Source of the DNA: an uncultured Verrucomicrobiota bacterium
GTDB lineage: Bacteria; Verrucomicrobiota; Verrucomicrobiia; Limisphaerales; UBA9464
DNA length: 64,000 nucleotides
Assembly: GCA_903939515.1 (NCBI GenBank)
Contig: CAJAHH010000135.1
Coordinates: forward strand, 1-64,000
Direction: 5' to 3'
The position numbers were made by a program, and so were the translations under genes. The notes beneath the pieces are model-generated. The model ran no database searches and had not been told where the DNA came from. It saw nothing but the letters and a program-made list of their open reading frames with translations. Below, in pieces: positions 1 through 64,000 of this stretch (position 1 is the stretch's first letter; each line of letters begins with the position of its first letter).

Positions 1-397
1 CGCCGCCGCCACCGCCGCCACCACCACGGTAGCCGCCGCCGCCGCCGCCGCCGCCACCACGGTAGCCGCCGCCACCACCGCCGCCACCACCGCCGCCGCC
101 GCCACGGTAGCCGCCGCCGCCACCACCACCGGGGGCGCGCTCTTCACGGGGACGAGCAATGTTGACGGTCAACGCACGACCACCCAGATCTTTGCCGTGG
201 AACATTTCCACAGCGCGATTGGCTTCGTCTGCCGTCGCGAACTCGACGAAGGCGAAACCACGCGACTTTCCAGTCACGCGATCGAGCATCAGGTTGACAT
301 TAGTGACCACACCGGACGCCGAAAAGTGATCCTGGAGGTCACGTTCCTGCGTCTGGTAGGACAGGTTTCCCACAAACAAACGGGAATTGTTATCCAT
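1..397 (-). CDS. RRM-type RNA-binding protein with glycine-rich tail (partial, cut by window edge)
   Basis: Single RNA-recognition-motif protein read on the minus strand from an ATG at 397 and running off the window start, so the C-terminus is missing. The RRM is complete at about residues 5-82: RNP2 is LFVGNL (residues 7-12) and RNP1 is KSRGFAFV (44-51), both with the aromatic residues that stack on RNA. After an arginine-rich hinge (ARPREERAPG) the protein becomes an almost pure Gly tail broken by Tyr-Arg pairs (GGGYRGGG units), encoded by GGC/GGT triplet runs. Proteins of this build (RRM plus Gly-rich tail, as in cyanobacterial Rbp proteins) are often cold-induced RNA chaperones; that role here is inferred. 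A good promoter lies about 130 nt upstream, leaving a long leader. Confidence 0.93.
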   Translation of the reverse strand, partial: MDNNSRLFVGNLSYQTQERDLQDHFSASGVVTNVNLMLDRVTGKSRGFAFVEFATADEANRAVEMFHGKDLGGRALTVNIARPREERAPGGGGGGGYRGGGGGGGGGGGGGYRGGGGGGGGGYRGGGGGGGG

Positions 398-896
398 ATG
401 ACTTTTGGCCGCTCTTCAACCGAGTGAGGGAAACTGCACCAGCAGACTTCAATTGCGGGGACTTAACTGAGCGACCTCCACAAACCGTCAACGTGACGCC
501 GACACTACATGTTCCAAACGGACTTTTGATTTATAGCAACCCATTGAAGGCGGTCAAATGTATATTAGTAGCATTGGAATCAATCGTCTTTGGGCCCCCC
601 GCCCGACTGCCCGCTATCGGTGAGATTTTCCTGTGGGGAGTCCGCGTTCGGCGTACAAACAATCACTCATTGACCAGTTGCACACCCTCGCGCGAAAAAT
701 CAACCGTGCAGAAATTCACGGACCGCATCGTCCGCCGTTTTTCCGCTCATCACCCTAGCTCCAAGCTTTCCTGCTTCCCTGCTTGAGGACATCCTCAACG
801 GATTCCCCGAAGGACTTGTTGCGTATCCTCAGGGTGTTCCTCGCTGCACCTAGACCCGGATGCTCACCCGGCAAACTGCAAAACTAAAAACGATCT
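398..896. other. Intergenic region between RRM gene and oxidoreductase
   Basis: About 500 nt between divergent genes. It holds the minus-strand promoter at 530-557. Open frames across it lack recognisable domains and good starts, and I see no RNA gene or repeat. Confidence 0.5.
530..557 (-). promoter_or_regulatory. sigma70-type promoter of the RRM gene
   Basis: On the minus strand TTGACC (552-557) and TATAAA (530-535) are separated by 16 nt, a near-consensus housekeeping promoter. It points at the RRM gene that starts at 397, so the transcript would carry a leader of roughly 125 nt. Long leaders are common in cold-shock RNA-binding protein genes, but no specific leader structure was identified. 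Confidence 0.6.
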
Positions 897-2081
897 TTGG
901 CAAACCCCATGATCCCCCTGCACCACCTGCGCGCCGGCGTCATCGGCACTGGCTTCATCGGACCGGTCCATATCGAAGCTCTCAAGCGCCTGGGCGTTCA
1001 GGTCACCGCCGTTTGCGGTTCTACCGCCTCGGCCCGAGAGTGCGCGGATCGATGGGGCATCCCGGAGGTCTATGGAGACTATGACGTCGATTCACTGGTT
1101 CGTTCTTTGAACGTCGACGTCATCCACATCACCTCCCCCAACAAGGCGCATGTTGCGCAGTCGCTCAAAGCCCTACGGGCAGGCAAGCACGTCGTCTGCG
1201 AGAAGCCACTGGGCATGAACTCCCGGGAGACGGCCCGTGTGGTTGCAGCGGTCCAGAAACCCAATGCACCGGTGTTCGCCGTGAACTACATGTGCCGATT
1301 CTTCCCGGCCATCCTTCAATTGCGGGCCATGGTCGCACGCGGCGACCTCGGCCGAATCATTCATGTTCAAGGGCACTTCTTCCAAGATTGGCTGCTGCAT
1401 GACACGGACTACAACTGGCGAGTGCTCGCCTCCGAGGGCGGCAAGCTACGGGCAGTCGGCGACATTGGAACCCACTGGATCGATGCAGTTTCCTTCATCT
1501 TGGGAAGCCGAGCCGAGCGTGTCTTTGCGCACTTGGAGACCTTCCACAAAACCCGCTTCCGTCCACCGGGGGCGCTGAAGACCTTCGCTACTCCGGACCC
1601 GGCATCGAAGATTCCCTATCCGGTGGACACCGAGGACTTCGGCAGCGTCCTGCTGCGTTTCGGAAAATCCGACCATGGCTTTGCTGAAGACGTGCACGCC
1701 AATGCCTCAATCTCGCAGGTCGCTGCCGGATGGAAATGCAGCCTGTCTCTCGGAATTTATGGCACTCGTGGAAGCGCCCGCTGGGACTTTCAGCAACCCA
1801 ATGAAATCCTCATCGGACGTCGCGACGGACCCAACGAGATTCTCCAGCGGGGAACGCCCGGTTTCCTGGAGGATGTGGCCGGCTTTACCGATACTCCAGG
1901 GGGACACCCTGAAGGATTCCCCGACAGCCACAAGATGCAGTACCGGGCTGTCTATGAGCACATCGCCAGCGGCCGACAGACCCCGCTGCTCTTCGCAACC
2001 GCCCAGGATGGACATCACGAAGTCCGGCTCTGCGAGGCGGTGCTGCGCTCGAGTCGATTAGGAAGTTGGGTTCGGATTTAA
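897..2081 (+). CDS. Gfo/Idh/MocA family NAD(P)-dependent oxidoreductase
   Basis: A 394-residue soluble dehydrogenase. The N-terminal Rossmann fold shows GVIGTGFIGPVHIEAL (about residues 14-29), the dinucleotide-binding glycine motif. The family motif CEKPLGMN follows near residue 98, its lysine being the usual catalytic residue, and GDIGTHWIDA near 190 carries the histidine that acts with it. The C-terminal alpha/beta domain is full length. Members oxidise or reduce sugars, inositols and their derivatives; the substrate cannot be read from sequence. The start is TTG at 897 or ATG at 909, four codons apart. The 3' end overlaps the convergent moaE gene by 24 nt. Confidence 0.92.
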   Translation: MANPMIPLHHLRAGVIGTGFIGPVHIEALKRLGVQVTAVCGSTASARECADRWGIPEVYGDYDVDSLVRSLNVDVIHITSPNKAHVAQSLKALRAGKHVVCEKPLGMNSRETARVVAAVQKPNAPVFAVNYMCRFFPAILQLRAMVARGDLGRIIHVQGHFFQDWLLHDTDYNWRVLASEGGKLRAVGDIGTHWIDAVSFILGSRAERVFAHLETFHKTRFRPPGALKTFATPDPASKIPYPVDTEDFGSVLLRFGKSDHGFAEDVHANASISQVAAGWKCSLSLGIYGTRGSARWDFQQPNEILIGRRDGPNEILQRGTPGFLEDVAGFTDTPGGHPEGFPDSHKMQYRAVYEHIASGRQTPLLFATAQDGHHEVRLCEAVLRSSRLGSWVRI

Positions 2082-2489
2082 CGAAGTCGAGGCCTCTGCA
2101 GCCGTCACCGGGGATTTCCAGATCGGCACCACTTGCTTCATCTCGTCGATGACCCACTGGCATGCGCCAAAGGCCTCAGCCCGATGGGCTGAAACCACTT
2201 CGATCCAAAGAGACGACTCACCCACCGCCACCCGGCCGATGCGGTGAACTAATCGCACGGATTCCACAGAACCTCTCTCTGCCAGCCGGTCGAAAAGTCG
2301 ATGGAACTGGTGCTCGGCCATCGGAACAAAACAACTGTAATCTAAGGCAGCAATCGCTTCGGCCCCCTCTTGGCCTCGGACGACGCCAGAGAAGTAGACG
2401 GCAGCCCCCATACCGGATGAGAGGGTTCGGTTTGCAACGAGGCCCGCTTCATCGATCGGATCGCGGGTAATGGAGAGAAAACGTTTCAT
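2058..2489 (-). CDS. moaE: Molybdopterin synthase catalytic subunit MoaE
   Basis: A 143-residue MoaE homologue, the large subunit that transfers sulfur from the MoaD thiocarboxylate to precursor Z (cPMP) to make molybdopterin dithiolene. Seen in the sequence are GAAVYFSGVVRG (about residues 28-39), the family signature HRIGRVAVGESSLWI (about 82-96) and VVSAHRAEAFGACQWVID, followed by the conserved KxxVPIWK stretch with its catalytic lysines. Length is normal. Its ATG overlaps the stop of moaD by 4 nt, so the two subunits are translationally coupled, as expected for a heterotetramer. The rest of the cofactor pathway (moaA, moaC, moeA) is not in the window. Confidence 0.95.
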   Translation of the reverse strand: MKRFLSITRDPIDEAGLVANRTLSSGMGAAVYFSGVVRGQEGAEAIAALDYSCFVPMAEHQFHRLFDRLAERGSVESVRLVHRIGRVAVGESSLWIEVVSAHRAEAFGACQWVIDEMKQVVPIWKSPVTAAEASTSLNPNPTS

Positions 2490-2731
2490 CCGCCTTGGAC
2501 GGGAGGGAACAACGATACGTGATCACCAGGTTTCAGAACATACTCCCCATCCTGATACTCGACTCCCACAGCAATCAAAGTCGAACGGCGCAGTTCAGCC
2601 AACGCCGGATGGGCTTGGTAAAGGGCAGCCAAAAGCTCATCGATCGTGGACGATGCAGACACGGTGACGACGGTTTCCGAGCAACCGGCCAACTCCGCAA
2701 AATAGGACCAGAACGTCACGGGGATTGTCAT
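2486..2731 (-). CDS. moaD: Molybdopterin synthase sulfur carrier subunit MoaD
   Basis: An 81-residue ubiquitin-fold protein ending in the diagnostic di-glycine (FPPVQGG), whose terminal Gly is adenylated and thiocarboxylated to carry sulfur to MoaE. The typical start MTIPVTFWSYFAELAG and the LKPGDHVSLFPP segment before the tail fit MoaD rather than ThiS. It overlaps hpt upstream by 4 nt and moaE downstream by 4 nt, so it sits inside a coupled hpt-moaD-moaE run on the minus strand. Confidence 0.94.
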   Translation of the reverse strand: MTIPVTFWSYFAELAGCSETVVTVSASSTIDELLAALYQAHPALAELRRSTLIAVGVEYQDGEYVLKPGDHVSLFPPVQGG

Positions 2732-3351
2732 CGCGAGGGCTTCCGGATCAGGGACTGCTTCGGGGCATAGACTTCAGGCTTAAGCACGCCCACGTAGGGC
2801 AGGTTGCGATACCGTTCTGCGAAATCGAGACCATAGCCGACGACGAACCAATCCGGAATCTGAAAACCGACATAGTCGGCCTCAATGTTGCCTACACGGC
2901 GCTCCTTCTTGTCGAGAAGCACGCACGTTCGGATAGACGCTGGCTTGAGGGCCAAAATCTTCTCGGTCACGGCCCGAAGGGTTTTGCCCGTGTCCAGAAT
3001 GTCGTCGACCACCAAGACGTGAGCCCCACGGACATCGAGTTTGAGTTCCTTGTTGAAGACAAGTTTTCCCGATTCAGTGCCCGATCCGTAACTGGAGACC
3101 CCTAGAAAATCCACGCGCAGCGGGAACTCCAATCGACGCAGCAAATCGGCCAAGAAAAGAACGGTACCACTGAGCAGCGAAACGACGAGCACATCCTTGC
3201 CCTTATAGTCCTTCGCAATGGCCTTACCCATCAAGGCGATGCGCTTCTGAAGGTCGACTTCCGGGATGAGCACGCCAGCCACGTCAGCGCGCTGACTGGG
3301 TGGAATGCGGCCAATGAGTTCTTTAATCAGACGGGGTTTCGAAAGAGGCAT
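2728..3351 (-). CDS. hpt: Hypoxanthine phosphoribosyltransferase
   Basis: A 207-residue purine salvage enzyme that makes IMP/GMP from hypoxanthine/guanine and PRPP. The PRPP-binding loop VLVVDDILDTGKTL (near residues 111-124) is textbook, and the downstream ADYVGFQIPDWFVVGYGLD stretch matches HPRT, including the base-contacting Val and Asp. The N-terminus has about 20 more residues than the shortest family members. It is followed directly (4 nt overlap) by moaD. The pairing with molybdopterin synthase has no obvious biochemical reason and may just be local packing. Confidence 0.95.
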   Translation of the reverse strand: MPLSKPRLIKELIGRIPPSQRADVAGVLIPEVDLQKRIALMGKAIAKDYKGKDVLVVSLLSGTVLFLADLLRRLEFPLRVDFLGVSSYGSGTESGKLVFNKELKLDVRGAHVLVVDDILDTGKTLRAVTEKILALKPASIRTCVLLDKKERRVGNIEADYVGFQIPDWFVVGYGLDFAERYRNLPYVGVLKPEVYAPKQSLIRKPSR

Positions 3352-3495
3352 CGGTTCCTTTCAGTGGAGGGGTGATGAACGAGGAGACAGGGTGGGCATT
3401 GCTCAGGAGCTGGGTCGAACTCCATCGATGGACTGCCACAGCGTGCGTTCCTTGTCCCATCCACCCTTCAGCAATTTGGCTGAGAATCTCGAACC

Positions 3496-3876
3496 TTAGA
3501 TGTGACGGGAATCCTCTGCATCTTTGGCCTGATATCCTGAATCCTGGCGCTTGAGGTTTACCTCGTTCTTCTTGAGGTAGGCGCTAAAAACATCATCGGC
3601 ACTCATTCCCAACACCTGCGCCATGCTGATGAGAAAATGGAGGCAGTCCACTACCTCAACCCGAGCGTTCTGCTCATCGAACTTCTGGTACTTGGCCCAC
3701 CATTTCCATGGAACACTGTCGGTCAATTCTGCCAACTCCTGCGACATGGCCCGGCAGTAATTCAAGATCCACTGAGTCTTCTCAGCCTCGCTCATGGCAT
3801 CGGTATCAACCCCAATGCGAGCGTTTAAGGCTCTCTGCATCCGAAAAAGTTCACGCAACTGGTCTGGTGTTTCCAT
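3496..3876 (-). CDS. Dimeric all-alpha dUTPase / MazG-like nucleotide pyrophosphohydrolase
   Basis: A 126-residue all-alpha NTP pyrophosphatase. The metal-binding helix ELAELTDSVPWKWW is followed by EVVDCLHFLISMAQVLGM and by NEVNLKRQDSGYQ, the arrangement of the dimeric dUTPase family (dUTP to dUMP plus PPi, keeping uracil out of DNA and feeding dTMP synthesis). I chose the ATG at 3876 (METPDQLREL); a longer in-frame extension upstream would overlap the divergent HD gene and looks non-coding. It lies 144 nt upstream of hpt on the same strand. Confidence 0.85.
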   Translation of the reverse strand: METPDQLRELFRMQRALNARIGVDTDAMSEAEKTQWILNYCRAMSQELAELTDSVPWKWWAKYQKFDEQNARVEVVDCLHFLISMAQVLGMSADDVFSAYLKKNEVNLKRQDSGYQAKDAEDSRHI

Positions 3877-3985
3877 GTCCCCCAAGAATCGGGACGAGAC
3901 GGCTCCTTCGGAAGCGCAAAAGTATCGGATCGCAATCCGGGGGCGACAACGGCACCCGACTCGGATTCCATGGACGGCTGAGGGT

Positions 3986-4612
3986 ATGATTCCCACTACC
4001 AATCCATTGTCTGACGAAACCGAGACCCTCCTCGCTCGGCATGAGATCGAGCCCGAGCATCCAAGACAGGTCGCCCGCCTGGCATTGGCACTCTTCGAAG
4101 GGCTGAGCCCCCTCCATGGATACGGCACCAGTGAACGACGACTGTTGGAGTGCGCGGCGCTGCTGCACGACATTGGATGGTCTGTTTCTGGTCCGGACGG
4201 TCGGGGGCACCACAAAGCCTCGGCCCTTCTCATCCGGGAGTTTCCGTGGAAAACGCTATCCGCCACGGAGGTTCGCTGTGTGGCAGCCGTGGCCCGTTAT
4301 CACCGGAAGGCCCTACCTAAGGCCGACCACGAGGATTTGAAGAATTTGTCCCCGGCCGATCATTCGCGCGTGGAGTGGCTGGCCGCCTGCCTTCGGACCG
4401 CCGATGGGCTGGACCGTCGCCATCTCCAACAAGTCACCGAAGTGTCCGTCCAAATTTCACGGCAGCAAACCGAGCTCTGGGTGGAAGCACCCGGTCGGAT
4501 CGACGAGGAATTGGCCGCGGCCGACCAGAAATCCGACCTCCTCCGAAACCTGTTGCCCGGGGCGCTGAAGCTCATCCATCGACACCCCTCCAGCGGTGGC
4601 TCTGCAGAATAG
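3986..4612 (+). CDS. HD-domain phosphohydrolase (Ppx/GppA C-terminal-like)
   Basis: A 208-residue protein made mostly of an HD metal-dependent phosphohydrolase domain. Visible ligands are the H of RRLLECAALLHDIG with its HD pair, HH in GRGHHKAS, H in VARYHRKA and D in LRTADGLDR. The spacing and the LRTADGLD stretch resemble the C-terminal HD domain of exopolyphosphatase/guanosine pentaphosphatase, here without the ASKHA phosphatase half. Substrate unknown. The ATG at 3986 was chosen because the upstream extension runs into the divergent dUTPase gene. The metal ATPase gene starts within 14 nt of its end. Confidence 0.8.
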   Translation: MIPTTNPLSDETETLLARHEIEPEHPRQVARLALALFEGLSPLHGYGTSERRLLECAALLHDIGWSVSGPDGRGHHKASALLIREFPWKTLSATEVRCVAAVARYHRKALPKADHEDLKNLSPADHSRVEWLAACLRTADGLDRRHLQQVTEVSVQISRQQTELWVEAPGRIDEELAAADQKSDLLRNLLPGALKLIHRHPSSGGSAE

Positions 4613-4625
4613 GGGGCTCCCCGCC

Positions 4626-7397
4626 ATGTCCAAAGCCGACCTCATCTCCGACTCCTCCGAGGTTTTTACCCGATGCGCACATTGTCAGGGCCCGCTGCCT
4701 CGAACGAAGTCTTCCGAGGGGCCATCGGAGCAATTTTGCTGCTATGGATGCCGTCTCTTGGGAGAACGCCCTAGAAATTCCGACGACCCCGACCCTTCCG
4801 GAGGTGGGGCCCTCTTTCGCATCGTCTTGGGAGCGGTGATCGCCAGCCAATCCATGTTGATCGGCTTCGCTCTGAATTTGTCCGAGCCCGAGAGAACCTT
4901 GCGAAACGGGCTGCATGCGTTGCTCATTGTTCTGACGGTCATTGTCTTGGGACTGCTCGGCCTCCCCCTGCTCCGCGCCACCTGGGATTGCGCCTGCCGC
5001 CGCACCTTCGGCCTCGAGTTGCTGTTCGTGTCAGGGACGCTGGGTGCCTTCGGGGCCTCGCTGATGTCGAGCATCCGAGGGAGCGGACCCGTGTACTACG
5101 AGGTGGTGGCCGTACTCCTCACAGTCTACAGCGCGGGCAAGGCACTCACGGCCCGCGCGAGAGAACAAGCCCTCTCGGAGACTCGACGCCTCAGCGACAC
5201 CTTCGCCACCGCCCGGCGCATCGGACCACCAGACCTTCGGGTGTCCATTCGGGAAATTGGCGTGGGCGACCGGGTGCGAGTGCTGCCCGGAGAACCCATC
5301 CCTGTCGATGGCGTGATCATCCAGGGCGAAGGTTTCGTTAGGCAGACTCCTCTCACCGGCGAACCCGAACCGGTTGTTCGACGGGTGGGGGATTTTGTGA
5401 TGGCAGGCGGCTTTAGCGAAGAGGCCGAACTCATCGTTCAGAGCAGAACCGCAGGCCATACCCGAGGGATCGACGCCTTAATCCGGCGGGTGGAGGAATC
5501 CCGCGACACCCTAGCTTCGAGTGAGGCCCAAAGTCAGGCCGACCGCTTGGCTCAACAGTTCCTTCCGATCGTGATCCTCACCGCATTGGGCGCGTTGTTC
5601 TGGAGCGGTCTGCAAGGCCTATGGGAGCCGGGGATTTTCAATGGACTCTCAGTGCTGTTGGTGGCCTGTCCCTGTGCCCTCGGGTTGGCCACTCCACTCG
5701 GACTTTGGCAGGGCATGGCCACACTCGCCGCGCGAGGGGTCATTGTCCGAAATGCCTCCGCCTTGGAACGCCTCGCATCAGTCAGTCTCGCGGCCTTCGA
5801 TAAGACCGGCACATTGACCGAAGCCAAAATGAGTCTGGTAGATGTGGTCACCGCCGGAGAAACAGCCGACCGGAAACGGTGGCTTTCTATTATCGGTGCG
5901 GTGCAATCCCGAAGCCATCATCCGGTGGCGCAGGCTTTCCACGGTCGAGAGCCTGACGCGGCGCTAAAAATTACGATCGAGAGCTTCCAGGTGATTCCGG
6001 CCCGCGGTGTTCAAGCCTGCGTCCGCACCGCTTCGGAAAAAACTATGCCCGTGCGCATCGGCTGCAAAGATTGGGCCTGGGAAGGACAAACCGACGACGC
6101 GCTAGAAGCGCGCCTTCAGGGGACAGGCAGTCGGGTTTGGATCTCTGCCTTTGGCAAGCCCGTGGCTGTGGCCTTGGTCCGGGAGCGACTCAGATCCTCC
6201 GCTGCAGCCACCTTCCAAGACTTGGATCGACTGGGAGTAACCTCCCGCGTGCTCTCGGGCGACCACCCTGGACGGACCCAAGAACTGTTGGCCGATCTGA
6301 CTACGGCGGAACAACTCAAGGCCGGACGGACCTCGACAGAAAAAGCCCAGCAAATCCAGCAATGGCAAGCCGAGGGTCATCGTGTTGTTTTCATTGGCGA
6401 CGGGATCAATGATGCTCCAGCCCTCGCCGCCGCCGAGGTCGGCATCGGCCTACTGGAAGGGGCTCCGCTGGCCACCGCTACCGCAGATATTGTTCTATGC
6501 GGAGGCAATCTCCGTGAGATTACAGAGGCTATTTTTCTCGCCCGAGGTGTTCGGGATTCGATCCAAAAAAACCTACGGTTTGCCGTGGCCTACAACGGAG
6601 TCGGCATGCTCTTGGCGGCCACCGGCTATTTGCACCCCGTGGTGGCGGCCCTCCTCATGACCGGCAGCAGTGCGGTCGTTAGTTGGCGAGCCTGGCGAGG
6701 CGGCTCCTGTCACCCGGAGGCTCAAACCTCTCCCGAACTTCGCACCGAGTGGAAACGATGGGCCCTCCGGATGAGCCTGTTTTTGCAAGCCCCGCTCTTA
6801 ATCGGCTTGGGGGACTTGGCACTAGGTCCGGCGGCACTGGTTGTGGCCCTCGGGACCTTGGGAGCGTGGGCATCCGGGCGATCCTTCTTTTTTCGGGGCG
6901 TTGGCGTTTCGGGGCCCCGTGCCACGGACTGGAGCCCCATGGTCTGGGGCATGCTCGGGCCATCTAATCTGGCCATGCTCCTGGGTTGGTGGGCCGATGC
7001 CGGCTTCGGTCCAGTCATGCGAGAAGGAGTCTGCCTCTGTTGCTCGGGTCACCGATTTTTCAACTGGGGCGCAGGTATTCCTTGGATGACCGGAGCGATG
7101 CTGGTGAGCGGATTATTCTTCATGCGAGGGGCGATCCTTCCCTGGCCCAAAAACAGCCTCCGTATCGCCATTGCCACGGCGCTCGCCCTGTCAATGGCAG
7201 GCGGCATGAACTGGGGTGCTTCGCTGGTGCTGCGCTGGGCAGGGCCCGGGCATCCGTGGCAATTCTTAATCGCTTACGGCGGCATGACCCTGGGGATGAT
7301 GTCGGGAATGCTGTTTGTCTGCGCTTTCACGGAAGCGCTCCGACATCACCTCCGCGTCGGTCCGAACACCTCGCGTTTTGAGTCGTCGAACGACTGA
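4626..7397 (+). CDS. P1B-type heavy-metal ATPase with extra C-terminal membrane domain
   Basis: A 923-residue metal-transporting P-type ATPase. In place of an HMA domain the N-terminus carries a cysteine cluster, CAHC (17-20) and CCYGC (38-42), like the CcoI/FixI copper pumps (metal-binding domain of cation transport ATPases). Then come the actuator TGEPEP loop, the transport motif CPCALGLATP, the phosphorylation site DKTGTLT, HHPVAQA in the N-domain and GDGINDAPAL. Normal family members end shortly after the last helix pair (here about SSAVVSWRAW, nt 6700). This one continues for about 230 residues with several hydrophobic segments and a CLCCSGH motif (nt about 7027-7050). CcoI-like copper delivery to an oxidase is the nearest role, but no cco genes are near. 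A GTG at 4596 is an alternative start. Confidence 0.93.
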   Translation: MSKADLISDSSEVFTRCAHCQGPLPRTKSSEGPSEQFCCYGCRLLGERPRNSDDPDPSGGGALFRIVLGAVIASQSMLIGFALNLSEPERTLRNGLHALLIVLTVIVLGLLGLPLLRATWDCACRRTFGLELLFVSGTLGAFGASLMSSIRGSGPVYYEVVAVLLTVYSAGKALTARAREQALSETRRLSDTFATARRIGPPDLRVSIREIGVGDRVRVLPGEPIPVDGVIIQGEGFVRQTPLTGEPEPVVRRVGDFVMAGGFSEEAELIVQSRTAGHTRGIDALIRRVEESRDTLASSEAQSQADRLAQQFLPIVILTALGALFWSGLQGLWEPGIFNGLSVLLVACPCALGLATPLGLWQGMATLAARGVIVRNASALERLASVSLAAFDKTGTLTEAKMSLVDVVTAGETADRKRWLSIIGAVQSRSHHPVAQAFHGREPDAALKITIESFQVIPARGVQACVRTASEKTMPVRIGCKDWAWEGQTDDALEARLQGTGSRVWISAFGKPVAVALVRERLRSSAAATFQDLDRLGVTSRVLSGDHPGRTQELLADLTTAEQLKAGRTSTEKAQQIQQWQAEGHRVVFIGDGINDAPALAAAEVGIGLLEGAPLATATADIVLCGGNLREITEAIFLARGVRDSIQKNLRFAVAYNGVGMLLAATGYLHPVVAALLMTGSSAVVSWRAWRGGSCHPEAQTSPELRTEWKRWALRMSLFLQAPLLIGLGDLALGPAALVVALGTLGAWASGRSFFFRGVGVSGPRATDWSPMVWGMLGPSNLAMLLGWWADAGFGPVMREGVCLCCSGHRFFNWGAGIPWMTGAMLVSGLFFMRGAILPWPKNSLRIAIATALALSMAGGMNWGASLVLRWAGPGHPWQFLIAYGGMTLGMMSGMLFVCAFTEALRHHLRVGPNTSRFESSND

Positions 7398-7521
7398 GCT
7401 GGTGAGGCACCGTCGGAGTGGTTGCACAGGCTGCGCCTTCTTCCGCAAGAGCATCGTTTTTTCGGATGTCGCGTGTTGCGAGAGCTTCCGCCCTGCCATC
7501 ACTTATCTCCCAGTTCTGTCG

Positions 7522-8916
7522 TTACGCTTGAGAGGTTAATGACTCAGCCAACGATTCGGCCGGATAGGTCCATATCTCAGCCAAGGTCGGATGATAGTGT
7601 GGCACCGCAGCCCATTGGGCCGCAGTCATCCGGGCCGCCATAACAACCGTGGGCTCGTGGATCAATTCCCCAGCCTGAGGACCCACGCAAGCAGCCCCGA
7701 TTACCTCTCCAGTGACAGGATGGGCTAGCACTTTCACAAGACCTTCCTGTGCTCCCAAGATTATGGATTTTCCGTGATCGTTGAACGGGTAGCTCTCGGA
7801 TCGATAGTCGATACCACGACTCCGGGCCTCCCGCTCCGAAAGCCCAACCTGGGCCACCTGAGGCGACGTGAAGACCACTGAAAGTAACAGCCGATAATCC
7901 ATCGCCCGCAGACGACTTGGGTTCAGAATATTGTGGGCCGCCACCTCGCCTTGCTGCACGGCCAAGTGAACTACTTCGTGGGGGCCGCAGCAGTCCCCTG
8001 CCGCAAACACCTCTGCCCGGGAGGAACGCTGCTGCGGATCGGTCCTAATCCGACCCCGCTCCAGAGTCACTCCGATCGCCTCCAATCCCAGGTGTGCGGT
8101 ATTGGGAACCCGGCCCAACCCAAGGAAAATCTCAACCGCTTCAACAAAACGCTCCTGGCCACCGTGATGGAACCAAACCCGCTTCAGGGATCCTATGCAT
8201 TCCACCCGATCCAACACGGTGCCCGTAAACACCTCAATACCCTCCCTGCGGAATGCCTTCTCTAACTCGCCCGCAACATCGATATCAAATCCCGACAGCA
8301 GCTGTGGAGCGCGTTGAATGACGGTCACCCGACTGCCTAGCCGCGAATAAAACTGCGCAAATTCTAGGGCCACAGCGCCACCACCGAGAACCACCAGAGA
8401 CTCAGGAATCCGGGCCTCGGCCAAGGCACTGTCGCTGGTGAGGTAGCCGGCGGCTTCCAATCCGGGCAGAGAAGTCGGGGCGACGGTCGATCCGGTGGCC
8501 ACCACCGCATGACCGAATTGAACGCACCGACCGTCCTCCAATCGGAGCGACCCGGCCCCCTCGAACCGCGCCTGGGATCGAATGAGTCCGAATCGACCGT
8601 CCTCCAGTTGCTGACGCCGGTAGCCGGCGAAATCAGCAATCAAAGCATCCTTCCTGGCAAAGACCCTCTTGGGATCCACCTGCACCTGCTTAGCGGTAAT
8701 ACCCCACGGCTCACCTTCCAAAATTCCCTGTCGCAATTCGGCCGCATGCAATAACGCCTTGGTAGGCATGCACCCTTTCAGAATGCACAAGCCCCCCAAT
8801 TCTGGGGCCCCATCGATGACAAGCGTCTTGGCACCTTGGCTTGCCAAGGTCCTGGCCGCGGCATATCCGGCGCTGCCGCCGCCCAGCACCACCACATCGG
8901 CCGACAAATTTTCCAT
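7522..8916 (-). CDS. Dihydrolipoamide dehydrogenase/mercuric reductase-like flavoprotein disulfide oxidoreductase
   Basis: A 464-residue class I pyridine nucleotide-disulfide oxidoreductase. It has the FAD-binding VVLGGGSAGYAAARTLA near the N-terminus, the redox-active pair in LCILKGCMPTKALL (Cys-X4-Cys), a second Rossmann motif LVVLGGGAVALEFAQFYSRLG for NAD(P)H, AAGDCCG near the second FAD contact, and the C-terminal catalytic His-Glu in HYHPTLAE. This differs from the true E3 gene at 14706 and is not next to any E2. It may act as a soluble transhydrogenase-like, mercuric reductase-like or other thiol reductase; the specific substrate is unknown. No N-terminal HMA domain is present. Confidence 0.9.
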   Translation of the reverse strand: MENLSADVVVLGGGSAGYAAARTLASQGAKTLVIDGAPELGGLCILKGCMPTKALLHAAELRQGILEGEPWGITAKQVQVDPKRVFARKDALIADFAGYRRQQLEDGRFGLIRSQARFEGAGSLRLEDGRCVQFGHAVVATGSTVAPTSLPGLEAAGYLTSDSALAEARIPESLVVLGGGAVALEFAQFYSRLGSRVTVIQRAPQLLSGFDIDVAGELEKAFRREGIEVFTGTVLDRVECIGSLKRVWFHHGGQERFVEAVEIFLGLGRVPNTAHLGLEAIGVTLERGRIRTDPQQRSSRAEVFAAGDCCGPHEVVHLAVQQGEVAAHNILNPSRLRAMDYRLLLSVVFTSPQVAQVGLSEREARSRGIDYRSESYPFNDHGKSIILGAQEGLVKVLAHPVTGEVIGAACVGPQAGELIHEPTVVMAARMTAAQWAAVPHYHPTLAEIWTYPAESLAESLTSQA

Positions 8917-9278
8917 AGAATGAGTCTGGGCAAGACCCTACGGGCTGACAAATCCATCCAGCTTCAACGAGTCGTGTTTGTTTCTAGAAAACATTCAAAA
9001 AAACCTTCAAGGGACCTCTCTACAGCACCGATTAAAAGATAATCGGTGAGGTTTAAGTCGTCTTTTTTTGGGGGGTATTAACGCCCACGAAAACTAACGA
9101 AAACTCACGAAAACTCACGAAAATCCACGAACATCCACGAACATCCACGAACTGAAAGTCCATCGGCCCTAGATTCGGTCGCCTCACTTTTCGCAAATTC
9201 ACAATCTGAGCTGCCATGCCCCCTAACGACGTCTGACACATCTGGCTCTAAACACATCTGGCTCTAGATCTCCCTGAC
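8917..9278. other. Intergenic region with short tandem and direct repeats
   Basis: About 360 nt without a convincing gene. It contains the 10-bp tandem repeat at 9087-9150 and two copies of ACACATCTGGCTCTA at 9236-9250 and 9252-9266, just before the next gene. A 62-codon minus-strand frame across the tandem repeat is a repeat-driven artefact. Confidence 0.6.
9087..9150. repeat. 10-bp tandem repeat (ACGAAAACTC/ACGAACATCC type)
   Basis: Six full units plus a partial one: ACGAAAACTA, ACGAAAACTC (twice), ACGAAAATCC, ACGAACATCC (twice), then ACGA. The units drift in sequence from left to right. Read on the other strand they give a TTCGTG-rich repeat. Confidence 0.85.
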
Positions 9279-9995
9279 ATGTCCGACACCCCTCCAGCAT
9301 CCAGTTCGCTCAGATCCACTTACGCGGCGGCATCGGCACTCAAGCCCCTTGCAAAGGTCGAACTGATCAGTCATCTGGTTCAAGAGGTTCCGCCCCTGAG
9401 CCTTCAAGGACTCTCTGGAAGCGCTCGTCAAAAGATCCTAGAGGCCCCCCTGGATCCGGCGATCCTCAATGAACGGCTCGAAAAGGCCCTGGCTATCCTC
9501 CATACAGCGAGACTGACGCCGGATTATTTTTACGTGAAAATCCTCGAGGGGATCAGCGACTTCGAAGCCATCGACTCATTGAACTGCCTTTTTCGGGAGC
9601 GCTTCACCTCGCTCCACCGTGGCGCTATGGACTTGGCTGACCTTCCGTGGCTGATGAAATTGGAAAGTGTAAGCCAGCGAAACATTGAGCAGCCTCGCAA
9701 GATTCCAATTTATTTCGCCGTCAAGGGCACCCGAAACAAAACCTTCGAGGAGCAGTTGGAGATCGTCGACAATCAAGGTTTGGTCCCGGCCGATCCCATC
9801 GAGCAATTGTTGTCGGCCATGGCTTTTGCCTGCCTCTATCCCAGCACCGACCCCTTCCGAAGCCAGTTGGTGAGGGGAGCCGTGCCCGATGCCGCACTGT
9901 TCAACACCAAAAGCCATGGATTGCGCACCTTCCCCTTGAGCGGCGGGCGTTGCCCAATCGCGTCCATGTCCGCTCTGCCCGCCATCGTCACCTAG
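9279..9995 (+). CDS. Hypothetical protein of unknown function
   Basis: A 238-residue open frame that I do not recognise. Composition is that of a soluble, largely helical protein; there is no signal peptide or membrane segment. It has a serine-rich start, a charged middle (about residues 60-130) and a Cys-containing end (SGGRCPIASMSALP). The codon usage resembles neighbouring genes and the frame is uninterrupted, which favours a real gene. The reverse-strand frame over it is shorter and has no start context. It stands alone between the repeat-bearing spacer and the yggS-type gene. Confidence 0.55.
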   Translation: MSDTPPASSSLRSTYAAASALKPLAKVELISHLVQEVPPLSLQGLSGSARQKILEAPLDPAILNERLEKALAILHTARLTPDYFYVKILEGISDFEAIDSLNCLFRERFTSLHRGAMDLADLPWLMKLESVSQRNIEQPRKIPIYFAVKGTRNKTFEEQLEIVDNQGLVPADPIEQLLSAMAFACLYPSTDPFRSQLVRGAVPDAALFNTKSHGLRTFPLSGGRCPIASMSALPAIVT

Positions 9996-10148
9996 GTCTG
10001 CAGCTTTCCAATACCATTCCAATACCAGTTTACCCCACCTTCACCTGTTATTCAGCACCCGTTCGAGGCGAGACAGGCTGGCCTCGGAGGCCCCGGTTTT
10101 TATACAAATCTAATCCCGCAGAACCCCGTTCTGATGTAGCTTTACGGC

Positions 10149-10880
10149 GTGTCCGAACTTCAGGAAAACCTCACCCGCATTCGCAGCCGCATCGACCAGG
10201 CTTGCGAGCGTTCCGGTCGCCAACCGGACTCGGTCCGGCTTATGGCGGTGAGCAAAAATCAGTCACCCGAGCTGGTGGCTCAGGCAGCCTCGGCCGGACT
10301 GACCCTTTTCGGAGAGAACCGAATCCAGGAGGCCAAGGTGAAGATCCCCCTGTGCCCCAGCCAATTGGAGTGGCATTTCATCGGGCACCTGCAATCCAAC
10401 AAATCACGCGATGCCGTCAGCCTATTCCATGTCGTACAGGGCGTGGACTCGCTTGCACTGGCCGAGGAACTCCAAAAGCAGGCCATCAAACAGGCTCGTT
10501 CCTTGCCCATCCTGCTTGAGGTCAATGTCGCGGGTGAGTCCTCCAAATTCGGATGGAACCCCGATCGCTTGTTGGCCGAGTTGCTGCAACTCAATGCCCT
10601 GAACCGCCTAGAGGTCCACGGCCTGATGACCATCGCTCCGTACGCTGTGGATCCAGAACAGGTCCGGCCGATTTTTCGCCGTTTGCGCGAACTGCGGGAT
10701 CGTTGTACCGACCTGCTGGGAGCCCCACTACCCGTTCTCAGCATGGGGATGAGTGGCGACTTGGAAGTCGCCATTGAAGAGGGGGCCACTCTAGTCCGAG
10801 TGGGAACGGCTCTCTTCGGAGAGCGCCCGCGTAGGACCGAGGCGAACAACCCTCCCGACGCTTCCGATTCTGTCGGTTAG
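10149..10880 (+). CDS. YggS/PLPBP-family pyridoxal phosphate homeostasis protein
   Basis: A 243-residue single-domain PLP-binding TIM-barrel protein of the YggS/PROSC family, which buffers intracellular PLP and affects amino-acid and vitamin B6 balance rather than catalysing a known reaction. The PLP lysine is in LMAVSKNQSPE (about residue 37). GENRIQEA, WHFIGHLQSNKSR, SKFGW, HGLMTIAPY and SMGMSGDLEVAIEEGATLVRVGTALFG are all family motifs. The start is GTG at 10149. A diverged dispersed repeat begins 20 nt after the stop. Confidence 0.93.
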   Translation: MSELQENLTRIRSRIDQACERSGRQPDSVRLMAVSKNQSPELVAQAASAGLTLFGENRIQEAKVKIPLCPSQLEWHFIGHLQSNKSRDAVSLFHVVQGVDSLALAEELQKQAIKQARSLPILLEVNVAGESSKFGWNPDRLLAELLQLNALNRLEVHGLMTIAPYAVDPEQVRPIFRRLRELRDRCTDLLGAPLPVLSMGMSGDLEVAIEEGATLVRVGTALFGERPRRTEANNPPDASDSVG

Positions 10881-10899
10881 GCGGTGCCTTATAGGGGTA

Positions 10900-10964
10900 G
10901 CTCGGAGATTAATCCCTACCTAGGAGGCTTATCGGGCTGCATCCCAGATTCCCGCTACAAACTC
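10900..10964 (+). repeat. Dispersed intergenic repeat, copy A
   Basis: This 65-nt stretch aligns with 41915-41983: both begin GCTCGGAGAT, share TACCT-GGAGGCT-ATCGGGCT and end ACAAACTC, with small substitutions and gaps between. Both copies lie on the plus strand directly behind the stop codon of a plus-strand gene and in front of a convergent gene. Confidence 0.65.
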
Positions 10965-11046
10965 CACCCCGCACACGCACCTCCGGGATAGGTCCGGTGC
11001 CCTCAACGAGCGGCCGCACACGCCGGACGCCGGGTCAGGAGCCCCG

Positions 11047-11084
11047 GCCGCCGGTGGGGCTCATCGGCTAGCCCCACCGGCGGC
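11047..11084. terminator. 15-bp perfect inverted repeat, possible bidirectional transcription end
   Basis: GCCGCCGGTGGGGCT (11047-11061) pairs perfectly with 11070-11084 across an 8-nt loop. It sits between convergent genes, where a terminator is expected, but no T-run follows on either strand, so it could be another kind of hairpin. Confidence 0.45.
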
Positions 11085-11203
11085 TGGACCCCTCAGCTCC
11101 AGCTAGGATCCAGCCGCCGGGTGATCAGGTCTCCAGGGGCATTCCACTCCGATGCCCGAATCTGGGAGTCGGCGCTGGATAGCCCTGTAGGATGACAGGC
11201 TCT

Positions 11204-12559
11204 TTAGCCCCCCAACGCTGCGGCTTGGCTCGGGTCTGCGATGGCGCCCTTGTTGAAATCCACATATTCCTCGGTCAAGTCGGCGGCGTACATGACGGCC
11301 GAGGCCTTTCCTAGGTTGAGTCGGATATGCAACTCGAAGGTGTCGGCCTGGACGGCGTTCCACAAATCGGCAAACAGCGTCTTGGTCGGCTGTCCTCGAC
11401 GCAGGCTCCAAAGAACTTTGCGGGTTCCCGAAGCAGCATAGCCGATGTCTACCTTGTCCTCCACGATCTTGGCCGAACTGTATCCCAAGGCATCGATGAT
11501 CCGTCCCCAATTGGGGTCTCCTCCGTGCCAACTGGTCTTGACCAGGGCGCTGTTGGCCACCGCTCGGGCGGCGGCATCGGCATCGGCATAGGACTGAGCG
11601 CCTTCCACGCGGACCGTCACCACGCGGTGAACTCCCTCGCCATCGCACACGATCATCTTGGCCAATGACAGGCACACATGCGACAGGGCCGCTTGAAAGA
11701 CCTCGAAGTCTTTGCCGGAGGATTTCCGGATGGCGGTATTTCCGGCCAGCCCGTTGGCTAGAGCCAGCACCGTGTCATTGGTGCTCATGTCCCCATCCAC
11801 GGTGATTCGGTTGAAGCTCGAGGCCACCGCTTCGTTGAGGGCGCTCTGAAGAGGCTTGGCAGCGATGTCGGCATCCGTGGTGATGAAGCACAACATGGTG
11901 GCATGCAATCCGGCCGGCACCCCACTCGGAGCGGTTGCCGGACGGGCTCCGGTCGGTGACATGCCAGGTTGGATCATGCCGGCCCCTTTGCACATGCCGC
12001 CAATACGGACAATCCGCCTCCCAATCTTGAGTTCGATCGCGATCGTCTTAGGGCGCGAGTCGCTGGTCATAATGGCCTCGGCCGCGTGGGCCGCGTGCTC
12101 TGGCGTAGCACCCAGAACCTCAGCCGCTGCGACAATCCCTGCAGTCACCTGCTCCATGGGCATTTGCACGCCGATCCGCCCGGTGGATCCAACCAGCACC
12201 CGTCCGGTGGAAAGACCCAAAACCTTCTCAGCCAATCCCGTCATAGCTAGGGCGTCCTTCATGCCTTGACGCCCGGTGCAGGCATTCGCGTTACCACTGT
12301 TGACCACCACGGCCTGGGCAACCCCCTTGGCCACTCGGGAGACACAGACCTTCACTGGCGCGGCGCAAATCTGGTTCGTCGTGAAGAGACCCGCCACCGC
12401 CGCAGGAGTCTCGCTGACCAGTAGGCAAAGGTCCCGCTTGCGCCCCTTATCGGAGCCCTTGCCGGTACCCAGACGCTTAATGTCACAGAAAACCCCACCC
12501 GCGAGGAACCCTTGAGGAGCCACCACGGCCCCATCGATCGGCTTGAACTTGAATTGCAC
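11204..12559 (-). CDS. argJ: Bifunctional glutamate N-acetyltransferase/amino-acid acetyltransferase ArgJ
   Basis: ArgJ transfers the acetyl group from N-acetylornithine to glutamate (and in bifunctional forms makes acetylglutamate from acetyl-CoA) in arginine synthesis. Family features seen: GAVVAPQGFLAGGV at the start, VVVNSGNANACTG, VLVGSTGRIG, the autocleavage/nucleophile site HATMLCFITTDADI, GDMSTNDTVLALANG and the C-terminal GGDPNWGRIIDALGYS. Between KGAGMIQPGM and HATML there is an insertion of about 18 residues (nt 11906-11959) not usual in the family. The frame opens at 12661, but I prefer the GTG at 12559 (451 residues), just before the conserved N-terminus; the longer form would add 34 atypical residues. 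The gene lies alone, behind the MBL gene. Confidence 0.9.
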   Translation of the reverse strand: MQFKFKPIDGAVVAPQGFLAGGVFCDIKRLGTGKGSDKGRKRDLCLLVSETPAAVAGLFTTNQICAAPVKVCVSRVAKGVAQAVVVNSGNANACTGRQGMKDALAMTGLAEKVLGLSTGRVLVGSTGRIGVQMPMEQVTAGIVAAAEVLGATPEHAAHAAEAIMTSDSRPKTIAIELKIGRRIVRIGGMCKGAGMIQPGMSPTGARPATAPSGVPAGLHATMLCFITTDADIAAKPLQSALNEAVASSFNRITVDGDMSTNDTVLALANGLAGNTAIRKSSGKDFEVFQAALSHVCLSLAKMIVCDGEGVHRVVTVRVEGAQSYADADAAARAVANSALVKTSWHGGDPNWGRIIDALGYSSAKIVEDKVDIGYAASGTRKVLWSLRRGQPTKTLFADLWNAVQADTFELHIRLNLGKASAVMYAADLTEEYVDFNKGAIADPSQAAALGG

Positions 12560-12715
12560 GACTGGTTTGAAGCGGACCCGGGCGTTGGAAACAACCTCAA
12601 ACCGCTGTGACCCCTCCGAAACTCTCAATCTTAGTCGAAGTCTCGTCCCGGATTGAATCAACTTTTTTGAGTCATCGGGCTCTGACCCACAGCCGACAAT
12701 GACACACTGCAGGTC

Positions 12716-13282
12716 TCAAAACTCCAAGATTTGGCCTGGCTGTGGCACCACCACCTCCGCCTGAGGCTTCAGCACCTGAAGGGCCTGCCCGAAGGCCAAT
12801 GACGCGCACTCCTCACCATGGATGACTGTGATCTTGCGCAATGAACCGGAGAGCGATTTCACGTATCCAATTAATTCAGACCGACCGGCATGACCAGAAA
12901 ACGCATCGATGCGGGACACGTGCTGACTGTCAGCCAATTGAACCCGCGCAGAATCCTCCAGCATCACCGCGCAGAGATCGCGAGTGGCGAATGTCGAGTA
13001 TATGTTCCCCTGGTAACCCTTCCGGCACAAGTTGGGTAAATTGCCGGCGTGATCAATATGAGCATGACTCAACACCACCGCGTCCAAAGTGGTCGGATCG
13101 AATGAAAATTCTCGATTTCGTCGGATCGATTCCTCACGCCGCCCCTGGTAGAGACCACATTCTGGAAGGATACGATGGCCATTGACCTCGACAAGGTACA
13201 TGGAACCGGTCGTTGTCCGTGTGGCGCCCATGTAGTGAATTTTCACATAGCACGGATAAGCGGCTTCCATTGCATTCTCCAA
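12716..13282 (-). CDS. Shortened metallo-beta-lactamase/RNase-J-CPSF-like protein lacking the beta-CASP domain
   Basis: A 188-residue protein that looks like the two ends of a roughly 450-residue beta-CASP MBL-fold ribonuclease joined together. Residues 1-115 match the N-terminal MBL half: GATRTTTGSMYLVEVNGHRI, CGLYQGRR, LSHAHIDHAGNLPNL (HxHxDH metal motif) and ATRDLCAVMLEDSARVQ. From about residue 116 it continues as the C-terminal RMMBL segment: IDAFSGHAGRSELIGYVKSL and VIHGEECASLAFGQAL. The beta-CASP domain and the intervening metal ligands are absent, with the join near nt 12938. The frame is intact. It could be an in-frame deletion relic or a functional mini-protein. It lies divergent from the E2 gene and upstream of argJ. 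Confidence 0.8.
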   Translation of the reverse strand: MENAMEAAYPCYVKIHYMGATRTTTGSMYLVEVNGHRILPECGLYQGRREESIRRNREFSFDPTTLDAVVLSHAHIDHAGNLPNLCRKGYQGNIYSTFATRDLCAVMLEDSARVQLADSQHVSRIDAFSGHAGRSELIGYVKSLSGSLRKITVIHGEECASLAFGQALQVLKPQAEVVVPQPGQILEF

Positions 13283-13405
13283 GCCGAAGATCGGAGCGGT
13301 GTTGGCCTTGGAATTTGGTCAGATGTCAAACTCTCTCCACCCTAACCCCACAAAAAAACAATTTCACCCGGGAGAGCACTTGCCACACATTAGCGCGTCA
13401 AAATT

Positions 13406-14692
13406 ATGGACGTAAGGTTTCCCAAGGTTGGAGAAGGCGCTGACAGCGGCAAGGTTGTCAGCGTTCTGGTCAAGGTCGGCGACACCATCAGCGCCGGTCA
13501 GACAATCCTCGAGCTCGAGTCGGAGAAGGCCATCGCGCCTATCCCCTCTCCAGCTGGCGGGAAGATCACCGCCATCTCCGTCAAAGAGGGTGACACGATC
13601 ACCGTCGGCTCGGTGCTCTTGAGCCTGGAAGGCGGGAACAGCGACGGCGCATCGGCATCCGCATCGCCGACGACCAAAAAGGCGGCAGCCCCTCGGGCGG
13701 CGCGACCCGTGGTCGCTGACGATGTCGACGACGACGACCTCTTGCCGACCGCCACTGAAGACGACGGCCCGGTTCCCGCGGCCAGCCCGTATGTCCGCAA
13801 GGTTGCCCGTGAACTGGGCATCCCCCTGAGCCGAGTCCGTGGTTCCGCCTCCGGTGGCCGCGTGGTCGTCGAAGATCTGGCCCGCTACATCGGCAAACTG
13901 GAGTCCAAAGTGGCCCGCGCCGGCAAGTACGCCGAAGCCCCCCAAGGACTCAGCTTCCCCCTCGTCAACCAAGACTTCGCTGTCTTTGGTCCCGTCACCA
14001 GCGAGCCGTTGACCCCGCTGCGAAAGATCATTTCGGCCCGAATGGTCGAGAACAAGGTCACCCTTCCCCATGTCACCCAATTCGCCGATGCGGACATGAG
14101 CGGCATCGAGGCGTTAAGGGCCCAGTTCAAAGCCGACTACGAAAAGGCGGGCTCCAAGCTCACGCCCACCCCCTTCCTCATTAAGGCGTTGGTCGAAACC
14201 CTGCAGAAGTATCCGAAGTTCAACGCCAGTTTGCAGGAGGTTGCCGAGACCCTGATCATCAAGCACTACTACCACATCGGCATCGCAGTCGATACCGACG
14301 CGGGATTGCTCGTTCCGGTGCTGCGCGACGCCGATAAGAAGTCGTTGCTGCAAATCGCCAAAGAACTGACCGAGATCGCGGGCTTAGCCCGAGATCGCAA
14401 GCTCTCCCCCGATTCGATGAAGGGAGGTTCCTTCACCGTCTCCAACCAAGGTGCCATCGGTGGCTCCCACTTCACTCCGATTATCAACAAACCCGAGGTC
14501 GCCATCCTCGGCTTGGGCAAGACTTCGCTGAAGCCCGTTGTCACCGCCGAGGGCAAGATCGAAGCCCGTCCCATCCTACCGCTGACCATCAGCTATGACC
14601 ACCGGGTCATTGATGGCGGATCAGCCGCCCGATTCACGGTGGACTTGATCAAAGCCATCGAGACATTCCCAGCCTCCGCAGTGAAGCTCTAA
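13406..14692 (+). CDS. pdhC: Dihydrolipoamide acyltransferase (E2) of a 2-oxoacid dehydrogenase complex
   Basis: A 428-residue E2 component. One lipoyl domain at about residues 1-78 carries the lipoylated lysine in LESEKAIAPIPSP. An Ala/Asp-rich linker follows, then a peripheral subunit-binding domain (SPYVRKVARELGIPLSRVRGS, GRVVVEDLARYI, about 130-170). The catalytic domain ends with the transferase motif YDHRVIDGGSAARF. The domain layout and the sequence PRILPLTISYDHRV-like end fit pyruvate dehydrogenase E2 best, but acyl specificity is inferred. The E3 gene follows after 13 nt; E1 genes are not present in the window. Confidence 0.93.
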   Translation: MDVRFPKVGEGADSGKVVSVLVKVGDTISAGQTILELESEKAIAPIPSPAGGKITAISVKEGDTITVGSVLLSLEGGNSDGASASASPTTKKAAAPRAARPVVADDVDDDDLLPTATEDDGPVPAASPYVRKVARELGIPLSRVRGSASGGRVVVEDLARYIGKLESKVARAGKYAEAPQGLSFPLVNQDFAVFGPVTSEPLTPLRKIISARMVENKVTLPHVTQFADADMSGIEALRAQFKADYEKAGSKLTPTPFLIKALVETLQKYPKFNASLQEVAETLIIKHYYHIGIAVDTDAGLLVPVLRDADKKSLLQIAKELTEIAGLARDRKLSPDSMKGGSFTVSNQGAIGGSHFTPIINKPEVAILGLGKTSLKPVVTAEGKIEARPILPLTISYDHRVIDGGSAARFTVDLIKAIETFPASAVKL

Positions 14693-14705
14693 CAGCCCAA
14701 GCGAC

Positions 14706-16127
<1,422 letters not shown>

Positions 16128-16163
16128 GTCGGACCTCTGAGTCGGATCTCCTGCAAATTCTTC

Positions 16164-16199
16164 GGGGCCAAGTTTACAAGACTTGGCCCCTTCTTTTTT
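16164..16199 (+). terminator. Rho-independent terminator after the E2-E3 operon
   Basis: GGGGCCAAGT (16164-16173) pairs with ACTTGGCCCC (16181-16190) across a 7-nt loop and is followed by TTCTTTTTT. Confidence 0.92.
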
Positions 16200-16415
16200 G
16201 AGGTCTCGATTCCAAGGAGCAACTCACTGCGACGCTGGCATGCAGCTGGATCCGCTTTGTAGCCAAAGGTTGATCCTTTGAAGCACGCAGCCCACCACGG
16301 AAAGCCGTTGCGACATTCCGAGACCTTGGACGCTCATTTTACTTCCCGTGCAACAGGATCTCCCGCAGTTTCCCGAGGCCGTTGCCGCGCCCGAGGCGCC
16401 TGCCGGCTTCAACCC

Positions 16416-17117
16416 ATGAAGAACACCCTTCGCCTCTTGATGACCACCACGCTCGCGGCCACAGCCGCACTCGCACAGGACAAACTCGACCTCACGGCCG
16501 AGAAGAACCGAGCCAGTTACGCCATCGGGGCGGACATTGCCAACAGCATGAAGCGCCAAGCGCTCGACCTAGACACCAAGGCCCTGGCGGCCGGGTTGGT
16601 CGACGGCATGAGCGGCAAGCTGCAGCTGAAAGACGCAGAACTAGAAAAAGCCATGAATGACTTCAAAACTACATTGATGGCGAAGCGTCAGGCAACTCAG
16701 GCCACGGCTGGTGCCGAGAACATCAAGAAGGGAACCGACTTTCTAGCCGCCAACGCTAAGAAAGACGGCGTGAAAACCACCGCCAGCGGCCTCCAGTACA
16801 AGGTCATGAAGGCGGGTCCCGACGGCGGTAAGAGCCCGAAGGCGACCGACACGGTCAAGGTTCACTACCATGGCACCCTCATCGACGGGACCGTCTTCGA
16901 TAGCTCTGTGCAACGCGGTGAACCGATCTCCTTCCCCCTGAATGGCGTGATCCCGGGTTGGACCGAGGGCGTGCAGCTCATGAAAGTGGGCGACAAGTTC
17001 CAGTTCACCATCCCGTCGGCCCTGGCCTACGGCGAGCAAGGTGCGGGCGGCGCCATCGGGCCGAGCTCCACCCTCATCTTCGAGGTGGAACTCCTCGGAA
17101 TCGAAGCGGGCAAGTAA
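16416..17117 (+). CDS. Exported FKBP-type peptidyl-prolyl cis-trans isomerase
   Basis: A 233-residue protein with a cleavable signal peptide (MKNTLRLLMTTTLAATAALA, cut before QDKLD), so it acts in the periplasm. Residues about 25-105 form the helical dimerisation domain seen in FkpA/Mip (YAIGADIANSMK and following). The FKBP catalytic domain occupies about 125-230: VKVHYHGTLIDGTVFDSS, GVIPGWTEGVQLMKVGDKFQFTIP-type core, LAYGEQGAGG and the terminal LIFEVELLGI. The ATG at 16416 is chosen because the signal peptide starts there; an upstream in-frame extension to 16278 is not protein-like. A terminator follows. Confidence 0.94.
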   Translation: MKNTLRLLMTTTLAATAALAQDKLDLTAEKNRASYAIGADIANSMKRQALDLDTKALAAGLVDGMSGKLQLKDAELEKAMNDFKTTLMAKRQATQATAGAENIKKGTDFLAANAKKDGVKTTASGLQYKVMKAGPDGGKSPKATDTVKVHYHGTLIDGTVFDSSVQRGEPISFPLNGVIPGWTEGVQLMKVGDKFQFTIPSALAYGEQGAGGAIGPSSTLIFEVELLGIEAGK

Positions 17118-17142
17118 TCGACCTGCGGTCTCTTTCCTGAAC

Positions 17143-17176
17143 GCCGGAGGCGCTTCCAAGCGCTTCCGGCTTTTTT
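17143..17176 (+). terminator. Rho-independent terminator after the FKBP gene
   Basis: GCCGGAGGCGC (17143-17153) pairs, with one G-U, with GCGCTTCCGGC (17160-17170) over a 6-nt loop, followed by six T. The longest possible pabB frame would start inside it, which argues for the later pabB start. Confidence 0.9.
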
Positions 17177-17270
17177 GAATCCCACAAGGACTGCATTCCT
17201 CTGGGCAGTACCGATTGACTCCTCGCCGAAGACGCCCACGGTCACGGGAAGCGAACTCCTCACCGCACCC

Positions 17271-18716
17271 ATGCGAACTCTCGTCGAGACCCTAGAGACT
17301 GCGCACACTCCAGAATCACTGGGTGCAGCCCTGCAGGACGAACCCGGACGGGTCGTCCTTCGGACAGGGATGTTCGAAGTCCCCTCGGCCCGCTACTCGA
17401 TCGTCACCGCTCGCCCCTTCCAGACCTTCCAGTCCATGGGGTCCCGATGCGAGACCCGACGCAGTGACGGCGCGCGGGAGATCCAGTTCGGCAATCCCTG
17501 GGCCATCTTGGGGGCGTTGTCCGAGCGCTGCGAGATCCTCGATGAGGTCGACCTCCCCTTTCCCTTGGGTGGCATCTTTGGTTTTTGGGGCTACGATCTA
17601 AAGGGCTTCGTGGAGCCCCGTCTCTCGCGTCATGCGGTGCACGACTTGGAAATCCCGGATTGCCGAGTCGGGTTCCACGGAAGCTTGGTGGTCTTTGATC
17701 ATCGACTGAGCACCGCGACCATCATCGCCACCGGCTTGTGCCCAAACGGAGACCGCTCCGAGCAAACCGCTCGCGAAGACCTGGAGTGGTGGCGCGAACG
17801 CCTGACCACTCCGCCCTCCGACGATCCAGAACCCGCTCTCGAGATGCCCTCCGGAGATATCACCGCTTCAGTGACGCGTGCGGAGTTCATCCGCTCCGTC
17901 GAGGCGGCGCAGCGGTGGATCCGCAGTGGCGACATTTATCAGGTCAACTTGTCCCAGCGCCTCAGTGCACCTTGGACTGCGGGAGGATGGGCGCTCTTCC
18001 GACGACTGCTGGAGGTGTCCCCCGCCCCGTTCTCCGCCTTCCTAGATGGCGAAGACTTCACGATCGCATCCTCGTCGCCTGAGTTGTTTCTTCGCCTCAG
18101 CGGATCTCATGTCCTCACTCGCCCCATCAAGGGAACACGGCCGCGCAGCACCGATCCGGTTCGGGACGCACAGTGGATGTATGAACTCCAACGCAGCAGT
18201 AAAGAGATGGCGGAGTTGGTGATGATCACCGATTTGCTGCGCAACGATCTCGGCCGCGTTTGCGAATACGGAACGGTGCAAGTCCCTGAATTGGTCCGAC
18301 TGGAACGGTTCACCCAGGTCCAGCACTTGGTGTCCACCATTGAAGGACGCATCCGCTCTCCCCTGACTCACCTAGAGGTTCTCGAATCGTGTTTCCCCGG
18401 CGGGAGTATCACCGGTGCGCCCAAGATCCGGGCTATGGAAATTATTGATGCACTGGAACCCGTGGCCCGAGGTCCTTACACCGGCTGTCTCGGATATCTC
18501 GGATTCAATCGAGAAAGCCAACTGAGCATCACCATTCGCTCGGCTACCACCCTCAATGACCGAGCCTGGTTCCATGTGGGGGCGGGCATCGTCGCCGACT
18601 CGGTGCCTGAGGCCGAATACGACGAGACCCTAGCCAAGGCGAGCGGGCTCTTGCGAGCGCTGCAAGGGACCTCCGTGGCGGTTCCCGAAGTCCACTCGAG
18701 CAGGAGGCAACCGTGA
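17271..18716 (+). CDS. pabB: Aminodeoxychorismate synthase component I
   Basis: A 481-residue chorismate-utilising enzyme. It converts chorismate and ammonia to 4-amino-4-deoxychorismate on the way to p-aminobenzoate and folate. The catalytic PIKGTRPR motif has the lysine typical of PabB, where anthranilate synthase TrpE has alanine. Other signatures are SGDIYQVNLSQRL, SSSPELFLRL, DLLRNDLGRV, FPGGSITGAPKIRAMEII and GYLGF. Directly followed with a 4-nt overlap by an aminotransferase class IV lyase gene, the usual pabC partner. The start ATG at 17271 avoids the terminator at 17143-17176. The glutamine amidotransferase partner (pabA) is not in the window. Confidence 0.94.
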   Translation: MRTLVETLETAHTPESLGAALQDEPGRVVLRTGMFEVPSARYSIVTARPFQTFQSMGSRCETRRSDGAREIQFGNPWAILGALSERCEILDEVDLPFPLGGIFGFWGYDLKGFVEPRLSRHAVHDLEIPDCRVGFHGSLVVFDHRLSTATIIATGLCPNGDRSEQTAREDLEWWRERLTTPPSDDPEPALEMPSGDITASVTRAEFIRSVEAAQRWIRSGDIYQVNLSQRLSAPWTAGGWALFRRLLEVSPAPFSAFLDGEDFTIASSSPELFLRLSGSHVLTRPIKGTRPRSTDPVRDAQWMYELQRSSKEMAELVMITDLLRNDLGRVCEYGTVQVPELVRLERFTQVQHLVSTIEGRIRSPLTHLEVLESCFPGGSITGAPKIRAMEIIDALEPVARGPYTGCLGYLGFNRESQLSITIRSATTLNDRAWFHVGAGIVADSVPEAEYDETLAKASGLLRALQGTSVAVPEVHSSRRQP

Positions 18717-19573
18717 GTATTCTAGCCTGGATAGATGGACAGGTCTTGCCGGCAGCAGAGGCCGTCGTTTCTGTCTCAGACCGTTCCTTTCTTTACGGAG
18801 ATGGTCTCTTCGAAAGCATTCCTTGGAATTCTGGTCGCCTGTTCCGCTGGCGCGAACATTGGGATCGCCTCACCAGCGGCGCTCGCTTCCTCGGGATTCG
18901 AATTCTCTGGGACGATGCCGAAATTCGGGACGGCATCCGGGCTATCACCGCGTTGCTGGAAACTCCGCAAGCCACCGTGCGCCTGCACCTCAGTCGGGGA
19001 GTGGGCCCTCGAGGGTATTCCCCGCGCGGTGCCGATGCTCCCAGGCTGATCGTGACGGTCCACCCGGCCCCAGCGATGCCACCGGGCGGATGGCCACCGA
19101 TTACCCTCAAAACCTGCCGCACCTTCGCCGTGGCCACTGGCGACCCTTTGGCGACCTACAAATCGGCCAACAAACTTCTGAATGTGCTCGCCCGGGCCGA
19201 GGCCGAAGCTCAGGGCTTTGACGAAGCCCTTTTGGTGAACACCGACGGTGTCGTCACCGAAAGCTCCAGCGGGAATGTCTTTTGGTGGGAAGAGGGCTCG
19301 CTTCATACGCCCCCGCTCACAGCGGGTGTCCTGCCCGGAGTGACCCGCGGCGCAGTCCTCGATTCCGCTCGTGAACTGGGCTGGACAGTCAGCGAGACTG
19401 CGGCCCTTCCCTCGCGTCTAACCTCCTCCTCGGGAATCTTCCTAACATACAGCACACGCGGGCTCATCCCGGTGCGGGCGCTGGACTCCCTGAACGTCCC
19501 AACCGAAGCCCGACAGTCACGCCTGCAGGAGGCATTTCAGCGATGCTGTGAACGGGAGTGGGAGCCGGTCTGA
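18713..19573 (+). CDS. pabC: Aminotransferase class IV, probable aminodeoxychorismate lyase
   Basis: A 286-residue fold-type IV PLP enzyme. The PLP lysine is in ATYKSANKLLNVLA (about residue 150), and the cofactor phosphate is held by VTESSSGNVFWW and TAGVLPGVTRGAVL. The start SILAWIDGQ with SDRSFLYGDGLFES is the family N-terminus. Family members are branched-chain aminotransferase, D-amino acid aminotransferase or 4-amino-4-deoxychorismate lyase; its GTG start overlaps the pabB stop by 4 nt, which makes the lyase role (release of pyruvate and p-aminobenzoate) by far the likeliest. Confidence 0.88.
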   Translation: MSILAWIDGQVLPAAEAVVSVSDRSFLYGDGLFESIPWNSGRLFRWREHWDRLTSGARFLGIRILWDDAEIRDGIRAITALLETPQATVRLHLSRGVGPRGYSPRGADAPRLIVTVHPAPAMPPGGWPPITLKTCRTFAVATGDPLATYKSANKLLNVLARAEAEAQGFDEALLVNTDGVVTESSSGNVFWWEEGSLHTPPLTAGVLPGVTRGAVLDSARELGWTVSETAALPSRLTSSSGIFLTYSTRGLIPVRALDSLNVPTEARQSRLQEAFQRCCEREWEPV

Positions 19574-19643
19574 GTCCGTTTTCAGGGGGTCTGAAAACGG
19601 GGCGAGGCCACTCTTGCGTACCGACCCGATGGCCTGCGGAGAA

Positions 19644-21371
19644 TTACTTCCGAGGTGAGTTGGGTGAGACCGGAGCCGGCGGAGCGTCGGCCAACTTCTT
19701 GGCAATCGAGGCCGATGACTCAACCTTGAGGGACGCTGCCCAAGCGTCGCGCGCAAGATCCCAACGACCGCTGGCTGCTGCCGCATCACCGAGATGGTCC
19801 AACACCGTGGCGTCGGGCTCGGTCAACCGCTGGCGAGCCTTGGTTAGCCACTCCAGCGCCTCCGGATAGCGCCCGAGCCGGTAAAGCACCCAACCCATGC
19901 TGTCCATGTAGGCCGGATTCTCGGGCTCGGCCTGGAGAGCTTGCTCGATCATCGCGCGTGCCCGCGGGAGGTTTTTGCCCTTCTCAGCCCACATGTAGCC
20001 CAGGTGATTCAAGGCCTCGTCAAAATCAGGCTTCAGTTCGAGGGACTTCTCGAGGTATTCGATGCTCTTAGACTCATCGCCTTTCCGTTCTAGCAACGCC
20101 CCCACCTGAAAGTAAAAACGATGGTCGGTGAGCGGTGGTTGGTTGGTGGCCCCCAGCTTTTCAGCCGCCGAATAGGCCTCCAGAGCTAGATCAAAGCGCT
20201 TGAGCTGCGAGCGAGCCACCCCAGAGAGGTACTCCAAACGAAAGGAGGGGGGGACTTCCTTGCGAGCCCGGTCGAGGACGCTCACCGCATCCTCGGGGCG
20301 CTGCAAACTCAACAGGGCCACGGCCAGATCCGTCTGCGCCGGTTCCAAGGTGGGATTGAGGAGGATCGCCCGCTCGAAATGATTGCGAGCCCGCTCAAAC
20401 TCCTTCTCCTGAAGAGCCACAACCCCGAGAAAATAGTAGGTCACGGGATTGGCCGGATCGATCTTGCGCAAGGCCTCCAACTGCCGACTGGCTTCCGGAA
20501 TCCGCCCGGAGCGCAAGTAGAGTTCGGCCAAGCGCGAAAGGGCTGCGGGATTGCGGGGAGCCCGTTCCTGGAGTTCCCGGAGCACCGCCTCGGATTGATC
20601 GGCTTGACCGAACTGCACATAGCGGTCGGCCAGACGGAGCGAAATGCCAGGATCCTCGGGCTTCAACACACGAACCTGGGCGAGGACTTCGAGAGCCGCT
20701 GCCTGGGTCTGAGGCTGCAGCTTGGGGTCCGCGACACCGATAACCCGATAGAGATCGACAATCTCCAAGAGCGAACCCGGTTCCGCAGCAAAACTATTTC
20801 GAGCTCGAGCTAATAACGGCAACGCCTCCGAGGTCCGACGGTCTTCAGCCAAGATGCGGACCACGGCCTGGTAAACAGCCACGATGACCGGAGGACGCTC
20901 GGCTGCCCTCAAATACGCTTTCAGGGCATCGGCGGGACGACCGGCTTGCGTGAGAGCCACGCCGTGGAGGGCATGGAGTTCTCCTGGGGTGTCCGAACGT
21001 GCCGAGACCCGATCGAGCAACTTCAGCGCACGATCCATCTTCCCCTGCTGCAAAAGTCGGCGGGCGACATCCGCCACCAATTCATGGTTGGAGAGATCGT
21101 TTTCGGTGACCCGCTCGAAGTAACGCAGGAGCCCCTCCGAATCCCCGTTCATGCCGCGGACTAAACCCGCCGCGAATGCAGCATGAGCCTCCGCGCGTCG
21201 CTCCCAGTCGGCTGGAGCAGCCACAGAACGCTTTGCCGACGGAGCACCCGAAGGCTTGCCCAAACCGGGCGTTCGGCACCCGGCAACGACCATGGCCAAA
21301 ACCATGACCAAAACCGGGGCCGGCCTGAAGCGGTGTGCCCGGCAAGGACCCAAACGGGGGGAGACACTCAT
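19644..21371 (-). CDS. Tetratricopeptide-repeat lipoprotein
   Basis: A 575-residue protein beginning with a lipoprotein signal peptide (hydrophobic VLVMVLAMVVAGC, lipidated Cys at residue 32), so it is anchored in a membrane facing the periplasm. Most of the rest is helical repeats of TPR type. The clearest units are NPAALSRLAELYLRSGRIPEA, NPVTYYFLGVVALQEKEFERA, FDEALNHLGYMWAEKGKNLPRA and NPAYMDSMGWVLYRLGRYPEA, the last two typical of PEP-CTERM/Sel1-like TPR scaffolds. TPR lipoproteins assemble protein complexes; the partner is unknown. It is convergent with pabC, 70 nt away. Confidence 0.88.
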   Translation of the reverse strand: MSVSPRLGPCRAHRFRPAPVLVMVLAMVVAGCRTPGLGKPSGAPSAKRSVAAPADWERRAEAHAAFAAGLVRGMNGDSEGLLRYFERVTENDLSNHELVADVARRLLQQGKMDRALKLLDRVSARSDTPGELHALHGVALTQAGRPADALKAYLRAAERPPVIVAVYQAVVRILAEDRRTSEALPLLARARNSFAAEPGSLLEIVDLYRVIGVADPKLQPQTQAAALEVLAQVRVLKPEDPGISLRLADRYVQFGQADQSEAVLRELQERAPRNPAALSRLAELYLRSGRIPEASRQLEALRKIDPANPVTYYFLGVVALQEKEFERARNHFERAILLNPTLEPAQTDLAVALLSLQRPEDAVSVLDRARKEVPPSFRLEYLSGVARSQLKRFDLALEAYSAAEKLGATNQPPLTDHRFYFQVGALLERKGDESKSIEYLEKSLELKPDFDEALNHLGYMWAEKGKNLPRARAMIEQALQAEPENPAYMDSMGWVLYRLGRYPEALEWLTKARQRLTEPDATVLDHLGDAAAASGRWDLARDAWAASLKVESSASIAKKLADAPPAPVSPNSPRK

Positions 21372-21672
21372 ACTTAGCCAAGACTCAGCCGGAAAGATTC
21401 AGTTGGGAAGCAAGTGATGACGTCGATGATTCTTTAGCAAGATGCGTCGAGAGCTGAGAGCAGGCCGGTTAAAGGCTCTCGGTTAGAGGCACGTAACCTG
21501 CCAACAATGAAGCTTTTGCAGAAGAAAGGCCGCCAGAACGACCGATCCGAGCGAATCGCTCCGGCACATCCCAAAAACCACCTGCCTTAAAAGACGACGC
21601 GGCCCGGTCGTTGAAAACCAAGGCCGCGCTCTGAAAAGCGGAATGCTAGGAGAAACGGCCTAAGCGGACGCG
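21372..21672. other. Intergenic region upstream of the TPR gene
   Basis: About 300 nt between two minus-strand genes. A weak hairpin CGCGGCC (21598-21604) with GGCCGCG (21622-21628), followed on the minus strand by TCTTTT, could end the small ribosome-type gene upstream. Otherwise nothing recognisable. Confidence 0.35.
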
Positions 21673-21774
21673 TTACTTCTGCCAAGTACGCTTCTTGTGC
21701 CGGTTCTGCCGAAGCTTCTTCCGGCGCTTATGTTTATTAATCTTCGCTTTGCGACGTTTCTTGAGTGAACCCAT
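21673..21774 (-). CDS. AURKAIP1/COX24-domain 33-residue basic protein
   Basis: A tiny gene on the minus strand, ATG at 21774 and TAA at 21673-21675, encoding 33 residues of which more than half are Lys or Arg. It starts [20 protein letters not shown] and ends RHKKRTWQK, the pattern of the AURKAIP1/COX24 family. Members of this family in mitochondria are small-subunit ribosome components (mS38), and short bacterial homologues are thought to bind the ribosome as well; that role here is inferred. It lies between hisG and the TPR gene, 27 nt behind hisG on the same strand, and may be co-transcribed with it. Confidence 0.9.
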
Positions 21775-21801
21775 ATCAGTGTCGGTCTTGAGTCGTCGTT
21801 G

Positions 21802-22728
21802 TCAGTAAACCACCTTGTTCAGCGGATATTCGATGATGCCTTCGGCTCCGAAAGCCTTCAGTCGAGGAATCAGCTCACGAACCACCGGTTCGTCGATGAT
21901 AGTTTCCACGGCTACCCAGCCCGACTGACTCAAGCCTGAGACAGTAGGATTACGGAGCGAGGGCAAGCTTTGCAACAGGTTTGGCAAGTCCTTCTCTCGG
22001 ATGTTCATTTTAAGACCCACCTTGATCTCGGCCTCGATGGCACCTTTGAGCAGCAATGCGATGGTCTCGATCTTCGAGCGGATCCACGGATCCTTCCAGG
22101 CCGTCTTGTTGGCCACTAGGCGTGGCGTGGAGACCATCAACGTATCGACGATGCGTAGTTTGTTGGCCCGCAGCGACGACCCGGTCTCGGTGACATCGAC
22201 AATCGCGTCGACCAACTCACGGGCCTTCACCTCAGTGGCGCCCCAGGAGAATTCAACCTCGGCTTTCACCCCGTGCTTGCGGAGCCAGCGGCGCGTCATG
22301 CCCACCACTTCAGTGGCGATGCGCTTGCCCTCGAGGTCCTTCACCGTTCGGATCTCAGATTCTTCGGGCACGGCCAACACCCAGCGGGTGGGCTGACGCG
22401 TGGCCTTGCTAAAAACGAATTCGCCCACCTCGTGCACATCACCGGCCACGCCGTTCTCGTGGATCCAGTCCACACCGGTCAGACCGGCATCCAGATAGCC
22501 GAGTGCCACGTAGCGTCCGATTTCCTGAGCGCGGATCAGGCGGATCTGCAGCTCAGGATCATCGACGTAGGGCTCGTAGCTCCGGCTGGACACGGTGATG
22601 TTCCATCCGGCTTTGGCAAATTTCTCGAGGGTGGCATCTTGCAGCGAACCCTTGGGCAACCCCAGCTTTAGCTTGGGTGCGGGCGCGGGCGCTACGGATG
22701 CGGATGCGGTGGCTTTGGTCTTGCTCAT
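21802..22728 (-). CDS. hisG: ATP phosphoribosyltransferase, long form
   Basis: HisG catalyses the first step of histidine synthesis, joining ATP and PRPP. The 308-residue protein has the catalytic bilobal domain ([13 protein letters not shown] at about residues 20-32, [14 protein letters not shown], and the PRPP loop [15 protein letters not shown] at about 180-194) followed by a C-terminal ACT-like regulatory domain ending [15 protein letters not shown]. The presence of that domain marks the long, HisZ-independent form under histidine feedback. ATG at 22728 ([11 protein letters not shown]) was chosen because the longer frame runs into the divergent htrA-like gene. An Ala/Pro-rich stretch of about 18 residues precedes the core. 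No other his genes are nearby. Confidence 0.95.
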
Positions 22729-22901
22729 CGTTGGCAAACTCCTGGGATTCAACCGAATTTGGCAATCCTCCCCGAACCGCCGCCGGTTGTGCTCCACAGG
22801 ATCATATGGAACTGCCAGAGAACGAGCCAAGGAGCGACAGATTTCTGCGTCGATCGCTTGCGAGGCCCCTCCAACTCGACAGGCCCGCAGCAGACTGTAG
22901 G

Positions 22902-24296
22902 ATGACCCCACACGTGAACCGGATACTCTCAACCCTTCTCGCACTGGGTCTCCTCTTGGAACATTCCCCGCTCAGCGTCCTGGCTGACGATGCTCTGCCT
23001 AAGGGCATGGAAACACTGGATTTTCGAAAGGTGGTTCGATCGGCGAAGGATCGAGTTTTCCCCTCGGTGGTCTTCATCAAGTGCGTCCGTGAAGACATGC
23101 AAGGAGGCAAGCGCCAAGCCCAAGAGGTATCCGGTTCCGGCGTGCTCATTTCAGCCGATGGCGAATTGCTCTCCAACTGGCATGTGGTGGACAAGGCGAC
23201 CGAGGTTCGCTGCCTGCTCTCCGATGGTCAGGCTTTCAAGGCGAAGGTTCTCGGCTCTGATAAAGACACCGATGTTGCCCTCCTGAAATTGGAGCGGCCC
23301 GCCGATGCTCCTCCCCTGCCCTTCGCGCGGTTGGGCGTCTCGACCAACTTGGTGGAGGGCGACTTTGTCATGGCCATGGGGGCTCCTTTCGGACTCTCCC
23401 GCTCGGTGTCGATCGGTATCATTTCCTGCACCCACCGCTACTTGCCTGGATCGAGTGAATACAGTTCTTGGCTCCAGACCGACGCATCGATCAACCCGGG
23501 CAACTCCGGCGGCCCGCTGGTCAACACGCTCGGCGAGGTGGTCGGCCTCAATACTCGAGGGATGATGGGCGGCGGGGGCGATCTCGGATTCACTGTGCCC
23601 ATCGAGGTGGCCCGAGTGGTTGCGGATCAAATCCGGGAACACGGCAAGATGGACTGGAGCTGGACGGGCCTCCAATTGCAGCCCCTGAAGGACTTCAACC
23701 GGAACGTCTACTTTCCCGAGAATGAGGGCGTCATGGTGGCGGAAACCGATCCAGAAAGCCCTGCCCGACGCGCCGGGATTCAGACCGGAGACCGCATCGT
23801 GAAAATCAACGGCGCGGAGGTCACCGGGCTCACGGTTGAAGACTTGCCGGGAGTGCGACAACGGATCGGCCTCTTGCCCAAGGGCAAACCCGCTGCGCTG
23901 GAGTTCGTCCGCAAGGGACAGACCCAGACCACCTCGATGGTGCCGCGCGCCAAGGGCAAGGTGGAGGGCGAAGAAATTGAGTGCCGCCGCTGGGATTTCA
24001 CGGTCAAGGCCATCAACCAATTCGACAACCCCGACCTCTTCTTCCACCGCAATCAGGGAGTCTTCATTTATGGCGTGAAGTTCCCGGGCAACGCGGCCCA
24101 AGCGGGCCTGTCACCCCAAGACATCCTGCTGAAAATCGACGGCAAAGCAGTGGTCACACCGGCCGACGTGAAGGGCATCCACTCCGAGGCCCTGGGCAAT
24201 GTTTCTGAAAAGCATCGGGTGATCGTCGTGCTGTTGCGAAACGGAGAGCAGCGGCAGCTCGTTCTCGATTTCAGTCGGCAGTACGACAAGGAATAA
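22902..24296 (+). CDS. HtrA/DegP-like exported serine protease with two PDZ domains
   Basis: A 464-residue S1C-family protease. A signal peptide (about residues 1-28, ending SVLADDA) sends it to the periplasm. The trypsin-like triad is seen as His in [11 protein letters not shown], Asp in [11 protein letters not shown] and Ser in [21 protein letters not shown] first PDZ domain follows at about 255-350 ([20 protein letters not shown]) and a second near the end ([20 protein letters not shown]). Such proteins degrade or refold misfolded envelope proteins. The ATG at 22902 begins the signal peptide; the frame upstream is antisense to the region before hisG. A 12-bp hairpin follows the stop. Confidence 0.92.
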
Positions 24297-24322
24297 GCGA
24301 CACGCGGCGCACCCCTCCTCTC

Positions 24323-24352
24323 GGTCGATCACCGTTGCAGCGGTGATCGACC
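24323..24352. terminator. 12-bp hairpin between convergent htrA-like gene and zwf
   Basis: GGTCGATCACCG (24323-24334) pairs perfectly with 24341-24352 over a 6-nt loop. It lies between two convergent stop codons, so a bidirectional terminator is likely, although the flanking T-runs are poor. Confidence 0.65.
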
Positions 24353-24377
24353 TCTTCATGTCACGCGCCCCCCAAGA

Positions 24378-25934
24378 TCAGTGCTTCGACTGGGGATTGC
24401 GCCATTCGTGACCACTCTTGGCTAAGAGGTCGTCGGCCGCGGCGGGTCCCCAGGTGCCGGCCGCGTAAAACTCGCGGTTGGTCAGCGGCTTGCCCACCCA
24501 GGCACTGCGGATCGCATCCACAATCTTCCAGGCCGTCTCCACTTCATCGCGGCGGATGAAGAGCGTGGCATCGCCCGCCATCGATTCGAGCAACAAGCGC
24601 TCGTAGGCCTCCGGGGTATAGGCTCCAAATTCCGTGTCGTAGCTAAAGTGCATCCGGACCGGCCGCAGCTCAGCCGCACCCCCCGGAACCTTGCCATTGA
24701 AACGCAAGGTCATGCCCTCATTGGGCTGAAGCCGGAGCGTCAGGGAGTTGGCATCGAGCTGATCTTTGGCCGCGAAGAGAATGTTGGGAGCGCTCTTGAA
24801 CTGGATGCGGATCTCGCTGGCGCTGAGGGGCAGATTCTTGCCAGTCCGAATGTAGAAGGGCACACCATGCCAGCGCCAGTTATCCACAAAGAGGCGCATC
24901 GCCAAGAAGGTCTCGACATGCGAGTTGGGCTTCACCTTGGTCTCACTGCGGTAGGCCGGACGTAGCTCGCCATCAACTTCGCCCGCGAAGTACTGGCCGC
25001 GAACCACATTTTCAGCCACCTGAGCCGGCGTCATCGGTCGAATCGACTTGAGCAGCTTAACCTTCTCGTCACGGACATTTTCAGCCTCCAGAGAACTCGG
25101 TGGCTCCATGGCCACCAGTGAGAGCACCTGAAGCACATGGTTCTGGACCATGTCCCGAATGGCACCCGCTTCTTCGTAGTAACCGCCGCGCGAACCCACG
25201 CCCAGCTTCTCGGCCACGGTGATCTGGACATGGTCGATGCACTCGCGGTTCCACAACCGCTCCCAGATCGCATTGGAAAACCGGAAGGTCAGGATGTTCT
25301 GAACCGTCTCCTTACCGAGATAGTGGTCGATGCGGAAGATCTGCTTCTCATGGGCGAAGCGGGTCAGTTCCAAATTCAACGCCTCCGCTGTCTCCAAATC
25401 ATGTCCGAAGGGCTTCTCCACAACGATTCGCTCCGGAGTCACACGGGACTCCGCCTTCTGCAACAGTCCCACCGCGCTCAAATGGCCGGTCACCTCGCCG
25501 AATTGGCTGGGATTGGTGGCCAAGTAAAACAACAAATTACTCCTCAGCCCCTCGTCGGGAAACCCATGGACTAGGGCCTTGAGCCTCTGGTACCCGGCCG
25601 CATCGGACATGTCGGCCTGACAGTAGTGGATGTTGGCAGCGAAGGCATTCCAGACATCCTCCTGAACTGGCTGGGTCCGGGAAAACTTGTTCATGGCCTC
25701 ACGGAGTTCCGTTCGCCAAGTTTCGTCATTCTTCTCCCGCCGTGCGAAACCCACGATGCGGAAGGGTTGCGGCATCAGCTTCTCGAGCGTCAGGTGGTAG
25801 AGAGCGGGAATCAGCTTGCGCGAGGTCAGATCGCCGGAGGCACCAAAGATGACCACGGTGCAGGGCTCGGCGGGTCGCCGGGCCTGGTCGGACCGGGACA
25901 CCAGCAACTCGTCGAGATTCTGAGATTCATTCAT
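24378..25934 (-). CDS. zwf: Glucose-6-phosphate 1-dehydrogenase
   Basis: A 518-residue enzyme that oxidises glucose 6-phosphate to 6-phosphogluconolactone with NADP+, opening the pentose phosphate and Entner-Doudoroff routes. NADP site VVIFGASGDLTSRKLIPALY at the N-terminus; substrate/catalytic motif FRIDHYLGKETVQNIL with the catalytic His; VVEKPFGHDL; and KVPGGAAELRPVRMHFSY near the end. Length is normal. ATG at 25934 (MNESQNLDELL) is preferred over the frame opening at 25982. It appears to be monocistronic here; pgl and gnd are not adjacent. Confidence 0.96.
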   Translation of the reverse strand: MNESQNLDELLVSRSDQARRPAEPCTVVIFGASGDLTSRKLIPALYHLTLEKLMPQPFRIVGFARREKNDETWRTELREAMNKFSRTQPVQEDVWNAFAANIHYCQADMSDAAGYQRLKALVHGFPDEGLRSNLLFYLATNPSQFGEVTGHLSAVGLLQKAESRVTPERIVVEKPFGHDLETAEALNLELTRFAHEKQIFRIDHYLGKETVQNILTFRFSNAIWERLWNRECIDHVQITVAEKLGVGSRGGYYEEAGAIRDMVQNHVLQVLSLVAMEPPSSLEAENVRDEKVKLLKSIRPMTPAQVAENVVRGQYFAGEVDGELRPAYRSETKVKPNSHVETFLAMRLFVDNWRWHGVPFYIRTGKNLPLSASEIRIQFKSAPNILFAAKDQLDANSLTLRLQPNEGMTLRFNGKVPGGAAELRPVRMHFSYDTEFGAYTPEAYERLLLESMAGDATLFIRRDEVETAWKIVDAIRSAWVGKPLTNREFYAAGTWGPAAADDLLAKSGHEWRNPQSKH

Positions 25935-26177
25935 ACAGCAGGACAAGAGTGGGAGACAGTCCACGACTCGGCAATGTCCCAATTATTTCTGCTGCTCCCA
26001 CCTAAATCAGGGAAGCTAAACCTCTATTTTAGGCCTTCTGTCTTCTTCGGAGCCGTTGGAACCTGAAAAGACCCTCGACTTGCTCTGAGGAGCCACTGCG
26101 GCTTTCATCAAGTCCGTCAGAAGGGAACCTTTCACCGGCCTCCGCAACCAATCCATCGGACCGGTGTTCGGACTCCA

Positions 26178-26597
26178 ATGACGATTTCTTCCACCATGAA
26201 TACCCGCAAGCATCTGCGTCGCTCGTCGCTCCGCGCCGCCTTCACCCTCGTCGAAGTCATGATCGCCGTCATGATTGTGGGCCTTCTGACCATGATCGCC
26301 GTTCCGAACGTGAGGAAGTTCATGGATACCGGAAAATACAACGCAGTCCTCGCCAACCTGAAGGCTATCGAACTGGCCAAGACGACCTGGCAGAATGAGT
26401 ATCGCAAGGCCGATACGGCGGAACCCTCCTCCGATGATCTTGCTCCATACTTTCAGGGCGGAAAATTTCCCAGTTCCGTAATGGGCGAGACCTACAACAT
26501 CGGCAACTGCACCGACGCGGCTCGTCCGACGGCCACCACGCCGAGCAAGATCCGCAATATCGAAGCCGGCGGTCAGATTACACTCGAAGACAAGTAG
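26178..26597 (+). CDS. Type II secretion/type IV pilin-like prepilin
   Basis: A 139-residue protein with a class III signal: a short basic leader (TRKHLRRSSLRAA), then FTLVEVMIAVMIVGLLTMIAVP, a hydrophobic helix with the Glu at +5 needed for assembly. The residue before the cut is Ala instead of the usual Gly, which prepilin peptidases also accept. The mature domain carries ALANLKAIELAKTTWQNEY, like GspG/PulG-type pseudopilins of the PVC group. Start is ATG 26178 or 26196. Two Cys are absent except one near 112, so no disulfide loop. No secretion genes are adjacent. Confidence 0.88.
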   Translation: MTISSTMNTRKHLRRSSLRAAFTLVEVMIAVMIVGLLTMIAVPNVRKFMDTGKYNAVLANLKAIELAKTTWQNEYRKADTAEPSSDDLAPYFQGGKFPSSVMGETYNIGNCTDAARPTATTPSKIRNIEAGGQITLEDK

Positions 26598-26629
26598 GCC
26601 GCCGGGCGAGCGCTCACAACCCTGTGTGA

Positions 26630-26932
26630 TCAACCCTGTGTGATCTCGAAGCTTTTGCTTAGCTGCGTGAGGTCCAAGACTTTACGCACCACCGGAACCA
26701 GGTTAATCAACCGCAACTGACCCTGCCGTGACGCAATAAACCGATGGACGGAAACCAGGGCCCCCAATCCGGTACTATCGATGGCCCGGGTCAAAGACAT
26801 ATCGATTTCAATGCGGGTGTGGTGAGGCTGGACAGAAGCCCGGACACTGTCCCGGAATGAACCCGCATTGCTGACATTCAGGGCCGAGAGTCCGCTGACC
26901 ACCAAGGTCTTTCCGAAGGATTCAATTTTCAT
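26630..26932 (-). CDS. STAS-domain anti-sigma factor antagonist-like protein
   Basis: A 100-residue single STAS domain. The phospho-acceptor region is AIDSTGLGALVSVHR, with Ser53 in the position phosphorylated in SpoIIAA/RsbV. In the known systems an antagonist of this type binds and sequesters an anti-sigma kinase when unphosphorylated. Neither a HATPase-type anti-sigma factor nor a PP2C phosphatase is encoded nearby, so the partner is unknown. It is convergent with the pseudopilin gene, 32 nt apart. Confidence 0.9.
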   Translation of the reverse strand: MKIESFGKTLVVSGLSALNVSNAGSFRDSVRASVQPHHTRIEIDMSLTRAIDSTGLGALVSVHRFIASRQGQLRLINLVPVVRKVLDLTQLSKSFEITQG

Positions 26933-27114
26933 CGCAATGGCTGGAAAGCGCCTCTGAGAAACGCTTTAGGGAAACCCCTCCCTCCGACGGCCACATATCG
27001 GCAGGTCGCGCTGAAACTTGAGTCGTGCTAATCACTCTGTCGTACACCGCACCTCCACGGATCGGCGATTCTACGGCAGACCTCCGCCCTTAGAGGCAAA
27101 GCTTGCCAACACGG

Positions 27115-28008
27115 TCAGGCCCGCGGACTCGACTCCGGCAAACCCTCGCACGGCTCGCCCGGCGCTTGCCGTTGAAGAATCCGAGTTAATGCCACGAAGC
27201 CCTCGACGGAAACCTTCTCGGCGCGCTCGGTCGGCGCGATGCCCACCTCGATAAAAGCAGCCTGCAACACCTCCGCTGGCCATACGGTCTTGAGCAGCTT
27301 GAGCATCATCTTCCGACGCTCGGAGAAGGCGCGCTTCACGAGTCGGGTAAAAACCATCGAGCCAGCGGCATCCAGAAGCGGAATCGGCCTCCGCACGAGG
27401 CTAATGCAGGCACTGTCGACATCCGGTATCGGATAGAAGCATCCGCGTTTGATATTAAACCAGTCACGGACTTGGTAGCGCAGGCCCAGCAAGAGGGTGA
27501 GGATTCCGTAGTTGTCCCCATCGGTCGGAGCGGCAATGCGATGCACCACTTCTGCCTGCAAGGTCACCACCATGCGATCGGGGGGTACCGGGGCCTCGGC
27601 CAACTCTACCATCAGGGTTGACGCCACCGAATAGGGCAGATTGGCGACGAGTTTCCATCCGCTCCAATCCCGCGAATTGGCTTCGACCCAACGCATGGCG
27701 TCGGCCTCCAATAATTCGAGGGTGCCTGGGCCCTCCCCAGAAAGGGCGCCGGAAAAGTTTTCACGGAGAACGCTCACCAACCGGGCATCCTTTTCAATGG
27801 CCAACACCGACGCGGCCCGAGCCACCAGCAACTCGGTCAAGGGCCCTAATCCAGGCCCCACTTCAAGAATACGGTCCGTCGGAACGATGTCGGCAGCACT
27901 CACAATCCGCCGCAACTGATTGCCATCGTGTAAGAAGTTCTGGCCCAGCGACTTCGTCAACTGGATCCCCCGCGACTCCAGCAGGGTACGCATCTCATTC
28001 AGGGTCAT
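27115..28008 (-). CDS. rsmA: 16S rRNA (adenine1518/1519-N6)-dimethyltransferase
   Basis: RsmA/KsgA dimethylates two adjacent adenosines in the helix 45 loop of 16S rRNA, a late step in 30S assembly. The 297-residue protein shows LTKSLGQNFLHDGNQLRRIV at the start, the SAM motif ILEVGPGLGPLTELL, acidic EKDARLV, LEADAMRW and the catalytic motif LVANLPYSVASTLM. The C-terminal helical domain with RRKMMLKLLKTVW-type sequence is present and extended by a short polar tail. Its start overlaps the aminotransferase stop by 4 nt, the last gene of a coupled three-gene unit with queE. Confidence 0.96.
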   Translation of the reverse strand: MTLNEMRTLLESRGIQLTKSLGQNFLHDGNQLRRIVSAADIVPTDRILEVGPGLGPLTELLVARAASVLAIEKDARLVSVLRENFSGALSGEGPGTLELLEADAMRWVEANSRDWSGWKLVANLPYSVASTLMVELAEAPVPPDRMVVTLQAEVVHRIAAPTDGDNYGILTLLLGLRYQVRDWFNIKRGCFYPIPDVDSACISLVRRPIPLLDAAGSMVFTRLVKRAFSERRKMMLKLLKTVWPAEVLQAAFIEVGIAPTERAEKVSVEGFVALTRILQRQAPGEPCEGLPESSPRA

Positions 28009-29396
28009 AGCCGTTTTTTCGGAGTGCGGGACAATTTAGGTTTTGGGGCAGGATTTGATACCTGGAGGCGTGCAATCACCGCACGAGTGATTTCGCGGAA
28101 AGCCCGTTTTAACTCCGTTTCGGTGATGGTCAGTGGCGGAGTGATCCCAGTGACCTCGGAATGTTCGCCTTCTGGAAGAAGAATGACTCCGCGGCGGAGC
28201 GCTTCCTGCATGAGCCAGACAGACAACTCGGTGTCGGGACCTCCATCGGCACGCCGCCAGGCGATGCCACCCATAAGCCCGATGACGGACACCCTCGAGA
28301 CCCGATCTGGAAACTGGGCTTGGAGGGATTTCAGGCCCGATTCCAAGACTTTTTCTAACCGAGCCGCCCGTTGTGGCAAGGCCAGACGACGGAGTTCAGA
28401 GATCTGAGCCAAGGCCATGGCACACCCGACCGGATGTCCTAAGTAAGTGCTCGTGTGAATGGCCTCGCCCATCGCCGGAGGCCAGGCGTCCATCACCCGG
28501 GCCCGACCGACGCAGGCACTCAGGGGAAACCCACCGGTCAAAGCTTTGCCCAGGCAGATAATGTCGGGAATAACGCCCGAGTGCTCACAAGCAAACCAGG
28601 CTCCGGTGCGTCCAAAACCCGTGTAGATTTCGTCGAGAATTAACAAGACACCCCGTTGGTCGGCCCACTCGCGCAAACACGGCAGAAACCAGGGAGGCGG
28701 TATGCAAATCCCACCGCGAGCCTGCATGGGTTCGACGACCACCGCGCCGATGTCGTGCGCAGCCGCAGCCGCCTCGAGTGCCGCCTCCAATCGGGGTCTT
28801 CCCTGCCCCTCTGTATCTGCCTCGGGAAAATCCACAAAACATCCAAACTCACGGAGCTGGTCCCGGAACGGCTCTCGAAAATGGGTCCGTTCCGTCGCAT
28901 TGAGGGCTCCATACCCAACCCCGTGGTATCCGCCACGAAAAGCGATGACCCCGGGCTTCCCAGTGGCCAAGCGCGCCGTCTTGAACGCTGCCTCCACCGC
29001 TTCGAAACCGGAACACCCGAAGATTACCTTGCCAGTCTCGACTACAGCAGTGGCCCTACCACGGCGAGTCCACCGCTCAAAGGTGAGGCGACTCAATTCG
29101 CGAGCCAGACGAGCCTTCAACGCATGGGGATGCACATCCCCCATGGCATGGAGCAATTCTCCCATCTGCCGCTGGCCGGCCCGCACAACAGCGGAATTGG
29201 CATGCCCCGCCGCGGCCACTCCGAAGGCGGCTGTGAGGTCCAGATAAGGCCGACCCGCCTCATCCCAGACACGGCACCCTTTGGCCCGCTTCCAGACGAT
29301 TGGCCAACCCGCATTGGGTTCCAGGAACGTGATGTTCCGCGACTCGTATCGGCGGAGCATTTCCAGTGTGGAGTCTTGGGGCCGGGAGCTCATCAC
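28005..29396 (-). CDS. Class III PLP-dependent aminotransferase
   Basis: A 463-residue fold-type I aminotransferase of the acetylornithine/4-aminobutyrate/diaminopelargonate group. PLP-phosphate binding is GCSGFEAVEAAFKTAR, GYHGVGYGALNAT is the ring-stacking region, LILDEIYTGFGRTGAWFACE carries the cofactor-contacting Asp, and LGKALTGGFPLSACVGR carries the Schiff-base lysine. Substrate cannot be assigned. It overlaps queE at its start and rsmA at its end by 4 nt each. The C-terminal tail is rich in Pro and Lys (PKPKLSRTPKKRL). Confidence 0.92.
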   Translation of the reverse strand: MMSSRPQDSTLEMLRRYESRNITFLEPNAGWPIVWKRAKGCRVWDEAGRPYLDLTAAFGVAAAGHANSAVVRAGQRQMGELLHAMGDVHPHALKARLARELSRLTFERWTRRGRATAVVETGKVIFGCSGFEAVEAAFKTARLATGKPGVIAFRGGYHGVGYGALNATERTHFREPFRDQLREFGCFVDFPEADTEGQGRPRLEAALEAAAAAHDIGAVVVEPMQARGGICIPPPWFLPCLREWADQRGVLLILDEIYTGFGRTGAWFACEHSGVIPDIICLGKALTGGFPLSACVGRARVMDAWPPAMGEAIHTSTYLGHPVGCAMALAQISELRRLALPQRAARLEKVLESGLKSLQAQFPDRVSRVSVIGLMGGIAWRRADGGPDTELSVWLMQEALRRGVILLPEGEHSEVTGITPPLTITETELKRAFREITRAVIARLQVSNPAPKPKLSRTPKKRL

Positions 29397-30169
29397 ACGC
29401 CGCGTTCATCGGAAGGCCAGATAAACTTATGCATTTGCAACTGGAACCGGGCCGGCACCCGGTCTGCCACCATGGCCTCCACGAGATCTTTCCGGGAAAT
29501 CGGATGAAGCCCCTTGGGCACCGGCTTAAGAGCCTTGTCGCGCTGGGATTCCGAGAGCGGAGCCACCCAGGAGAACAAAATCGGACAAACCGGATCGAGC
29601 CGATGCTCGAGAATGATCGCCTTAGCCCACTCGTAGTCCTCGCGGGTCCCAATCACGAACTTCACCTCATCCGTGGCACGGAGATGAGAAATATTGGCCC
29701 AACGATTGCGTTCAACCTCGCCGCTGCTCGGACATTTCAGATCCATGATGCGCCGCACCCGCGGATCGAGCTTGGAAATGTCATGAGCCCCGCTGGTTTC
29801 TACCAGCACCGTGAAACAGTCATCTGCCAAGGTACGCATGAGGCGAGCGGCATTGGGTTGCAGGAGGGGTTCCCCCCCGGTCAACTCAACCAACGGCAGC
29901 TTATGCTGAGCTGAAGCATCGCCCGCATTGACCACCGGCGGAAAATGGGCCCGATCAGAGCGAAAAAAGGGCTCTGCCAATCGATGCACCTCGGCGCGGA
30001 TCTCGTCCAGAGAGCGTCGCTTACCTTCGGTGAAGGCATAGGCTGTATCGCAGTAGGAACACCGCAGATTACATCCAGTCAGGCGCACAAAGACGCAGGG
30101 TAGCCCCGCGAAGGTGCTTTCGCCCTGAAGACTCAGATAGATCTCGTTGACGACCAATGTTTCGGCCAC
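29393..30169 (-). CDS. queE: 7-carboxy-7-deazaguanine synthase (radical SAM)
   Basis: QueE rearranges 6-carboxytetrahydropterin to 7-carboxy-7-deazaguanine in the queuosine/preQ0 pathway. The 258-residue protein has the family opening VNEIYLSLQGESTFAGLPCVFVRL-type segment, the [4Fe-4S] motif CNLRCSYCDT (Cys-X3-Cys-X2-Cys), and the substrate-contacting VELTGGEPLLQ and VETSGAHDISKLDPRV stretches. It is the first gene of a coupled unit queE-aminotransferase-rsmA; queC, queD and tgt are not present, so the other steps are encoded elsewhere. Confidence 0.94.
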   Translation of the reverse strand: MAETLVVNEIYLSLQGESTFAGLPCVFVRLTGCNLRCSYCDTAYAFTEGKRRSLDEIRAEVHRLAEPFFRSDRAHFPPVVNAGDASAQHKLPLVELTGGEPLLQPNAARLMRTLADDCFTVLVETSGAHDISKLDPRVRRIMDLKCPSSGEVERNRWANISHLRATDEVKFVIGTREDYEWAKAIILEHRLDPVCPILFSWVAPLSESQRDKALKPVPKGLHPISRKDLVEAMVADRVPARFQLQMHKFIWPSDERGV

Positions 30170-30317
30170 GGGGAAGACCCTAACACTCCTGAGGGCTGGA
30201 GGACAGGAAGCAGATGTCTCTCAGGCAAGAACCATCCCGAGAGAGAACCTCTCCCGGGTTCAGGCTCTGGCACTGCGTCTAACCCCGGGGACTGCAAGCC
30301 TCGGAAACGCATCTAAA

Positions 30318-31205
30318 TCACATGGTTTCGCGCCGAAACCGCAGGGCCAATCGAAATCCCAGAGTCTCGTTGGGTACCTCCCCGGGGACACCCGCCGCAC
30401 GGGCCGCAGAGCGGCAGGCCGCGGGGGCTGACTTGAATCCACCGCCCCGATAGGTGGGGGCGAAGCTCCAAATCGGACCGAGAGGATCTACAAAGACCGG
30501 AATATTGGTCGGGTAGGAAAAGAACCAAGTCACGCACCACTCAGCCACGTTTCCATGCATATCCCGAAGACCGAGACCATTGGCCTCACGCTGCCCGACC
30601 GGATGCACCTTTCCCCCGCTGTTGCCAGCATGCCACGCCAAGCTGTCGAGCTCTCCGGCGTAGGCCGCGGGGCTACCGGCCCGACAGGCCAATTCCCATT
30701 GCGCCTCGGTGGGCAAATCCCAAACCCAACCCTTAGGCAGGTGTCCTTCGTCCTTCTGTTGCACAGTGAGTCGACGGCAGAATTCTCGAGCTTGGTCCCA
30801 GGAGACTTGGGTCACCGGCAGATCCATGCCTTGAATTGGGCTCGAATTGGTCTCCATGAGCGCCAGCCACTGACCTTGGGTCAACTCGGTCTCGGCGATG
30901 AGGAAACCGGAGGTCAACTGCACTAGATGCTGAGGCTCATCCACCAACCGACCCTGCTCCTGAAGCGGACTGCCCATTACGAACCGAGTGGGGGGAACCC
31001 ACCTCATCGCCAAGGGTACCGCTTTGGGCAAAGTCGCCATCCAAAGATCCCCGGCGACTCCCCGCGCAATGATACGCAGCACTTGTTCCTGCTGCTCCGA
31101 CGGACCGGAGCAACCACTTAACACTCCCAGACACAACGCGACCGACAGCGCAGTCGCGACAGAGCGCGACCGGCACTGATCAGCAAGGAAGCCAGCGAAA
31201 TTCAT
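30318..31205 (-). CDS. SUMF1 (formylglycine-generating enzyme-like) domain lipoprotein
   Basis: A 295-residue exported protein. The signal peptide (ATALSVALCLGVLSGC) ends in a lipobox, so it is a lipoprotein. The rest is an FGE-sulfatase domain: RFVMGSPLQEQGRLVDEPQH, ETELTQGQWLALM, LPVTQVSWDQAREFCRRL, LPTEAQWELACRAG, GLRDMHGNVAEWC and the final TLGFRLALR. In true formylglycine-generating enzymes two copper-binding cysteines lie close before the RxxAR segment; here the stretch reads KSAPAACRSAAR and neither position has them, so sulfatase activation is unlikely. ATG at 31205 begins the signal. It diverges from the xylose isomerase gene. Confidence 0.88.
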   Translation of the reverse strand: MNFAGFLADQCRSRSVATALSVALCLGVLSGCSGPSEQQEQVLRIIARGVAGDLWMATLPKAVPLAMRWVPPTRFVMGSPLQEQGRLVDEPQHLVQLTSGFLIAETELTQGQWLALMETNSSPIQGMDLPVTQVSWDQAREFCRRLTVQQKDEGHLPKGWVWDLPTEAQWELACRAGSPAAYAGELDSLAWHAGNSGGKVHPVGQREANGLGLRDMHGNVAEWCVTWFFSYPTNIPVFVDPLGPIWSFAPTYRGGGFKSAPAACRSAARAAGVPGEVPNETLGFRLALRFRRETM

Positions 31206-31347
31206 GACCCCTTCTCGCAGCAGATGCAGTGCCTTGTTACCCAGCAAACCCCCAACCATTGAGAAGTAGGTGGCCGCCCCGTCCTCGAGGCTGCATTCCC
31301 GATTGCCCTGCCCCGGCCTCGCGTTCAAAGTCTTTCGAACACTTAAC

Positions 31348-32391
31348 ATGTCCAAAAAACAGCAATATCGTTTTTGTGTGGGCCCGTGGAACTTCAGCCA
31401 GGGTCAGGATCCCTACGGCCCCACCGTCCGCCGCGAGGAATCCTTTGACTGGAAGCTCGCCCAGCTCAAGACCCTCGGCTTCGACGCCATGATGTTCCAC
31501 GACGACGACGCCGTGCCGGACATCGACACGAAGTCCTCGAAGCAAGTTCTGCTAGAAGCCAAGGCTTTGAAGAAGCGCCTCGACAACGAGGGCATCGTGG
31601 CCGAGATGGTCGCCCCACGCCTGTGGTTCGCTCCGCAAACCATCGACGGCGGCTACACCAGCAACGATCCGAAGCTGCGCCGCTACGCCATCGATCGTTC
31701 CCGACAGAGCATCGACATCGCCAACGAACTGGGCACCAACATCCTGGTGCTGTGGCTGGCCCGCGAAGGCACCTACCTGCGCGAATCCAAGTCGGGAACG
31801 CGCTCCACCGAACTGTTGGTCGAGGCCTTCGACGCGATGCTCAAGCACGACAAGAAGATCCGGCTGGCCATCGAGCCCAAGCCCAATGAGCCCATGGATC
31901 ACGCCTACCTGCCCACCACCGGGCATGCGCTGGCCATTGCCCAGCTCACCAAGGATTCCAAGCGAGTGGGCTGCGTCATTGAGTCGGCCCACGCCATCCT
32001 CGCCGGCCTCGATCCGGCTGATGAAATTGATTTCGCGATGTCGTTCGGCAAGTTGTGGTCGCTGCACTTGAACGATCAGAACGGCTTGAAGTTCGATCAA
32101 GACAAGCCCTTCGGCTCAGCCAACTTGCGCGTGGCTTTCAACCAAATTCGCGCCCTCGAACGCAACGGTTACGGCAAGAAGGGCGAGTTCGTTTGCTTCG
32201 ACGTGCACCCCTTCCGGACCACCTCCGAGAAGCAGTGGCTCTCTCACTTGTCCAACTCGCGCCGCACCTTCGAGCACCTCCTGGCCAAGGCCAAGAGCTA
32301 CCCCGAGAAGGAAGCCGCCCAACTCATCGCCGCGCGCAACTACCAGGACCTCGACCAGTTGGTCATCGAGCACCTGCTGGGCGTGCTCTGA
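31348..32391 (+). CDS. xylA: Xylose isomerase-family protein
   Basis: A 347-residue TIM-barrel sugar isomerase (class I, actinobacterial-like short form). Features: YRFCVGPWNFSQGQDPYGPT at the N-terminus, MMFHDDDAVP (catalytic His with the Asp partner), WLAREGTYLRE, metal-binding Glu in AIEPKPNEPMDHAYLPT, HLNDQNGLKFDQDKPFGSAN with metal-binding Asp residues, and FDVHPFRTT. The expected reaction is D-xylose to D-xylulose (and glucose to fructose). ATG at 31348 is chosen from the conserved N-terminus. A strong terminator follows. It converges on a myo-inositol oxygenase gene, which fits a local theme of inositol/pentose use. Confidence 0.9.
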   Translation: MSKKQQYRFCVGPWNFSQGQDPYGPTVRREESFDWKLAQLKTLGFDAMMFHDDDAVPDIDTKSSKQVLLEAKALKKRLDNEGIVAEMVAPRLWFAPQTIDGGYTSNDPKLRRYAIDRSRQSIDIANELGTNILVLWLAREGTYLRESKSGTRSTELLVEAFDAMLKHDKKIRLAIEPKPNEPMDHAYLPTTGHALAIAQLTKDSKRVGCVIESAHAILAGLDPADEIDFAMSFGKLWSLHLNDQNGLKFDQDKPFGSANLRVAFNQIRALERNGYGKKGEFVCFDVHPFRTTSEKQWLSHLSNSRRTFEHLLAKAKSYPEKEAAQLIAARNYQDLDQLVIEHLLGVL

Positions 32392-32442
32392 CGGCCCGAA
32401 AACGGCCCCCCGTCACTGACCGGGCAACCAGTCACCCACAAC

Positions 32443-32483
32443 AAAAACGCCGGACTTCGCAAAAGAGTCCGGCGTTTTTTGTT
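32443..32483 (+). terminator. Rho-independent terminator after the xylose isomerase gene
   Basis: ACGCCGGACT (32447-32456) pairs with AGTCCGGCGT (32466-32475), flanked by a run of A on the left and TTTTTTGTTT on the right. The symmetric A/T flanks would also let it work on the minus strand. Confidence 0.92.
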
Positions 32484-32559
32484 TGGCTGCGCCACCGATT
32501 GGAACCCATCCCGGTTTTTCGAATGGGGAATACGAGGTCATTGGTGGCAGCCTCAGGCG

Positions 32560-32928
32560 ATGCAATTCTCCGACTACGCCACCTACATCGCCTTCAACGG
32601 CCGAGTCTTCGCGCTAGATCGTCGCGATGGGGCCATTCTGTGGCGCTGGAAAACTCCCAAAGGGAATTTCGTGACGCTGCTGCCCGATGGCGACCAGTTG
32701 CTCGTGTGTTCCGACGGTTATTTGTGGGCCCTGCGGGCAGAAGACGGAACTCCGTTGTGGAGCCAACCGTTCAAGGGCGAAGGCACAGGAATCCCCTTTT
32801 TGGCCAGTCCCAGGTCCGGCTCCGAAACCCAGACAACGGCAGCCATGGCGGTACTGGCCGCAACTGCCGCCGAAGAAGAACGGAGACGCCAATCGTCAAC
32901 CACTTCCGACACCGCTAGCACATCGTGA
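32560..32928 (+). CDS. Small PQQ-like beta-propeller repeat protein (hypothetical)
   Basis: A 122-residue protein from an ATG at 32560. The first 75 residues contain two PQQ-like WD-type repeats: GRVFALDRRDGAILWRWKTP and LWALRAEDGTPLWSQPFKGE, the usual xxALdxxxGxxxW blades. The tail is low-complexity Ala/Glu/Ser-Thr. Complete propellers need about seven blades, so this is either a fragment or a half-domain that pairs with others. It starts 77 nt after the terminator of the upstream gene and converges with the MIOX gene. An in-frame start 27 codons upstream is possible but lies in the terminator. Confidence 0.6.
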   Translation: MQFSDYATYIAFNGRVFALDRRDGAILWRWKTPKGNFVTLLPDGDQLLVCSDGYLWALRAEDGTPLWSQPFKGEGTGIPFLASPRSGSETQTTAAMAVLAATAAEEERRRQSSTTSDTASTS

Positions 32929-33022
32929 TTCTCACCGTTTCGAAGAACGATTCACCCACGCGCGCGGGCCCCTTTTGGATGAAGAGACTGGCACCGACTC
33001 GCCGACCAAAGGCAACCGATGC

Positions 33023-33943
33023 TCACCAGCGGATCTTTTCCGGGAAGAACTCTCGGATGAGGTCTTCGTAGTACGGACGCAAGGCCACTTCGTCAGGCTT
33101 GCTGTGGCTCTTGGTGTAGAGGTCGTAGGGGTTGAAGCGGTTCACCCACGGCAACAGCGCCTGGTCCTTGTCATTGAGCAAGTGCGCGTACTCCGATTCG
33201 CGGTGCCAGGGATAGAAGCTGTGGTAGCGCAGCATGGCCAACCCCTCCTCGGGCAAATAGTCGCGGCAGACGTGGTAAATGTACTCGTCGTGACCCCACG
33301 ATAGCGAAACCTTGTCCAAGCCGCATCCGGGCTCATAGACACCGTTGGGCGTGTTGTAGCGCGGATCGTTGCTGTCGGGATTGGAATCGAAGAACTTAGG
33401 GAAAACGATCTTTGGCGAATAAGCGCAACCCGTGGGGAAAGTATCCCCGACCACGGCCCACTGCGGCTCACCCCAAAGGCAGAGAATCTTGCCCAAGTCG
33501 TGAACGAAGCCTGTGAGGATCATCCAGCGCGGCTGCCCATCGCGGCGCAAGTGCTCAGCCGTCTGAAGCAGGTGCTGCAACTGCGTCATGTCGGTGTCCG
33601 GATCCGAATCGTCGATGAGTTGATTGAGGTACTCGGCCGCCTCCCAGACGCCCATGGTCATCCGGTTCAGACCGAGATATTCCTTCCGCTTGGCCTGACC
33701 AAACTCATAGGTCTGAAAAGTATGATTCAGTCGATAGAACTCCCGCACCGTCGGCCGGGCGTCGGCTTCGTAGTTACGGAACTCCACCTCCTTCTTGTCC
33801 GGTGCGTGACCCACCGCCGGTTTCCCAGACTCTGTGATCGCCGCCGGCCCATTGGGCTCTGGATAATGCTGAACGACGAACTCTTCCCATTCCCCAATGT
33901 GTTGGAGTGGCTTCTTAAAGGCTTCGGTCTCGATCGGATTCAT
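33023..33943 (-). CDS. Myo-inositol oxygenase
   Basis: A 306-residue di-iron oxygenase that cleaves myo-inositol to D-glucuronate with O2. All iron ligands of the family are visible in order: His in LLQTAEHLRR, His-Asp in TGFVHDLGK, His in LSWGHDEYIY, His in LRYHSFYPWH and Asp in NRFNPYDLYTKS. FRNYEADARPTVREFYRLNH at the N-terminal half is typical of MIOX, with no sign of shortening. MIOX is best known in animals, plants and fungi; it is scattered in bacteria. The gene lies 90 nt behind a periplasmic sugar-binding protein gene on the same strand, which may provide the substrate. Confidence 0.95.
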   Translation of the reverse strand: MNPIETEAFKKPLQHIGEWEEFVVQHYPEPNGPAAITESGKPAVGHAPDKKEVEFRNYEADARPTVREFYRLNHTFQTYEFGQAKRKEYLGLNRMTMGVWEAAEYLNQLIDDSDPDTDMTQLQHLLQTAEHLRRDGQPRWMILTGFVHDLGKILCLWGEPQWAVVGDTFPTGCAYSPKIVFPKFFDSNPDSNDPRYNTPNGVYEPGCGLDKVSLSWGHDEYIYHVCRDYLPEEGLAMLRYHSFYPWHRESEYAHLLNDKDQALLPWVNRFNPYDLYTKSHSKPDEVALRPYYEDLIREFFPEKIRW

Positions 33944-34033
33944 CGTTGAAGAATGCTGGGTGCGTTTCTCCGGCCAATCAGGCCGAGGGCACAAGCAGTT
34001 TGTTGCCTGAACGCGCCCCTGAATTGCCCTACC

Positions 34034-35011
34034 CTATTCGCCCAAGATCTGTTTGAAGGGCGGGTTTAAGAGTTCCTGCGCCGCCGGTTGGTTCATATTT
34101 TCGGTGGTGATGAGCATGACACTGGTATCCACACGCTTCTCCACCTTCTTGCCCTGAATGTGCTCCACAAGCGTCTTCACTCCCAGGTAACCCATCTTCA
34201 CCGGATCCTGCACCACCAGCGCCTGGACATCGCCATGGCGAAGGTCGGCCACAGACTGGGAACCCGAGTCGAAGCCAACCATCACCACCTTACCTCCAGC
34301 ACGTCCAATTTCCCTCAGCGCCTTGGTCATGGCGATCGTGGCGGTCTCGTTGGGACAGAACACCCCATCCACAGCCTGACCATGCCGATTGAGAAGATTC
34401 TGCGAGGCTTGGTAAGCCGTTTCCCGGGTCGGCCCCGCGTACTGGTCGGCGGAGATGAGCTTGAGGTCGGGGTAGGCCTTGAGGGCATCGAGGAATCCGG
34501 CCTCGCGCGCCTCAGTGCTGGCGCTGCCGACCTGATACCGCAGCAAAATGATGCGACCCTTGCCACCCAAGCGCTTGGCCAAATAGTCGCCAGCGATGTG
34601 ACCGCCCTTGAAATTGTCGGTGGCCACGAAACTCACCTGCTGATCGCTCTTGAGGTCCGAATCAAAAATGACCACCGGCACTCCGGCCTTCACCGCGCTG
34701 CGCACGGGGTTCACCAGCGCCTGCGAATCGAGCGGCGCCAATACGATGCCGCTGACATTGCGGGCCGTGAAGTTCTCGACCACCTGGATTTGCTGGTCGC
34801 GGTCGTCCTCGCGGAGCGGGCCCTTCCAAAACAACTTCACCGGCGTACCGGCCGCAGTGAGTTCCCGTTCGGCCTTCACGGCACCGGCATGGACCGACTT
34901 CCAGAACTCATGGGTGGTGCCCTTGGGAATGACGGCAATGGTCAACTCCTTGGCGTAGACGACACTGCTCAAAACCAGACTGGCCAGCAGACCGAGACGG
35001 CGGGGGTTCAT
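34034..35011 (-). CDS. Periplasmic sugar-binding protein (RbsB/inositol-type)
   Basis: A 325-residue substrate-binding protein of the type I periplasmic fold. The signal peptide is MNPRRLGLLASLVLSSVVYA. Motifs include VIPKGTTHEFWKSVHAGA, VSGIVLAPLDSQAL, VPVVIFDSDL, VATDNFKGGHIAGDYLA and VMVGFDSGSQSVADLRHGDVQALVVQDP, as in ribose, xylose and inositol ABC receptors. No permease or ATPase genes are next to it, so the transporter is encoded elsewhere or shared. It precedes the myo-inositol oxygenase gene on the same strand with a 90-nt gap; inositol or a related cyclitol/pentose is the likely ligand, by context only. Confidence 0.88.
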   Translation of the reverse strand: MNPRRLGLLASLVLSSVVYAKELTIAVIPKGTTHEFWKSVHAGAVKAERELTAAGTPVKLFWKGPLREDDRDQQIQVVENFTARNVSGIVLAPLDSQALVNPVRSAVKAGVPVVIFDSDLKSDQQVSFVATDNFKGGHIAGDYLAKRLGGKGRIILLRYQVGSASTEAREAGFLDALKAYPDLKLISADQYAGPTRETAYQASQNLLNRHGQAVDGVFCPNETATIAMTKALREIGRAGGKVVMVGFDSGSQSVADLRHGDVQALVVQDPVKMGYLGVKTLVEHIQGKKVEKRVDTSVMLITTENMNQPAAQELLNPPFKQILGE

Positions 35012-35168
35012 GGACTGAAAGCATGCCGGGACGGGCCCGAGGCGGAAGTCAAAAGCGATGGCCAGATTGCCGCCCGATAGGGACATCTGTAGGCCAACTA
35101 AGACCGAGGCGAGGGTCGGAATCGAACACTCCGACTGCCTCGTCAGAGGCCCGGGTCGGTGCCAGAGT

Positions 35169-35894
35169 ATGGCCGACGTGATGGCTGAACGGTTTCAACT
35201 CCAAGACGATGCGGTGCTCGATGCTCGGCGGGCCGTGTGGCTGCCGCGCAGCCGATGCCTCGCGGTGGCCGACCTGCACCTCGGGGAGGCCTGGGCGCGC
35301 CGCGCACGCGGGCAGTTAATGCCGCTTGGAATTGTCGACACCACGGTGACCCGGCTGAGAGCTCTCCTGGAAAGTTACCGGCCCGAACGCCTGATCCTAC
35401 TGGGCGATATCGTCCACGCCGCCCTGCCCATAGACGGCATTCAGCAAGCAGTCCAGGAATTGGCATCCCTAGAGCACGAGGGATTGGTCCTAGAGTGGTG
35501 CCTGGGCAACCACGACCGTCAATTGCCCCGACAACTGGAGCGTTGGGGAATCACGGCACGGACCGTTCGGCAGGTGAATCTGCCCGAAGCCATCTTGTTG
35601 CATGGAGATCAACCGCCGGAACCCGCTGATCCCGAGCACCACGCCTCATGGTGGAAGATTCAAGGCCATCTGCACCCTGCTCTGGTGCTCGATGACGGCA
35701 TTGCATCCCGAGCCAAGGTGCCTTGTTTCTTGGTGAACCCTGGGCGTTTGGTCCTGCCCGCCTTTTCAGAAATGGCCGCCGGCAGCACGGTGGACCGAAG
35801 GGGGATTCCACAAGGCCTCGGCGAGGAGGATCGCTTCGAGAGCGCCATTGCCTGCCTAGGTCCCCGATTGCTGCGGATCCCATTCGCCCGCTAA
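35169..35894 (+). CDS. Calcineurin-like metallophosphoesterase (PdeM-like)
   Basis: A 241-residue metal-dependent phosphoesterase. Motifs: VADLHLGEAWA (DxH), RLILLGDIVHAA (GDxxH), CLGNHD (GNHD), ILLHGD and GHLHPAL (GHxH). The layout, with an N-terminal DARRAVWLPRSRCLAVADLHLG stretch, resembles the ligase-associated DNA damage response endonuclease PdeM family, but no DNA ligase or helicase gene is near. ATG at 35169 starts the conserved part. It is divergent from the sugar-binding protein gene. Confidence 0.82.
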   Translation: MADVMAERFQLQDDAVLDARRAVWLPRSRCLAVADLHLGEAWARRARGQLMPLGIVDTTVTRLRALLESYRPERLILLGDIVHAALPIDGIQQAVQELASLEHEGLVLEWCLGNHDRQLPRQLERWGITARTVRQVNLPEAILLHGDQPPEPADPEHHASWWKIQGHLHPALVLDDGIASRAKVPCFLVNPGRLVLPAFSEMAAGSTVDRRGIPQGLGEEDRFESAIACLGPRLLRIPFAR

Positions 35895-36021
35895 GCATCG
35901 GGCAACTACGGGTTCTCCCGTCCGACAATTAGAGCTCCTGATGAGACTCCGGAGAACTGAGGCTCCAAGCCCTGCAGACCCTGGTGGCTTATTTCCAACG
36001 ATCCCGAGCCGGATTCCATCT

Positions 36022-36390
36022 TCAGCGCGTCATTGGCCAACCGGCTGTCACCAAGCCTTTGTAGCCACCGATGAGCGATCGCACGTTTTGGTAGCCCATC
36101 TTCTGCGCCGCGTCGCAGGTCAGAGCGCTGCGGTATCCCCCGCCACAGTACATCACGATTTCCGCCGACTTGTCGGGATAGCGGGCCTCGATGTCGCGCT
36201 CCAAGATACCCTTGCCCAGGTGGCTCGCCTGCACAGCGTGTCCGGCAGCCCACTCGCTCTCCTCGCGAACATCCAACAACACCAATCCGGGGTTGGTCTT
36301 GAGTCGTTCACGCAAGGCGTCGATGGAGAGTTCCTGGATGCGAGTCTGGGCATCTTGGACCAAATGGAGAAAACCGGGAGCGTGATTCAT
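36022..36390 (-). CDS. Single-domain rhodanese-like sulfurtransferase
   Basis: A 122-residue protein with one rhodanese domain. The active loop is MYCGGGYRSALTC, the Cys being the persulfide carrier. VLLDVREESEWAAGHAVQASHLGKG is the conserved first half. Small rhodaneses move sulfur to thiol acceptors; the partner is unknown. ATG at 36390 (MNHAPGFLHL) is preferred; an ATG 10 codons upstream (36420) is possible. It diverges from the DUF1080 gene. Confidence 0.9.
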   Translation of the reverse strand: MNHAPGFLHLVQDAQTRIQELSIDALRERLKTNPGLVLLDVREESEWAAGHAVQASHLGKGILERDIEARYPDKSAEIVMYCGGGYRSALTCDAAQKMGYQNVRSLIGGYKGLVTAGWPMTR

Positions 36391-36519
36391 GGAGACCAAA
36401 TCCTCTGGCAACCTAGGCACTGACGAAAAGCCGTTTTGTGCAAGAATTCCAAACTGCGTCGGACTTCAACATTGAGTTTTTCTAACCAGATACCGAGCGT
36501 AGCCCCTCATCCAGTCCTC

Positions 36520-37320
36520 ATGAGCACACTTGCGCGTTTCCTGCCTCTGGCCATCGCCACCGCAACCGCCTTCGCCGCTGGCGTCGGCTACGACAACACC
36601 CCGCAAATCCCGGGACAGAAGTGGAAGGTTCACGACAAAACCCGCCCCAACCCGCCCATCGTAGAACCGGGTGAGTCCTTCAGCCATCAGGCCCCGGCCC
36701 CGGCTGACGCCGTGGTCCTCTTTGACGGCAAAGACCTTTCGAAGTGGAAGGGCGGCAAAGACGGCAAGGCCCCCTGGAAGGTCGAGAACGGCTATTTCGA
36801 GGTCGTGAAGGGCACCGGCGACATCCAGACCCAAGAGAAGTTCAAGGACTTCCAACTCCATTTCGAATGGTCCGCCCCGAATCCCCCCAAGGGTGAAAGT
36901 CAGGGCCGCGGCAATTCCGGACTCTTCCTTCACGGCCTCTACGAGGTCCAGGTCCTCGACGTGTACAACAACAAGACCTACGCCGACGGTCAGGCCGGTG
37001 GTCTCTATGGCATGTGGCCCCCGCTGCATAACGCCATGAAGAAGCCCGGCCAGTGGAACACCTACGACGTGATCTTCGAAGGCCCGCTGTTTGATACCGA
37101 AGGGAAAGTGACCCGCAAGGCCTCCGTTACGGTCCTGCACAACGGCGTGGCACTGCATCACAAGCAGGAGTTCAACGGCCCCAGCGGCCACCAGAACACC
37201 CCGAAGTACTTCAAGTACGACGGTACCGGCCCCATCCGCCTCCAAGACCACGGAGATCCGGTCCGCTTCCGCAACATCTGGATCCGCCCGCTCGGCGAAT
37301 ACGATCAGCCGGAGAAGTGA
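36520..37320 (+). CDS. DUF1080 protein (3-keto-disaccharide hydrolase family), exported
   Basis: A 266-residue secreted protein with signal peptide MSTLARFLPLAIATATAFA. The DUF1080 jelly-roll starts at VVLFDGKDLSKWKGG, then WKVENGYFEVVKGTGDIQT, FQLHFEWSAP, GRGNSGLFLHGLYEVQVLD and RFRNIWIRPLG. Homologues hydrolyse 3-keto-glycosides produced by sugar 3-oxidation and are abundant in PVC and Bacteroidota. Gfo/Idh/MocA dehydrogenases often make the keto sugar; one such gene is in the window but about 35 kb away. ATG at 36520 is set by the signal peptide. A terminator follows. Confidence 0.9.
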   Translation: MSTLARFLPLAIATATAFAAGVGYDNTPQIPGQKWKVHDKTRPNPPIVEPGESFSHQAPAPADAVVLFDGKDLSKWKGGKDGKAPWKVENGYFEVVKGTGDIQTQEKFKDFQLHFEWSAPNPPKGESQGRGNSGLFLHGLYEVQVLDVYNNKTYADGQAGGLYGMWPPLHNAMKKPGQWNTYDVIFEGPLFDTEGKVTRKASVTVLHNGVALHHKQEFNGPSGHQNTPKYFKYDGTGPIRLQDHGDPVRFRNIWIRPLGEYDQPEK

Positions 37321-37350
37321 TCTAGGCGACCTAGTGTCTTAAATCGCACG

Positions 37351-37378
37351 AAAGCCCGGGCCACGGCCCGGGCTTTTT
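37351..37378 (+). terminator. Rho-independent terminator after the DUF1080 gene
   Basis: AAAGCCCGGGCC and GGCCCGGGCTTT (37351-37362 with 37365-37376) form a long stem with a tiny loop, followed by T-rich sequence to 37378. It lies 30 nt past the stop and would also serve the convergent fumarase gene. Confidence 0.92.
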
Positions 37379-37445
37379 GCGTCAACGACCTGCAGGAGGC
37401 TCTACGGCGAGGGCTCAGAGACTGCTGCGCGAGCCATTCAATGGG

Positions 37446-38324
37446 TCAATACAGCCAACGGCAGATCCCGGAGGCTTCATTGAGTTCCACGCCCTGACGG
37501 CGGAAGGCCCAGCACATGTAGCTGACGGTTACAAAATAGGAGGCCGGCACCCGGTTGGCTGCGGTGATCTTCACCCCCAGAAGCGTCGTCTTGCCCCCAA
37601 AGCCCATCGGGCCAATGCCCAATTCGTTGGCCGTCTTCAGCACATCCTGCTCCAGCGCATCCAGAGCGGGATCCGGATTACGGTCCTCCAGAGTACGTAG
37701 GAACTGGGTCTTGCTCATCGCATAGCCGGTCGATCGATCCCCCCCGATGCAAACCCCTAAAATGCCCGGACCACAGCCCTTGCCCTGCGCCTGCAACACG
37801 GCATCGAGGATGACCTTGCGGCACCCGTCGAGATCCCGGCTGGCATGGAGCTTCTCGAGCGGCAGCGAATACTGAGCACCCACATTCTCACAACCGCCCC
37901 CCTTGAGCATGAGACGCACCTGAACCTCGGACGAACGATGCTGATGGAAATGAACCGACGGAGATCCAGGCCCGACGTTGGTGCCATCATTCTTACCCGT
38001 CACCGAGTCCACCGAGTTCTGCCGCAAGTAACCCTTGCGGGTCGCCGACGTCACTGCCTCCCGAGCTGTTTCCTCAAAGGTGATTTGATCGAAGCCGACG
38101 GGACAGTCCACGTAGAAGAGCACGCTGCCGGTGTCCTGGCAGAGCGGCTGGGACTTCCGCTTCGCCAGCTCGATGTTTTGCTCGATAATCTTCAGAGCAC
38201 TCTCGGCGATGGTCCCCTTTTTCTCGGACTCCAGAGAACGGACCAACGCCGCATTCACATCATCGGGAATCTCGGCAGACGAGCGGCGGATCAATTCAAC
38301 CAGCGAATCAAGCAACGCGGACAT
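37446..38324 (-). CDS. Class I fumarate hydratase, alpha (catalytic Fe-S) subunit
   Basis: A 292-residue protein corresponding to the N-terminal half of class I fumarases and to TtdA. The [4Fe-4S] cysteines are in PLCQDTG, KGGGCENVGAQYS and LGVCIGGDRS. The body contains SPSVHFHQHRSSEVQVRLMLKGG, GFGGKTTLLGVKI. It catalyses fumarate to malate together with a separate beta subunit; the beta gene is not next to it, which is unusual since the halves are commonly adjacent. Tartrate dehydratase alpha is a less likely alternative. Confidence 0.88.
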   Translation of the reverse strand: MSALLDSLVELIRRSSAEIPDDVNAALVRSLESEKKGTIAESALKIIEQNIELAKRKSQPLCQDTGSVLFYVDCPVGFDQITFEETAREAVTSATRKGYLRQNSVDSVTGKNDGTNVGPGSPSVHFHQHRSSEVQVRLMLKGGGCENVGAQYSLPLEKLHASRDLDGCRKVILDAVLQAQGKGCGPGILGVCIGGDRSTGYAMSKTQFLRTLEDRNPDPALDALEQDVLKTANELGIGPMGFGGKTTLLGVKITAANRVPASYFVTVSYMCWAFRRQGVELNEASGICRWLY

Positions 38325-38703
38325 GGCAGAGCAAACTAGGGAGACCTCCCACCCACGTCAACGCAACCGGGAAGCGGTCCGGGCAGTTCACCAACCACCG
38401 CCCCGGATCCCAAATTCCCATTCCCCATCAGCCCGTCCCCAAAAAAACACCTACACACCTACCACACACCGGCTCCGCGGGACTGGACCGCAGCGAGCAT
38501 TGGATCGCAGCACACCAATCTCCATCGCGCGTCAGCGCGAAAGCCCTCACCTCCCGAACGATCCCTGCGAGCGAAGGCCCAGTCCCGCGGAGCCCCCAAG
38601 ACGCCCACCCAATCACTATCAACCGATCCCCATCCGCACAGGAGAAGCTCTGCAAACCGCAGTTGGTCAACCGAATCGATCCTGCATAAGGTTGCCGAGT
38701 CCG
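38325..38703. other. Intergenic region with structured inverted repeat upstream of the LptF/G gene
   Basis: About 380 nt between the divergent fumarase gene and the lptF/G gene. It carries the long-range inverted repeat at 38471-38594. The open plus frame through it has a Pro/Arg-rich, non-protein-like composition and is not called. Confidence 0.5.
38471..38594. repeat. Inverted repeat with internal hairpin
   Basis: GGCTCCGCGGGACTG (38471-38485) is perfectly repeated inverted at 38580-38594. Inside, TCGCGC (38525-38530) pairs with GCGCGA (38535-38540). The 124-nt unit could fold as a stem with an apical hairpin. Confidence 0.6.
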
Positions 38704-40140
38704 ATGCGCCTCCTCGACCGTTATCTGCTCCGGGAACTCCTGCTGCCACTGGGCGTCTGCCTCAGTGGCTTCACGCTGTTCTGGATCGCCTTCGACCTTT
38801 TGGGTGATATGACCCGGTTCCAAAAGGCCGGACTAAGCCTGGTCGGAGTGCTGGAGTTCTATGTCTGGGGTCTGCCCGAACTACTGAACACCACCCTTCC
38901 CATCGCGCTACTGCTGTCGCTGCTCTACACCCTGACCAACCACGCGCGTCATCACGAATTGACAGCGATCCGGGCGGCCGGAATCAGCTTGTGGCGAACC
39001 ATCGTCCCCTACATCACGGTGGGGTTACTCCTCTCGCTCGCCCTGTATTGGAGCGGAGAGAACCTCATTCCCCAGGCCAAACATCGGCAGGAAAATCTCA
39101 TGTTGGGCAAGTCCGCCAACGAGAAGCCTTCGGAAGCCTGGCGTTCGCAGTTCCACTTTGAGAATCAGACCGACCGCCGCTCTTGGAGCATCAGTCGTTT
39201 CCTGCCTGCCACCGGCGACATGGTCGGAATCCGTCTGTTGATGCCACTAGGAACCGGAGCCCATCGCGAAGTACGAATTCCTGCAGCCCTGTGGACGAAC
39301 GGCGCCTGGAACTACTCGACGGCCAGCGAACGTCTGTGGCGCAGCACCGAGGACACCGATCCCGCCGTTCGCGAAACCCGCTTCACACCAATCCCCACCC
39401 TGCCCGGCACCAACCAATGGCTGGCTTGGCCCGGTTCGCTGCAGACCTTCACCAACGGGGTGATCACAACCAACATCGTCTTCCACGACCCGACCACCCA
39501 AATCAACTGGTCGGCCACCTCGTTTGATACCCGAAGCGGTGAGCTCATCGGTTTAGTGATCCAAGAACCCATTCGCCCGGGCGCCCAACGCCAATTCCTC
39601 GCTGATGGTGCGGCGTGGACAGGCTCGACCTGGCGCTTTACCAACGGCAACGAGTACGTCTTCAGAAATCATCAAGACCGCGAGCCCCTCTGGCTCCCCG
39701 GGGTGGAATTCCTCAAAGAACTCACTGAGACCCCGGACATTATCCGCAGCGAATTGCGCATCGCCGATTTCAACCGGGCCAAAGCGATGCAGCGGCCTCA
39801 ATTGACGCTGCAGGAAATTGTCGATTACCAACAACTGCACCCGGTGCTTAAGCCCGACCTGAAGGCGTGGCTCGACACTCAGTTCCACGCACGATTGGCA
39901 GCACCCTGGACTTGCCTGGTGGTGGTGATTATCGCCGTGCCCTTCGCGGCTCCTTCCGGGCGCAGAAATTTGTTCTTCGGGGTCGCCGGCAGCATTGGCT
40001 TGGCCTTCATCTTCTTCGTGGTCCAGCGCGTCGGATTCGCCATGGGTCAGAATGGGATCGTTCCGGCTTGGCTCGGCGCCTGGTTACCCAATCTCGTGTT
40101 CAGCGTCACCGGCCTGATTCTCACAGCGAGGGTCCGGTAA
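38704..40140 (+). CDS. LptF/LptG-family lipopolysaccharide export permease
   Basis: A 478-residue inner-membrane protein of the YjgP/YjgQ family, which with LptB extracts LPS from the inner membrane. The opening MRLLDRYLLRELLLPLGVCL is typical, followed by two N-terminal helices (VYWGLPELLNTTLPIALLLSLLYTL region), a large periplasmic domain of about 250 residues, and C-terminal helices (WTCLVVVIIAVPFAA, SIGLAFIFFVVQRVGFAMG). Only one member is found here; whether it is F or G cannot be said. ATG at 38704 is set by the conserved start. A histidine kinase gene begins 4 nt after its stop. Confidence 0.9.
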   Translation: MRLLDRYLLRELLLPLGVCLSGFTLFWIAFDLLGDMTRFQKAGLSLVGVLEFYVWGLPELLNTTLPIALLLSLLYTLTNHARHHELTAIRAAGISLWRTIVPYITVGLLLSLALYWSGENLIPQAKHRQENLMLGKSANEKPSEAWRSQFHFENQTDRRSWSISRFLPATGDMVGIRLLMPLGTGAHREVRIPAALWTNGAWNYSTASERLWRSTEDTDPAVRETRFTPIPTLPGTNQWLAWPGSLQTFTNGVITTNIVFHDPTTQINWSATSFDTRSGELIGLVIQEPIRPGAQRQFLADGAAWTGSTWRFTNGNEYVFRNHQDREPLWLPGVEFLKELTETPDIIRSELRIADFNRAKAMQRPQLTLQEIVDYQQLHPVLKPDLKAWLDTQFHARLAAPWTCLVVVIIAVPFAAPSGRRNLFFGVAGSIGLAFIFFVVQRVGFAMGQNGIVPAWLGAWLPNLVFSVTGLILTARVR

Positions 40141-40144
40141 CATC

Positions 40145-41890
40145 ATGAATCCTGTGATTGAGCCCAACTCCACCCTCGACCTCCAGGCCCGCCTCTCTCG
40201 CTTGGAGTCGCTCCACCGGACCGTGCAGCGAGTGTACTCAACCCTCGATCTGCGAGAGTCACTGCAAATCCTGCTCGATGAAGTGGTCCGCCTGATGGAA
40301 AGCAACTCGGGTTCAATCTGCCTGATTAATCCGACCAGTGGCTTCCTCGAAATCGAGGCCACCAGCGGCCTCCCCGGACACGCCAACCAATTCCGACTCC
40401 GCTTGGGCGAGGGCATCACCGGCGAGGTGGCCCGATCCGGGCGCACGCTGCGCATCGACGATGTTTCGAAGGAACGCCGGTACGTCCCCTTGCGGGACGG
40501 GGTGAGTTCAGAATTGGCCGTACCTTTGCGCGTCGGCGGAGAGGTACGCGGAGTGATTAATGTCGATTCTGACCGGCTCAACGCCTTCTCCCTAGAACAA
40601 CAGACCCTTCTAGAAGAACTCGCATCACTGGCCTCTCCAGCCATCCGCAACACCTGGTTGTACGAGTCGGCACGCCAGCGGGCCGGGTTGCTAGAATCCC
40701 TCCTGAAGGTGGGCCAACTCATCAACTCCACCCTCTCGGTCGACGACGCCCTCACCGTCATCACCCGCGAGGCCCGAGTCCTGATGCGGGCCAAGATGTG
40801 TTCACTAATGATGGTAGACCCCTCGGGCGAATGGCTCGACCTCCGAGCCCATGATGGAGCGGGCAAGGCCTACGCCTCCAAACCGCGGGTGAGTCTGGCC
40901 GAAAGTGTGGTAGGCATCGTCGCTCGGCGGCGCAAACCGCTTCAGGTCGAAAACGTACAGGTGTCGGGTTGCTACCAGAATGTTAGCATAGCCCGACACG
41001 AAGGACTGGTCTCACTCCTGAGCGTTCCCCTGCTCTTCTCGGGAAAGGCCATCGGTACCCTAAACATTTACTCGGGCGAGCCTCATCTCTTCTCGGACGA
41101 AGAAGTCCGCACTCTTTCGACCTATGCCGAACTGTCGGCCTTGGCTCTCGAAAAAGCCCGCCTCTACGACCGCATCGTCTCCGTCGAAGAGGCCCTCCGC
41201 CAGAGCGAACGCCTCAGTGCCCTGGGACTCTTGGCTGCCGAAATTGCCCATGAGATCCGCAATCCACTGACTGTGATGAAGATGCTTCACCACTCGCTCG
41301 ACCTGCACTTCGGTCCTGGTGATCCCCGCCAAACCGATGTCCGCATCATGGGCGAGAAGATGGATCACCTCAACCGCATCGTGGACCGAGTCTTGGACTT
41401 CGCCCGTGGCGCCGAACCCCATTTCGAAGAGGTCAACGTGAACCAGGTCCTGGACGACTTGCTCATGCTGACCCGGGTCAAACTCCGTTCGGCCGGCATC
41501 GAGCTATTCCGAGAACTGGATTCAGACCTACCGGTGTTGATGGCTGACGCCACTCAATTGGAACAGGCGTTCCTAAATCTCACCCTCAATGCCGTCGAAG
41601 CCATGCCCGAGGGAGGCCGCTTGAGCATTCGATCCCGGGCTCTACCGCTTCTCCGGAAGGGGCCGGCAACCCATGTGTTAGTTCGGTTTCGAGACAGCGG
41701 CATCGGCATGACTCGGGAGCAGGCTCAGAATGCTTTTTCATCCTTGTTGCAAACCTCCAAACCGCGCGGCAACGGCCTGGGCATGGCGATTGTCGCCCGC
41801 GTAGTCGAGACCCACCGCGGTCAGGCCCGTGTCCGTTCTAGCCCCGGCCGTGGCACAACCATCAGCCTGGTGTTCCCCGTTTCCCGCTGA
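40145..41890 (+). CDS. GAF-domain sensor histidine kinase
   Basis: A 581-residue soluble-looking histidine kinase. Two GAF sensor domains (about residues 15-165 and 185-330), each with a repeated layout: LRLGEGITGEVARSGRTLRIDDVS, SELAVPLRVGGEVRGVINVDS, then VSLAESVVGIVARRRKPLQVENV and LLSVPLLFSGKAIGTLNIYS. HisKA at about 355-425 has the phospho-acceptor histidine in AAEIAHEIRNPLT. The HATPase domain follows (N box LNLTLNAVEAMPEGG, G1 FRDSGIGM, G2 RGNGLGMAIV). No membrane helices, and no response regulator next to it. It directly follows the lptF/G gene and is probably co-transcribed. Confidence 0.94.
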   Translation: MNPVIEPNSTLDLQARLSRLESLHRTVQRVYSTLDLRESLQILLDEVVRLMESNSGSICLINPTSGFLEIEATSGLPGHANQFRLRLGEGITGEVARSGRTLRIDDVSKERRYVPLRDGVSSELAVPLRVGGEVRGVINVDSDRLNAFSLEQQTLLEELASLASPAIRNTWLYESARQRAGLLESLLKVGQLINSTLSVDDALTVITREARVLMRAKMCSLMMVDPSGEWLDLRAHDGAGKAYASKPRVSLAESVVGIVARRRKPLQVENVQVSGCYQNVSIARHEGLVSLLSVPLLFSGKAIGTLNIYSGEPHLFSDEEVRTLSTYAELSALALEKARLYDRIVSVEEALRQSERLSALGLLAAEIAHEIRNPLTVMKMLHHSLDLHFGPGDPRQTDVRIMGEKMDHLNRIVDRVLDFARGAEPHFEEVNVNQVLDDLLMLTRVKLRSAGIELFRELDSDLPVLMADATQLEQAFLNLTLNAVEAMPEGGRLSIRSRALPLLRKGPATHVLVRFRDSGIGMTREQAQNAFSSLLQTSKPRGNGLGMAIVARVVETHRGQARVRSSPGRGTTISLVFPVSR

Positions 41891-41914
41891 GGATTCCCCG
41901 TGCGGCAGAGGACC

Positions 41915-41983
41915 GCTCGGAGATCGATCCCCTCTACCTCGGAGGCTCATCGGGCTATATCCGAAGAGTCCTCCGACAAACTC
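41915..41983 (+). repeat. Dispersed intergenic repeat, copy B
   Basis: A 69-nt diverged copy of 10900-10964, starting 24 nt after the histidine kinase stop. It contains a hairpin TCGGAGG (41939-41945) with CCTCCGA (41970-41976) that copy A keeps only in part. Confidence 0.65.
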
Positions 41984-41989
41984 AGCCCT

Positions 41990-43498
41990 TCAAATCGGCT
42001 TGCTGAACAGGCTACCGATGGGTTTTCCGACACCGTCCCGAGTCACGTAGAACGGACGCTTTTCAATCTCATAGGAAAGCTTGGGCGAAACTCCCATCGC
42101 TCGGTACAGCGTGGCGTGCAAATCCTCAATGCCAACGCGGTCCTTGATCGTCTTGCAGGGTCGCTCGTCGGCGGTCACACCATGGAGGTGCCCACGCTTC
42201 ATGCCGCCGCCAAAGAGCACCACGCTGCCTGCATCGGTGAAGTGCCGGTGCATGCCGTAATTGACGGGTGAATCTATGCGCTGGGGCACCGGTACCTGAT
42301 CTTGGATGGGTTTGTCGGGCTTGCCCTCCTGCATCATGTCGCGACTGAACTCGCTGGCCACCACTACCAACGTCCGGTCGAGCATGCCGCGCTCCTCCAG
42401 ATCGAGCACCAATTGCGAAATGGCGCCATCGATGGCCATCTTCATATGGACGAGCTTTTCATGCCCCCGTTCGTGGGTGTCCCAATTAAGGAACGGAATG
42501 TACTCGGTCGTGACTTCGATATATCGGGCTCCTGCCTCAGCCAAACGCCGAGCCAACAAACAGCCCAAACCAAAGCGCTGAAGATTGGCCTTCTCATAAA
42601 CGCCCTCGCGATTCATGTCGCCACCTAGCCGCCGACTAAAATCCCAACCGCCCGGTGCATATTTCGCGATGGTCTCGGGCGACTCTAACGTGAGATCGAA
42701 GGCCTTGGCCGAGGGGGAAGCCAGCAGGCGATGCGCATTGTCGATGGATCGCAACAGCGACTCCTTCTGGTATCCACTGCCCAATTGCCCCACCGGCGAG
42801 GCCTCCAACAAACGTCGATAAAACCGGTCCCGGTTCTCGAAACGCGAGGGGCTCATGCCTTGCGACGGCGTGACCACATCCTTGGCCGCATCGGGGAACG
42901 GCACGTTAAAGGGACCAAACTCACTGCCCAAAAACCCGGCCGAGGTGAAGGCCTTGAGTTCTTCACCCTCACCAACATCCAGGCGCTGGCCGATGTTAAT
43001 GAAAGCCGGCACTGCGGCGTTCTTTGGGCCAAGGGTACGGGACATCACCGCCCCGATGTGCGGACATGCGACCGACTGCGGTGGCGCGTAGCCGGTATGC
43101 CAGTGAAACTGATGCCGCGAGTGGAGGATGAATCCCAGATCGCCGGCCGTATAAGTCCGGATGAGGGTGCCGCGATCCATCACCTTAGCCACCTTCTCCA
43201 ACCCCTCACTCAGGCGAATACCATCCACCGCTGTCGGGATTGACGGGAAGGTCGAGAGCACCGTGTTGGGGTTCATCCCCTTCTCGTACGGCGTGCAGCG
43301 CTTCGGATCAAAGGTCTCGGTGGAGGCCATGCCGCCGCCCATCCACAGCACGATGATCGTATCGGCCGTGGCTGGGGGCCTCAGGGCCTCGCCTTCGGCG
43401 GCGGCCAGAGACTTGGGATACCCAGCACCCAGGGCTCCAAGGGTTGCAGCGCTGAGTCCCTTGACGAATTCGCGGCGTGTGAAATCGGGAGTCTTCAT
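41990..43498 (-). CDS. DUF1501 protein, Tat-exported
   Basis: A 502-residue protein of the DUF1501 family, related to the sulfatase/alkaline phosphatase superfamily. A twin-arginine signal (TRREFVKGLSAATLGALGAG) exports it folded. Family sequence includes DTIIVLWMGGGMASTETFDPKR, ILHSRHQFHWHTGYAPPQSV, CPHIGAVMSRTLG, NWDTHERGHEKL and VVVASEFSRD. In planctomycetes and verrucomicrobia it is nearly always paired with a PSCyt1/DUF1549/DUF1553 gene, which lies directly upstream here (48 nt). Function is not established. ATG at 43498 is set by the Tat motif. Confidence 0.92.
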   Translation of the reverse strand: MKTPDFTRREFVKGLSAATLGALGAGYPKSLAAAEGEALRPPATADTIIVLWMGGGMASTETFDPKRCTPYEKGMNPNTVLSTFPSIPTAVDGIRLSEGLEKVAKVMDRGTLIRTYTAGDLGFILHSRHQFHWHTGYAPPQSVACPHIGAVMSRTLGPKNAAVPAFINIGQRLDVGEGEELKAFTSAGFLGSEFGPFNVPFPDAAKDVVTPSQGMSPSRFENRDRFYRRLLEASPVGQLGSGYQKESLLRSIDNAHRLLASPSAKAFDLTLESPETIAKYAPGGWDFSRRLGGDMNREGVYEKANLQRFGLGCLLARRLAEAGARYIEVTTEYIPFLNWDTHERGHEKLVHMKMAIDGAISQLVLDLEERGMLDRTLVVVASEFSRDMMQEGKPDKPIQDQVPVPQRIDSPVNYGMHRHFTDAGSVVLFGGGMKRGHLHGVTADERPCKTIKDRVGIEDLHATLYRAMGVSPKLSYEIEKRPFYVTRDGVGKPIGSLFSKPI

Positions 43499-43545
43499 GA
43501 GAAAGGTGTTCGGCGATGAATCGATCGAAGATGTCTGGGTCGCGG

Positions 43546-46053
43546 TCAATACGTCAGCTGGAATTCAGGCAGCAAGGCAAGACTCCACAAGAGGTCTTCA
43601 ACGCCATCCGAATGAGACTTTTCCCCCACCAACTCCAAGGTTAGAGCCAACTCCTGGCGGGTCGGCGGCCGAGACAACCCCTGCTGAAAAACCCGCTGAG
43701 CCAACGCACGTCCATCGGGATGGGTGACCGCCAATTTCTCGGACCCCCGCTTGAGGAGTTTGGCTAGGCTTTCGCCATTGGTCAGTTCCAGCGCTTGGAT
43801 CGTTGTAGCCATGGACTGGCGTGTGGTGGTGACTTGCTCGCGATTAGGACGTCCCAAAGCCAAGGCCAGCGGATCGGCCGGAATCAACGAAGCCCGCACC
43901 GATCCATAGACCTGACGGCCAGAAACAGTCTGCGCCAGAGTGGACTCAATATTCCATGGAGACATTGACGGCACTCCAAGAATGTCGGCCGCGACCCAAC
44001 GTTCCGTGGATGAAGTCTGCCAGTCGCCTGAAGGATTCTTTTTAACCCGCCACGATGCGTCGGACCCGAAGTCGAGGAACGCCTCGGCAGAAGACCCGGC
44101 TTCCTTCTTCGATCTGAGCTCTGTCTGACGCACTCGAACGTACACCAGCAGGCCCGCGGGATTAATCGCGTCACCGCCATTGACCGCTTCGATCGCCAGA
44201 ATGTTGGTACCCACACGCAGCAGACCGCGCACATCATACACGCTGGACTGCATCCAATCGGAAGACTCGGTGCCTCGCACCTTCTTGCCATTCAAGAACA
44301 CCTTGGCCGAGTTGTCGGCATGAACAAACACTGTGGCCTCGCTCGGAAGGGCTGACACCACCCAATCCTTGCGGAAGGCATTGGTCTCCGGTGGCACACC
44401 GGTGGTTCCGGCATGGGCATCGCTCCAAATCCAAAAAGCGTTCCCGCGCAACTTCTTCGAAGAGCCGGGTTCCGCGAGCAAACGATCTAAATCGCCCGAA
44501 GGTTTTTCAGCCCAGATCCCGGTGATGGAGCTCAAGGCATCACGGAATTGCTCAGCCGTCAGGCGGCGAATGGCCGGCCCCTTGAAGGTGTACTCGGCCT
44601 CGGGTTTTTCGGGAATATTGAGCGACGGGAACTGATAAGCCCGTGAGCTGAGAATGAGTTCCAACGTGCGCTTGAGGTCCCATTGATGAGCCACCAAGTC
44701 TTCGGCCAACCAATCCAGCAAGTCGGGGTCCCAGGCCGTGTTTTGCATCACGTCCAGCGGCTCCACCAGACCACGCCCCAGCAACCGAGCCCACAGGCGG
44801 TTAACAATGGTGCGGGACAATCGGCCATTCTCACGCTGCGTGATCAAGCGGGCCAATTGCTCCAGCCGGTTGGTCTTCGGAGCCTTGGGATCCACCGATC
44901 CCAGTTCGGGAAAGAGAAACTTCAGCGGAGCCACCTTCCCAGTGGGTTTGTCGCACAGGACCATTTCGAGAGCGCCATCGGCATAGATGCCGGCCAATCC
45001 GTAGGCGTCGCTGAGTTGCCAGTCATCGATGAACGAATCATGGCAAGAGGCGCACTTGAGGTTCACTCCCATGAACACCTGTCCAATGTTCTGGGCGGCC
45101 TGAAGCGGTGGCGTCATGGACGCATTGACCGTGCCCCGCCAGACAATGCCCTTGGTGAAGCCTTCGCTCCCGTTCACCGGATTGACCAACTCCCGGACGA
45201 ACTGGTCGTACGGCTTGTTGTCGAGCAAGGCTTGATAAAGCCAGGGACTGATTTGTTTGCGACCACCATCGATGTACCCGGTTCCCGCATAGTCATTGCG
45301 AAGAAGATCGTTCCAGAAGCTCAGCCAGTGCTGGGCGTAGCGAGGTTTGTCATCAAGCAACTGCCGGACATAGGTCGCCCGCTTGTCCTTGCGGCGGTCT
45401 TTGAGAAACGCCTCCTGCACCTCCGGAGTCGGCAAGAGTCCGGTGATGTCCAACGAAACGCGTCGCAGGAACATCCGATCATCGACGGTCTTCGGCACCG
45501 CAAGACCGTGCCGCGAAAAATACGACTCAATAAACCGATCCACCGGATGGGCTGCCCGTCCGGCCGGCAGTTCGGGGCGACGGGGCTTGAGGTTATTGGC
45601 CGGTGGCTGGGCGAAGGAAACCTGGAGATCCCATTTTAGTCCCTGATCGACCCATGCGCGCAGAATCCCCACCTGTTCGGAGGTCAATTTGGACCCCTTC
45701 TTGGGCATAGCAGAATCCGGATCGGTTCCGGCCACGAGATGAATGAAATAGCTGTGTGCGCTATTGCCCACGACCACCGCCGGTCCTGACTCACCGGGCT
45801 GGAGAAAGGTTTCGCGCGTGTCGATTTTCCAATCGCCGTTGGCCTTACCGCGACCGTGGCATTTGACGCAACTGGCTTCCAAAATGGGTTGAACATCCTT
45901 GCGGAAATCCACAGCTCGGCCGGCGGCCGGCGGCAGTTTCTGGATGGCCTCGAGAGTGGGTGCGGCGGCAGACACAGCCATCCACTGGCCCAGGCTCAAC
46001 AGGCCCAGGAACCAACGGAAAGCCACTGCGTAAAACGGACCGGTGGAATGCAC
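43546..46053 (-). CDS. PSCyt1/DUF1549/DUF1553 cytochrome-like protein
   Basis: An about 835-residue exported protein of the planctomycete-type cytochrome family. The N-terminal domain has the heme motif CVKCHG (CxxCH) with the PSCyt1 sequence DFRKDVQPILEASCVKCHG. DUF1549 follows (VDRFIESYFSRHGLAVP, RRVSLDITGLLPTPEVQ), then DUF1553 (RTIVNRLWARLLGRGLVEP, QFRDALSSITGIW), interrupted by an insertion with WVVSALPSEATVFVHADNSAKVFLNGKKV, which resembles a carbohydrate-binding jelly-roll. It forms an operon with the DUF1501 gene. I chose GTG 46053 since the hydrophobic export segment starts there; the frame opens at 46128. Confidence 0.9.
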   Translation of the reverse strand: MHSTGPFYAVAFRWFLGLLSLGQWMAVSAAAPTLEAIQKLPPAAGRAVDFRKDVQPILEASCVKCHGRGKANGDWKIDTRETFLQPGESGPAVVVGNSAHSYFIHLVAGTDPDSAMPKKGSKLTSEQVGILRAWVDQGLKWDLQVSFAQPPANNLKPRRPELPAGRAAHPVDRFIESYFSRHGLAVPKTVDDRMFLRRVSLDITGLLPTPEVQEAFLKDRRKDKRATYVRQLLDDKPRYAQHWLSFWNDLLRNDYAGTGYIDGGRKQISPWLYQALLDNKPYDQFVRELVNPVNGSEGFTKGIVWRGTVNASMTPPLQAAQNIGQVFMGVNLKCASCHDSFIDDWQLSDAYGLAGIYADGALEMVLCDKPTGKVAPLKFLFPELGSVDPKAPKTNRLEQLARLITQRENGRLSRTIVNRLWARLLGRGLVEPLDVMQNTAWDPDLLDWLAEDLVAHQWDLKRTLELILSSRAYQFPSLNIPEKPEAEYTFKGPAIRRLTAEQFRDALSSITGIWAEKPSGDLDRLLAEPGSSKKLRGNAFWIWSDAHAGTTGVPPETNAFRKDWVVSALPSEATVFVHADNSAKVFLNGKKVRGTESSDWMQSSVYDVRGLLRVGTNILAIEAVNGGDAINPAGLLVYVRVRQTELRSKKEAGSSAEAFLDFGSDASWRVKKNPSGDWQTSSTERWVAADILGVPSMSPWNIESTLAQTVSGRQVYGSVRASLIPADPLALALGRPNREQVTTTRQSMATTIQALELTNGESLAKLLKRGSEKLAVTHPDGRALAQRVFQQGLSRPPTRQELALTLELVGEKSHSDGVEDLLWSLALLPEFQLTY

Positions 46054-46172
46054 GCTAGAGACTATCCGCGCGAGGTTGGGATTCGGCAAGTCCTTCGGGT
46101 AAAATGGGCGACTGGGATCCTGGCCCACAGCCGCGATGGCACGCCCCAGTTACCCACCAAAAAACGCTTGGG

Positions 46173-47054
46173 TCACTGAGCCCGAGTGCTGCGCTCAGCC
46201 ATCCAATACACATCGGTGCGGGCCAAATTATCGCGAGCCGGCACGTTCAATGGTAGTGTCTGCCCCTTCTTGACGGGTTGCAGGAACTGAGAGGAACGCC
46301 AGCGATGGATCTCGGAATGACCGTCGGCGAAGGCGAATCCAGCCGCTCCGTTGTGATAGGACGCCGGGAAATCCACAACTTGCCGTGTCGAGGTGAGATT
46401 ACCCTCCACAAATCCCGCCATATCCACCACGAAGTATCCATCGTTGATGGAGTCTTCACGCTCATCTACGAGCACCCAAGTGTTGGAAGGACCCGGAAGG
46501 TTGAGGTCCGATTCCTTGGAATAAACCTTCCACTGCGAACCCGAATTGCCCCAGCCCGGACCTCCCACCCAATTGTTCATGGAGACACTACGGATGCGGG
46601 AGACGTACTTTTTCTCGCGCGTATTGTAAGCCATCGTCATGTCGGCCGGACAATGCCAGATGCCGATAGACCCTCCGCAATACGGCCACAAGACACTCTT
46701 TTTGGTAAACGCCTCGTGGTCCCAATTGTTGGGATCCCGCTCCAGAGCCTTGGTGTTGTCTAACCAACTGCCGCCGGTCCAGTTGGGCACATCCCGCCCC
46801 GCCCCAGGAGGAGTCCAATTGGCGGCCCCAGGAAACCGGTCTCCGTTGTCGGCCGCATACAACTTCCACGCGAGCATCAACTGCTTGGTGTTGTTCATGC
46901 AGGAAATGCCCGTCGCTTTAGATTTCGCCTTGGCCAACGCCGGAAGAAGCATTCCGGCCAAAATCGCGATGATGGCGATGACCACCAGCAGTTCGATCAG
47001 GGTAAATCCCGGTGATCGCCGGAGGCGTTGTCCGCACAGGGGGGATGTTTTCAT
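46173..47054 (-). CDS. H-X9-DG type prepilin-like protein (DUF1559-like)
   Basis: A 293-residue protein with a class III prepilin leader: [15 protein letters not shown], then [28 protein letters not shown], cut after Gly. The mature part ends with the H-X9-DG signature in [20 protein letters not shown]. This is the abundant PVC type of pseudopilin-like protein, of unknown function; many per genome are normal. ATG at 47054, or at 47066 four codons upstream. Confidence 0.92.
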
Positions 47055-47216
47055 TGGGGTTCTCATTGGATAGTGAAGCAGGGATCTGAAGGCAAGGTCC
47101 TCGTTGCGCGCTCGCCACTTCCAAGCGACCTCATCTTCAATGTCCGTTCCTAACGTCCACCAGCCTGTCGGGGCGGGTCGCAACGATGAAATGCCACGGC
47201 CGGCTGCCTCACCGGT

Positions 47217-48056
47217 TTACCGGGACCGAAGAAACCCATCCCAAAGAAGTTTCCCAGCCAACAGCGTCACCATGGTGAGAAAAATTGGCCGGATGAATCG
47301 CGCCCCTCCCTTCACGGCCACTCCGGCCCCCAGTCGCCCGCCGATCATCTGCCCCAAAGCCATCACACCACCTACCCCGAAACGCACATGACCCAGAGCG
47401 AGGAACAACCCCAGTGAGGCCAGATTGCTGGAGAGGTTCATGGCCTTTGTGTAGGCCGTTGCTGTCAGCAAATTCCAGCCCATGCCAATCAGGCAAGCGA
47501 TGGTCCAGAAGCTCCCGGTGCCCGGACCGAAGAATCCGTCGTAAAACCCGATGAGCAACCCGCAACCCACGGCGAACACCCAACGGGTCTCGGCTACCGC
47601 GTCTTCGGAAATCCACCCACCGCCCCACCCCAATGACCGCCAGCGGAGCAACAGTCCGGTGAGAGTCGATGGCCGCGCCTCACGGCCCAAATCCGGTTTA
47701 AGCCCCAGATACAGGGCAATGGCAACCAACAGAACCGGGATCACCGGACGCAATACCTGAGCATCCATCCGAGTGACGCAGGCCGCGCCCAGCAACGCAC
47801 CGGAGGCCGTGGCCACCACGCCTTGAGACACCTCACTCCACTTCAATAGTCCATGCCGCGCGTACTGGACCGTGGCCATGGTCGTGCCCATCGACGACTG
47901 AAACTTGTTGGTGCCTAGGGCATCCTGCGGATCCATGCCCGTGGCCAGCAACATCGGCACGGTCAAGAGGCCTCCCCCGCCAGCGATGGCGTCCACCCAA
48001 CCCGCCACTAACCCGGTTGCAAAGAGAGCCGGATACCATTCCCAAGAGAGTTCCAT
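47217..48056 (-). CDS. TSUP-family (TauE/SafE) anion permease
   Basis: A 279-residue inner-membrane protein with about eight hydrophobic segments. The TSUP repeat signatures are seen as FATGLVAGWVDAIAGGGGLLTVP and VGCGLLIGFYDGFFGPGTGSF, and GTNKFQSSMGTTMATVQYARHG is the family's TNK-type loop. YfcA-like members move sulfite, sulfoacetate or organic anions. ATG at 48056 leaves 19 nt to the upstream alpha/beta hydrolase gene, so it is probably the last gene of the GH84 operon. Confidence 0.88.
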   Translation of the reverse strand: MELSWEWYPALFATGLVAGWVDAIAGGGGLLTVPMLLATGMDPQDALGTNKFQSSMGTTMATVQYARHGLLKWSEVSQGVVATASGALLGAACVTRMDAQVLRPVIPVLLVAIALYLGLKPDLGREARPSTLTGLLLRWRSLGWGGGWISEDAVAETRWVFAVGCGLLIGFYDGFFGPGTGSFWTIACLIGMGWNLLTATAYTKAMNLSSNLASLGLFLALGHVRFGVGGVMALGQMIGGRLGAGVAVKGGARFIRPIFLTMVTLLAGKLLWDGFLRSR

Positions 48057-48075
48057 GTCCAAATCGAGCGGCCAA

Positions 48076-48897
48076 TCACTGGGCCTGTTTTCGGCATTCT
48101 CGCACGACGAACGCCACGAGTTCCGGTGATTGGAAAAACCCCGTCCACATGTTGTGTCCCTGCCCCGCTGGGACCACCCATTCGAAGGTTCCTCCCAATG
48201 CTTGATACCGCGATCGCACCAGGCCGGAGTTGGCCTCCAACGGCACCAGTTTGTCTTGGTCGCCATGGATCACAAAGAGCGGTACCCGGGCTCGGGCCAA
48301 GGGCTCCAATCGATCCACCGGATTGTGCCGGGTCAATTGCGCCTCTAAATCCACCGGTTTGAGTCCAAAAGCCGGAGCGGCATTGGTGATGCCTGGGTAA
48401 CTCGCTAAATTGCAAACCGGATAAATCCCAGCGAATCCAGCCACCTTGTCGGGGTTCTCGGCTGCCCAAGACAGGGTCATCAGACCTCCACGGCTGCGAC
48501 CCAACAGCATCACCTTTCGGGCAAATTTGCGGTGCGAGGTGAGTTCTTCATGGAATGCCGAATAGAGCACTCGCCCCGCCGCGTTGCCGTAGGATTCCCC
48601 CACGTCGATGCCAGCAACCGCGATGCCCGCTTCGAGAAAGCGCTCGAACATCCACTTCTCTTCAGTTCCAGGAAGCCCCGGCAAGGTCGGAGCGTAGAGC
48701 ACCCAGGGTATAGTTTTTCCGGCCGAGGGTGGAACGATGACAAAGGCCGTGTGTCCGCGGATGGACAGCACCTCACCGGGCAGCGGCAAAACTTTTTGGG
48801 GTGGTACCACCAGCTTTGCCTCTTCGGCCCGGATGGACACCCCCATCATCGCCAAGAAGACCCAAACCCCAAGACTCCGTCGTATCGTTGTCATCAT
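48076..48897 (-). CDS. Exported alpha/beta hydrolase
   Basis: A 273-residue serine hydrolase with signal peptide MTTIRRSLGVWVFLAMMGVSIRA. The nucleophile elbow is MLLGRSRGGLMTLSWA (GxSxG), the acid is in VIHGDQDKLVPLEAN and the base in AGQGHNMW. An esterase or deacetylase-like role is possible; substrate unknown. Its start overlaps the stop of the EIIC-like permease gene by 4 nt, so it is translated together with it, and it sits in the GH84 operon. Confidence 0.86.
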   Translation of the reverse strand: MMTTIRRSLGVWVFLAMMGVSIRAEEAKLVVPPQKVLPLPGEVLSIRGHTAFVIVPPSAGKTIPWVLYAPTLPGLPGTEEKWMFERFLEAGIAVAGIDVGESYGNAAGRVLYSAFHEELTSHRKFARKVMLLGRSRGGLMTLSWAAENPDKVAGFAGIYPVCNLASYPGITNAAPAFGLKPVDLEAQLTRHNPVDRLEPLARARVPLFVIHGDQDKLVPLEANSGLVRSRYQALGGTFEWVVPAGQGHNMWTGFFQSPELVAFVVRECRKQAQ

Positions 48898-50186
48898 TGC
48901 TGTTTCTCCTGGTTGAGCGTGGTTCCTTGAGGCACGAAAACGGTCGACAGCGGCGACAATGAGGCCGCGGCCAAGCGCTGCCTCTCGGCCGCTTTAGCAA
49001 AGGGCCAGTAAACCAGCATCGCCAAACCCAACGAAACAACGCCCCAAACAGCTGCCCGCCAATCACCCCCGGTCAGCAAGTAATGGCCGATGACCGGCGG
49101 CGTGGTCCACGGGACATTGACGAAGGGTTTTCGAATCCAACCCCAGTCCATCAGGCAATACGTCGAGGCTGTCAGCAGCAAGGCGTTGGCCACGTAAGGG
49201 ATCATGAACCACGGATTGAGCACGATGGGGATGCCGAAGAAAATGGGCTCGTTGATTTGGAAGATTTGGGTCGGCAAGGACAGTCGACTAATTTTCCGGT
49301 AGGCCGGGTCTTTAGACATCGCCAAAATTAACGCCAACCCCAGCGTCGCTCCGGTGCCGCCAACATTGACGAAGGTCGAAAAAAATCCATTGGCTGTCAC
49401 ATAGGGCATGGGCTGACCGCGGCCCACGGCCTCCACATTCTCGGCTAAAAATTGCAGAAAAATCGGCGCCACAAAGGCATCGAGCGTGTTGTCGCCATTA
49501 ATGCCCACCGACCACAAGAGCGTCACCAGAAAGGCGTACACCAGAATGCCCGGCAGGGTGTTCAAGGCGAAGACCAACGGCTTGAAGAGCGTCTGAACGC
49601 CGGCATTAATATCCACCCCCATCACGAAGCGCAGGATCCAAAAGGCCACCACGAGGAACACCGTCGGAGTCAATGAAATGAACGTGTCCGACACCACCTT
49701 GGGCACCGAATCCGGCAAACGAATGACCCAATTGGCATCGGTGAAGGCCTTCTGGATGCGGACTGTCACTAGGGCTATCAGTATGGCCGTGAACAACCCC
49801 TTCGATCCCAGTCCCTCCATGACCAGGGTTTGATCCTTCATCTCTAACTGGATAAGCATGAAGACTAGCGCCGCCTGCGTCGCACTCAAGATGGCCTCTT
49901 GTTTGAGCCGGGTTCCCAGATCGTAGCCGATGGCCAGACAGACGAAGAGACCCAAGAGTCCGAAGGTGGCGGTGACGGGAATTTGCAGGAGCGGCAGGTG
50001 CGGAGCCATCCGGGCTTCCCACCCTGGGATGGGCAGATAAGCCACCACCATGAAGAGCCCGCCCAAAATGGTCAGAGGGACCACGGAAACCATCCCGGCG
50101 CGGATGGAGGCGAGATAGGTGTTCTCACTGAGCGCGGTCATCCGCGGGATCAGCCAGCGGTGAAGAAAGAGGGACAGCGAGTTCAT
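48894..50186 (-). CDS. EIIC-like sugar permease (cellobiose/chitobiose type) with atypical active site
   Basis: A 430-residue inner-membrane protein of the lactose/cellobiose PTS EIIC family, with about ten hydrophobic segments and the family start RWLIPRMTALSENTYLASIR. EIIC proteins of this type (ChbC) hold the sugar with a Glu in NEPIFFG, present here as Glu313, and with a His in GIHG. Here that motif is WSVGINGDN, so the His is replaced by Asn230. No EIIA, EIIB, HPr or EI gene lies nearby. I infer an uncoupled (non-phosphorylating) transporter for N-acetylhexosamine oligosaccharides. It is the third gene of the GH84 operon, 21 nt behind the GNAT gene. Confidence 0.88.
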   Translation of the reverse strand: MNSLSLFLHRWLIPRMTALSENTYLASIRAGMVSVVPLTILGGLFMVVAYLPIPGWEARMAPHLPLLQIPVTATFGLLGLFVCLAIGYDLGTRLKQEAILSATQAALVFMLIQLEMKDQTLVMEGLGSKGLFTAILIALVTVRIQKAFTDANWVIRLPDSVPKVVSDTFISLTPTVFLVVAFWILRFVMGVDINAGVQTLFKPLVFALNTLPGILVYAFLVTLLWSVGINGDNTLDAFVAPIFLQFLAENVEAVGRGQPMPYVTANGFFSTFVNVGGTGATLGLALILAMSKDPAYRKISRLSLPTQIFQINEPIFFGIPIVLNPWFMIPYVANALLLTASTYCLMDWGWIRKPFVNVPWTTPPVIGHYLLTGGDWRAAVWGVVSLGLAMLVYWPFAKAAERQRLAAASLSPLSTVFVPQGTTLNQEKQQ

Positions 50187-50207
50187 GGCACGTGGGGCTA
50201 TGCGGTC

Positions 50208-50876
50208 TCACTTCTCACTCGAGGCAGCCGTGAGGTCATTTAATCGGTGACCCAAATACAGGCAACCATCTGTCCCCTCCCCGACCTGGATGAGCGGCTG
50301 AAATCCCAGCTTCCGGTAAAACCCCTGAGCCGGGATGTTGGGCAAGCTCACCCCAAGGTGCGCTCCCGGTGATCCGCGCTGACGCAGCAACCCCAGCACT
50401 TCCGCCATCATCGCTCGACCCAGCCCTCGACCTTGAGCCCGTGGCAACAAGTCGATGTGCACATGCGAGGGATATTGGTCGTAGGGCTCCGGGCAAAAAT
50501 AATCCGGGTGGTGATAGACGTGGTGGATTTGCTGGACCCGGTTCCATCCGCCCGGGTCGCCGGTCGGGGCCGGATAAGCCCGGCACAACTCCGGCCGCCA
50601 CTCGGCTTCATACCGAGCGTAAAACGCGTGGGAATCCATCGCCGCGAGCACGTACCCACAAATGCCCTGGTCATCTTCGAGGATCCGCGCCAACTCCGGC
50701 TCGTAGTCCAGATAGGGCCCCACGAATACCCGGCCCAACGCCTCTGGATCGTCGCGGTAAAACGGCTCGCCATCCTGCCCGAAATTGCCGGTCTTCAGGC
50801 AAACCGCGTAGGCACCAGCCCTGTCACCCGCTTGGGGTGGGCGCAACTGAAAGGGAAAAGGAAGGGTCGAAGTCAT
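50208..50876 (-). CDS. GNAT-family acetyltransferase like the HAT-like domain of O-GlcNAcase
   Basis: A 222-residue GNAT protein. The acetyl-CoA binding loop is clear: LLPRAQGRGLGRAMMAEVL (R/QxxGxG/A). The N-terminal half, FVGPYLDYEPELARILEDDQGICGYVLAAMDSHAFY, and the end, GAHLGVSLPNIPAQGFYRKLGFQPL, resemble from memory the C-terminal pseudo-HAT domain of animal O-GlcNAcase and its bacterial homologue OgpAT. Unlike the animal domain it keeps the CoA loop, so it may be active. Its ATG overlaps the stop of the GH84 gene by 4 nt, so the two proteins are coupled in translation. Confidence 0.9.
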   Translation of the reverse strand: MTSTLPFPFQLRPPQAGDRAGAYAVCLKTGNFGQDGEPFYRDDPEALGRVFVGPYLDYEPELARILEDDQGICGYVLAAMDSHAFYARYEAEWRPELCRAYPAPTGDPGGWNRVQQIHHVYHHPDYFCPEPYDQYPSHVHIDLLPRAQGRGLGRAMMAEVLGLLRQRGSPGAHLGVSLPNIPAQGFYRKLGFQPLIQVGEGTDGCLYLGHRLNDLTAASSEK

Positions 50877-52261
50877 ATCGCCGAGGCTGGTCCGGGGTTC
50901 AGGTTCATGGAGGTCCATTCCATCGAGCCGTCTGGCCAGGGGGTCAGGAACGACTGAACGCGCACCACAAAGCCTCCACGATACGTCTTCGGCCGGTGGA
51001 AGTCGGACTCGAACGGAGTGCCCGCGCGGGCCGGATCGATCTGGTGGCTCCACCAACGGTCAATAAGGTCCAATTCCTCCCGCAATTCCCAGACCCTGCG
51101 GTGGAATGCGTGAAACAAGCCGCGATCCTTCAAATCCACCAACCGCGCACAAAAGTCCTTCAACCGAAGCATCCGCGCTCGCACGGCCAGCGACTCCGGG
51201 TCCTCCGGCCGCCGGGGCCACGACAAACTTCGGGCGATAGCCTGCGCCAACGCATCGGCTTCAGGCCCCTCCCGATACGGCAGATAGAAACAATCCGCGA
51301 AGGTCACCAAATCATCGAAACTCAACGGAGCTCCCACGGTGGCGAATCGAGGCCACCAGGCCTTCAAACCCTCGAGAAACGACGCCCGGGAATCCCATAC
51401 ACTGTCGGCCGCGAGGTAGGCCCCGAACGAATGGATCGGCACGAAGTTCAGCGGAAACTCCGTATTGGGATTGAGCAGAATTCCCCGCACCGCCTGTTTC
51501 AGCTCCAGAGGTCTTCCGGCATACGGACCGCAGAAAAAGCGGCGACCATCGTAATCATTGGCGAAGAGATTATCCCAGATGAGTGGAGGACGGCGCAGGA
51601 TTTTGGTCAACCGAGCGAGCGGGTCCAAATCCAGCGTCTCGGAAATGATCTCCGGACCCGTCCAAAAGATGTCGATGTCAGGATGAAGACCCAGACCGAG
51701 TGTTTCCAAATACCCCTCACCTCCGTGACGTGCAGCAACCATCCGTGCGCAATAGGGCGTTGGGCACACCAGAAAGCGACCCAGCGTGCGTGCGCGAGTC
51801 CAGGCGTACACCTCATTGACCCAGGCAGCTTGAGCGGCCGCCAGAGAGCCCCAGCGAGCCAGATCTTCGGGGCGCATCGCGTCTGGGATGTCATCGAGCA
51901 AGATGCAAAAGTCGTTGACGCCATCGTCCAGCAGCTGCGTCAGGCGACCTTGAATGGCAGCCATGTCGGCGGGATCCGAATACGTGACATCCAGTCCCGG
52001 GCTGCAGGCATAGATAAGACGCAAACCGCGCTGCCGGCATCCGGCCACTGCCTCCCGGACCTCCATAAGCCCAAAATCATCGTACGGTTGCCGCCAGATG
52101 GCTCGCTGATGCAAATCATCCTTGGGACCATAAAAGTAGGTATTAAGGCCGCCGCGAACCATCCAATCCCAAAGTTGGGATCGCTCGGACGGGGTCCACG
52201 GCGGGCCATAGAAACCCTCGATCACGCCGGATAAAAACTGGGGTTCGGAAGAGTCAGTCAT
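50873..52261 (-). CDS. GH84 beta-N-acetylglucosaminidase (O-GlcNAcase-like)
   Basis: A 462-residue glycoside hydrolase family 84 protein with no signal peptide, so it is probably cytoplasmic. The catalytic pair is Asp123-Asp124 in CILLDDIPDAM, matching the DD used for substrate-assisted catalysis by O-GlcNAcase. FLSGVIEGFYGPPWT, LNTYFYGPKDDLHQRAIWR, IYACSPGLDVTYSDP, IFWTGPEIIS and IWDNLFANDYDGRR closely follow the human OGA catalytic domain as I remember it. After about residue 330 comes a helical region. It removes terminal beta-N-acetylglucosamine; the natural substrate in this bacterium is unknown. It is the first gene of an operon with the GNAT gene, the EIIC-like permease and two others. 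Confidence 0.94.
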   Translation of the reverse strand: MTDSSEPQFLSGVIEGFYGPPWTPSERSQLWDWMVRGGLNTYFYGPKDDLHQRAIWRQPYDDFGLMEVREAVAGCRQRGLRLIYACSPGLDVTYSDPADMAAIQGRLTQLLDDGVNDFCILLDDIPDAMRPEDLARWGSLAAAQAAWVNEVYAWTRARTLGRFLVCPTPYCARMVAARHGGEGYLETLGLGLHPDIDIFWTGPEIISETLDLDPLARLTKILRRPPLIWDNLFANDYDGRRFFCGPYAGRPLELKQAVRGILLNPNTEFPLNFVPIHSFGAYLAADSVWDSRASFLEGLKAWWPRFATVGAPLSFDDLVTFADCFYLPYREGPEADALAQAIARSLSWPRRPEDPESLAVRARMLRLKDFCARLVDLKDRGLFHAFHRRVWELREELDLIDRWWSHQIDPARAGTPFESDFHRPKTYRGGFVVRVQSFLTPWPDGSMEWTSMNLNPGPASAI

Positions 52262-52465
52262 CGGAGGAGTGGAGCGCTAGGCCGATCAAGCGCCGGGGGC
52301 CCCGGACCGGTCAAGCCTGTCCCCAAGGAATCCCGTCATTGGACCAGTCACGGTTCCTTTTTCTCCCGAGGAGCCTGTCCCTCCCCTCGGTCTATGCCCC
52401 GTCCCCGCTGCCCAGGCCCGCCCTCATCTTCGCCACATCCCCGCTCTCACCGCACCGCATTGTAA

Positions 52466-52486
52466 ATATTGAACCTGTCACTCTAT
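52466..52486. repeat. Direct repeat copy 1 (TTGAACCTGTCACTCTAT core)
   Basis: 21 bp identical to 52552-52572, 86 bp apart. Preceded in both by GTA and AT-rich sequence and followed by AGGAATCCC or TGGGGTCCCC. A possible regulator-binding site or promoter element upstream of the Rrf2 gene. Confidence 0.7.
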
Positions 52487-52551
52487 AGGAATCCCATCAG
52501 GCCCGACCCCATCTCCGACGCATCTACACGCCCTGCCGTACTGCTGTGTAT

Positions 52552-52572
52552 ATATTGAACCTGTCACTCTAT
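52552..52572. repeat. Direct repeat copy 2 (TTGAACCTGTCACTCTAT core)
   Basis: Second identical copy of the 21-bp repeat, 117 nt before the Rrf2-family start codon. Confidence 0.7.
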
Positions 52573-52688
52573 TGGGGTCCCCGCTGCGGAGGCTCAGTCT
52601 GCGGTTCCTGGCGGGCTGAACTTCAGGCTGACGAAGTCGTCCAGCGAATCCTTGATTGAATGGATCGAGATTCTACCATTCCCCTCTC

Positions 52689-53150
52689 ATGAAACTGACC
52701 GTTCGAGGCGAATATGCCCTGCGCGCCCTAACTCACCTTGGGTTGCGCTATTCGCCCAAGGTCATCCAAATTTCGGTGATCTCATCGGCGGAAAACATCC
52801 CGAAGCGTTTCCTTGAGCAAATTCTCAACGACCTCCGGACGGGAGGGTTCGTCGAAAGCCGTCGCGGAGTCGCCGGAGGATACCGTCTGGCCAAACCGCC
52901 AGAGAAGATCGTCATCGCCGGGGTGATCCGACACATCGAGGGAGCTTTGGCTCCGATTGGCTGTGTTTCAGAAAACTACTACGAGAAATGCAACTGCCCC
53001 GATGAGGCCCGCTGCGCCCTGCGCTCAATCATGAAGGAGGTCCGCGACTCCATCGCCCACCTCCTCGAAAAAACCACCCTCGCTAATCTGGTCACCCGCG
53101 CCGAAAAGCTTAAGGCCGCCGACCTAGCCGATGCGGACTTCGTGATCTGA
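52689..53150 (+). CDS. Rrf2-family transcriptional regulator with four cysteines
   Basis: A 153-residue winged-helix regulator. The HTH is at about residues 1-70 (MKLTVRGEYALRALTHLG, IPKRFLEQILNDLRTGGFVESRRGVAGGYRLAKP), as in IscR, NsrR and CymR. Cys92, Cys101, Cys103 and Cys109 (GCVSENYYEKCNCPDEARC) are well placed to bind an iron-sulfur cluster. It could therefore sense iron-sulfur status, NO or redox state, or sulfur supply if it is CymR-like. Two copies of a direct repeat lie upstream and could be its operators. ATG at 52689. The neighbouring target gene is not obvious. Confidence 0.93.
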   Translation: MKLTVRGEYALRALTHLGLRYSPKVIQISVISSAENIPKRFLEQILNDLRTGGFVESRRGVAGGYRLAKPPEKIVIAGVIRHIEGALAPIGCVSENYYEKCNCPDEARCALRSIMKEVRDSIAHLLEKTTLANLVTRAEKLKAADLADADFVI

Positions 53151-53421
53151 GATTCAACCATTGCCTCGAATCACCGTTTTACGGCCCAACGCCGATGCGG
53201 CATTCGCGCTGGTGACGCGTTCCGAGCATAATGCTCACCAATCACCACCACCCTTCTCTCGACCGCGGGTTGCTGGGCGACTCCCAATGCGGTGAAAAAG
53301 TCTGTCCCCGGGCACAAATCCTCGACGGGACCTGTCCCCAACGGGCTACCAGCCAGGCACGGCTCGCCTCCTGCTTCCGTAAGCACTGTAATTTCCTCAG
53401 TCATCTGAACACTTCTACCTC

Positions 53422-54750
53422 ATGATCGAACGTTGGTTTCAACTGACCCACCACGGCAGCACGATCCGCAAAGAGATGATCGCCGGCATCACCACCTTCG
53501 CCGCCATGGCCTACATTCTGGCGGTGAACCCGGCGATTCTCGGGATGAGTGGCATGGACAAGGGAGCCCTCATCACCGCCACCGCCCTGGCCTCAGCCAT
53601 CATGACTCTCGCCATGGCCCTAGCCACCAACTACCCCATCGCGCTGGCTCCGGGCATGGGCTTGAATGCGTTCTTCACTTTCGGCATTTGCCTCGGTGCC
53701 AAGATCCCATGGCAGGCGGCCCTCGGACTGGTGTTTTACGGGGGCGTACTGTTTCTAATCTTAAGTCTGACAGGAATTCGTCAGCGCTTGTTGGAGGCCA
53801 TTCCCCAGGAACTCAAGCTGGCTATCACCTGCGGTATCGGGCTTTTTATCGCCTTCATCGGCCTCAAGAACGGCGGGGTCATCGTGGACAATCCAGCCAC
53901 GCTGGTTGGCTTGGCCGCCTTCAACCAACCCAGCCCCCTGATGGTCATGGCCGGCGTTGTCGTGGCCGCGGCGTTGGTCTGGAGAAAAGTGCCCGGTGCG
54001 ATCATCCTGACCGTGATCGGACTTACGATCTTGGGATTCTTCACTCAGACCCCGGACGGCAAGGGCAGACTCATTCCCATTACCCGGATGCCCGAGGCCT
54101 GGGTCTCCATGCCTGCCTCGCTGTCTCCGAGCTTTCTGAAACTGGACCTCGGCTATTTCTGGAGCCACTGGCGCCAATGCCTCCCGATCCTCCTCTCCCT
54201 ACTCTTCGTGGACCTCTTCGACAACATGGGAACCTTAATCGGCGTATGCCACCGGGCTGGATTGCTCGATTCGAAGGGGCAGTTGCCTAAGATCGGTCGT
54301 GCCCTCATGGCCGACGCCTCAGCCGCCATGGTTGGATCGGTCTTGGGAACCAGCACCGTGACCAGCTACATCGAATCAGCGGCCGGCGTCCAAGCGGGCG
54401 GCCGTACCGGCCTGAGCACCATTATTACGGCTGGGTGTTTCCTTGTGGCTTTGTTCCTGTCTCCGCTCATCGCCATCATTCCCGAGGTGGCGACAGCCCC
54501 GGTCTTGGTTCTGGTGGGCATCTTCATGATGCAGAGCATCGCTGAGTTGGACCTCAAAGACTTCTCCAAGGCCGTTCCGGCAGTCATAACCATGATCGCC
54601 ATGCCCCTAACCTTCAGCATCGCCGAAGGCATTGCTCTGGGATTTGTGGCCTACATCGGCTTCAGCCTCTTGACCGGACGTGCTCGCACCGTGCCCCTGC
54701 TCGCACACCTGCTCGGGCTACTCTTCCTGGCTCATCTAATTTTCCGATGA
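53422..54750 (+). CDS. NCS2-family (AzgA-type) purine permease
   Basis: A 442-residue membrane protein with 12-14 hydrophobic segments. The opening FQLTHHGSTIRKEMIAGITTFAAMAYILAVNPAIL-type region, then ALAPGMGLNAFFTFGICLG, FVDLFDNMGTLIGV and ADASAAMVGSVLGTSTVTSYIESAAGVQAGGRTG match the AzgA group that takes up adenine, guanine and hypoxanthine. Its last codons overlap the start of a nucleosidase gene by 4 nt, giving a purine uptake-and-salvage pair. Confidence 0.92.
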   Translation: MIERWFQLTHHGSTIRKEMIAGITTFAAMAYILAVNPAILGMSGMDKGALITATALASAIMTLAMALATNYPIALAPGMGLNAFFTFGICLGAKIPWQAALGLVFYGGVLFLILSLTGIRQRLLEAIPQELKLAITCGIGLFIAFIGLKNGGVIVDNPATLVGLAAFNQPSPLMVMAGVVVAAALVWRKVPGAIILTVIGLTILGFFTQTPDGKGRLIPITRMPEAWVSMPASLSPSFLKLDLGYFWSHWRQCLPILLSLLFVDLFDNMGTLIGVCHRAGLLDSKGQLPKIGRALMADASAAMVGSVLGTSTVTSYIESAAGVQAGGRTGLSTIITAGCFLVALFLSPLIAIIPEVATAPVLVLVGIFMMQSIAELDLKDFSKAVPAVITMIAMPLTFSIAEGIALGFVAYIGFSLLTGRARTVPLLAHLLGLLFLAHLIFR

Positions 54751-55668
54751 AACCGATTTGGCTTCTCTTGCTCTGTTTCGGATGCGGTTGCTCATCGGCC
54801 TCGCTGAAAGCAGTTCGTGACCGACGTCCGGGTCCCTTCATCGCGGTGATGGCCGCCTACCCACCGGAGATCGAAGCCAACGAATCCGTCCTGACCGAGG
54901 GCGGAACCCGTATCGCCACCTGGCGGATCGACGGCATTCTCTTCCAGCAGGTGCGCTTCGAAGGCCACGACCTCCTGCTCTTTCCCAGCGGTGTGAGCAT
55001 GGTCAATGCGGCCATGAACACCCAGAAGGCCCTCGATCACTTCAGGATCAGCCACGTGTTCTTCGCCGGAATCGCCGGCGGCATTAATCCAGAGCGACAC
55101 ATCGGTGATGTTGTCATCCCAGAACACTGGCACCATCACAGCGAGGCGGCCTACCTCAACCCGCGTCCCGATGGCACCGGTTACGTACTGCCCGACTACT
55201 TCAAACCCAAACGGGAGAATTTTGGTTTTATCTTCCCTGACACCGTGGAGGTTATCCGCGAGGGGCATGGACAAACCGGAGTCCCGGGAAACATTTGATG
55301 CAGACCCCCAACTTCTGGCGATCGCTCAAAAGGCCATTCATCACGTGCCGCCCATCCAATTGGGTTCACGGAAGGCTGAACTGACGGTCGGGGGCAACGG
55401 AATCTCCGGCCCCGTGTTCCTCGACAACCGCCAGTACCGCCAGTGGGCATTTAGAGTCTGGAAGGCCGACTGCCTTGACATGGAATCGACCGCCATCGCA
55501 CAGGTCTGTTGGGCCAACCGAACACCATTCCTGATTGTCCGCAGTTTGAGCGACTTGGCGGGCGGACAAGAAGGCATCAACGACGCTGACCGAACGGAAC
55601 GCCCTGTCTCCCGCCACGCCTCGTTAGTCCTCCGGGAAATCCTACGGCGACTCCCGGCCCATCGCTGA
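54747..55668 (+). pseudogene. Nucleoside phosphorylase/MTA-SAH nucleosidase-like lipoprotein, frameshifted
   Basis: The frame from 54747 encodes a lipoprotein signal (MKPIWLLLLCFGCGCSS) and the first half of a phosphorylase superfamily I protein: ISHVFFAGIAGGINPERHIGDVVIP is the phosphate/ribose-binding core. It stops at 55298. The second half continues in another frame up to 55668, with VWKADCLDMESTAIAQVCWANRTPFLIVRSLSDLAGG, which carries the conserved Met-Glu ribose site and the Asp base. The shift falls at GGGG (55262-55265); removing one G restores one continuous protein of about 306 residues. It could be a sequencing error, a recent pseudogene or programmed frameshifting. It overlaps the purine permease gene by 4 nt. 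Confidence 0.82.
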
Positions 55669-55976
55669 TCGTCCTCCAGGTGGGGCTCCCATCACCCACC
55701 GAGAAATTGTAGAGATCCGCCTGCAAGCATTTTGCCCGGAGGCATCTAGCAGTGTGTGACATTTGAGACAACACAACTGGGTCACTGTGTCACTCTGTCG
55801 CATTCTATTCCCCTTACCGACCGGCCTTATTTGTCACTCGCACTTCAAAAGTGATCAAAAACTGGTGATTTCCATCGGTTTTTATCGAAATTCCTAAATT
55901 TTCGTCTTCCCGTTGAAATCGGCATCCGCCTTGCAGACATCGTGGAACAACAGAGGTAGTTAAACGGAAACCGACT
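55669..55976. other. Intergenic region upstream of dnaK
   Basis: About 310 nt. It includes TGTCACTC at 55788-55795 (within an imperfect 8-bp tandem, GTCACTGT-GTCACTCT) and at 55832-55839, an octamer shared with the repeats upstream of the Rrf2 gene. An imperfect inverted repeat lies at 55831-55858. No CIRCE consensus and no clear sigma32 promoter were found. Confidence 0.5.
55831..55858. promoter_or_regulatory. Imperfect inverted repeat, possible dnaK operator
   Basis: TTGTCACT (55831-55838) and AGTGATCAA (55850-55858) are near-complementary with one extra base, separated by 11 nt, about 120 nt before the dnaK start. It is not the CIRCE sequence of HrcA. Tentative. Confidence 0.3.
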
Positions 55977-57914
55977 ATGGCAAAAGTTCTTGGAATCGAT
56001 CTTGGCACAACCAACTCCTGCATGGCCGTCATGGAAGGCGGAGAGCCCTTGGTGCTAGAGAACTCGGAGGGCAAACGAACAACGCCTTCAGTGGTCGCCT
56101 TCGCCAAGAATGGCGAGCGTCTGGTGGGTGAAGCGGCCAAGCGTCAAGCCGTGACCAACCCCAGGAATACCGTTTACTCGGTCAAACGATTCATTGGCCG
56201 AAAGTTCGACGAGGTCCAGGAAGAGCTAAAGCGAGTTCCCTACAAGGTCGTTCGCGCTGCTAACGGCGACGCCCACATTGAAGTCGAAGTCGAGGGCAAG
56301 CCCAAGGCGTTCAGCCCCCCAGAGATCAGCGCAATGATCTTGGCCAAGCTGAAGTCCGATGCCGAAGTTCGCTTGGGCGAGACCATCACCCAAGCGGTGA
56401 TCACGGTGCCTGCCTACTTCAACGACACTCAGCGTCAGGCCACCAAAGATGCCGGCAAGATTGCGGGCTTAGAAGTCCTCCGGATTATCAACGAACCCAC
56501 CGCAGCTTCGTTGGCCTACGGTCTCGACAAAAAGAAAGACGAAAAGATCGCCGTTTATGACCTTGGCGGCGGTACGTTCGATATTTCCGTCTTGGAAATC
56601 GGCGACGGTGTCTTCGAGGTGAAGGCCACCAACGGCGACACCCACTTGGGCGGCGACGACTGGGACAACGCCATCATCGACTGGATCTTGGCCGAATTCC
56701 AAAAAGACCAAGGAATTGATCTCCGCAAGCAGGCCGATGCGCTCCAGCGCATTAAGGAAGAGGCCGAAAAGTCCAAGATCGCACTGTCCTCGTCCCAGCA
56801 ATACGAGATCAACCTGCCCTTCATCACGGCCGATGCTTCCGGCCCGAAGCACATCGCCCTGAAGCTTTCCCGAGCTAAGATGGAGCAACTGTGTGACTCC
56901 CTCTTTGAGCGCACGATCACCCCGACCCAAGCCTGTTTGCGCGACGCCGGCATTGCGGCCGAAAAGATCGACGAATTGGTACTGGTTGGAGGCATGACTC
57001 GCATGCCCCGGGTTGTCGAAACGGCCCGTGGTCTGGTCAGCAAGCCACCCCATCAGGGCGTCAACCCCGACGAGGTCGTTGCCATCGGTGCAGGTATTCA
57101 GGGCGGAGTGCTCAAAGGCGAGGTTAAGGGAGTCCTGCTGCTCGACGTCACCCCGTTGTCCTTGGGCATCGAGACTCTGGGCGGCGTGTCCACCAAACTC
57201 ATCGACCGCAACACCACCATCCCGAGCCGCAAGTCGGAAATCTTCTCGACGGCCAGCGACAACCAACCGGGCGTCGAAATCCACGTGCTCCAGGGTGAAC
57301 GCCAGTTCTCCCGCGACAACAAGTCGCTGGGTAAATTCCAACTGGCCGACATCCCGCCGGCTGCCCGCGGCGTTCCTCAGATCGAAGTCACTTTCGACAT
57401 CGACGCCAATGGTATCCTGAATGTCAGTGCCAAGGATCTCGGTACCGGCAAGAGTCAGAACATCGTTATCACTGCCTCCAGCGGTCTCTCCAAGGACGAG
57501 GTCGAAAAGATGCGTCGCGATGCCGAGTCCCATGCCGAAGAAGACAAAGCGCGCCGCGAAGAAGTCGAACTGCGTAATGAAGCCGACAACACGGTGTACC
57601 GCTCCGAGAAGTTCGCGAAGGACAACAGCGACAAGCTCGGTGAAGCCAAGTCGGGCATCGAGTCCGCTGTGGCTTCCGTTAAAGACGCTCTCAAGGGCAG
57701 CGATTCGGCCGCGATCCGCTCGGCCCTCGACAAGCTCAACGAAACACTCCAGACCGCCAGCGCAGGCATGTACCAAAAAGAGCCCGGCGCCTCCGGATCC
57801 GAACAGGCCGGCGGTCCTAGCGGCTCAGGTTCCTCCGCGGGTGGCGAACCCAAAGCAGGCGATCAAGGTCCCATTATCGACGCTGAGGTGGTCGATGAGA
57901 AGAAGAAGGCCTAA
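55977..57914 (+). CDS. dnaK: Chaperone protein DnaK (Hsp70)
   Basis: A 645-residue Hsp70. The start [56 protein letters not shown] and [12 protein letters not shown] belong to the ATPase domain (about 1-385). The linker [18 protein letters not shown] leads to the substrate-binding domain, and the tail is Gly/Ser-rich with DAEVVDE near the end. It heads a chaperone block with groES and groEL; grpE, dnaJ and hrcA are not next to it. Confidence 0.98.
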
Positions 57915-57995
57915 TTCCCTCAAAACCAATTTTGCCCAGCCGTCCCAACGGCGGGCTTCATCCGCACAACATAACACTACACTAGTAACCATCAT

Positions 57996-58289
57996 ATGGC
58001 ACTGAACGTAAAACCCCTGGGCGATCGCGTCCTCGTGGAAATCGGCGAGGAAAAAGAAATCAAAAAGGGAGGAATCATCATCCCTGATTCCGCCAAGGAA
58101 AAACCCTCTGAGGGCCTCGTAAAGGCACTCGGAACCGGCAAGACTGGTGACGACGGCAAGAAGGTGGCCTTCGAGGTCAAGGTCGGTGATCGCGTTTTGG
58201 TCTCCAAGTACGGCGGGACCGAGGTCAAGATCGACGGCAAGGAATACAAGATCTTCAGCACCGACGACCTGATCGCAATCGTTGGCTAA
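57996..58289 (+). CDS. groES: Co-chaperonin GroES
   Basis: A 97-residue Gro[14 protein letters not shown]-type opening (here [16 protein letters not shown]), mobile loop with [40 protein letters not shown] and the end [10 protein letters not shown]. It caps the GroEL ring whose gene begins 71 nt downstream; the pair is almost certainly one operon. Gap of 81 nt from dnaK. Confidence 0.98.
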
Positions 58290-58360
58290 TCACCACTCAG
58301 CTAATCCCTATTTAGCTGATTCCCACTCTCAACTACAACATTCACAACACACTCTAGAAC

Positions 58361-59995
<1,635 letters not shown>

Positions 59996-60024
59996 GTCCC
60001 ACACCGTTTCCTTTCGGACAGTTC

Positions 60025-60060
60025 AAAAGCGCGGCCTTCGTAAGAGGGTCGCGCTTTTTT
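60025..60060 (+). terminator. Rho-independent terminator after groEL
   Basis: AAAAGCGCGGCC (60025-60036) pairs, with a G-U, with GGTCGCGCTTTT (60047-60058), across a short loop, and is followed by T residues. Confidence 0.9.
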
Positions 60061-60120
60061 CAATTCACCACAGCCCTGCGCCGATGGCGACGATTCGATC
60101 GCGCCCAAAGCCCCGACCCA

Positions 60121-61065
60121 TTAAACCACCGCTGCCTCCAGCAGGGACACCGTCTGCTTCTTACCATCCACGCGAACCGGAATCCCCCAAGGCAGCGTGA
60201 CCTTCCGCGGTACATGGCCATACGGAAACTGAGCCAGAACGGGTCCGGGGATCCCCCTCAACACCGATTGCCACACCGCCTCCAAATCATGAAAAGGGTG
60301 AGCCGGATCAGCCGCGGAGGTGTGCGTGAATTGCCCCAGCAAGAGCCCACTGGCCCGACCCATCACACCGGCCAATCGCAATTGGGTCATCATGCGATCC
60401 ACCCGGTGGAACTGCTCATGCACATCCTCCAAGGCCAATATCGCACCGGAGTAGTTCGGCGAAAATGGCGTCCCTAACAAGGCCACCACCAACGACAGAC
60501 AACCTCCCAATAAGGGGCCTTCAGCGATCCCAACCTGCCGCGTCTGCAGGGGATGATTTTCGGGCAGCGGCAGTCGCCCGCAGGTACGCCGCGAGGTCAC
60601 CAATCGCCAGAAGCTCTCCTCAGTCTCCGGCTCCGGAGTACTCGCAAACTCCACCGCACCGAGGGGCCCAGAAAAACTCACCAAACCCGTCTTGCGAAAC
60701 AGTGCCAGTTGCAACGCGGTGATGTCGCTGTAGCCGACCACGATCTTGGGATCCCGCCGGACGGCCGAATAGTCGATCCGATCGAGCAGGCGCGGAGTAC
60801 CATAGCCCCCCCGCAGGGCCATGATCGCCCGAACCCGCGGATCACGGAGCATTCCGTTGAGATCGGACAACCGCTCTTCATCAGTACCCGAGAAAGCGCC
60901 GTCGTGCCCCAGAGCATGGGTGCCGACTTCAACACGATACCCCCGCCCCTCGAGGTAGCGGACACAGCCTTCTACTCGCTCAGGCCGCCACAGGGCCCCG
61001 GCCGGGGCCACCAAACCCACGACGTCACCGCGGCGCAACGCCCGTGGACGTAGGATGCTTTTCAT
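60121..61065 (-). CDS. LD-carboxypeptidase (S66 family)
   Basis: A 314-residue S66 peptidase that removes the terminal D-Ala from muropeptide tetrapeptides during cell-wall recycling. Ser113 in VGYSDITALQLAL is the nucleophile, the Glu is in LALEDVHEQFHRVDR and the His in LLGQFTHTS. The N-terminal [11 protein letters not shown] and RAIMALRGGYGTPRLLD motifs match. No signal peptide, so it is cytoplasmic. Its ATG overlaps the ribE stop by 4 nt, so it belongs to the ribD-ribE run. Confidence 0.92.
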   Translation of the reverse strand: MKSILRPRALRRGDVVGLVAPAGALWRPERVEGCVRYLEGRGYRVEVGTHALGHDGAFSGTDEERLSDLNGMLRDPRVRAIMALRGGYGTPRLLDRIDYSAVRRDPKIVVGYSDITALQLALFRKTGLVSFSGPLGAVEFASTPEPETEESFWRLVTSRRTCGRLPLPENHPLQTRQVGIAEGPLLGGCLSLVVALLGTPFSPNYSGAILALEDVHEQFHRVDRMMTQLRLAGVMGRASGLLLGQFTHTSAADPAHPFHDLEAVWQSVLRGIPGPVLAQFPYGHVPRKVTLPWGIPVRVDGKKQTVSLLEAAVV

Positions 61066-61691
61066 TTTCGCGCACGGACAAAACGCTCCACATACTTGCC
61101 GAGCATGTCCGCCTCGAGATTGACCACATCGCCCACCAACCTCTCGCTCAGTGCAGTCACCTCATAGGTGTGCGGGATGATCCAGATGCGGAATCCGCCC
61201 CGAAAGACGTCGGCCACGGTGAGACTGATTCCATCCACGGCCACAGATCCCTTGAAGACCATGTAGCGGGCAATGGCCGCGGGCGCTGTGATTTCGAGAA
61301 TGTAATCCCGGCCGCGACGCTCCCAGGTGCGGATTTTCCCGGTGCCATCGATGTGCCCGGTGACAAAGTGTCCGCCGAGACGGTCTCCGGCGACCAGAGA
61401 TCGCTCGAGGTTCACCGCCGAGCCCGGTTTCACTGCCGACAAGTTTGTGCGATCCCAGGTTTCCTGCAGGAGATCAAAGGCGAGGCAGGTCCCGGCACCC
61501 GCGGCCTTGCTCTCTCCGGCACGAATTGCTCGTCGCGCCACCACAGTGAGGCAGCACCCATTCACGGCAATGCTGTCTCCCAAGCGAGCCCCCTTGGCCG
61601 TCACCCGGGCATCCACCCATAGACGAACGGAAGCATCCCTCGGTTCTATCCGACGCACGGTTCCCATCTCTTCGACCAATCCAGTGAACAT
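61062..61691 (-). CDS. ribE: Riboflavin synthase alpha chain
   Basis: A 209-residue lumazine-binding enzyme made of two similar barrels; it turns two molecules of 6,7-dimethyl-8-ribityllumazine into riboflavin. The start MFTGLVEEMG is the invariant N-terminus; NLERSLVAGDRLGGHFVTGHIDG in barrel one and the matching FKGSVAVDGISLTVADV in barrel two are characteristic. Translationally coupled to the LD-carboxypeptidase gene. It lies 151 nt behind ribD. Confidence 0.96.
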   Translation of the reverse strand: MFTGLVEEMGTVRRIEPRDASVRLWVDARVTAKGARLGDSIAVNGCCLTVVARRAIRAGESKAAGAGTCLAFDLLQETWDRTNLSAVKPGSAVNLERSLVAGDRLGGHFVTGHIDGTGKIRTWERRGRDYILEITAPAAIARYMVFKGSVAVDGISLTVADVFRGGFRIWIIPHTYEVTALSERLVGDVVNLEADMLGKYVERFVRARK

Positions 61692-61842
61692 GTCTTCTCC
61701 TTAGCCGGAATGATTCAGTAAGCCAGCGATTATCGGGCGGATTTTCCCACCGAGAAAACCTCAAGGTGATCGCCACCTATGGCTCGCCCTGAGGCAACCA
61801 TCTGCGGCTCAAGCGCCTGTCGTCCAACGGAATCCTCCAGAC

Positions 61843-62976
61843 TCAACCTGAAGTCGGCCGAACCACACGCGCTGTGATGAACAAATCCTCACCAAAACGG
61901 CGTGATTCCACGTCGGTGAGGCTCGGAGCTTCTGCCAATGAGCGAAATCCTTGTCCAGCGACCGACCGGCGAGACTCCTCTCCGCCCAGGATCCGCGGCG
62001 CATAGAAAAACGCGATCCGATGCACGAGGCCGGCTTCAAAAAACGAGGCCAACACCGTTCCTCCACCCTCCACCAGCAGGTGCAGGACTCCCATGCGACC
62101 CAACTCAGGCATAAGCCACGCGAGGTCGATCCTTCCCTCCCGCTCCGGTGCCTGCAGAACGGTCACGCGCGTCTGCAAGGCTTCGACCGCCTCACGGGCA
62201 GCCGATTCACCGACCACCACGAGAGTGCTGGCCCTTTCATCATCGGAGACCAGACGGCACCCCAGGGGAGTCCGAGCCCGAGTATCGAGAATGATCCTCC
62301 GCTTCATGGGAACCCACGCCGGTCGGCGAAACCCCGGCTGAGTCCGCACTGTCAAACTAGGATCGTCTGCCAGAACCGTCTCAACGCCAACCAAGACGGC
62401 GTCGACACCCAGGCGCAAATGCTGGGCATGGGCTCGCGATTGCGGACCCGTGATCCACTTCGATTCACCCGAAGCGGTGGCGATCTTGCCGTCGAGAGTC
62501 ATGGCCGACTTAGCCGTCACCCACGGAATCCGATGCACTATCCAGTGGTTAAATGCTTCGTTGAGCCGGTTGGATTCAGCCTCAAGCACGCCAGAATCGA
62601 CCGTGATCCCCGCCTCCCGCAGCCGCACCAAACCTTGGCCGGCATGGCGGGGGTTGGGGTCTACTGCGGCAACCACCACCCGCGAAACCCCTGCCCTCAT
62701 TAATGCCTCGGTGCAGGGAGGCGTGCGCCCGTGAGAACAGCAGGGCTCCAGGGTGACGTAAACCGTTGCGCCCGACACCGACCGCTGGCGACGAGCCGCA
62801 TCGGCCAAGGCTTCTATCTCCGCATGTGGAGCACCCGCCCGATGATGCCATCCGCGGCCAATCACCTCGCCATCCTGGACTAAGACGGCTCCAACCAGTG
62901 GGTTCGGCGATGTCTGACCGTAAGCCCGCTTGGCCAACCTCAGGGCCTGAGCCATGAATTGTTCGTCGGGAGTCAT
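61843..62976 (-). CDS. ribD: Riboflavin biosynthesis bifunctional deaminase/reductase
   Basis: A 377-residue fusion. The deaminase domain (residues 1-145) has HAEIEALADA and VTLEPCCSHGRTPPCTEAL, the zinc ligands. The reductase domain follows (WVTAKSAMTLDGKIATASGESKWIT, DAVLVGVETVLADDPSLTVR, HLLVEGGGTVLASFFEAGLV). It converts 2,5-diamino-6-ribosylamino-pyrimidinone phosphate to the ribitylamino-pyrimidinedione phosphate. Start at the ATG MTPDEQFMAQALRLA. The final reductase segment is complete. Confidence 0.95.
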   Translation of the reverse strand: MTPDEQFMAQALRLAKRAYGQTSPNPLVGAVLVQDGEVIGRGWHHRAGAPHAEIEALADAARRQRSVSGATVYVTLEPCCSHGRTPPCTEALMRAGVSRVVVAAVDPNPRHAGQGLVRLREAGITVDSGVLEAESNRLNEAFNHWIVHRIPWVTAKSAMTLDGKIATASGESKWITGPQSRAHAQHLRLGVDAVLVGVETVLADDPSLTVRTQPGFRRPAWVPMKRRIILDTRARTPLGCRLVSDDERASTLVVVGESAAREAVEALQTRVTVLQAPEREGRIDLAWLMPELGRMGVLHLLVEGGGTVLASFFEAGLVHRIAFFYAPRILGGEESRRSVAGQGFRSLAEAPSLTDVESRRFGEDLFITARVVRPTSG

Positions 62977-62996
62977 GGATCCGTCTCAGAACGCGC

Positions 62997-63914
62997 TTAG
63001 CCCTTGGCTGAAAACAAAGCCTCGGCGAACTCCCGGGCATTGAAAGCCTGAAGGTCTGCGGCTTGTTCGCCCACTCCGATGAACTTCACCGGAATGCCCA
63101 ACTCCCGCTGGATAGCCACGACCGCGCCCCCCTTGCTGGTACCATCCAGCTTGGTGATGACCAAGCCTGTCAGCTTCACCAACTTATGAAATTCTCGAGC
63201 CTGGACCATTGCATTCATGCCAGTGGAACCGTCCAGCACCAGCAGCACCTCATGCGGCGCCCCAGGGAGCTTGCGGTCGACCACCCGATGCACTTTTTGC
63301 AACTCTTGCATCAGGTTGTGCTTGGTGTGCAAGCGACCGGCCGTGTCGATAAATAGCCACCGGGCATTACGGGCCTGCGCAGCCACAACGGCATCGTGGG
63401 CCACCGCCGCGGGATCGGCCTGGTAGGCCCCGGCGATGACAGGGATTTCCAATCGGCTTCCCCACAATTGGAGCTGCTCAATGGCGGCAGCGCGAAAGGT
63501 GTCGCAGGCGGCGAGGATCGCTGGCTCTCCGCGCTCAGCCATGCGCTTGGCCAACTTGGCACAGGTGGTCGTTTTTCCGGTTCCATTCACCCCCACCATC
63601 GAGACCACCGTCACGCCATCCGGCCGGGCTATCAGTGCCGGATCCATGCCTCCCAAACTCCGCTCGACTTCATCGATGGCGATGTCGACGAAGTCCAAAC
63701 CAGACTTTCCCTGAGTCTCGAAGGCGACACGGACTGCAGCCAGGATTTGCTGGGTCATGGGCAGACCCAGATCGGCCGCCAATAAGGCCGCTTCGAGTTC
63801 TTCGACACTCTGCGCCGTTAACTTCGGAGATCGGGTAACAATCCGCTGGATCTCGTGAGCCAGCGATGTGGCGGTCTTGGTGAAGGCGGATTTAAGTTTG
63901 TCGAAGAATCCCAT
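62997..63914 (-). CDS. ftsY: Signal recognition particle receptor FtsY
   Basis: A 305-residue SRP GTPase. The NG core is complete: GVNGTGKTTTCAKLAKRMAE (P-loop), ACDTFRAAAIEQLQLW, LFIDTAGRLHTKHNLMQEL (DTAGR), LVITKLDGTSKGG (TKLD). The N-terminal MGFFDKLKSAFTKT replaces the long acidic A domain of E. coli, so membrane docking uses the amphipathic helix. It delivers ribosome-SRP complexes to SecYEG. It lies 20 nt upstream of ribD on the same strand. Confidence 0.97.
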   Translation of the reverse strand: MGFFDKLKSAFTKTATSLAHEIQRIVTRSPKLTAQSVEELEAALLAADLGLPMTQQILAAVRVAFETQGKSGLDFVDIAIDEVERSLGGMDPALIARPDGVTVVSMVGVNGTGKTTTCAKLAKRMAERGEPAILAACDTFRAAAIEQLQLWGSRLEIPVIAGAYQADPAAVAHDAVVAAQARNARWLFIDTAGRLHTKHNLMQELQKVHRVVDRKLPGAPHEVLLVLDGSTGMNAMVQAREFHKLVKLTGLVITKLDGTSKGGAVVAIQRELGIPVKFIGVGEQAADLQAFNAREFAEALFSAKG

Positions 63915-63932
63915 GGGGTCGGTCTGTATTCG

Positions 63933-64000
63933 CTACGAAACTCTTCTGGAACGCCGGGCACGCAAGGCTTCGACCTGAGGATAGGGCAGCTTGACCCGGC
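63933..64000 (-). CDS. C-terminal end of an unidentified protein (partial)
   Basis: On the minus strand an open frame enters from beyond the window end and stops at TAG (63933-63935), 18 nt before the ftsY start. The 21 visible residues end VEALRARRSRRVS and are basic. Too short to identify; the close spacing suggests the same operon as ftsY. Confidence 0.4.
   Translation of the reverse strand, partial: RVKLPYPQVEALRARRSRRVS

Follow-up and report, generated by a model that had tools for sequence, protein, structure and literature searches.

In animals (human and Trichoplax), O-GlcNAcase (OGA) is a single protein in which a GH84 domain with a stalk is followed by a HAT-like domain. The HAT-like domain binds no acetyl-CoA (PMC12494797; PMC3814719) and is, in the full-length OGA structures of 2025, a domain of unknown function (PMC12494797). 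A bacterial counterpart in two genes was described by Rao et al. 2013 in Oceanicola granulosus (PMC3814719; PDB 2xsa, 3zj0), where the acetyltransferase OgpAT is encoded just downstream of OgOGA; the paper remarks that this order resembles that of the animal domains. The split GH84-GNAT pair is thus already known, and the paper gives it neither a function nor an acceptor. A second member of the same GNAT family is SsAT of Streptomyces sviceus (PMC3919268; PDB 4bmh). Its acceptor cavity was judged to suit a small polar molecule, and density seen in the structure was left without assignment (PMC3919268). In the literature found, no acceptor is reported for any member of the OgpAT/SsAT/OGA-HAT family. 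A hydrolase is combined with an acetyltransferase also in the fungal protein RmNag, a GH3 hexosaminidase with a GNAT that makes glucosamine and chitosan oligomers cleavable by acetylating them, and which thereby cleaves chitobiose (PMC4680927).

The DNA analysed here (the window) is a stretch of 64 000 nucleotides, positions 1 to 64 000 of contig CAJAHH010000135.1, from an uncultured Verrucomicrobiota bacterium of the order Limisphaerales. Its GH84-GNAT pair and the adjoining genes are as follows.

50873..52261, minus strand: predicted GH84 beta-N-acetylglucosaminidase of the OGA type, 462 aa; catalytic D123-D124; catalytic barrel and C-terminal stalk region
50208..50876, minus strand: predicted GNAT acetyltransferase of the OgpAT/SsAT/OGA-HAT family, 222 aa; P-loop Q148-G-R-G-L-G153; H138/H140, D142, N180; insertion with D81, F85, W93
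50873..50876, minus strand: ATGA overlap of 4 nt, GH84 stop and GNAT start (from ORF coordinates)
48894..50186, minus strand: lone PTS EIIC of the lactose/cellobiose family, ChbC-like, 430 aa; Asn230 at the position of ChbC His250, Glu313 at that of Glu334
48076..48897, minus strand: alpha/beta hydrolase, prolyl-oligopeptidase-like, 273 aa; ATGA overlap with EIIC
48894..48897, minus strand: overlap of 4 nt, EIIC stop and alpha/beta-hydrolase start (from coordinates)

The initial annotation described the two animal OGA domains as separate adjacent genes in the animal order with an ATGA overlap. The coordinates on the minus strand and the homology of both proteins bear this out: there are two ORFs with a 4-nt overlap and not one polypeptide as in the animal-type fused OGA. 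The GNAT start is the ATG at 50876, and the longer frame reaching a TTG at 51056 is mechanical. Along the minus strand the order is GH84, GNAT, EIIC, alpha/beta hydrolase, with the EIIC directly downstream of the pair; the alpha/beta hydrolase adjoins EIIC only in close relatives of the window. As in Oceanicola, the two families stand in the same order, with the GNAT immediately downstream and its acetyl-CoA loop intact. What is new here is the gene partners, which make a cassette of more than two genes (the cluster here adds a lone EIIC and other amino-sugar genes), and the clear amino-sugar setting of the pair.

The GH84 protein of the window matches the Pfam model NAGidase (E 2e-67), OgOGA (E about 1e-95) and the OGA of human and Trichoplax (E about 1e-74 to 1e-76). 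Identity is 47 per cent to OgOGA over the catalytic domain, and 38 and 42 per cent to human and Trichoplax OGA over the GH84 domain. Residues 310-439 align weakly to the stalk domain of human OGA. The catalytic Asp-Asp reported earlier is confirmed, since D123-D124 fall on the pair of OgOGA and human OGA in the alignment, and by its sequence the protein is an OGA-type beta-N-acetylglucosaminidase of predicted activity. GH84 catalysis uses the substrate's own 2-acetamido group, and hence needs the N-acetyl. By eye, the protein has no evident N-terminal signal peptide, in agreement with intracellular cleavage.

As no type comes closer to animal OGA than the window GH84, it might strip O-GlcNAc from proteins, with the GNAT tuning this activity as in the animal enzyme, and Thermobaculum terrenum indeed has both OGT and OGA (PMC4683255). 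We consider such O-GlcNAc protein cycling very unlikely in this host, since no match to GT41 OGT (PF13844) was found in its genome (96% complete), with two control genomes positive, and since the neighbours of the pair are transport and sugar-catabolism genes.

The window GNAT gives E values of 3.5e-37 against OgpAT (40 per cent identity) and 1.2e-35 against SsAT, and of 1e-19 to 1e-17 against the C-terminal domains of Trichoplax and human OGA (about 27 per cent identity). These family matches span residues 9-197, whereas the next GNAT (E 4e-4) aligns over residues 140-193 only, the CoA motif. The predicted model (pLDDT 94.5) has helices at 82-100 and 113-122, and contains the family insertion (alpha3-alpha4, between beta3 and beta4). 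Its best fold matches are OgpAT (Z 30.2 over 202 residues), SsAT (Z 27.6) and the HAT domain of Trichoplax OGA (Z 25.0 over 198 residues); all other folds reach at most Z 17.4, usually over some 150 residues, and are without the insertion. By sequence and by predicted fold, the window GNAT thus groups with the OGA-HAT homologues and not with ordinary GNATs, a grouping on which the initial annotation had made its architecture depend.

Many of the nearest folds after the OGA-HAT family are N-terminal protein acetyltransferases (Z 15-17), as would be expected if the GNAT were a regulator that acetylates a protein such as GH84 or the permease. This reading is improbable. Those folds align over about 150 residues and have no such insertion. 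In the family, the acceptor groove is closed by the insertion, and the resulting tunnel would clash with peptides (PMC3919268; PMC3814719). GNAT-EIIC and GNAT-kinase pairs also exist without GH84 (see below).

The residues of the family active site were compared in 89 bacterial members. Nearly invariant are R12, D18, C26, T29, G33, Y55, G74-Y75, D81, F85 and W93, together with H138, H140, the P-loop (QGRGLG, 148-153) and N180 (window numbering). This set includes residues assigned to acetyl-CoA binding and proton transfer (Rao PMC3814719; He PMC3919268), and all family-invariant residues of the CoA and catalytic sites are present in the window GNAT. In SsAT, Tyr103, His185, His187, Asp189 and Asn227 correspond to Y55, H138, H140, D142 and N180. 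The acetyl-CoA loop had been described as intact here and degraded in the animal domain, and the alignment agrees (QGRGLG in the window, TDPSVA in human OGA). The window GNAT keeps both the P-loop and the catalytic histidines, which human OGA has lost, and it is predicted to be active.

The positions altered in animals are unevenly distributed. In human OGA, 7/7 compared CoA and catalytic positions are changed, whereas 6/6 conserved positions in the stretch G74-P95, where beta3 ends and the insertion begins, are kept, a contrast between donor and acceptor side with a Fisher p of 0.0006 for positions picked after viewing the alignment. On the same sets of positions, similarly picked, Trichoplax OGA keeps 1/7 and 5/6 (p 0.03). 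This pattern suggests that animals lost the donor side of the HAT domain and kept the acceptor side; alternatively, the conservation of G74-P95 may reflect a fold constraint.

The distribution of the pair was established from both of its genes and from EIIC. A scan of one genome per species gave at least 352 relatives of the GNAT, and 80 loci were read. GH84 lies just upstream of the GNAT in two loci of Trueperaceae (Deinococcota) and in the majority of those from Verrucomicrobiota and Planctomycetota, and in this place in none of the Actinomycetota or Proteobacteria loci sampled. Sampled from the GH84 side, 38 of the 44 distinct testable OGA-type GH84 genes of the host's order have the GNAT directly downstream. 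The earlier expectation that the two genes are usual neighbours thus holds within the host's order and fails in Actinomycetota and the sampled Proteobacteria. As the GH84-GNAT cassette occurs mainly within the host's order, a phylum-wide sample contained almost none. The overlap is exactly 4 nt in half of the pairs examined (19/38), and loci L036 and L160 have two further such overlaps, by coordinates. Family members in Streptomyces and other Actinomycetota are lone genes; the Streptomyces relatives sampled, unlike the window gene, have no GH84 beside them.

These lone genes could be taken as a sign that GH84 and GNAT are chance neighbours without a functional link. That idea is hardly credible given the 38/44 adjacency, the recurrent 4-nt overlap and the occurrence of the same pair in Verrucomicrobiota, Planctomycetota, Deinococcota (Trueperaceae) and Oceanicola (PMC3814719), and within the host's order chance adjacency is refuted by the counts. 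Two candidate bacterial GH84-GNAT fusions, an 805-aa frame in L103 and a 907-aa frame in L193, were rejected as read-through with arginine-rich, non-protein-like sequence. At L173, a second GH84 stretch lies about 1.9 kb upstream of a GH84-GNAT-EIIC set. It is 73 per cent identical to the window GH84, the regular GH84 of that locus being 50 per cent identical, and is a possible duplication or remnant.

The EIIC of the window scores 286 bits against TIGR00410 (cut-off 236; E 4e-85). The only solved relative found is ChbC (PDB 3qnq), a diacetylchitobiose translocator (PMC6048161) of the same lactose/cellobiose PTS EIIC family. The two proteins differ at the position of ChbC His250, which is Asn in the window protein. 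There is Asn in 18 cassette EIICs and in 30/30 EIICs from relatives, the two sets overlapping (copies at window:48894-50186 (-), L010-L046 and L127-L156), whereas control PTS EIICs of the same family from plasmids have His in 7/7 cases, as has ChbC. Glu334 of ChbC is kept in the cassette EIICs (Glu313 in the window). According to Cao et al., in 2011, His250 and Glu334 of ChbC reportedly lie at the phosphorylation site of the sugar. The host genome gave no match to EIIB (PF02302) or lactose-type EIIA (PF02255), with positive controls. Given the Asn and the lack of EIIA and EIIB matches, the natural reading is that the lone EIIC may be a PTS permease working without phosphorylation. A PTS Enzyme I is present in the host (L177:1282-3063 (+)), on contig C59 of its genome.

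Sampled from the EIIC side, the GNAT lies within 1.5 kb of EIIC for 25 of the 30 EIIC genes from relatives. The place of EIIC varies, the gene being first in L036 and L160 and divergent in L029, and there are GNAT-EIIC loci without GH84 (L018, L020, L021, L046).

In other lineages, EIIC is replaced or joined by an ABC importer for sugars, a kinase of the GlcNAc type and a SIS sugar protein. At L031, GH84, GNAT, a BadF-type kinase and a SIS protein (NF002805) follow an ABC sugar importer with a binding protein that resembles NgcE weakly. Partners of these kinds also accompany GH84-GNAT at L045, L215 and L219; of the kinase and SIS genes, one or both recur at these three loci, at L027, L041 and at others. 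EIIC, GH84, GNAT, kinase and SIS genes are consecutive at L160. For the BadF-type kinase the best NCBIfam model is NagK, scoring below its cut-off. The SIS proteins of L031, L045 and L160 all match NF002805; an identification of the SIS neighbour as NagS (GlcNAc-6P dehydratase) was dropped as unproven, as distant NagS homologues are inactive as NagS (PMC12680351).

In Proteobacteria, the GNAT occurs in amino-sugar clusters without GH84. At L090 of Falsirhodobacter it accompanies an ABC importer, a BadF kinase, a ROK regulator, nagB and an amidohydrolase, and at L091 of Duffyella an importer, ROK and a kinase. The Falsirhodobacter gene (L090:4698-5309 (+)) is on a plasmid of F. algicola, in a GlcNAc-type cluster, and overlaps by 4 nt a DMT transporter gene. 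As the GNAT is found with sugar genes even where GH84 is missing, what these loci share is the uptake of sugars and the catabolism of amino sugars.

The best explanation of these neighbourhoods, in which we have moderate confidence, is that the GNAT is an amino-sugar N-acetyltransferase of a cytoplasmic salvage cassette. From the genes, their coupling, their neighbours, which are conserved across lineages, and their residues, we infer an acceptor and a transported compound. The EIIC-like permease, without a PTS phosphorylation chain, would import a beta-linked amino-sugar glycoside derived from chitin or peptidoglycan. With acetyl-CoA, the GNAT would N-acetylate glucosamine, most simply either a glucosamine residue at the non-reducing end or free glucosamine. 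GH84 would then release GlcNAc, using the new 2-acetamido group, and the GlcNAc would pass to the BadF-type kinase. Acetylation could precede or follow cleavage, and neither order is preferred. In the first case, partly deacetylated chitin or peptidoglycan fragments would become usable; in the second, free glucosamine would feed the GlcNAc kinase. An action on glucosamine had been guessed in the initial annotation and is in line with the gene context, its re-acetylation of a released sugar being one of the two orders, between which the evidence does not separate.

The salvage reading is supported by the ties of the GNAT to GH84 (38/44) and to EIIC (25/30), which include GH84-free loci, by the sugar-import, kinase and SIS genes beside the GNAT in other lineages, by the intact CoA and catalytic residues, by ChbC as the only solved EIIC relative found, by the SsAT cavity judged to suit a small polar molecule, and by the precedent of RmNag. 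The latter is an analogy only, because its hydrolase is of family GH3 and not GH84, and its GNAT has no detectable sequence relation to the window GNAT and is not among the sequence matches of the latter. Against it are the lone genes in Streptomyces, the kinases, which NagK models match below their cut-offs, and the search of the host genome, where NagA was not found above the cut-off and a NagB-like match is below it.

Other neighbours also bear on the acceptor. Gfo/Idh/MocA dehydrogenases adjoin some alphaproteobacterial GNATs (Agrobacterium, Microvirga), and several Verrucomicrobiota loci have a gene for a DegT-type sugar aminotransferase between those for GNAT and EIIC. The dehydrogenases would fit amino sugars other than glucosamine as well, and both gene types point beyond glucosamine. 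The GNAT might thus act on another small amine of the pathway, that is, another amino sugar or the aglycone left after the GH84 cut, in detoxification or catabolism. We rate this as rather unlikely, since GlcNAc is the sugar indicated by GH84 as well as by the NagK-like kinase, and nagB adjoins the GNAT in L090. Aminotransferases of the DegT/DnrJ type are found at L158:5593-6858 (-), L163:6557-7810 (+) and L017:10654-11988 (+), and at L158 the genes GH84-GNAT-aminotransferase-EIIC are joined throughout by 4-nt overlaps.

Amino-sugar salvage by the GNAT would be of interest beyond the cassette. The gene neighbourhoods make the function of the family testable, with bacterial GNATs assayed on glucosamine, GlcN-GlcNAc and chitosan dimers. 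If the GNAT acts on such sugars, this would reveal from what kind of enzyme the animal domain descends and suggest a ligand to test on the pocket that it has conserved. The related clusters suggest that the second half of O-GlcNAcase, dead in animals, may be at root an amino-sugar acetylating enzyme. The lone EIIC, with Asn for the His of the phosphotransfer site, provides a second testable point.

By GH84 identity, animal OGA is nearest to Verrucomicrobiota genes, whose proteins are 50-51 per cent identical to human and Trichoplax OGA, compared with 41 and 38 per cent for OgOGA. In trees sampling relatives of the window and the two animals, animal OGA groups with Verrucomicrobiota in a 32-row GH84 tree and in a 27-row concatenated tree. 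For the concatenated tree, the AU test rejects a grouping of the animals with Oceanicola (p 0.006) and with Trueperaceae (p 0.008); the GNAT-only tree (p 0.30 against the Oceanicola group) and a larger, 49-row GH84-only tree (p 0.15) do not fix the place of the animals. Given these inconsistent trees, no origin of animal OGA is claimed, and of the earlier wording, 'an ancestral or independently assembled pair', the word 'ancestral' is left unsettled. A Verrucomicrobiota-like pair as the source of animal OGA is a lead.

A more speculative view, which we regard as doubtful, extends this lead to function. The animal HAT-like domain would descend, in degenerate form, from a bacterial amino-sugar N-acetyltransferase encoded in a GH84-GNAT operon similar to that of the window. 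It would have lost the acetyl-CoA site and kept the sugar-acceptor side (D81, F85, W93 and G74-Y75, window numbering), and may still bind and sense an amino sugar or GlcNAc. In the bacterial cassette, acetylation may replace PTS phosphorylation as the sugar trap.

Two further gene arrangements were observed. In a Verrucomicrobiota genome (L002:1423-3437 (-)), a PIG-L de-N-acetylase overlaps by 4 nt a distant relative (28%) of the GNAT, which by sequence is a deacetylase-acetyltransferase pair. On contig C12 of the host (L176:812-2650 (-)), a BadF-type sugar kinase is fused to a MurNAc-6-phosphate etherase (MurQ) in a protein of 612 aa, which suggests recycling of cell-wall sugars in the host.
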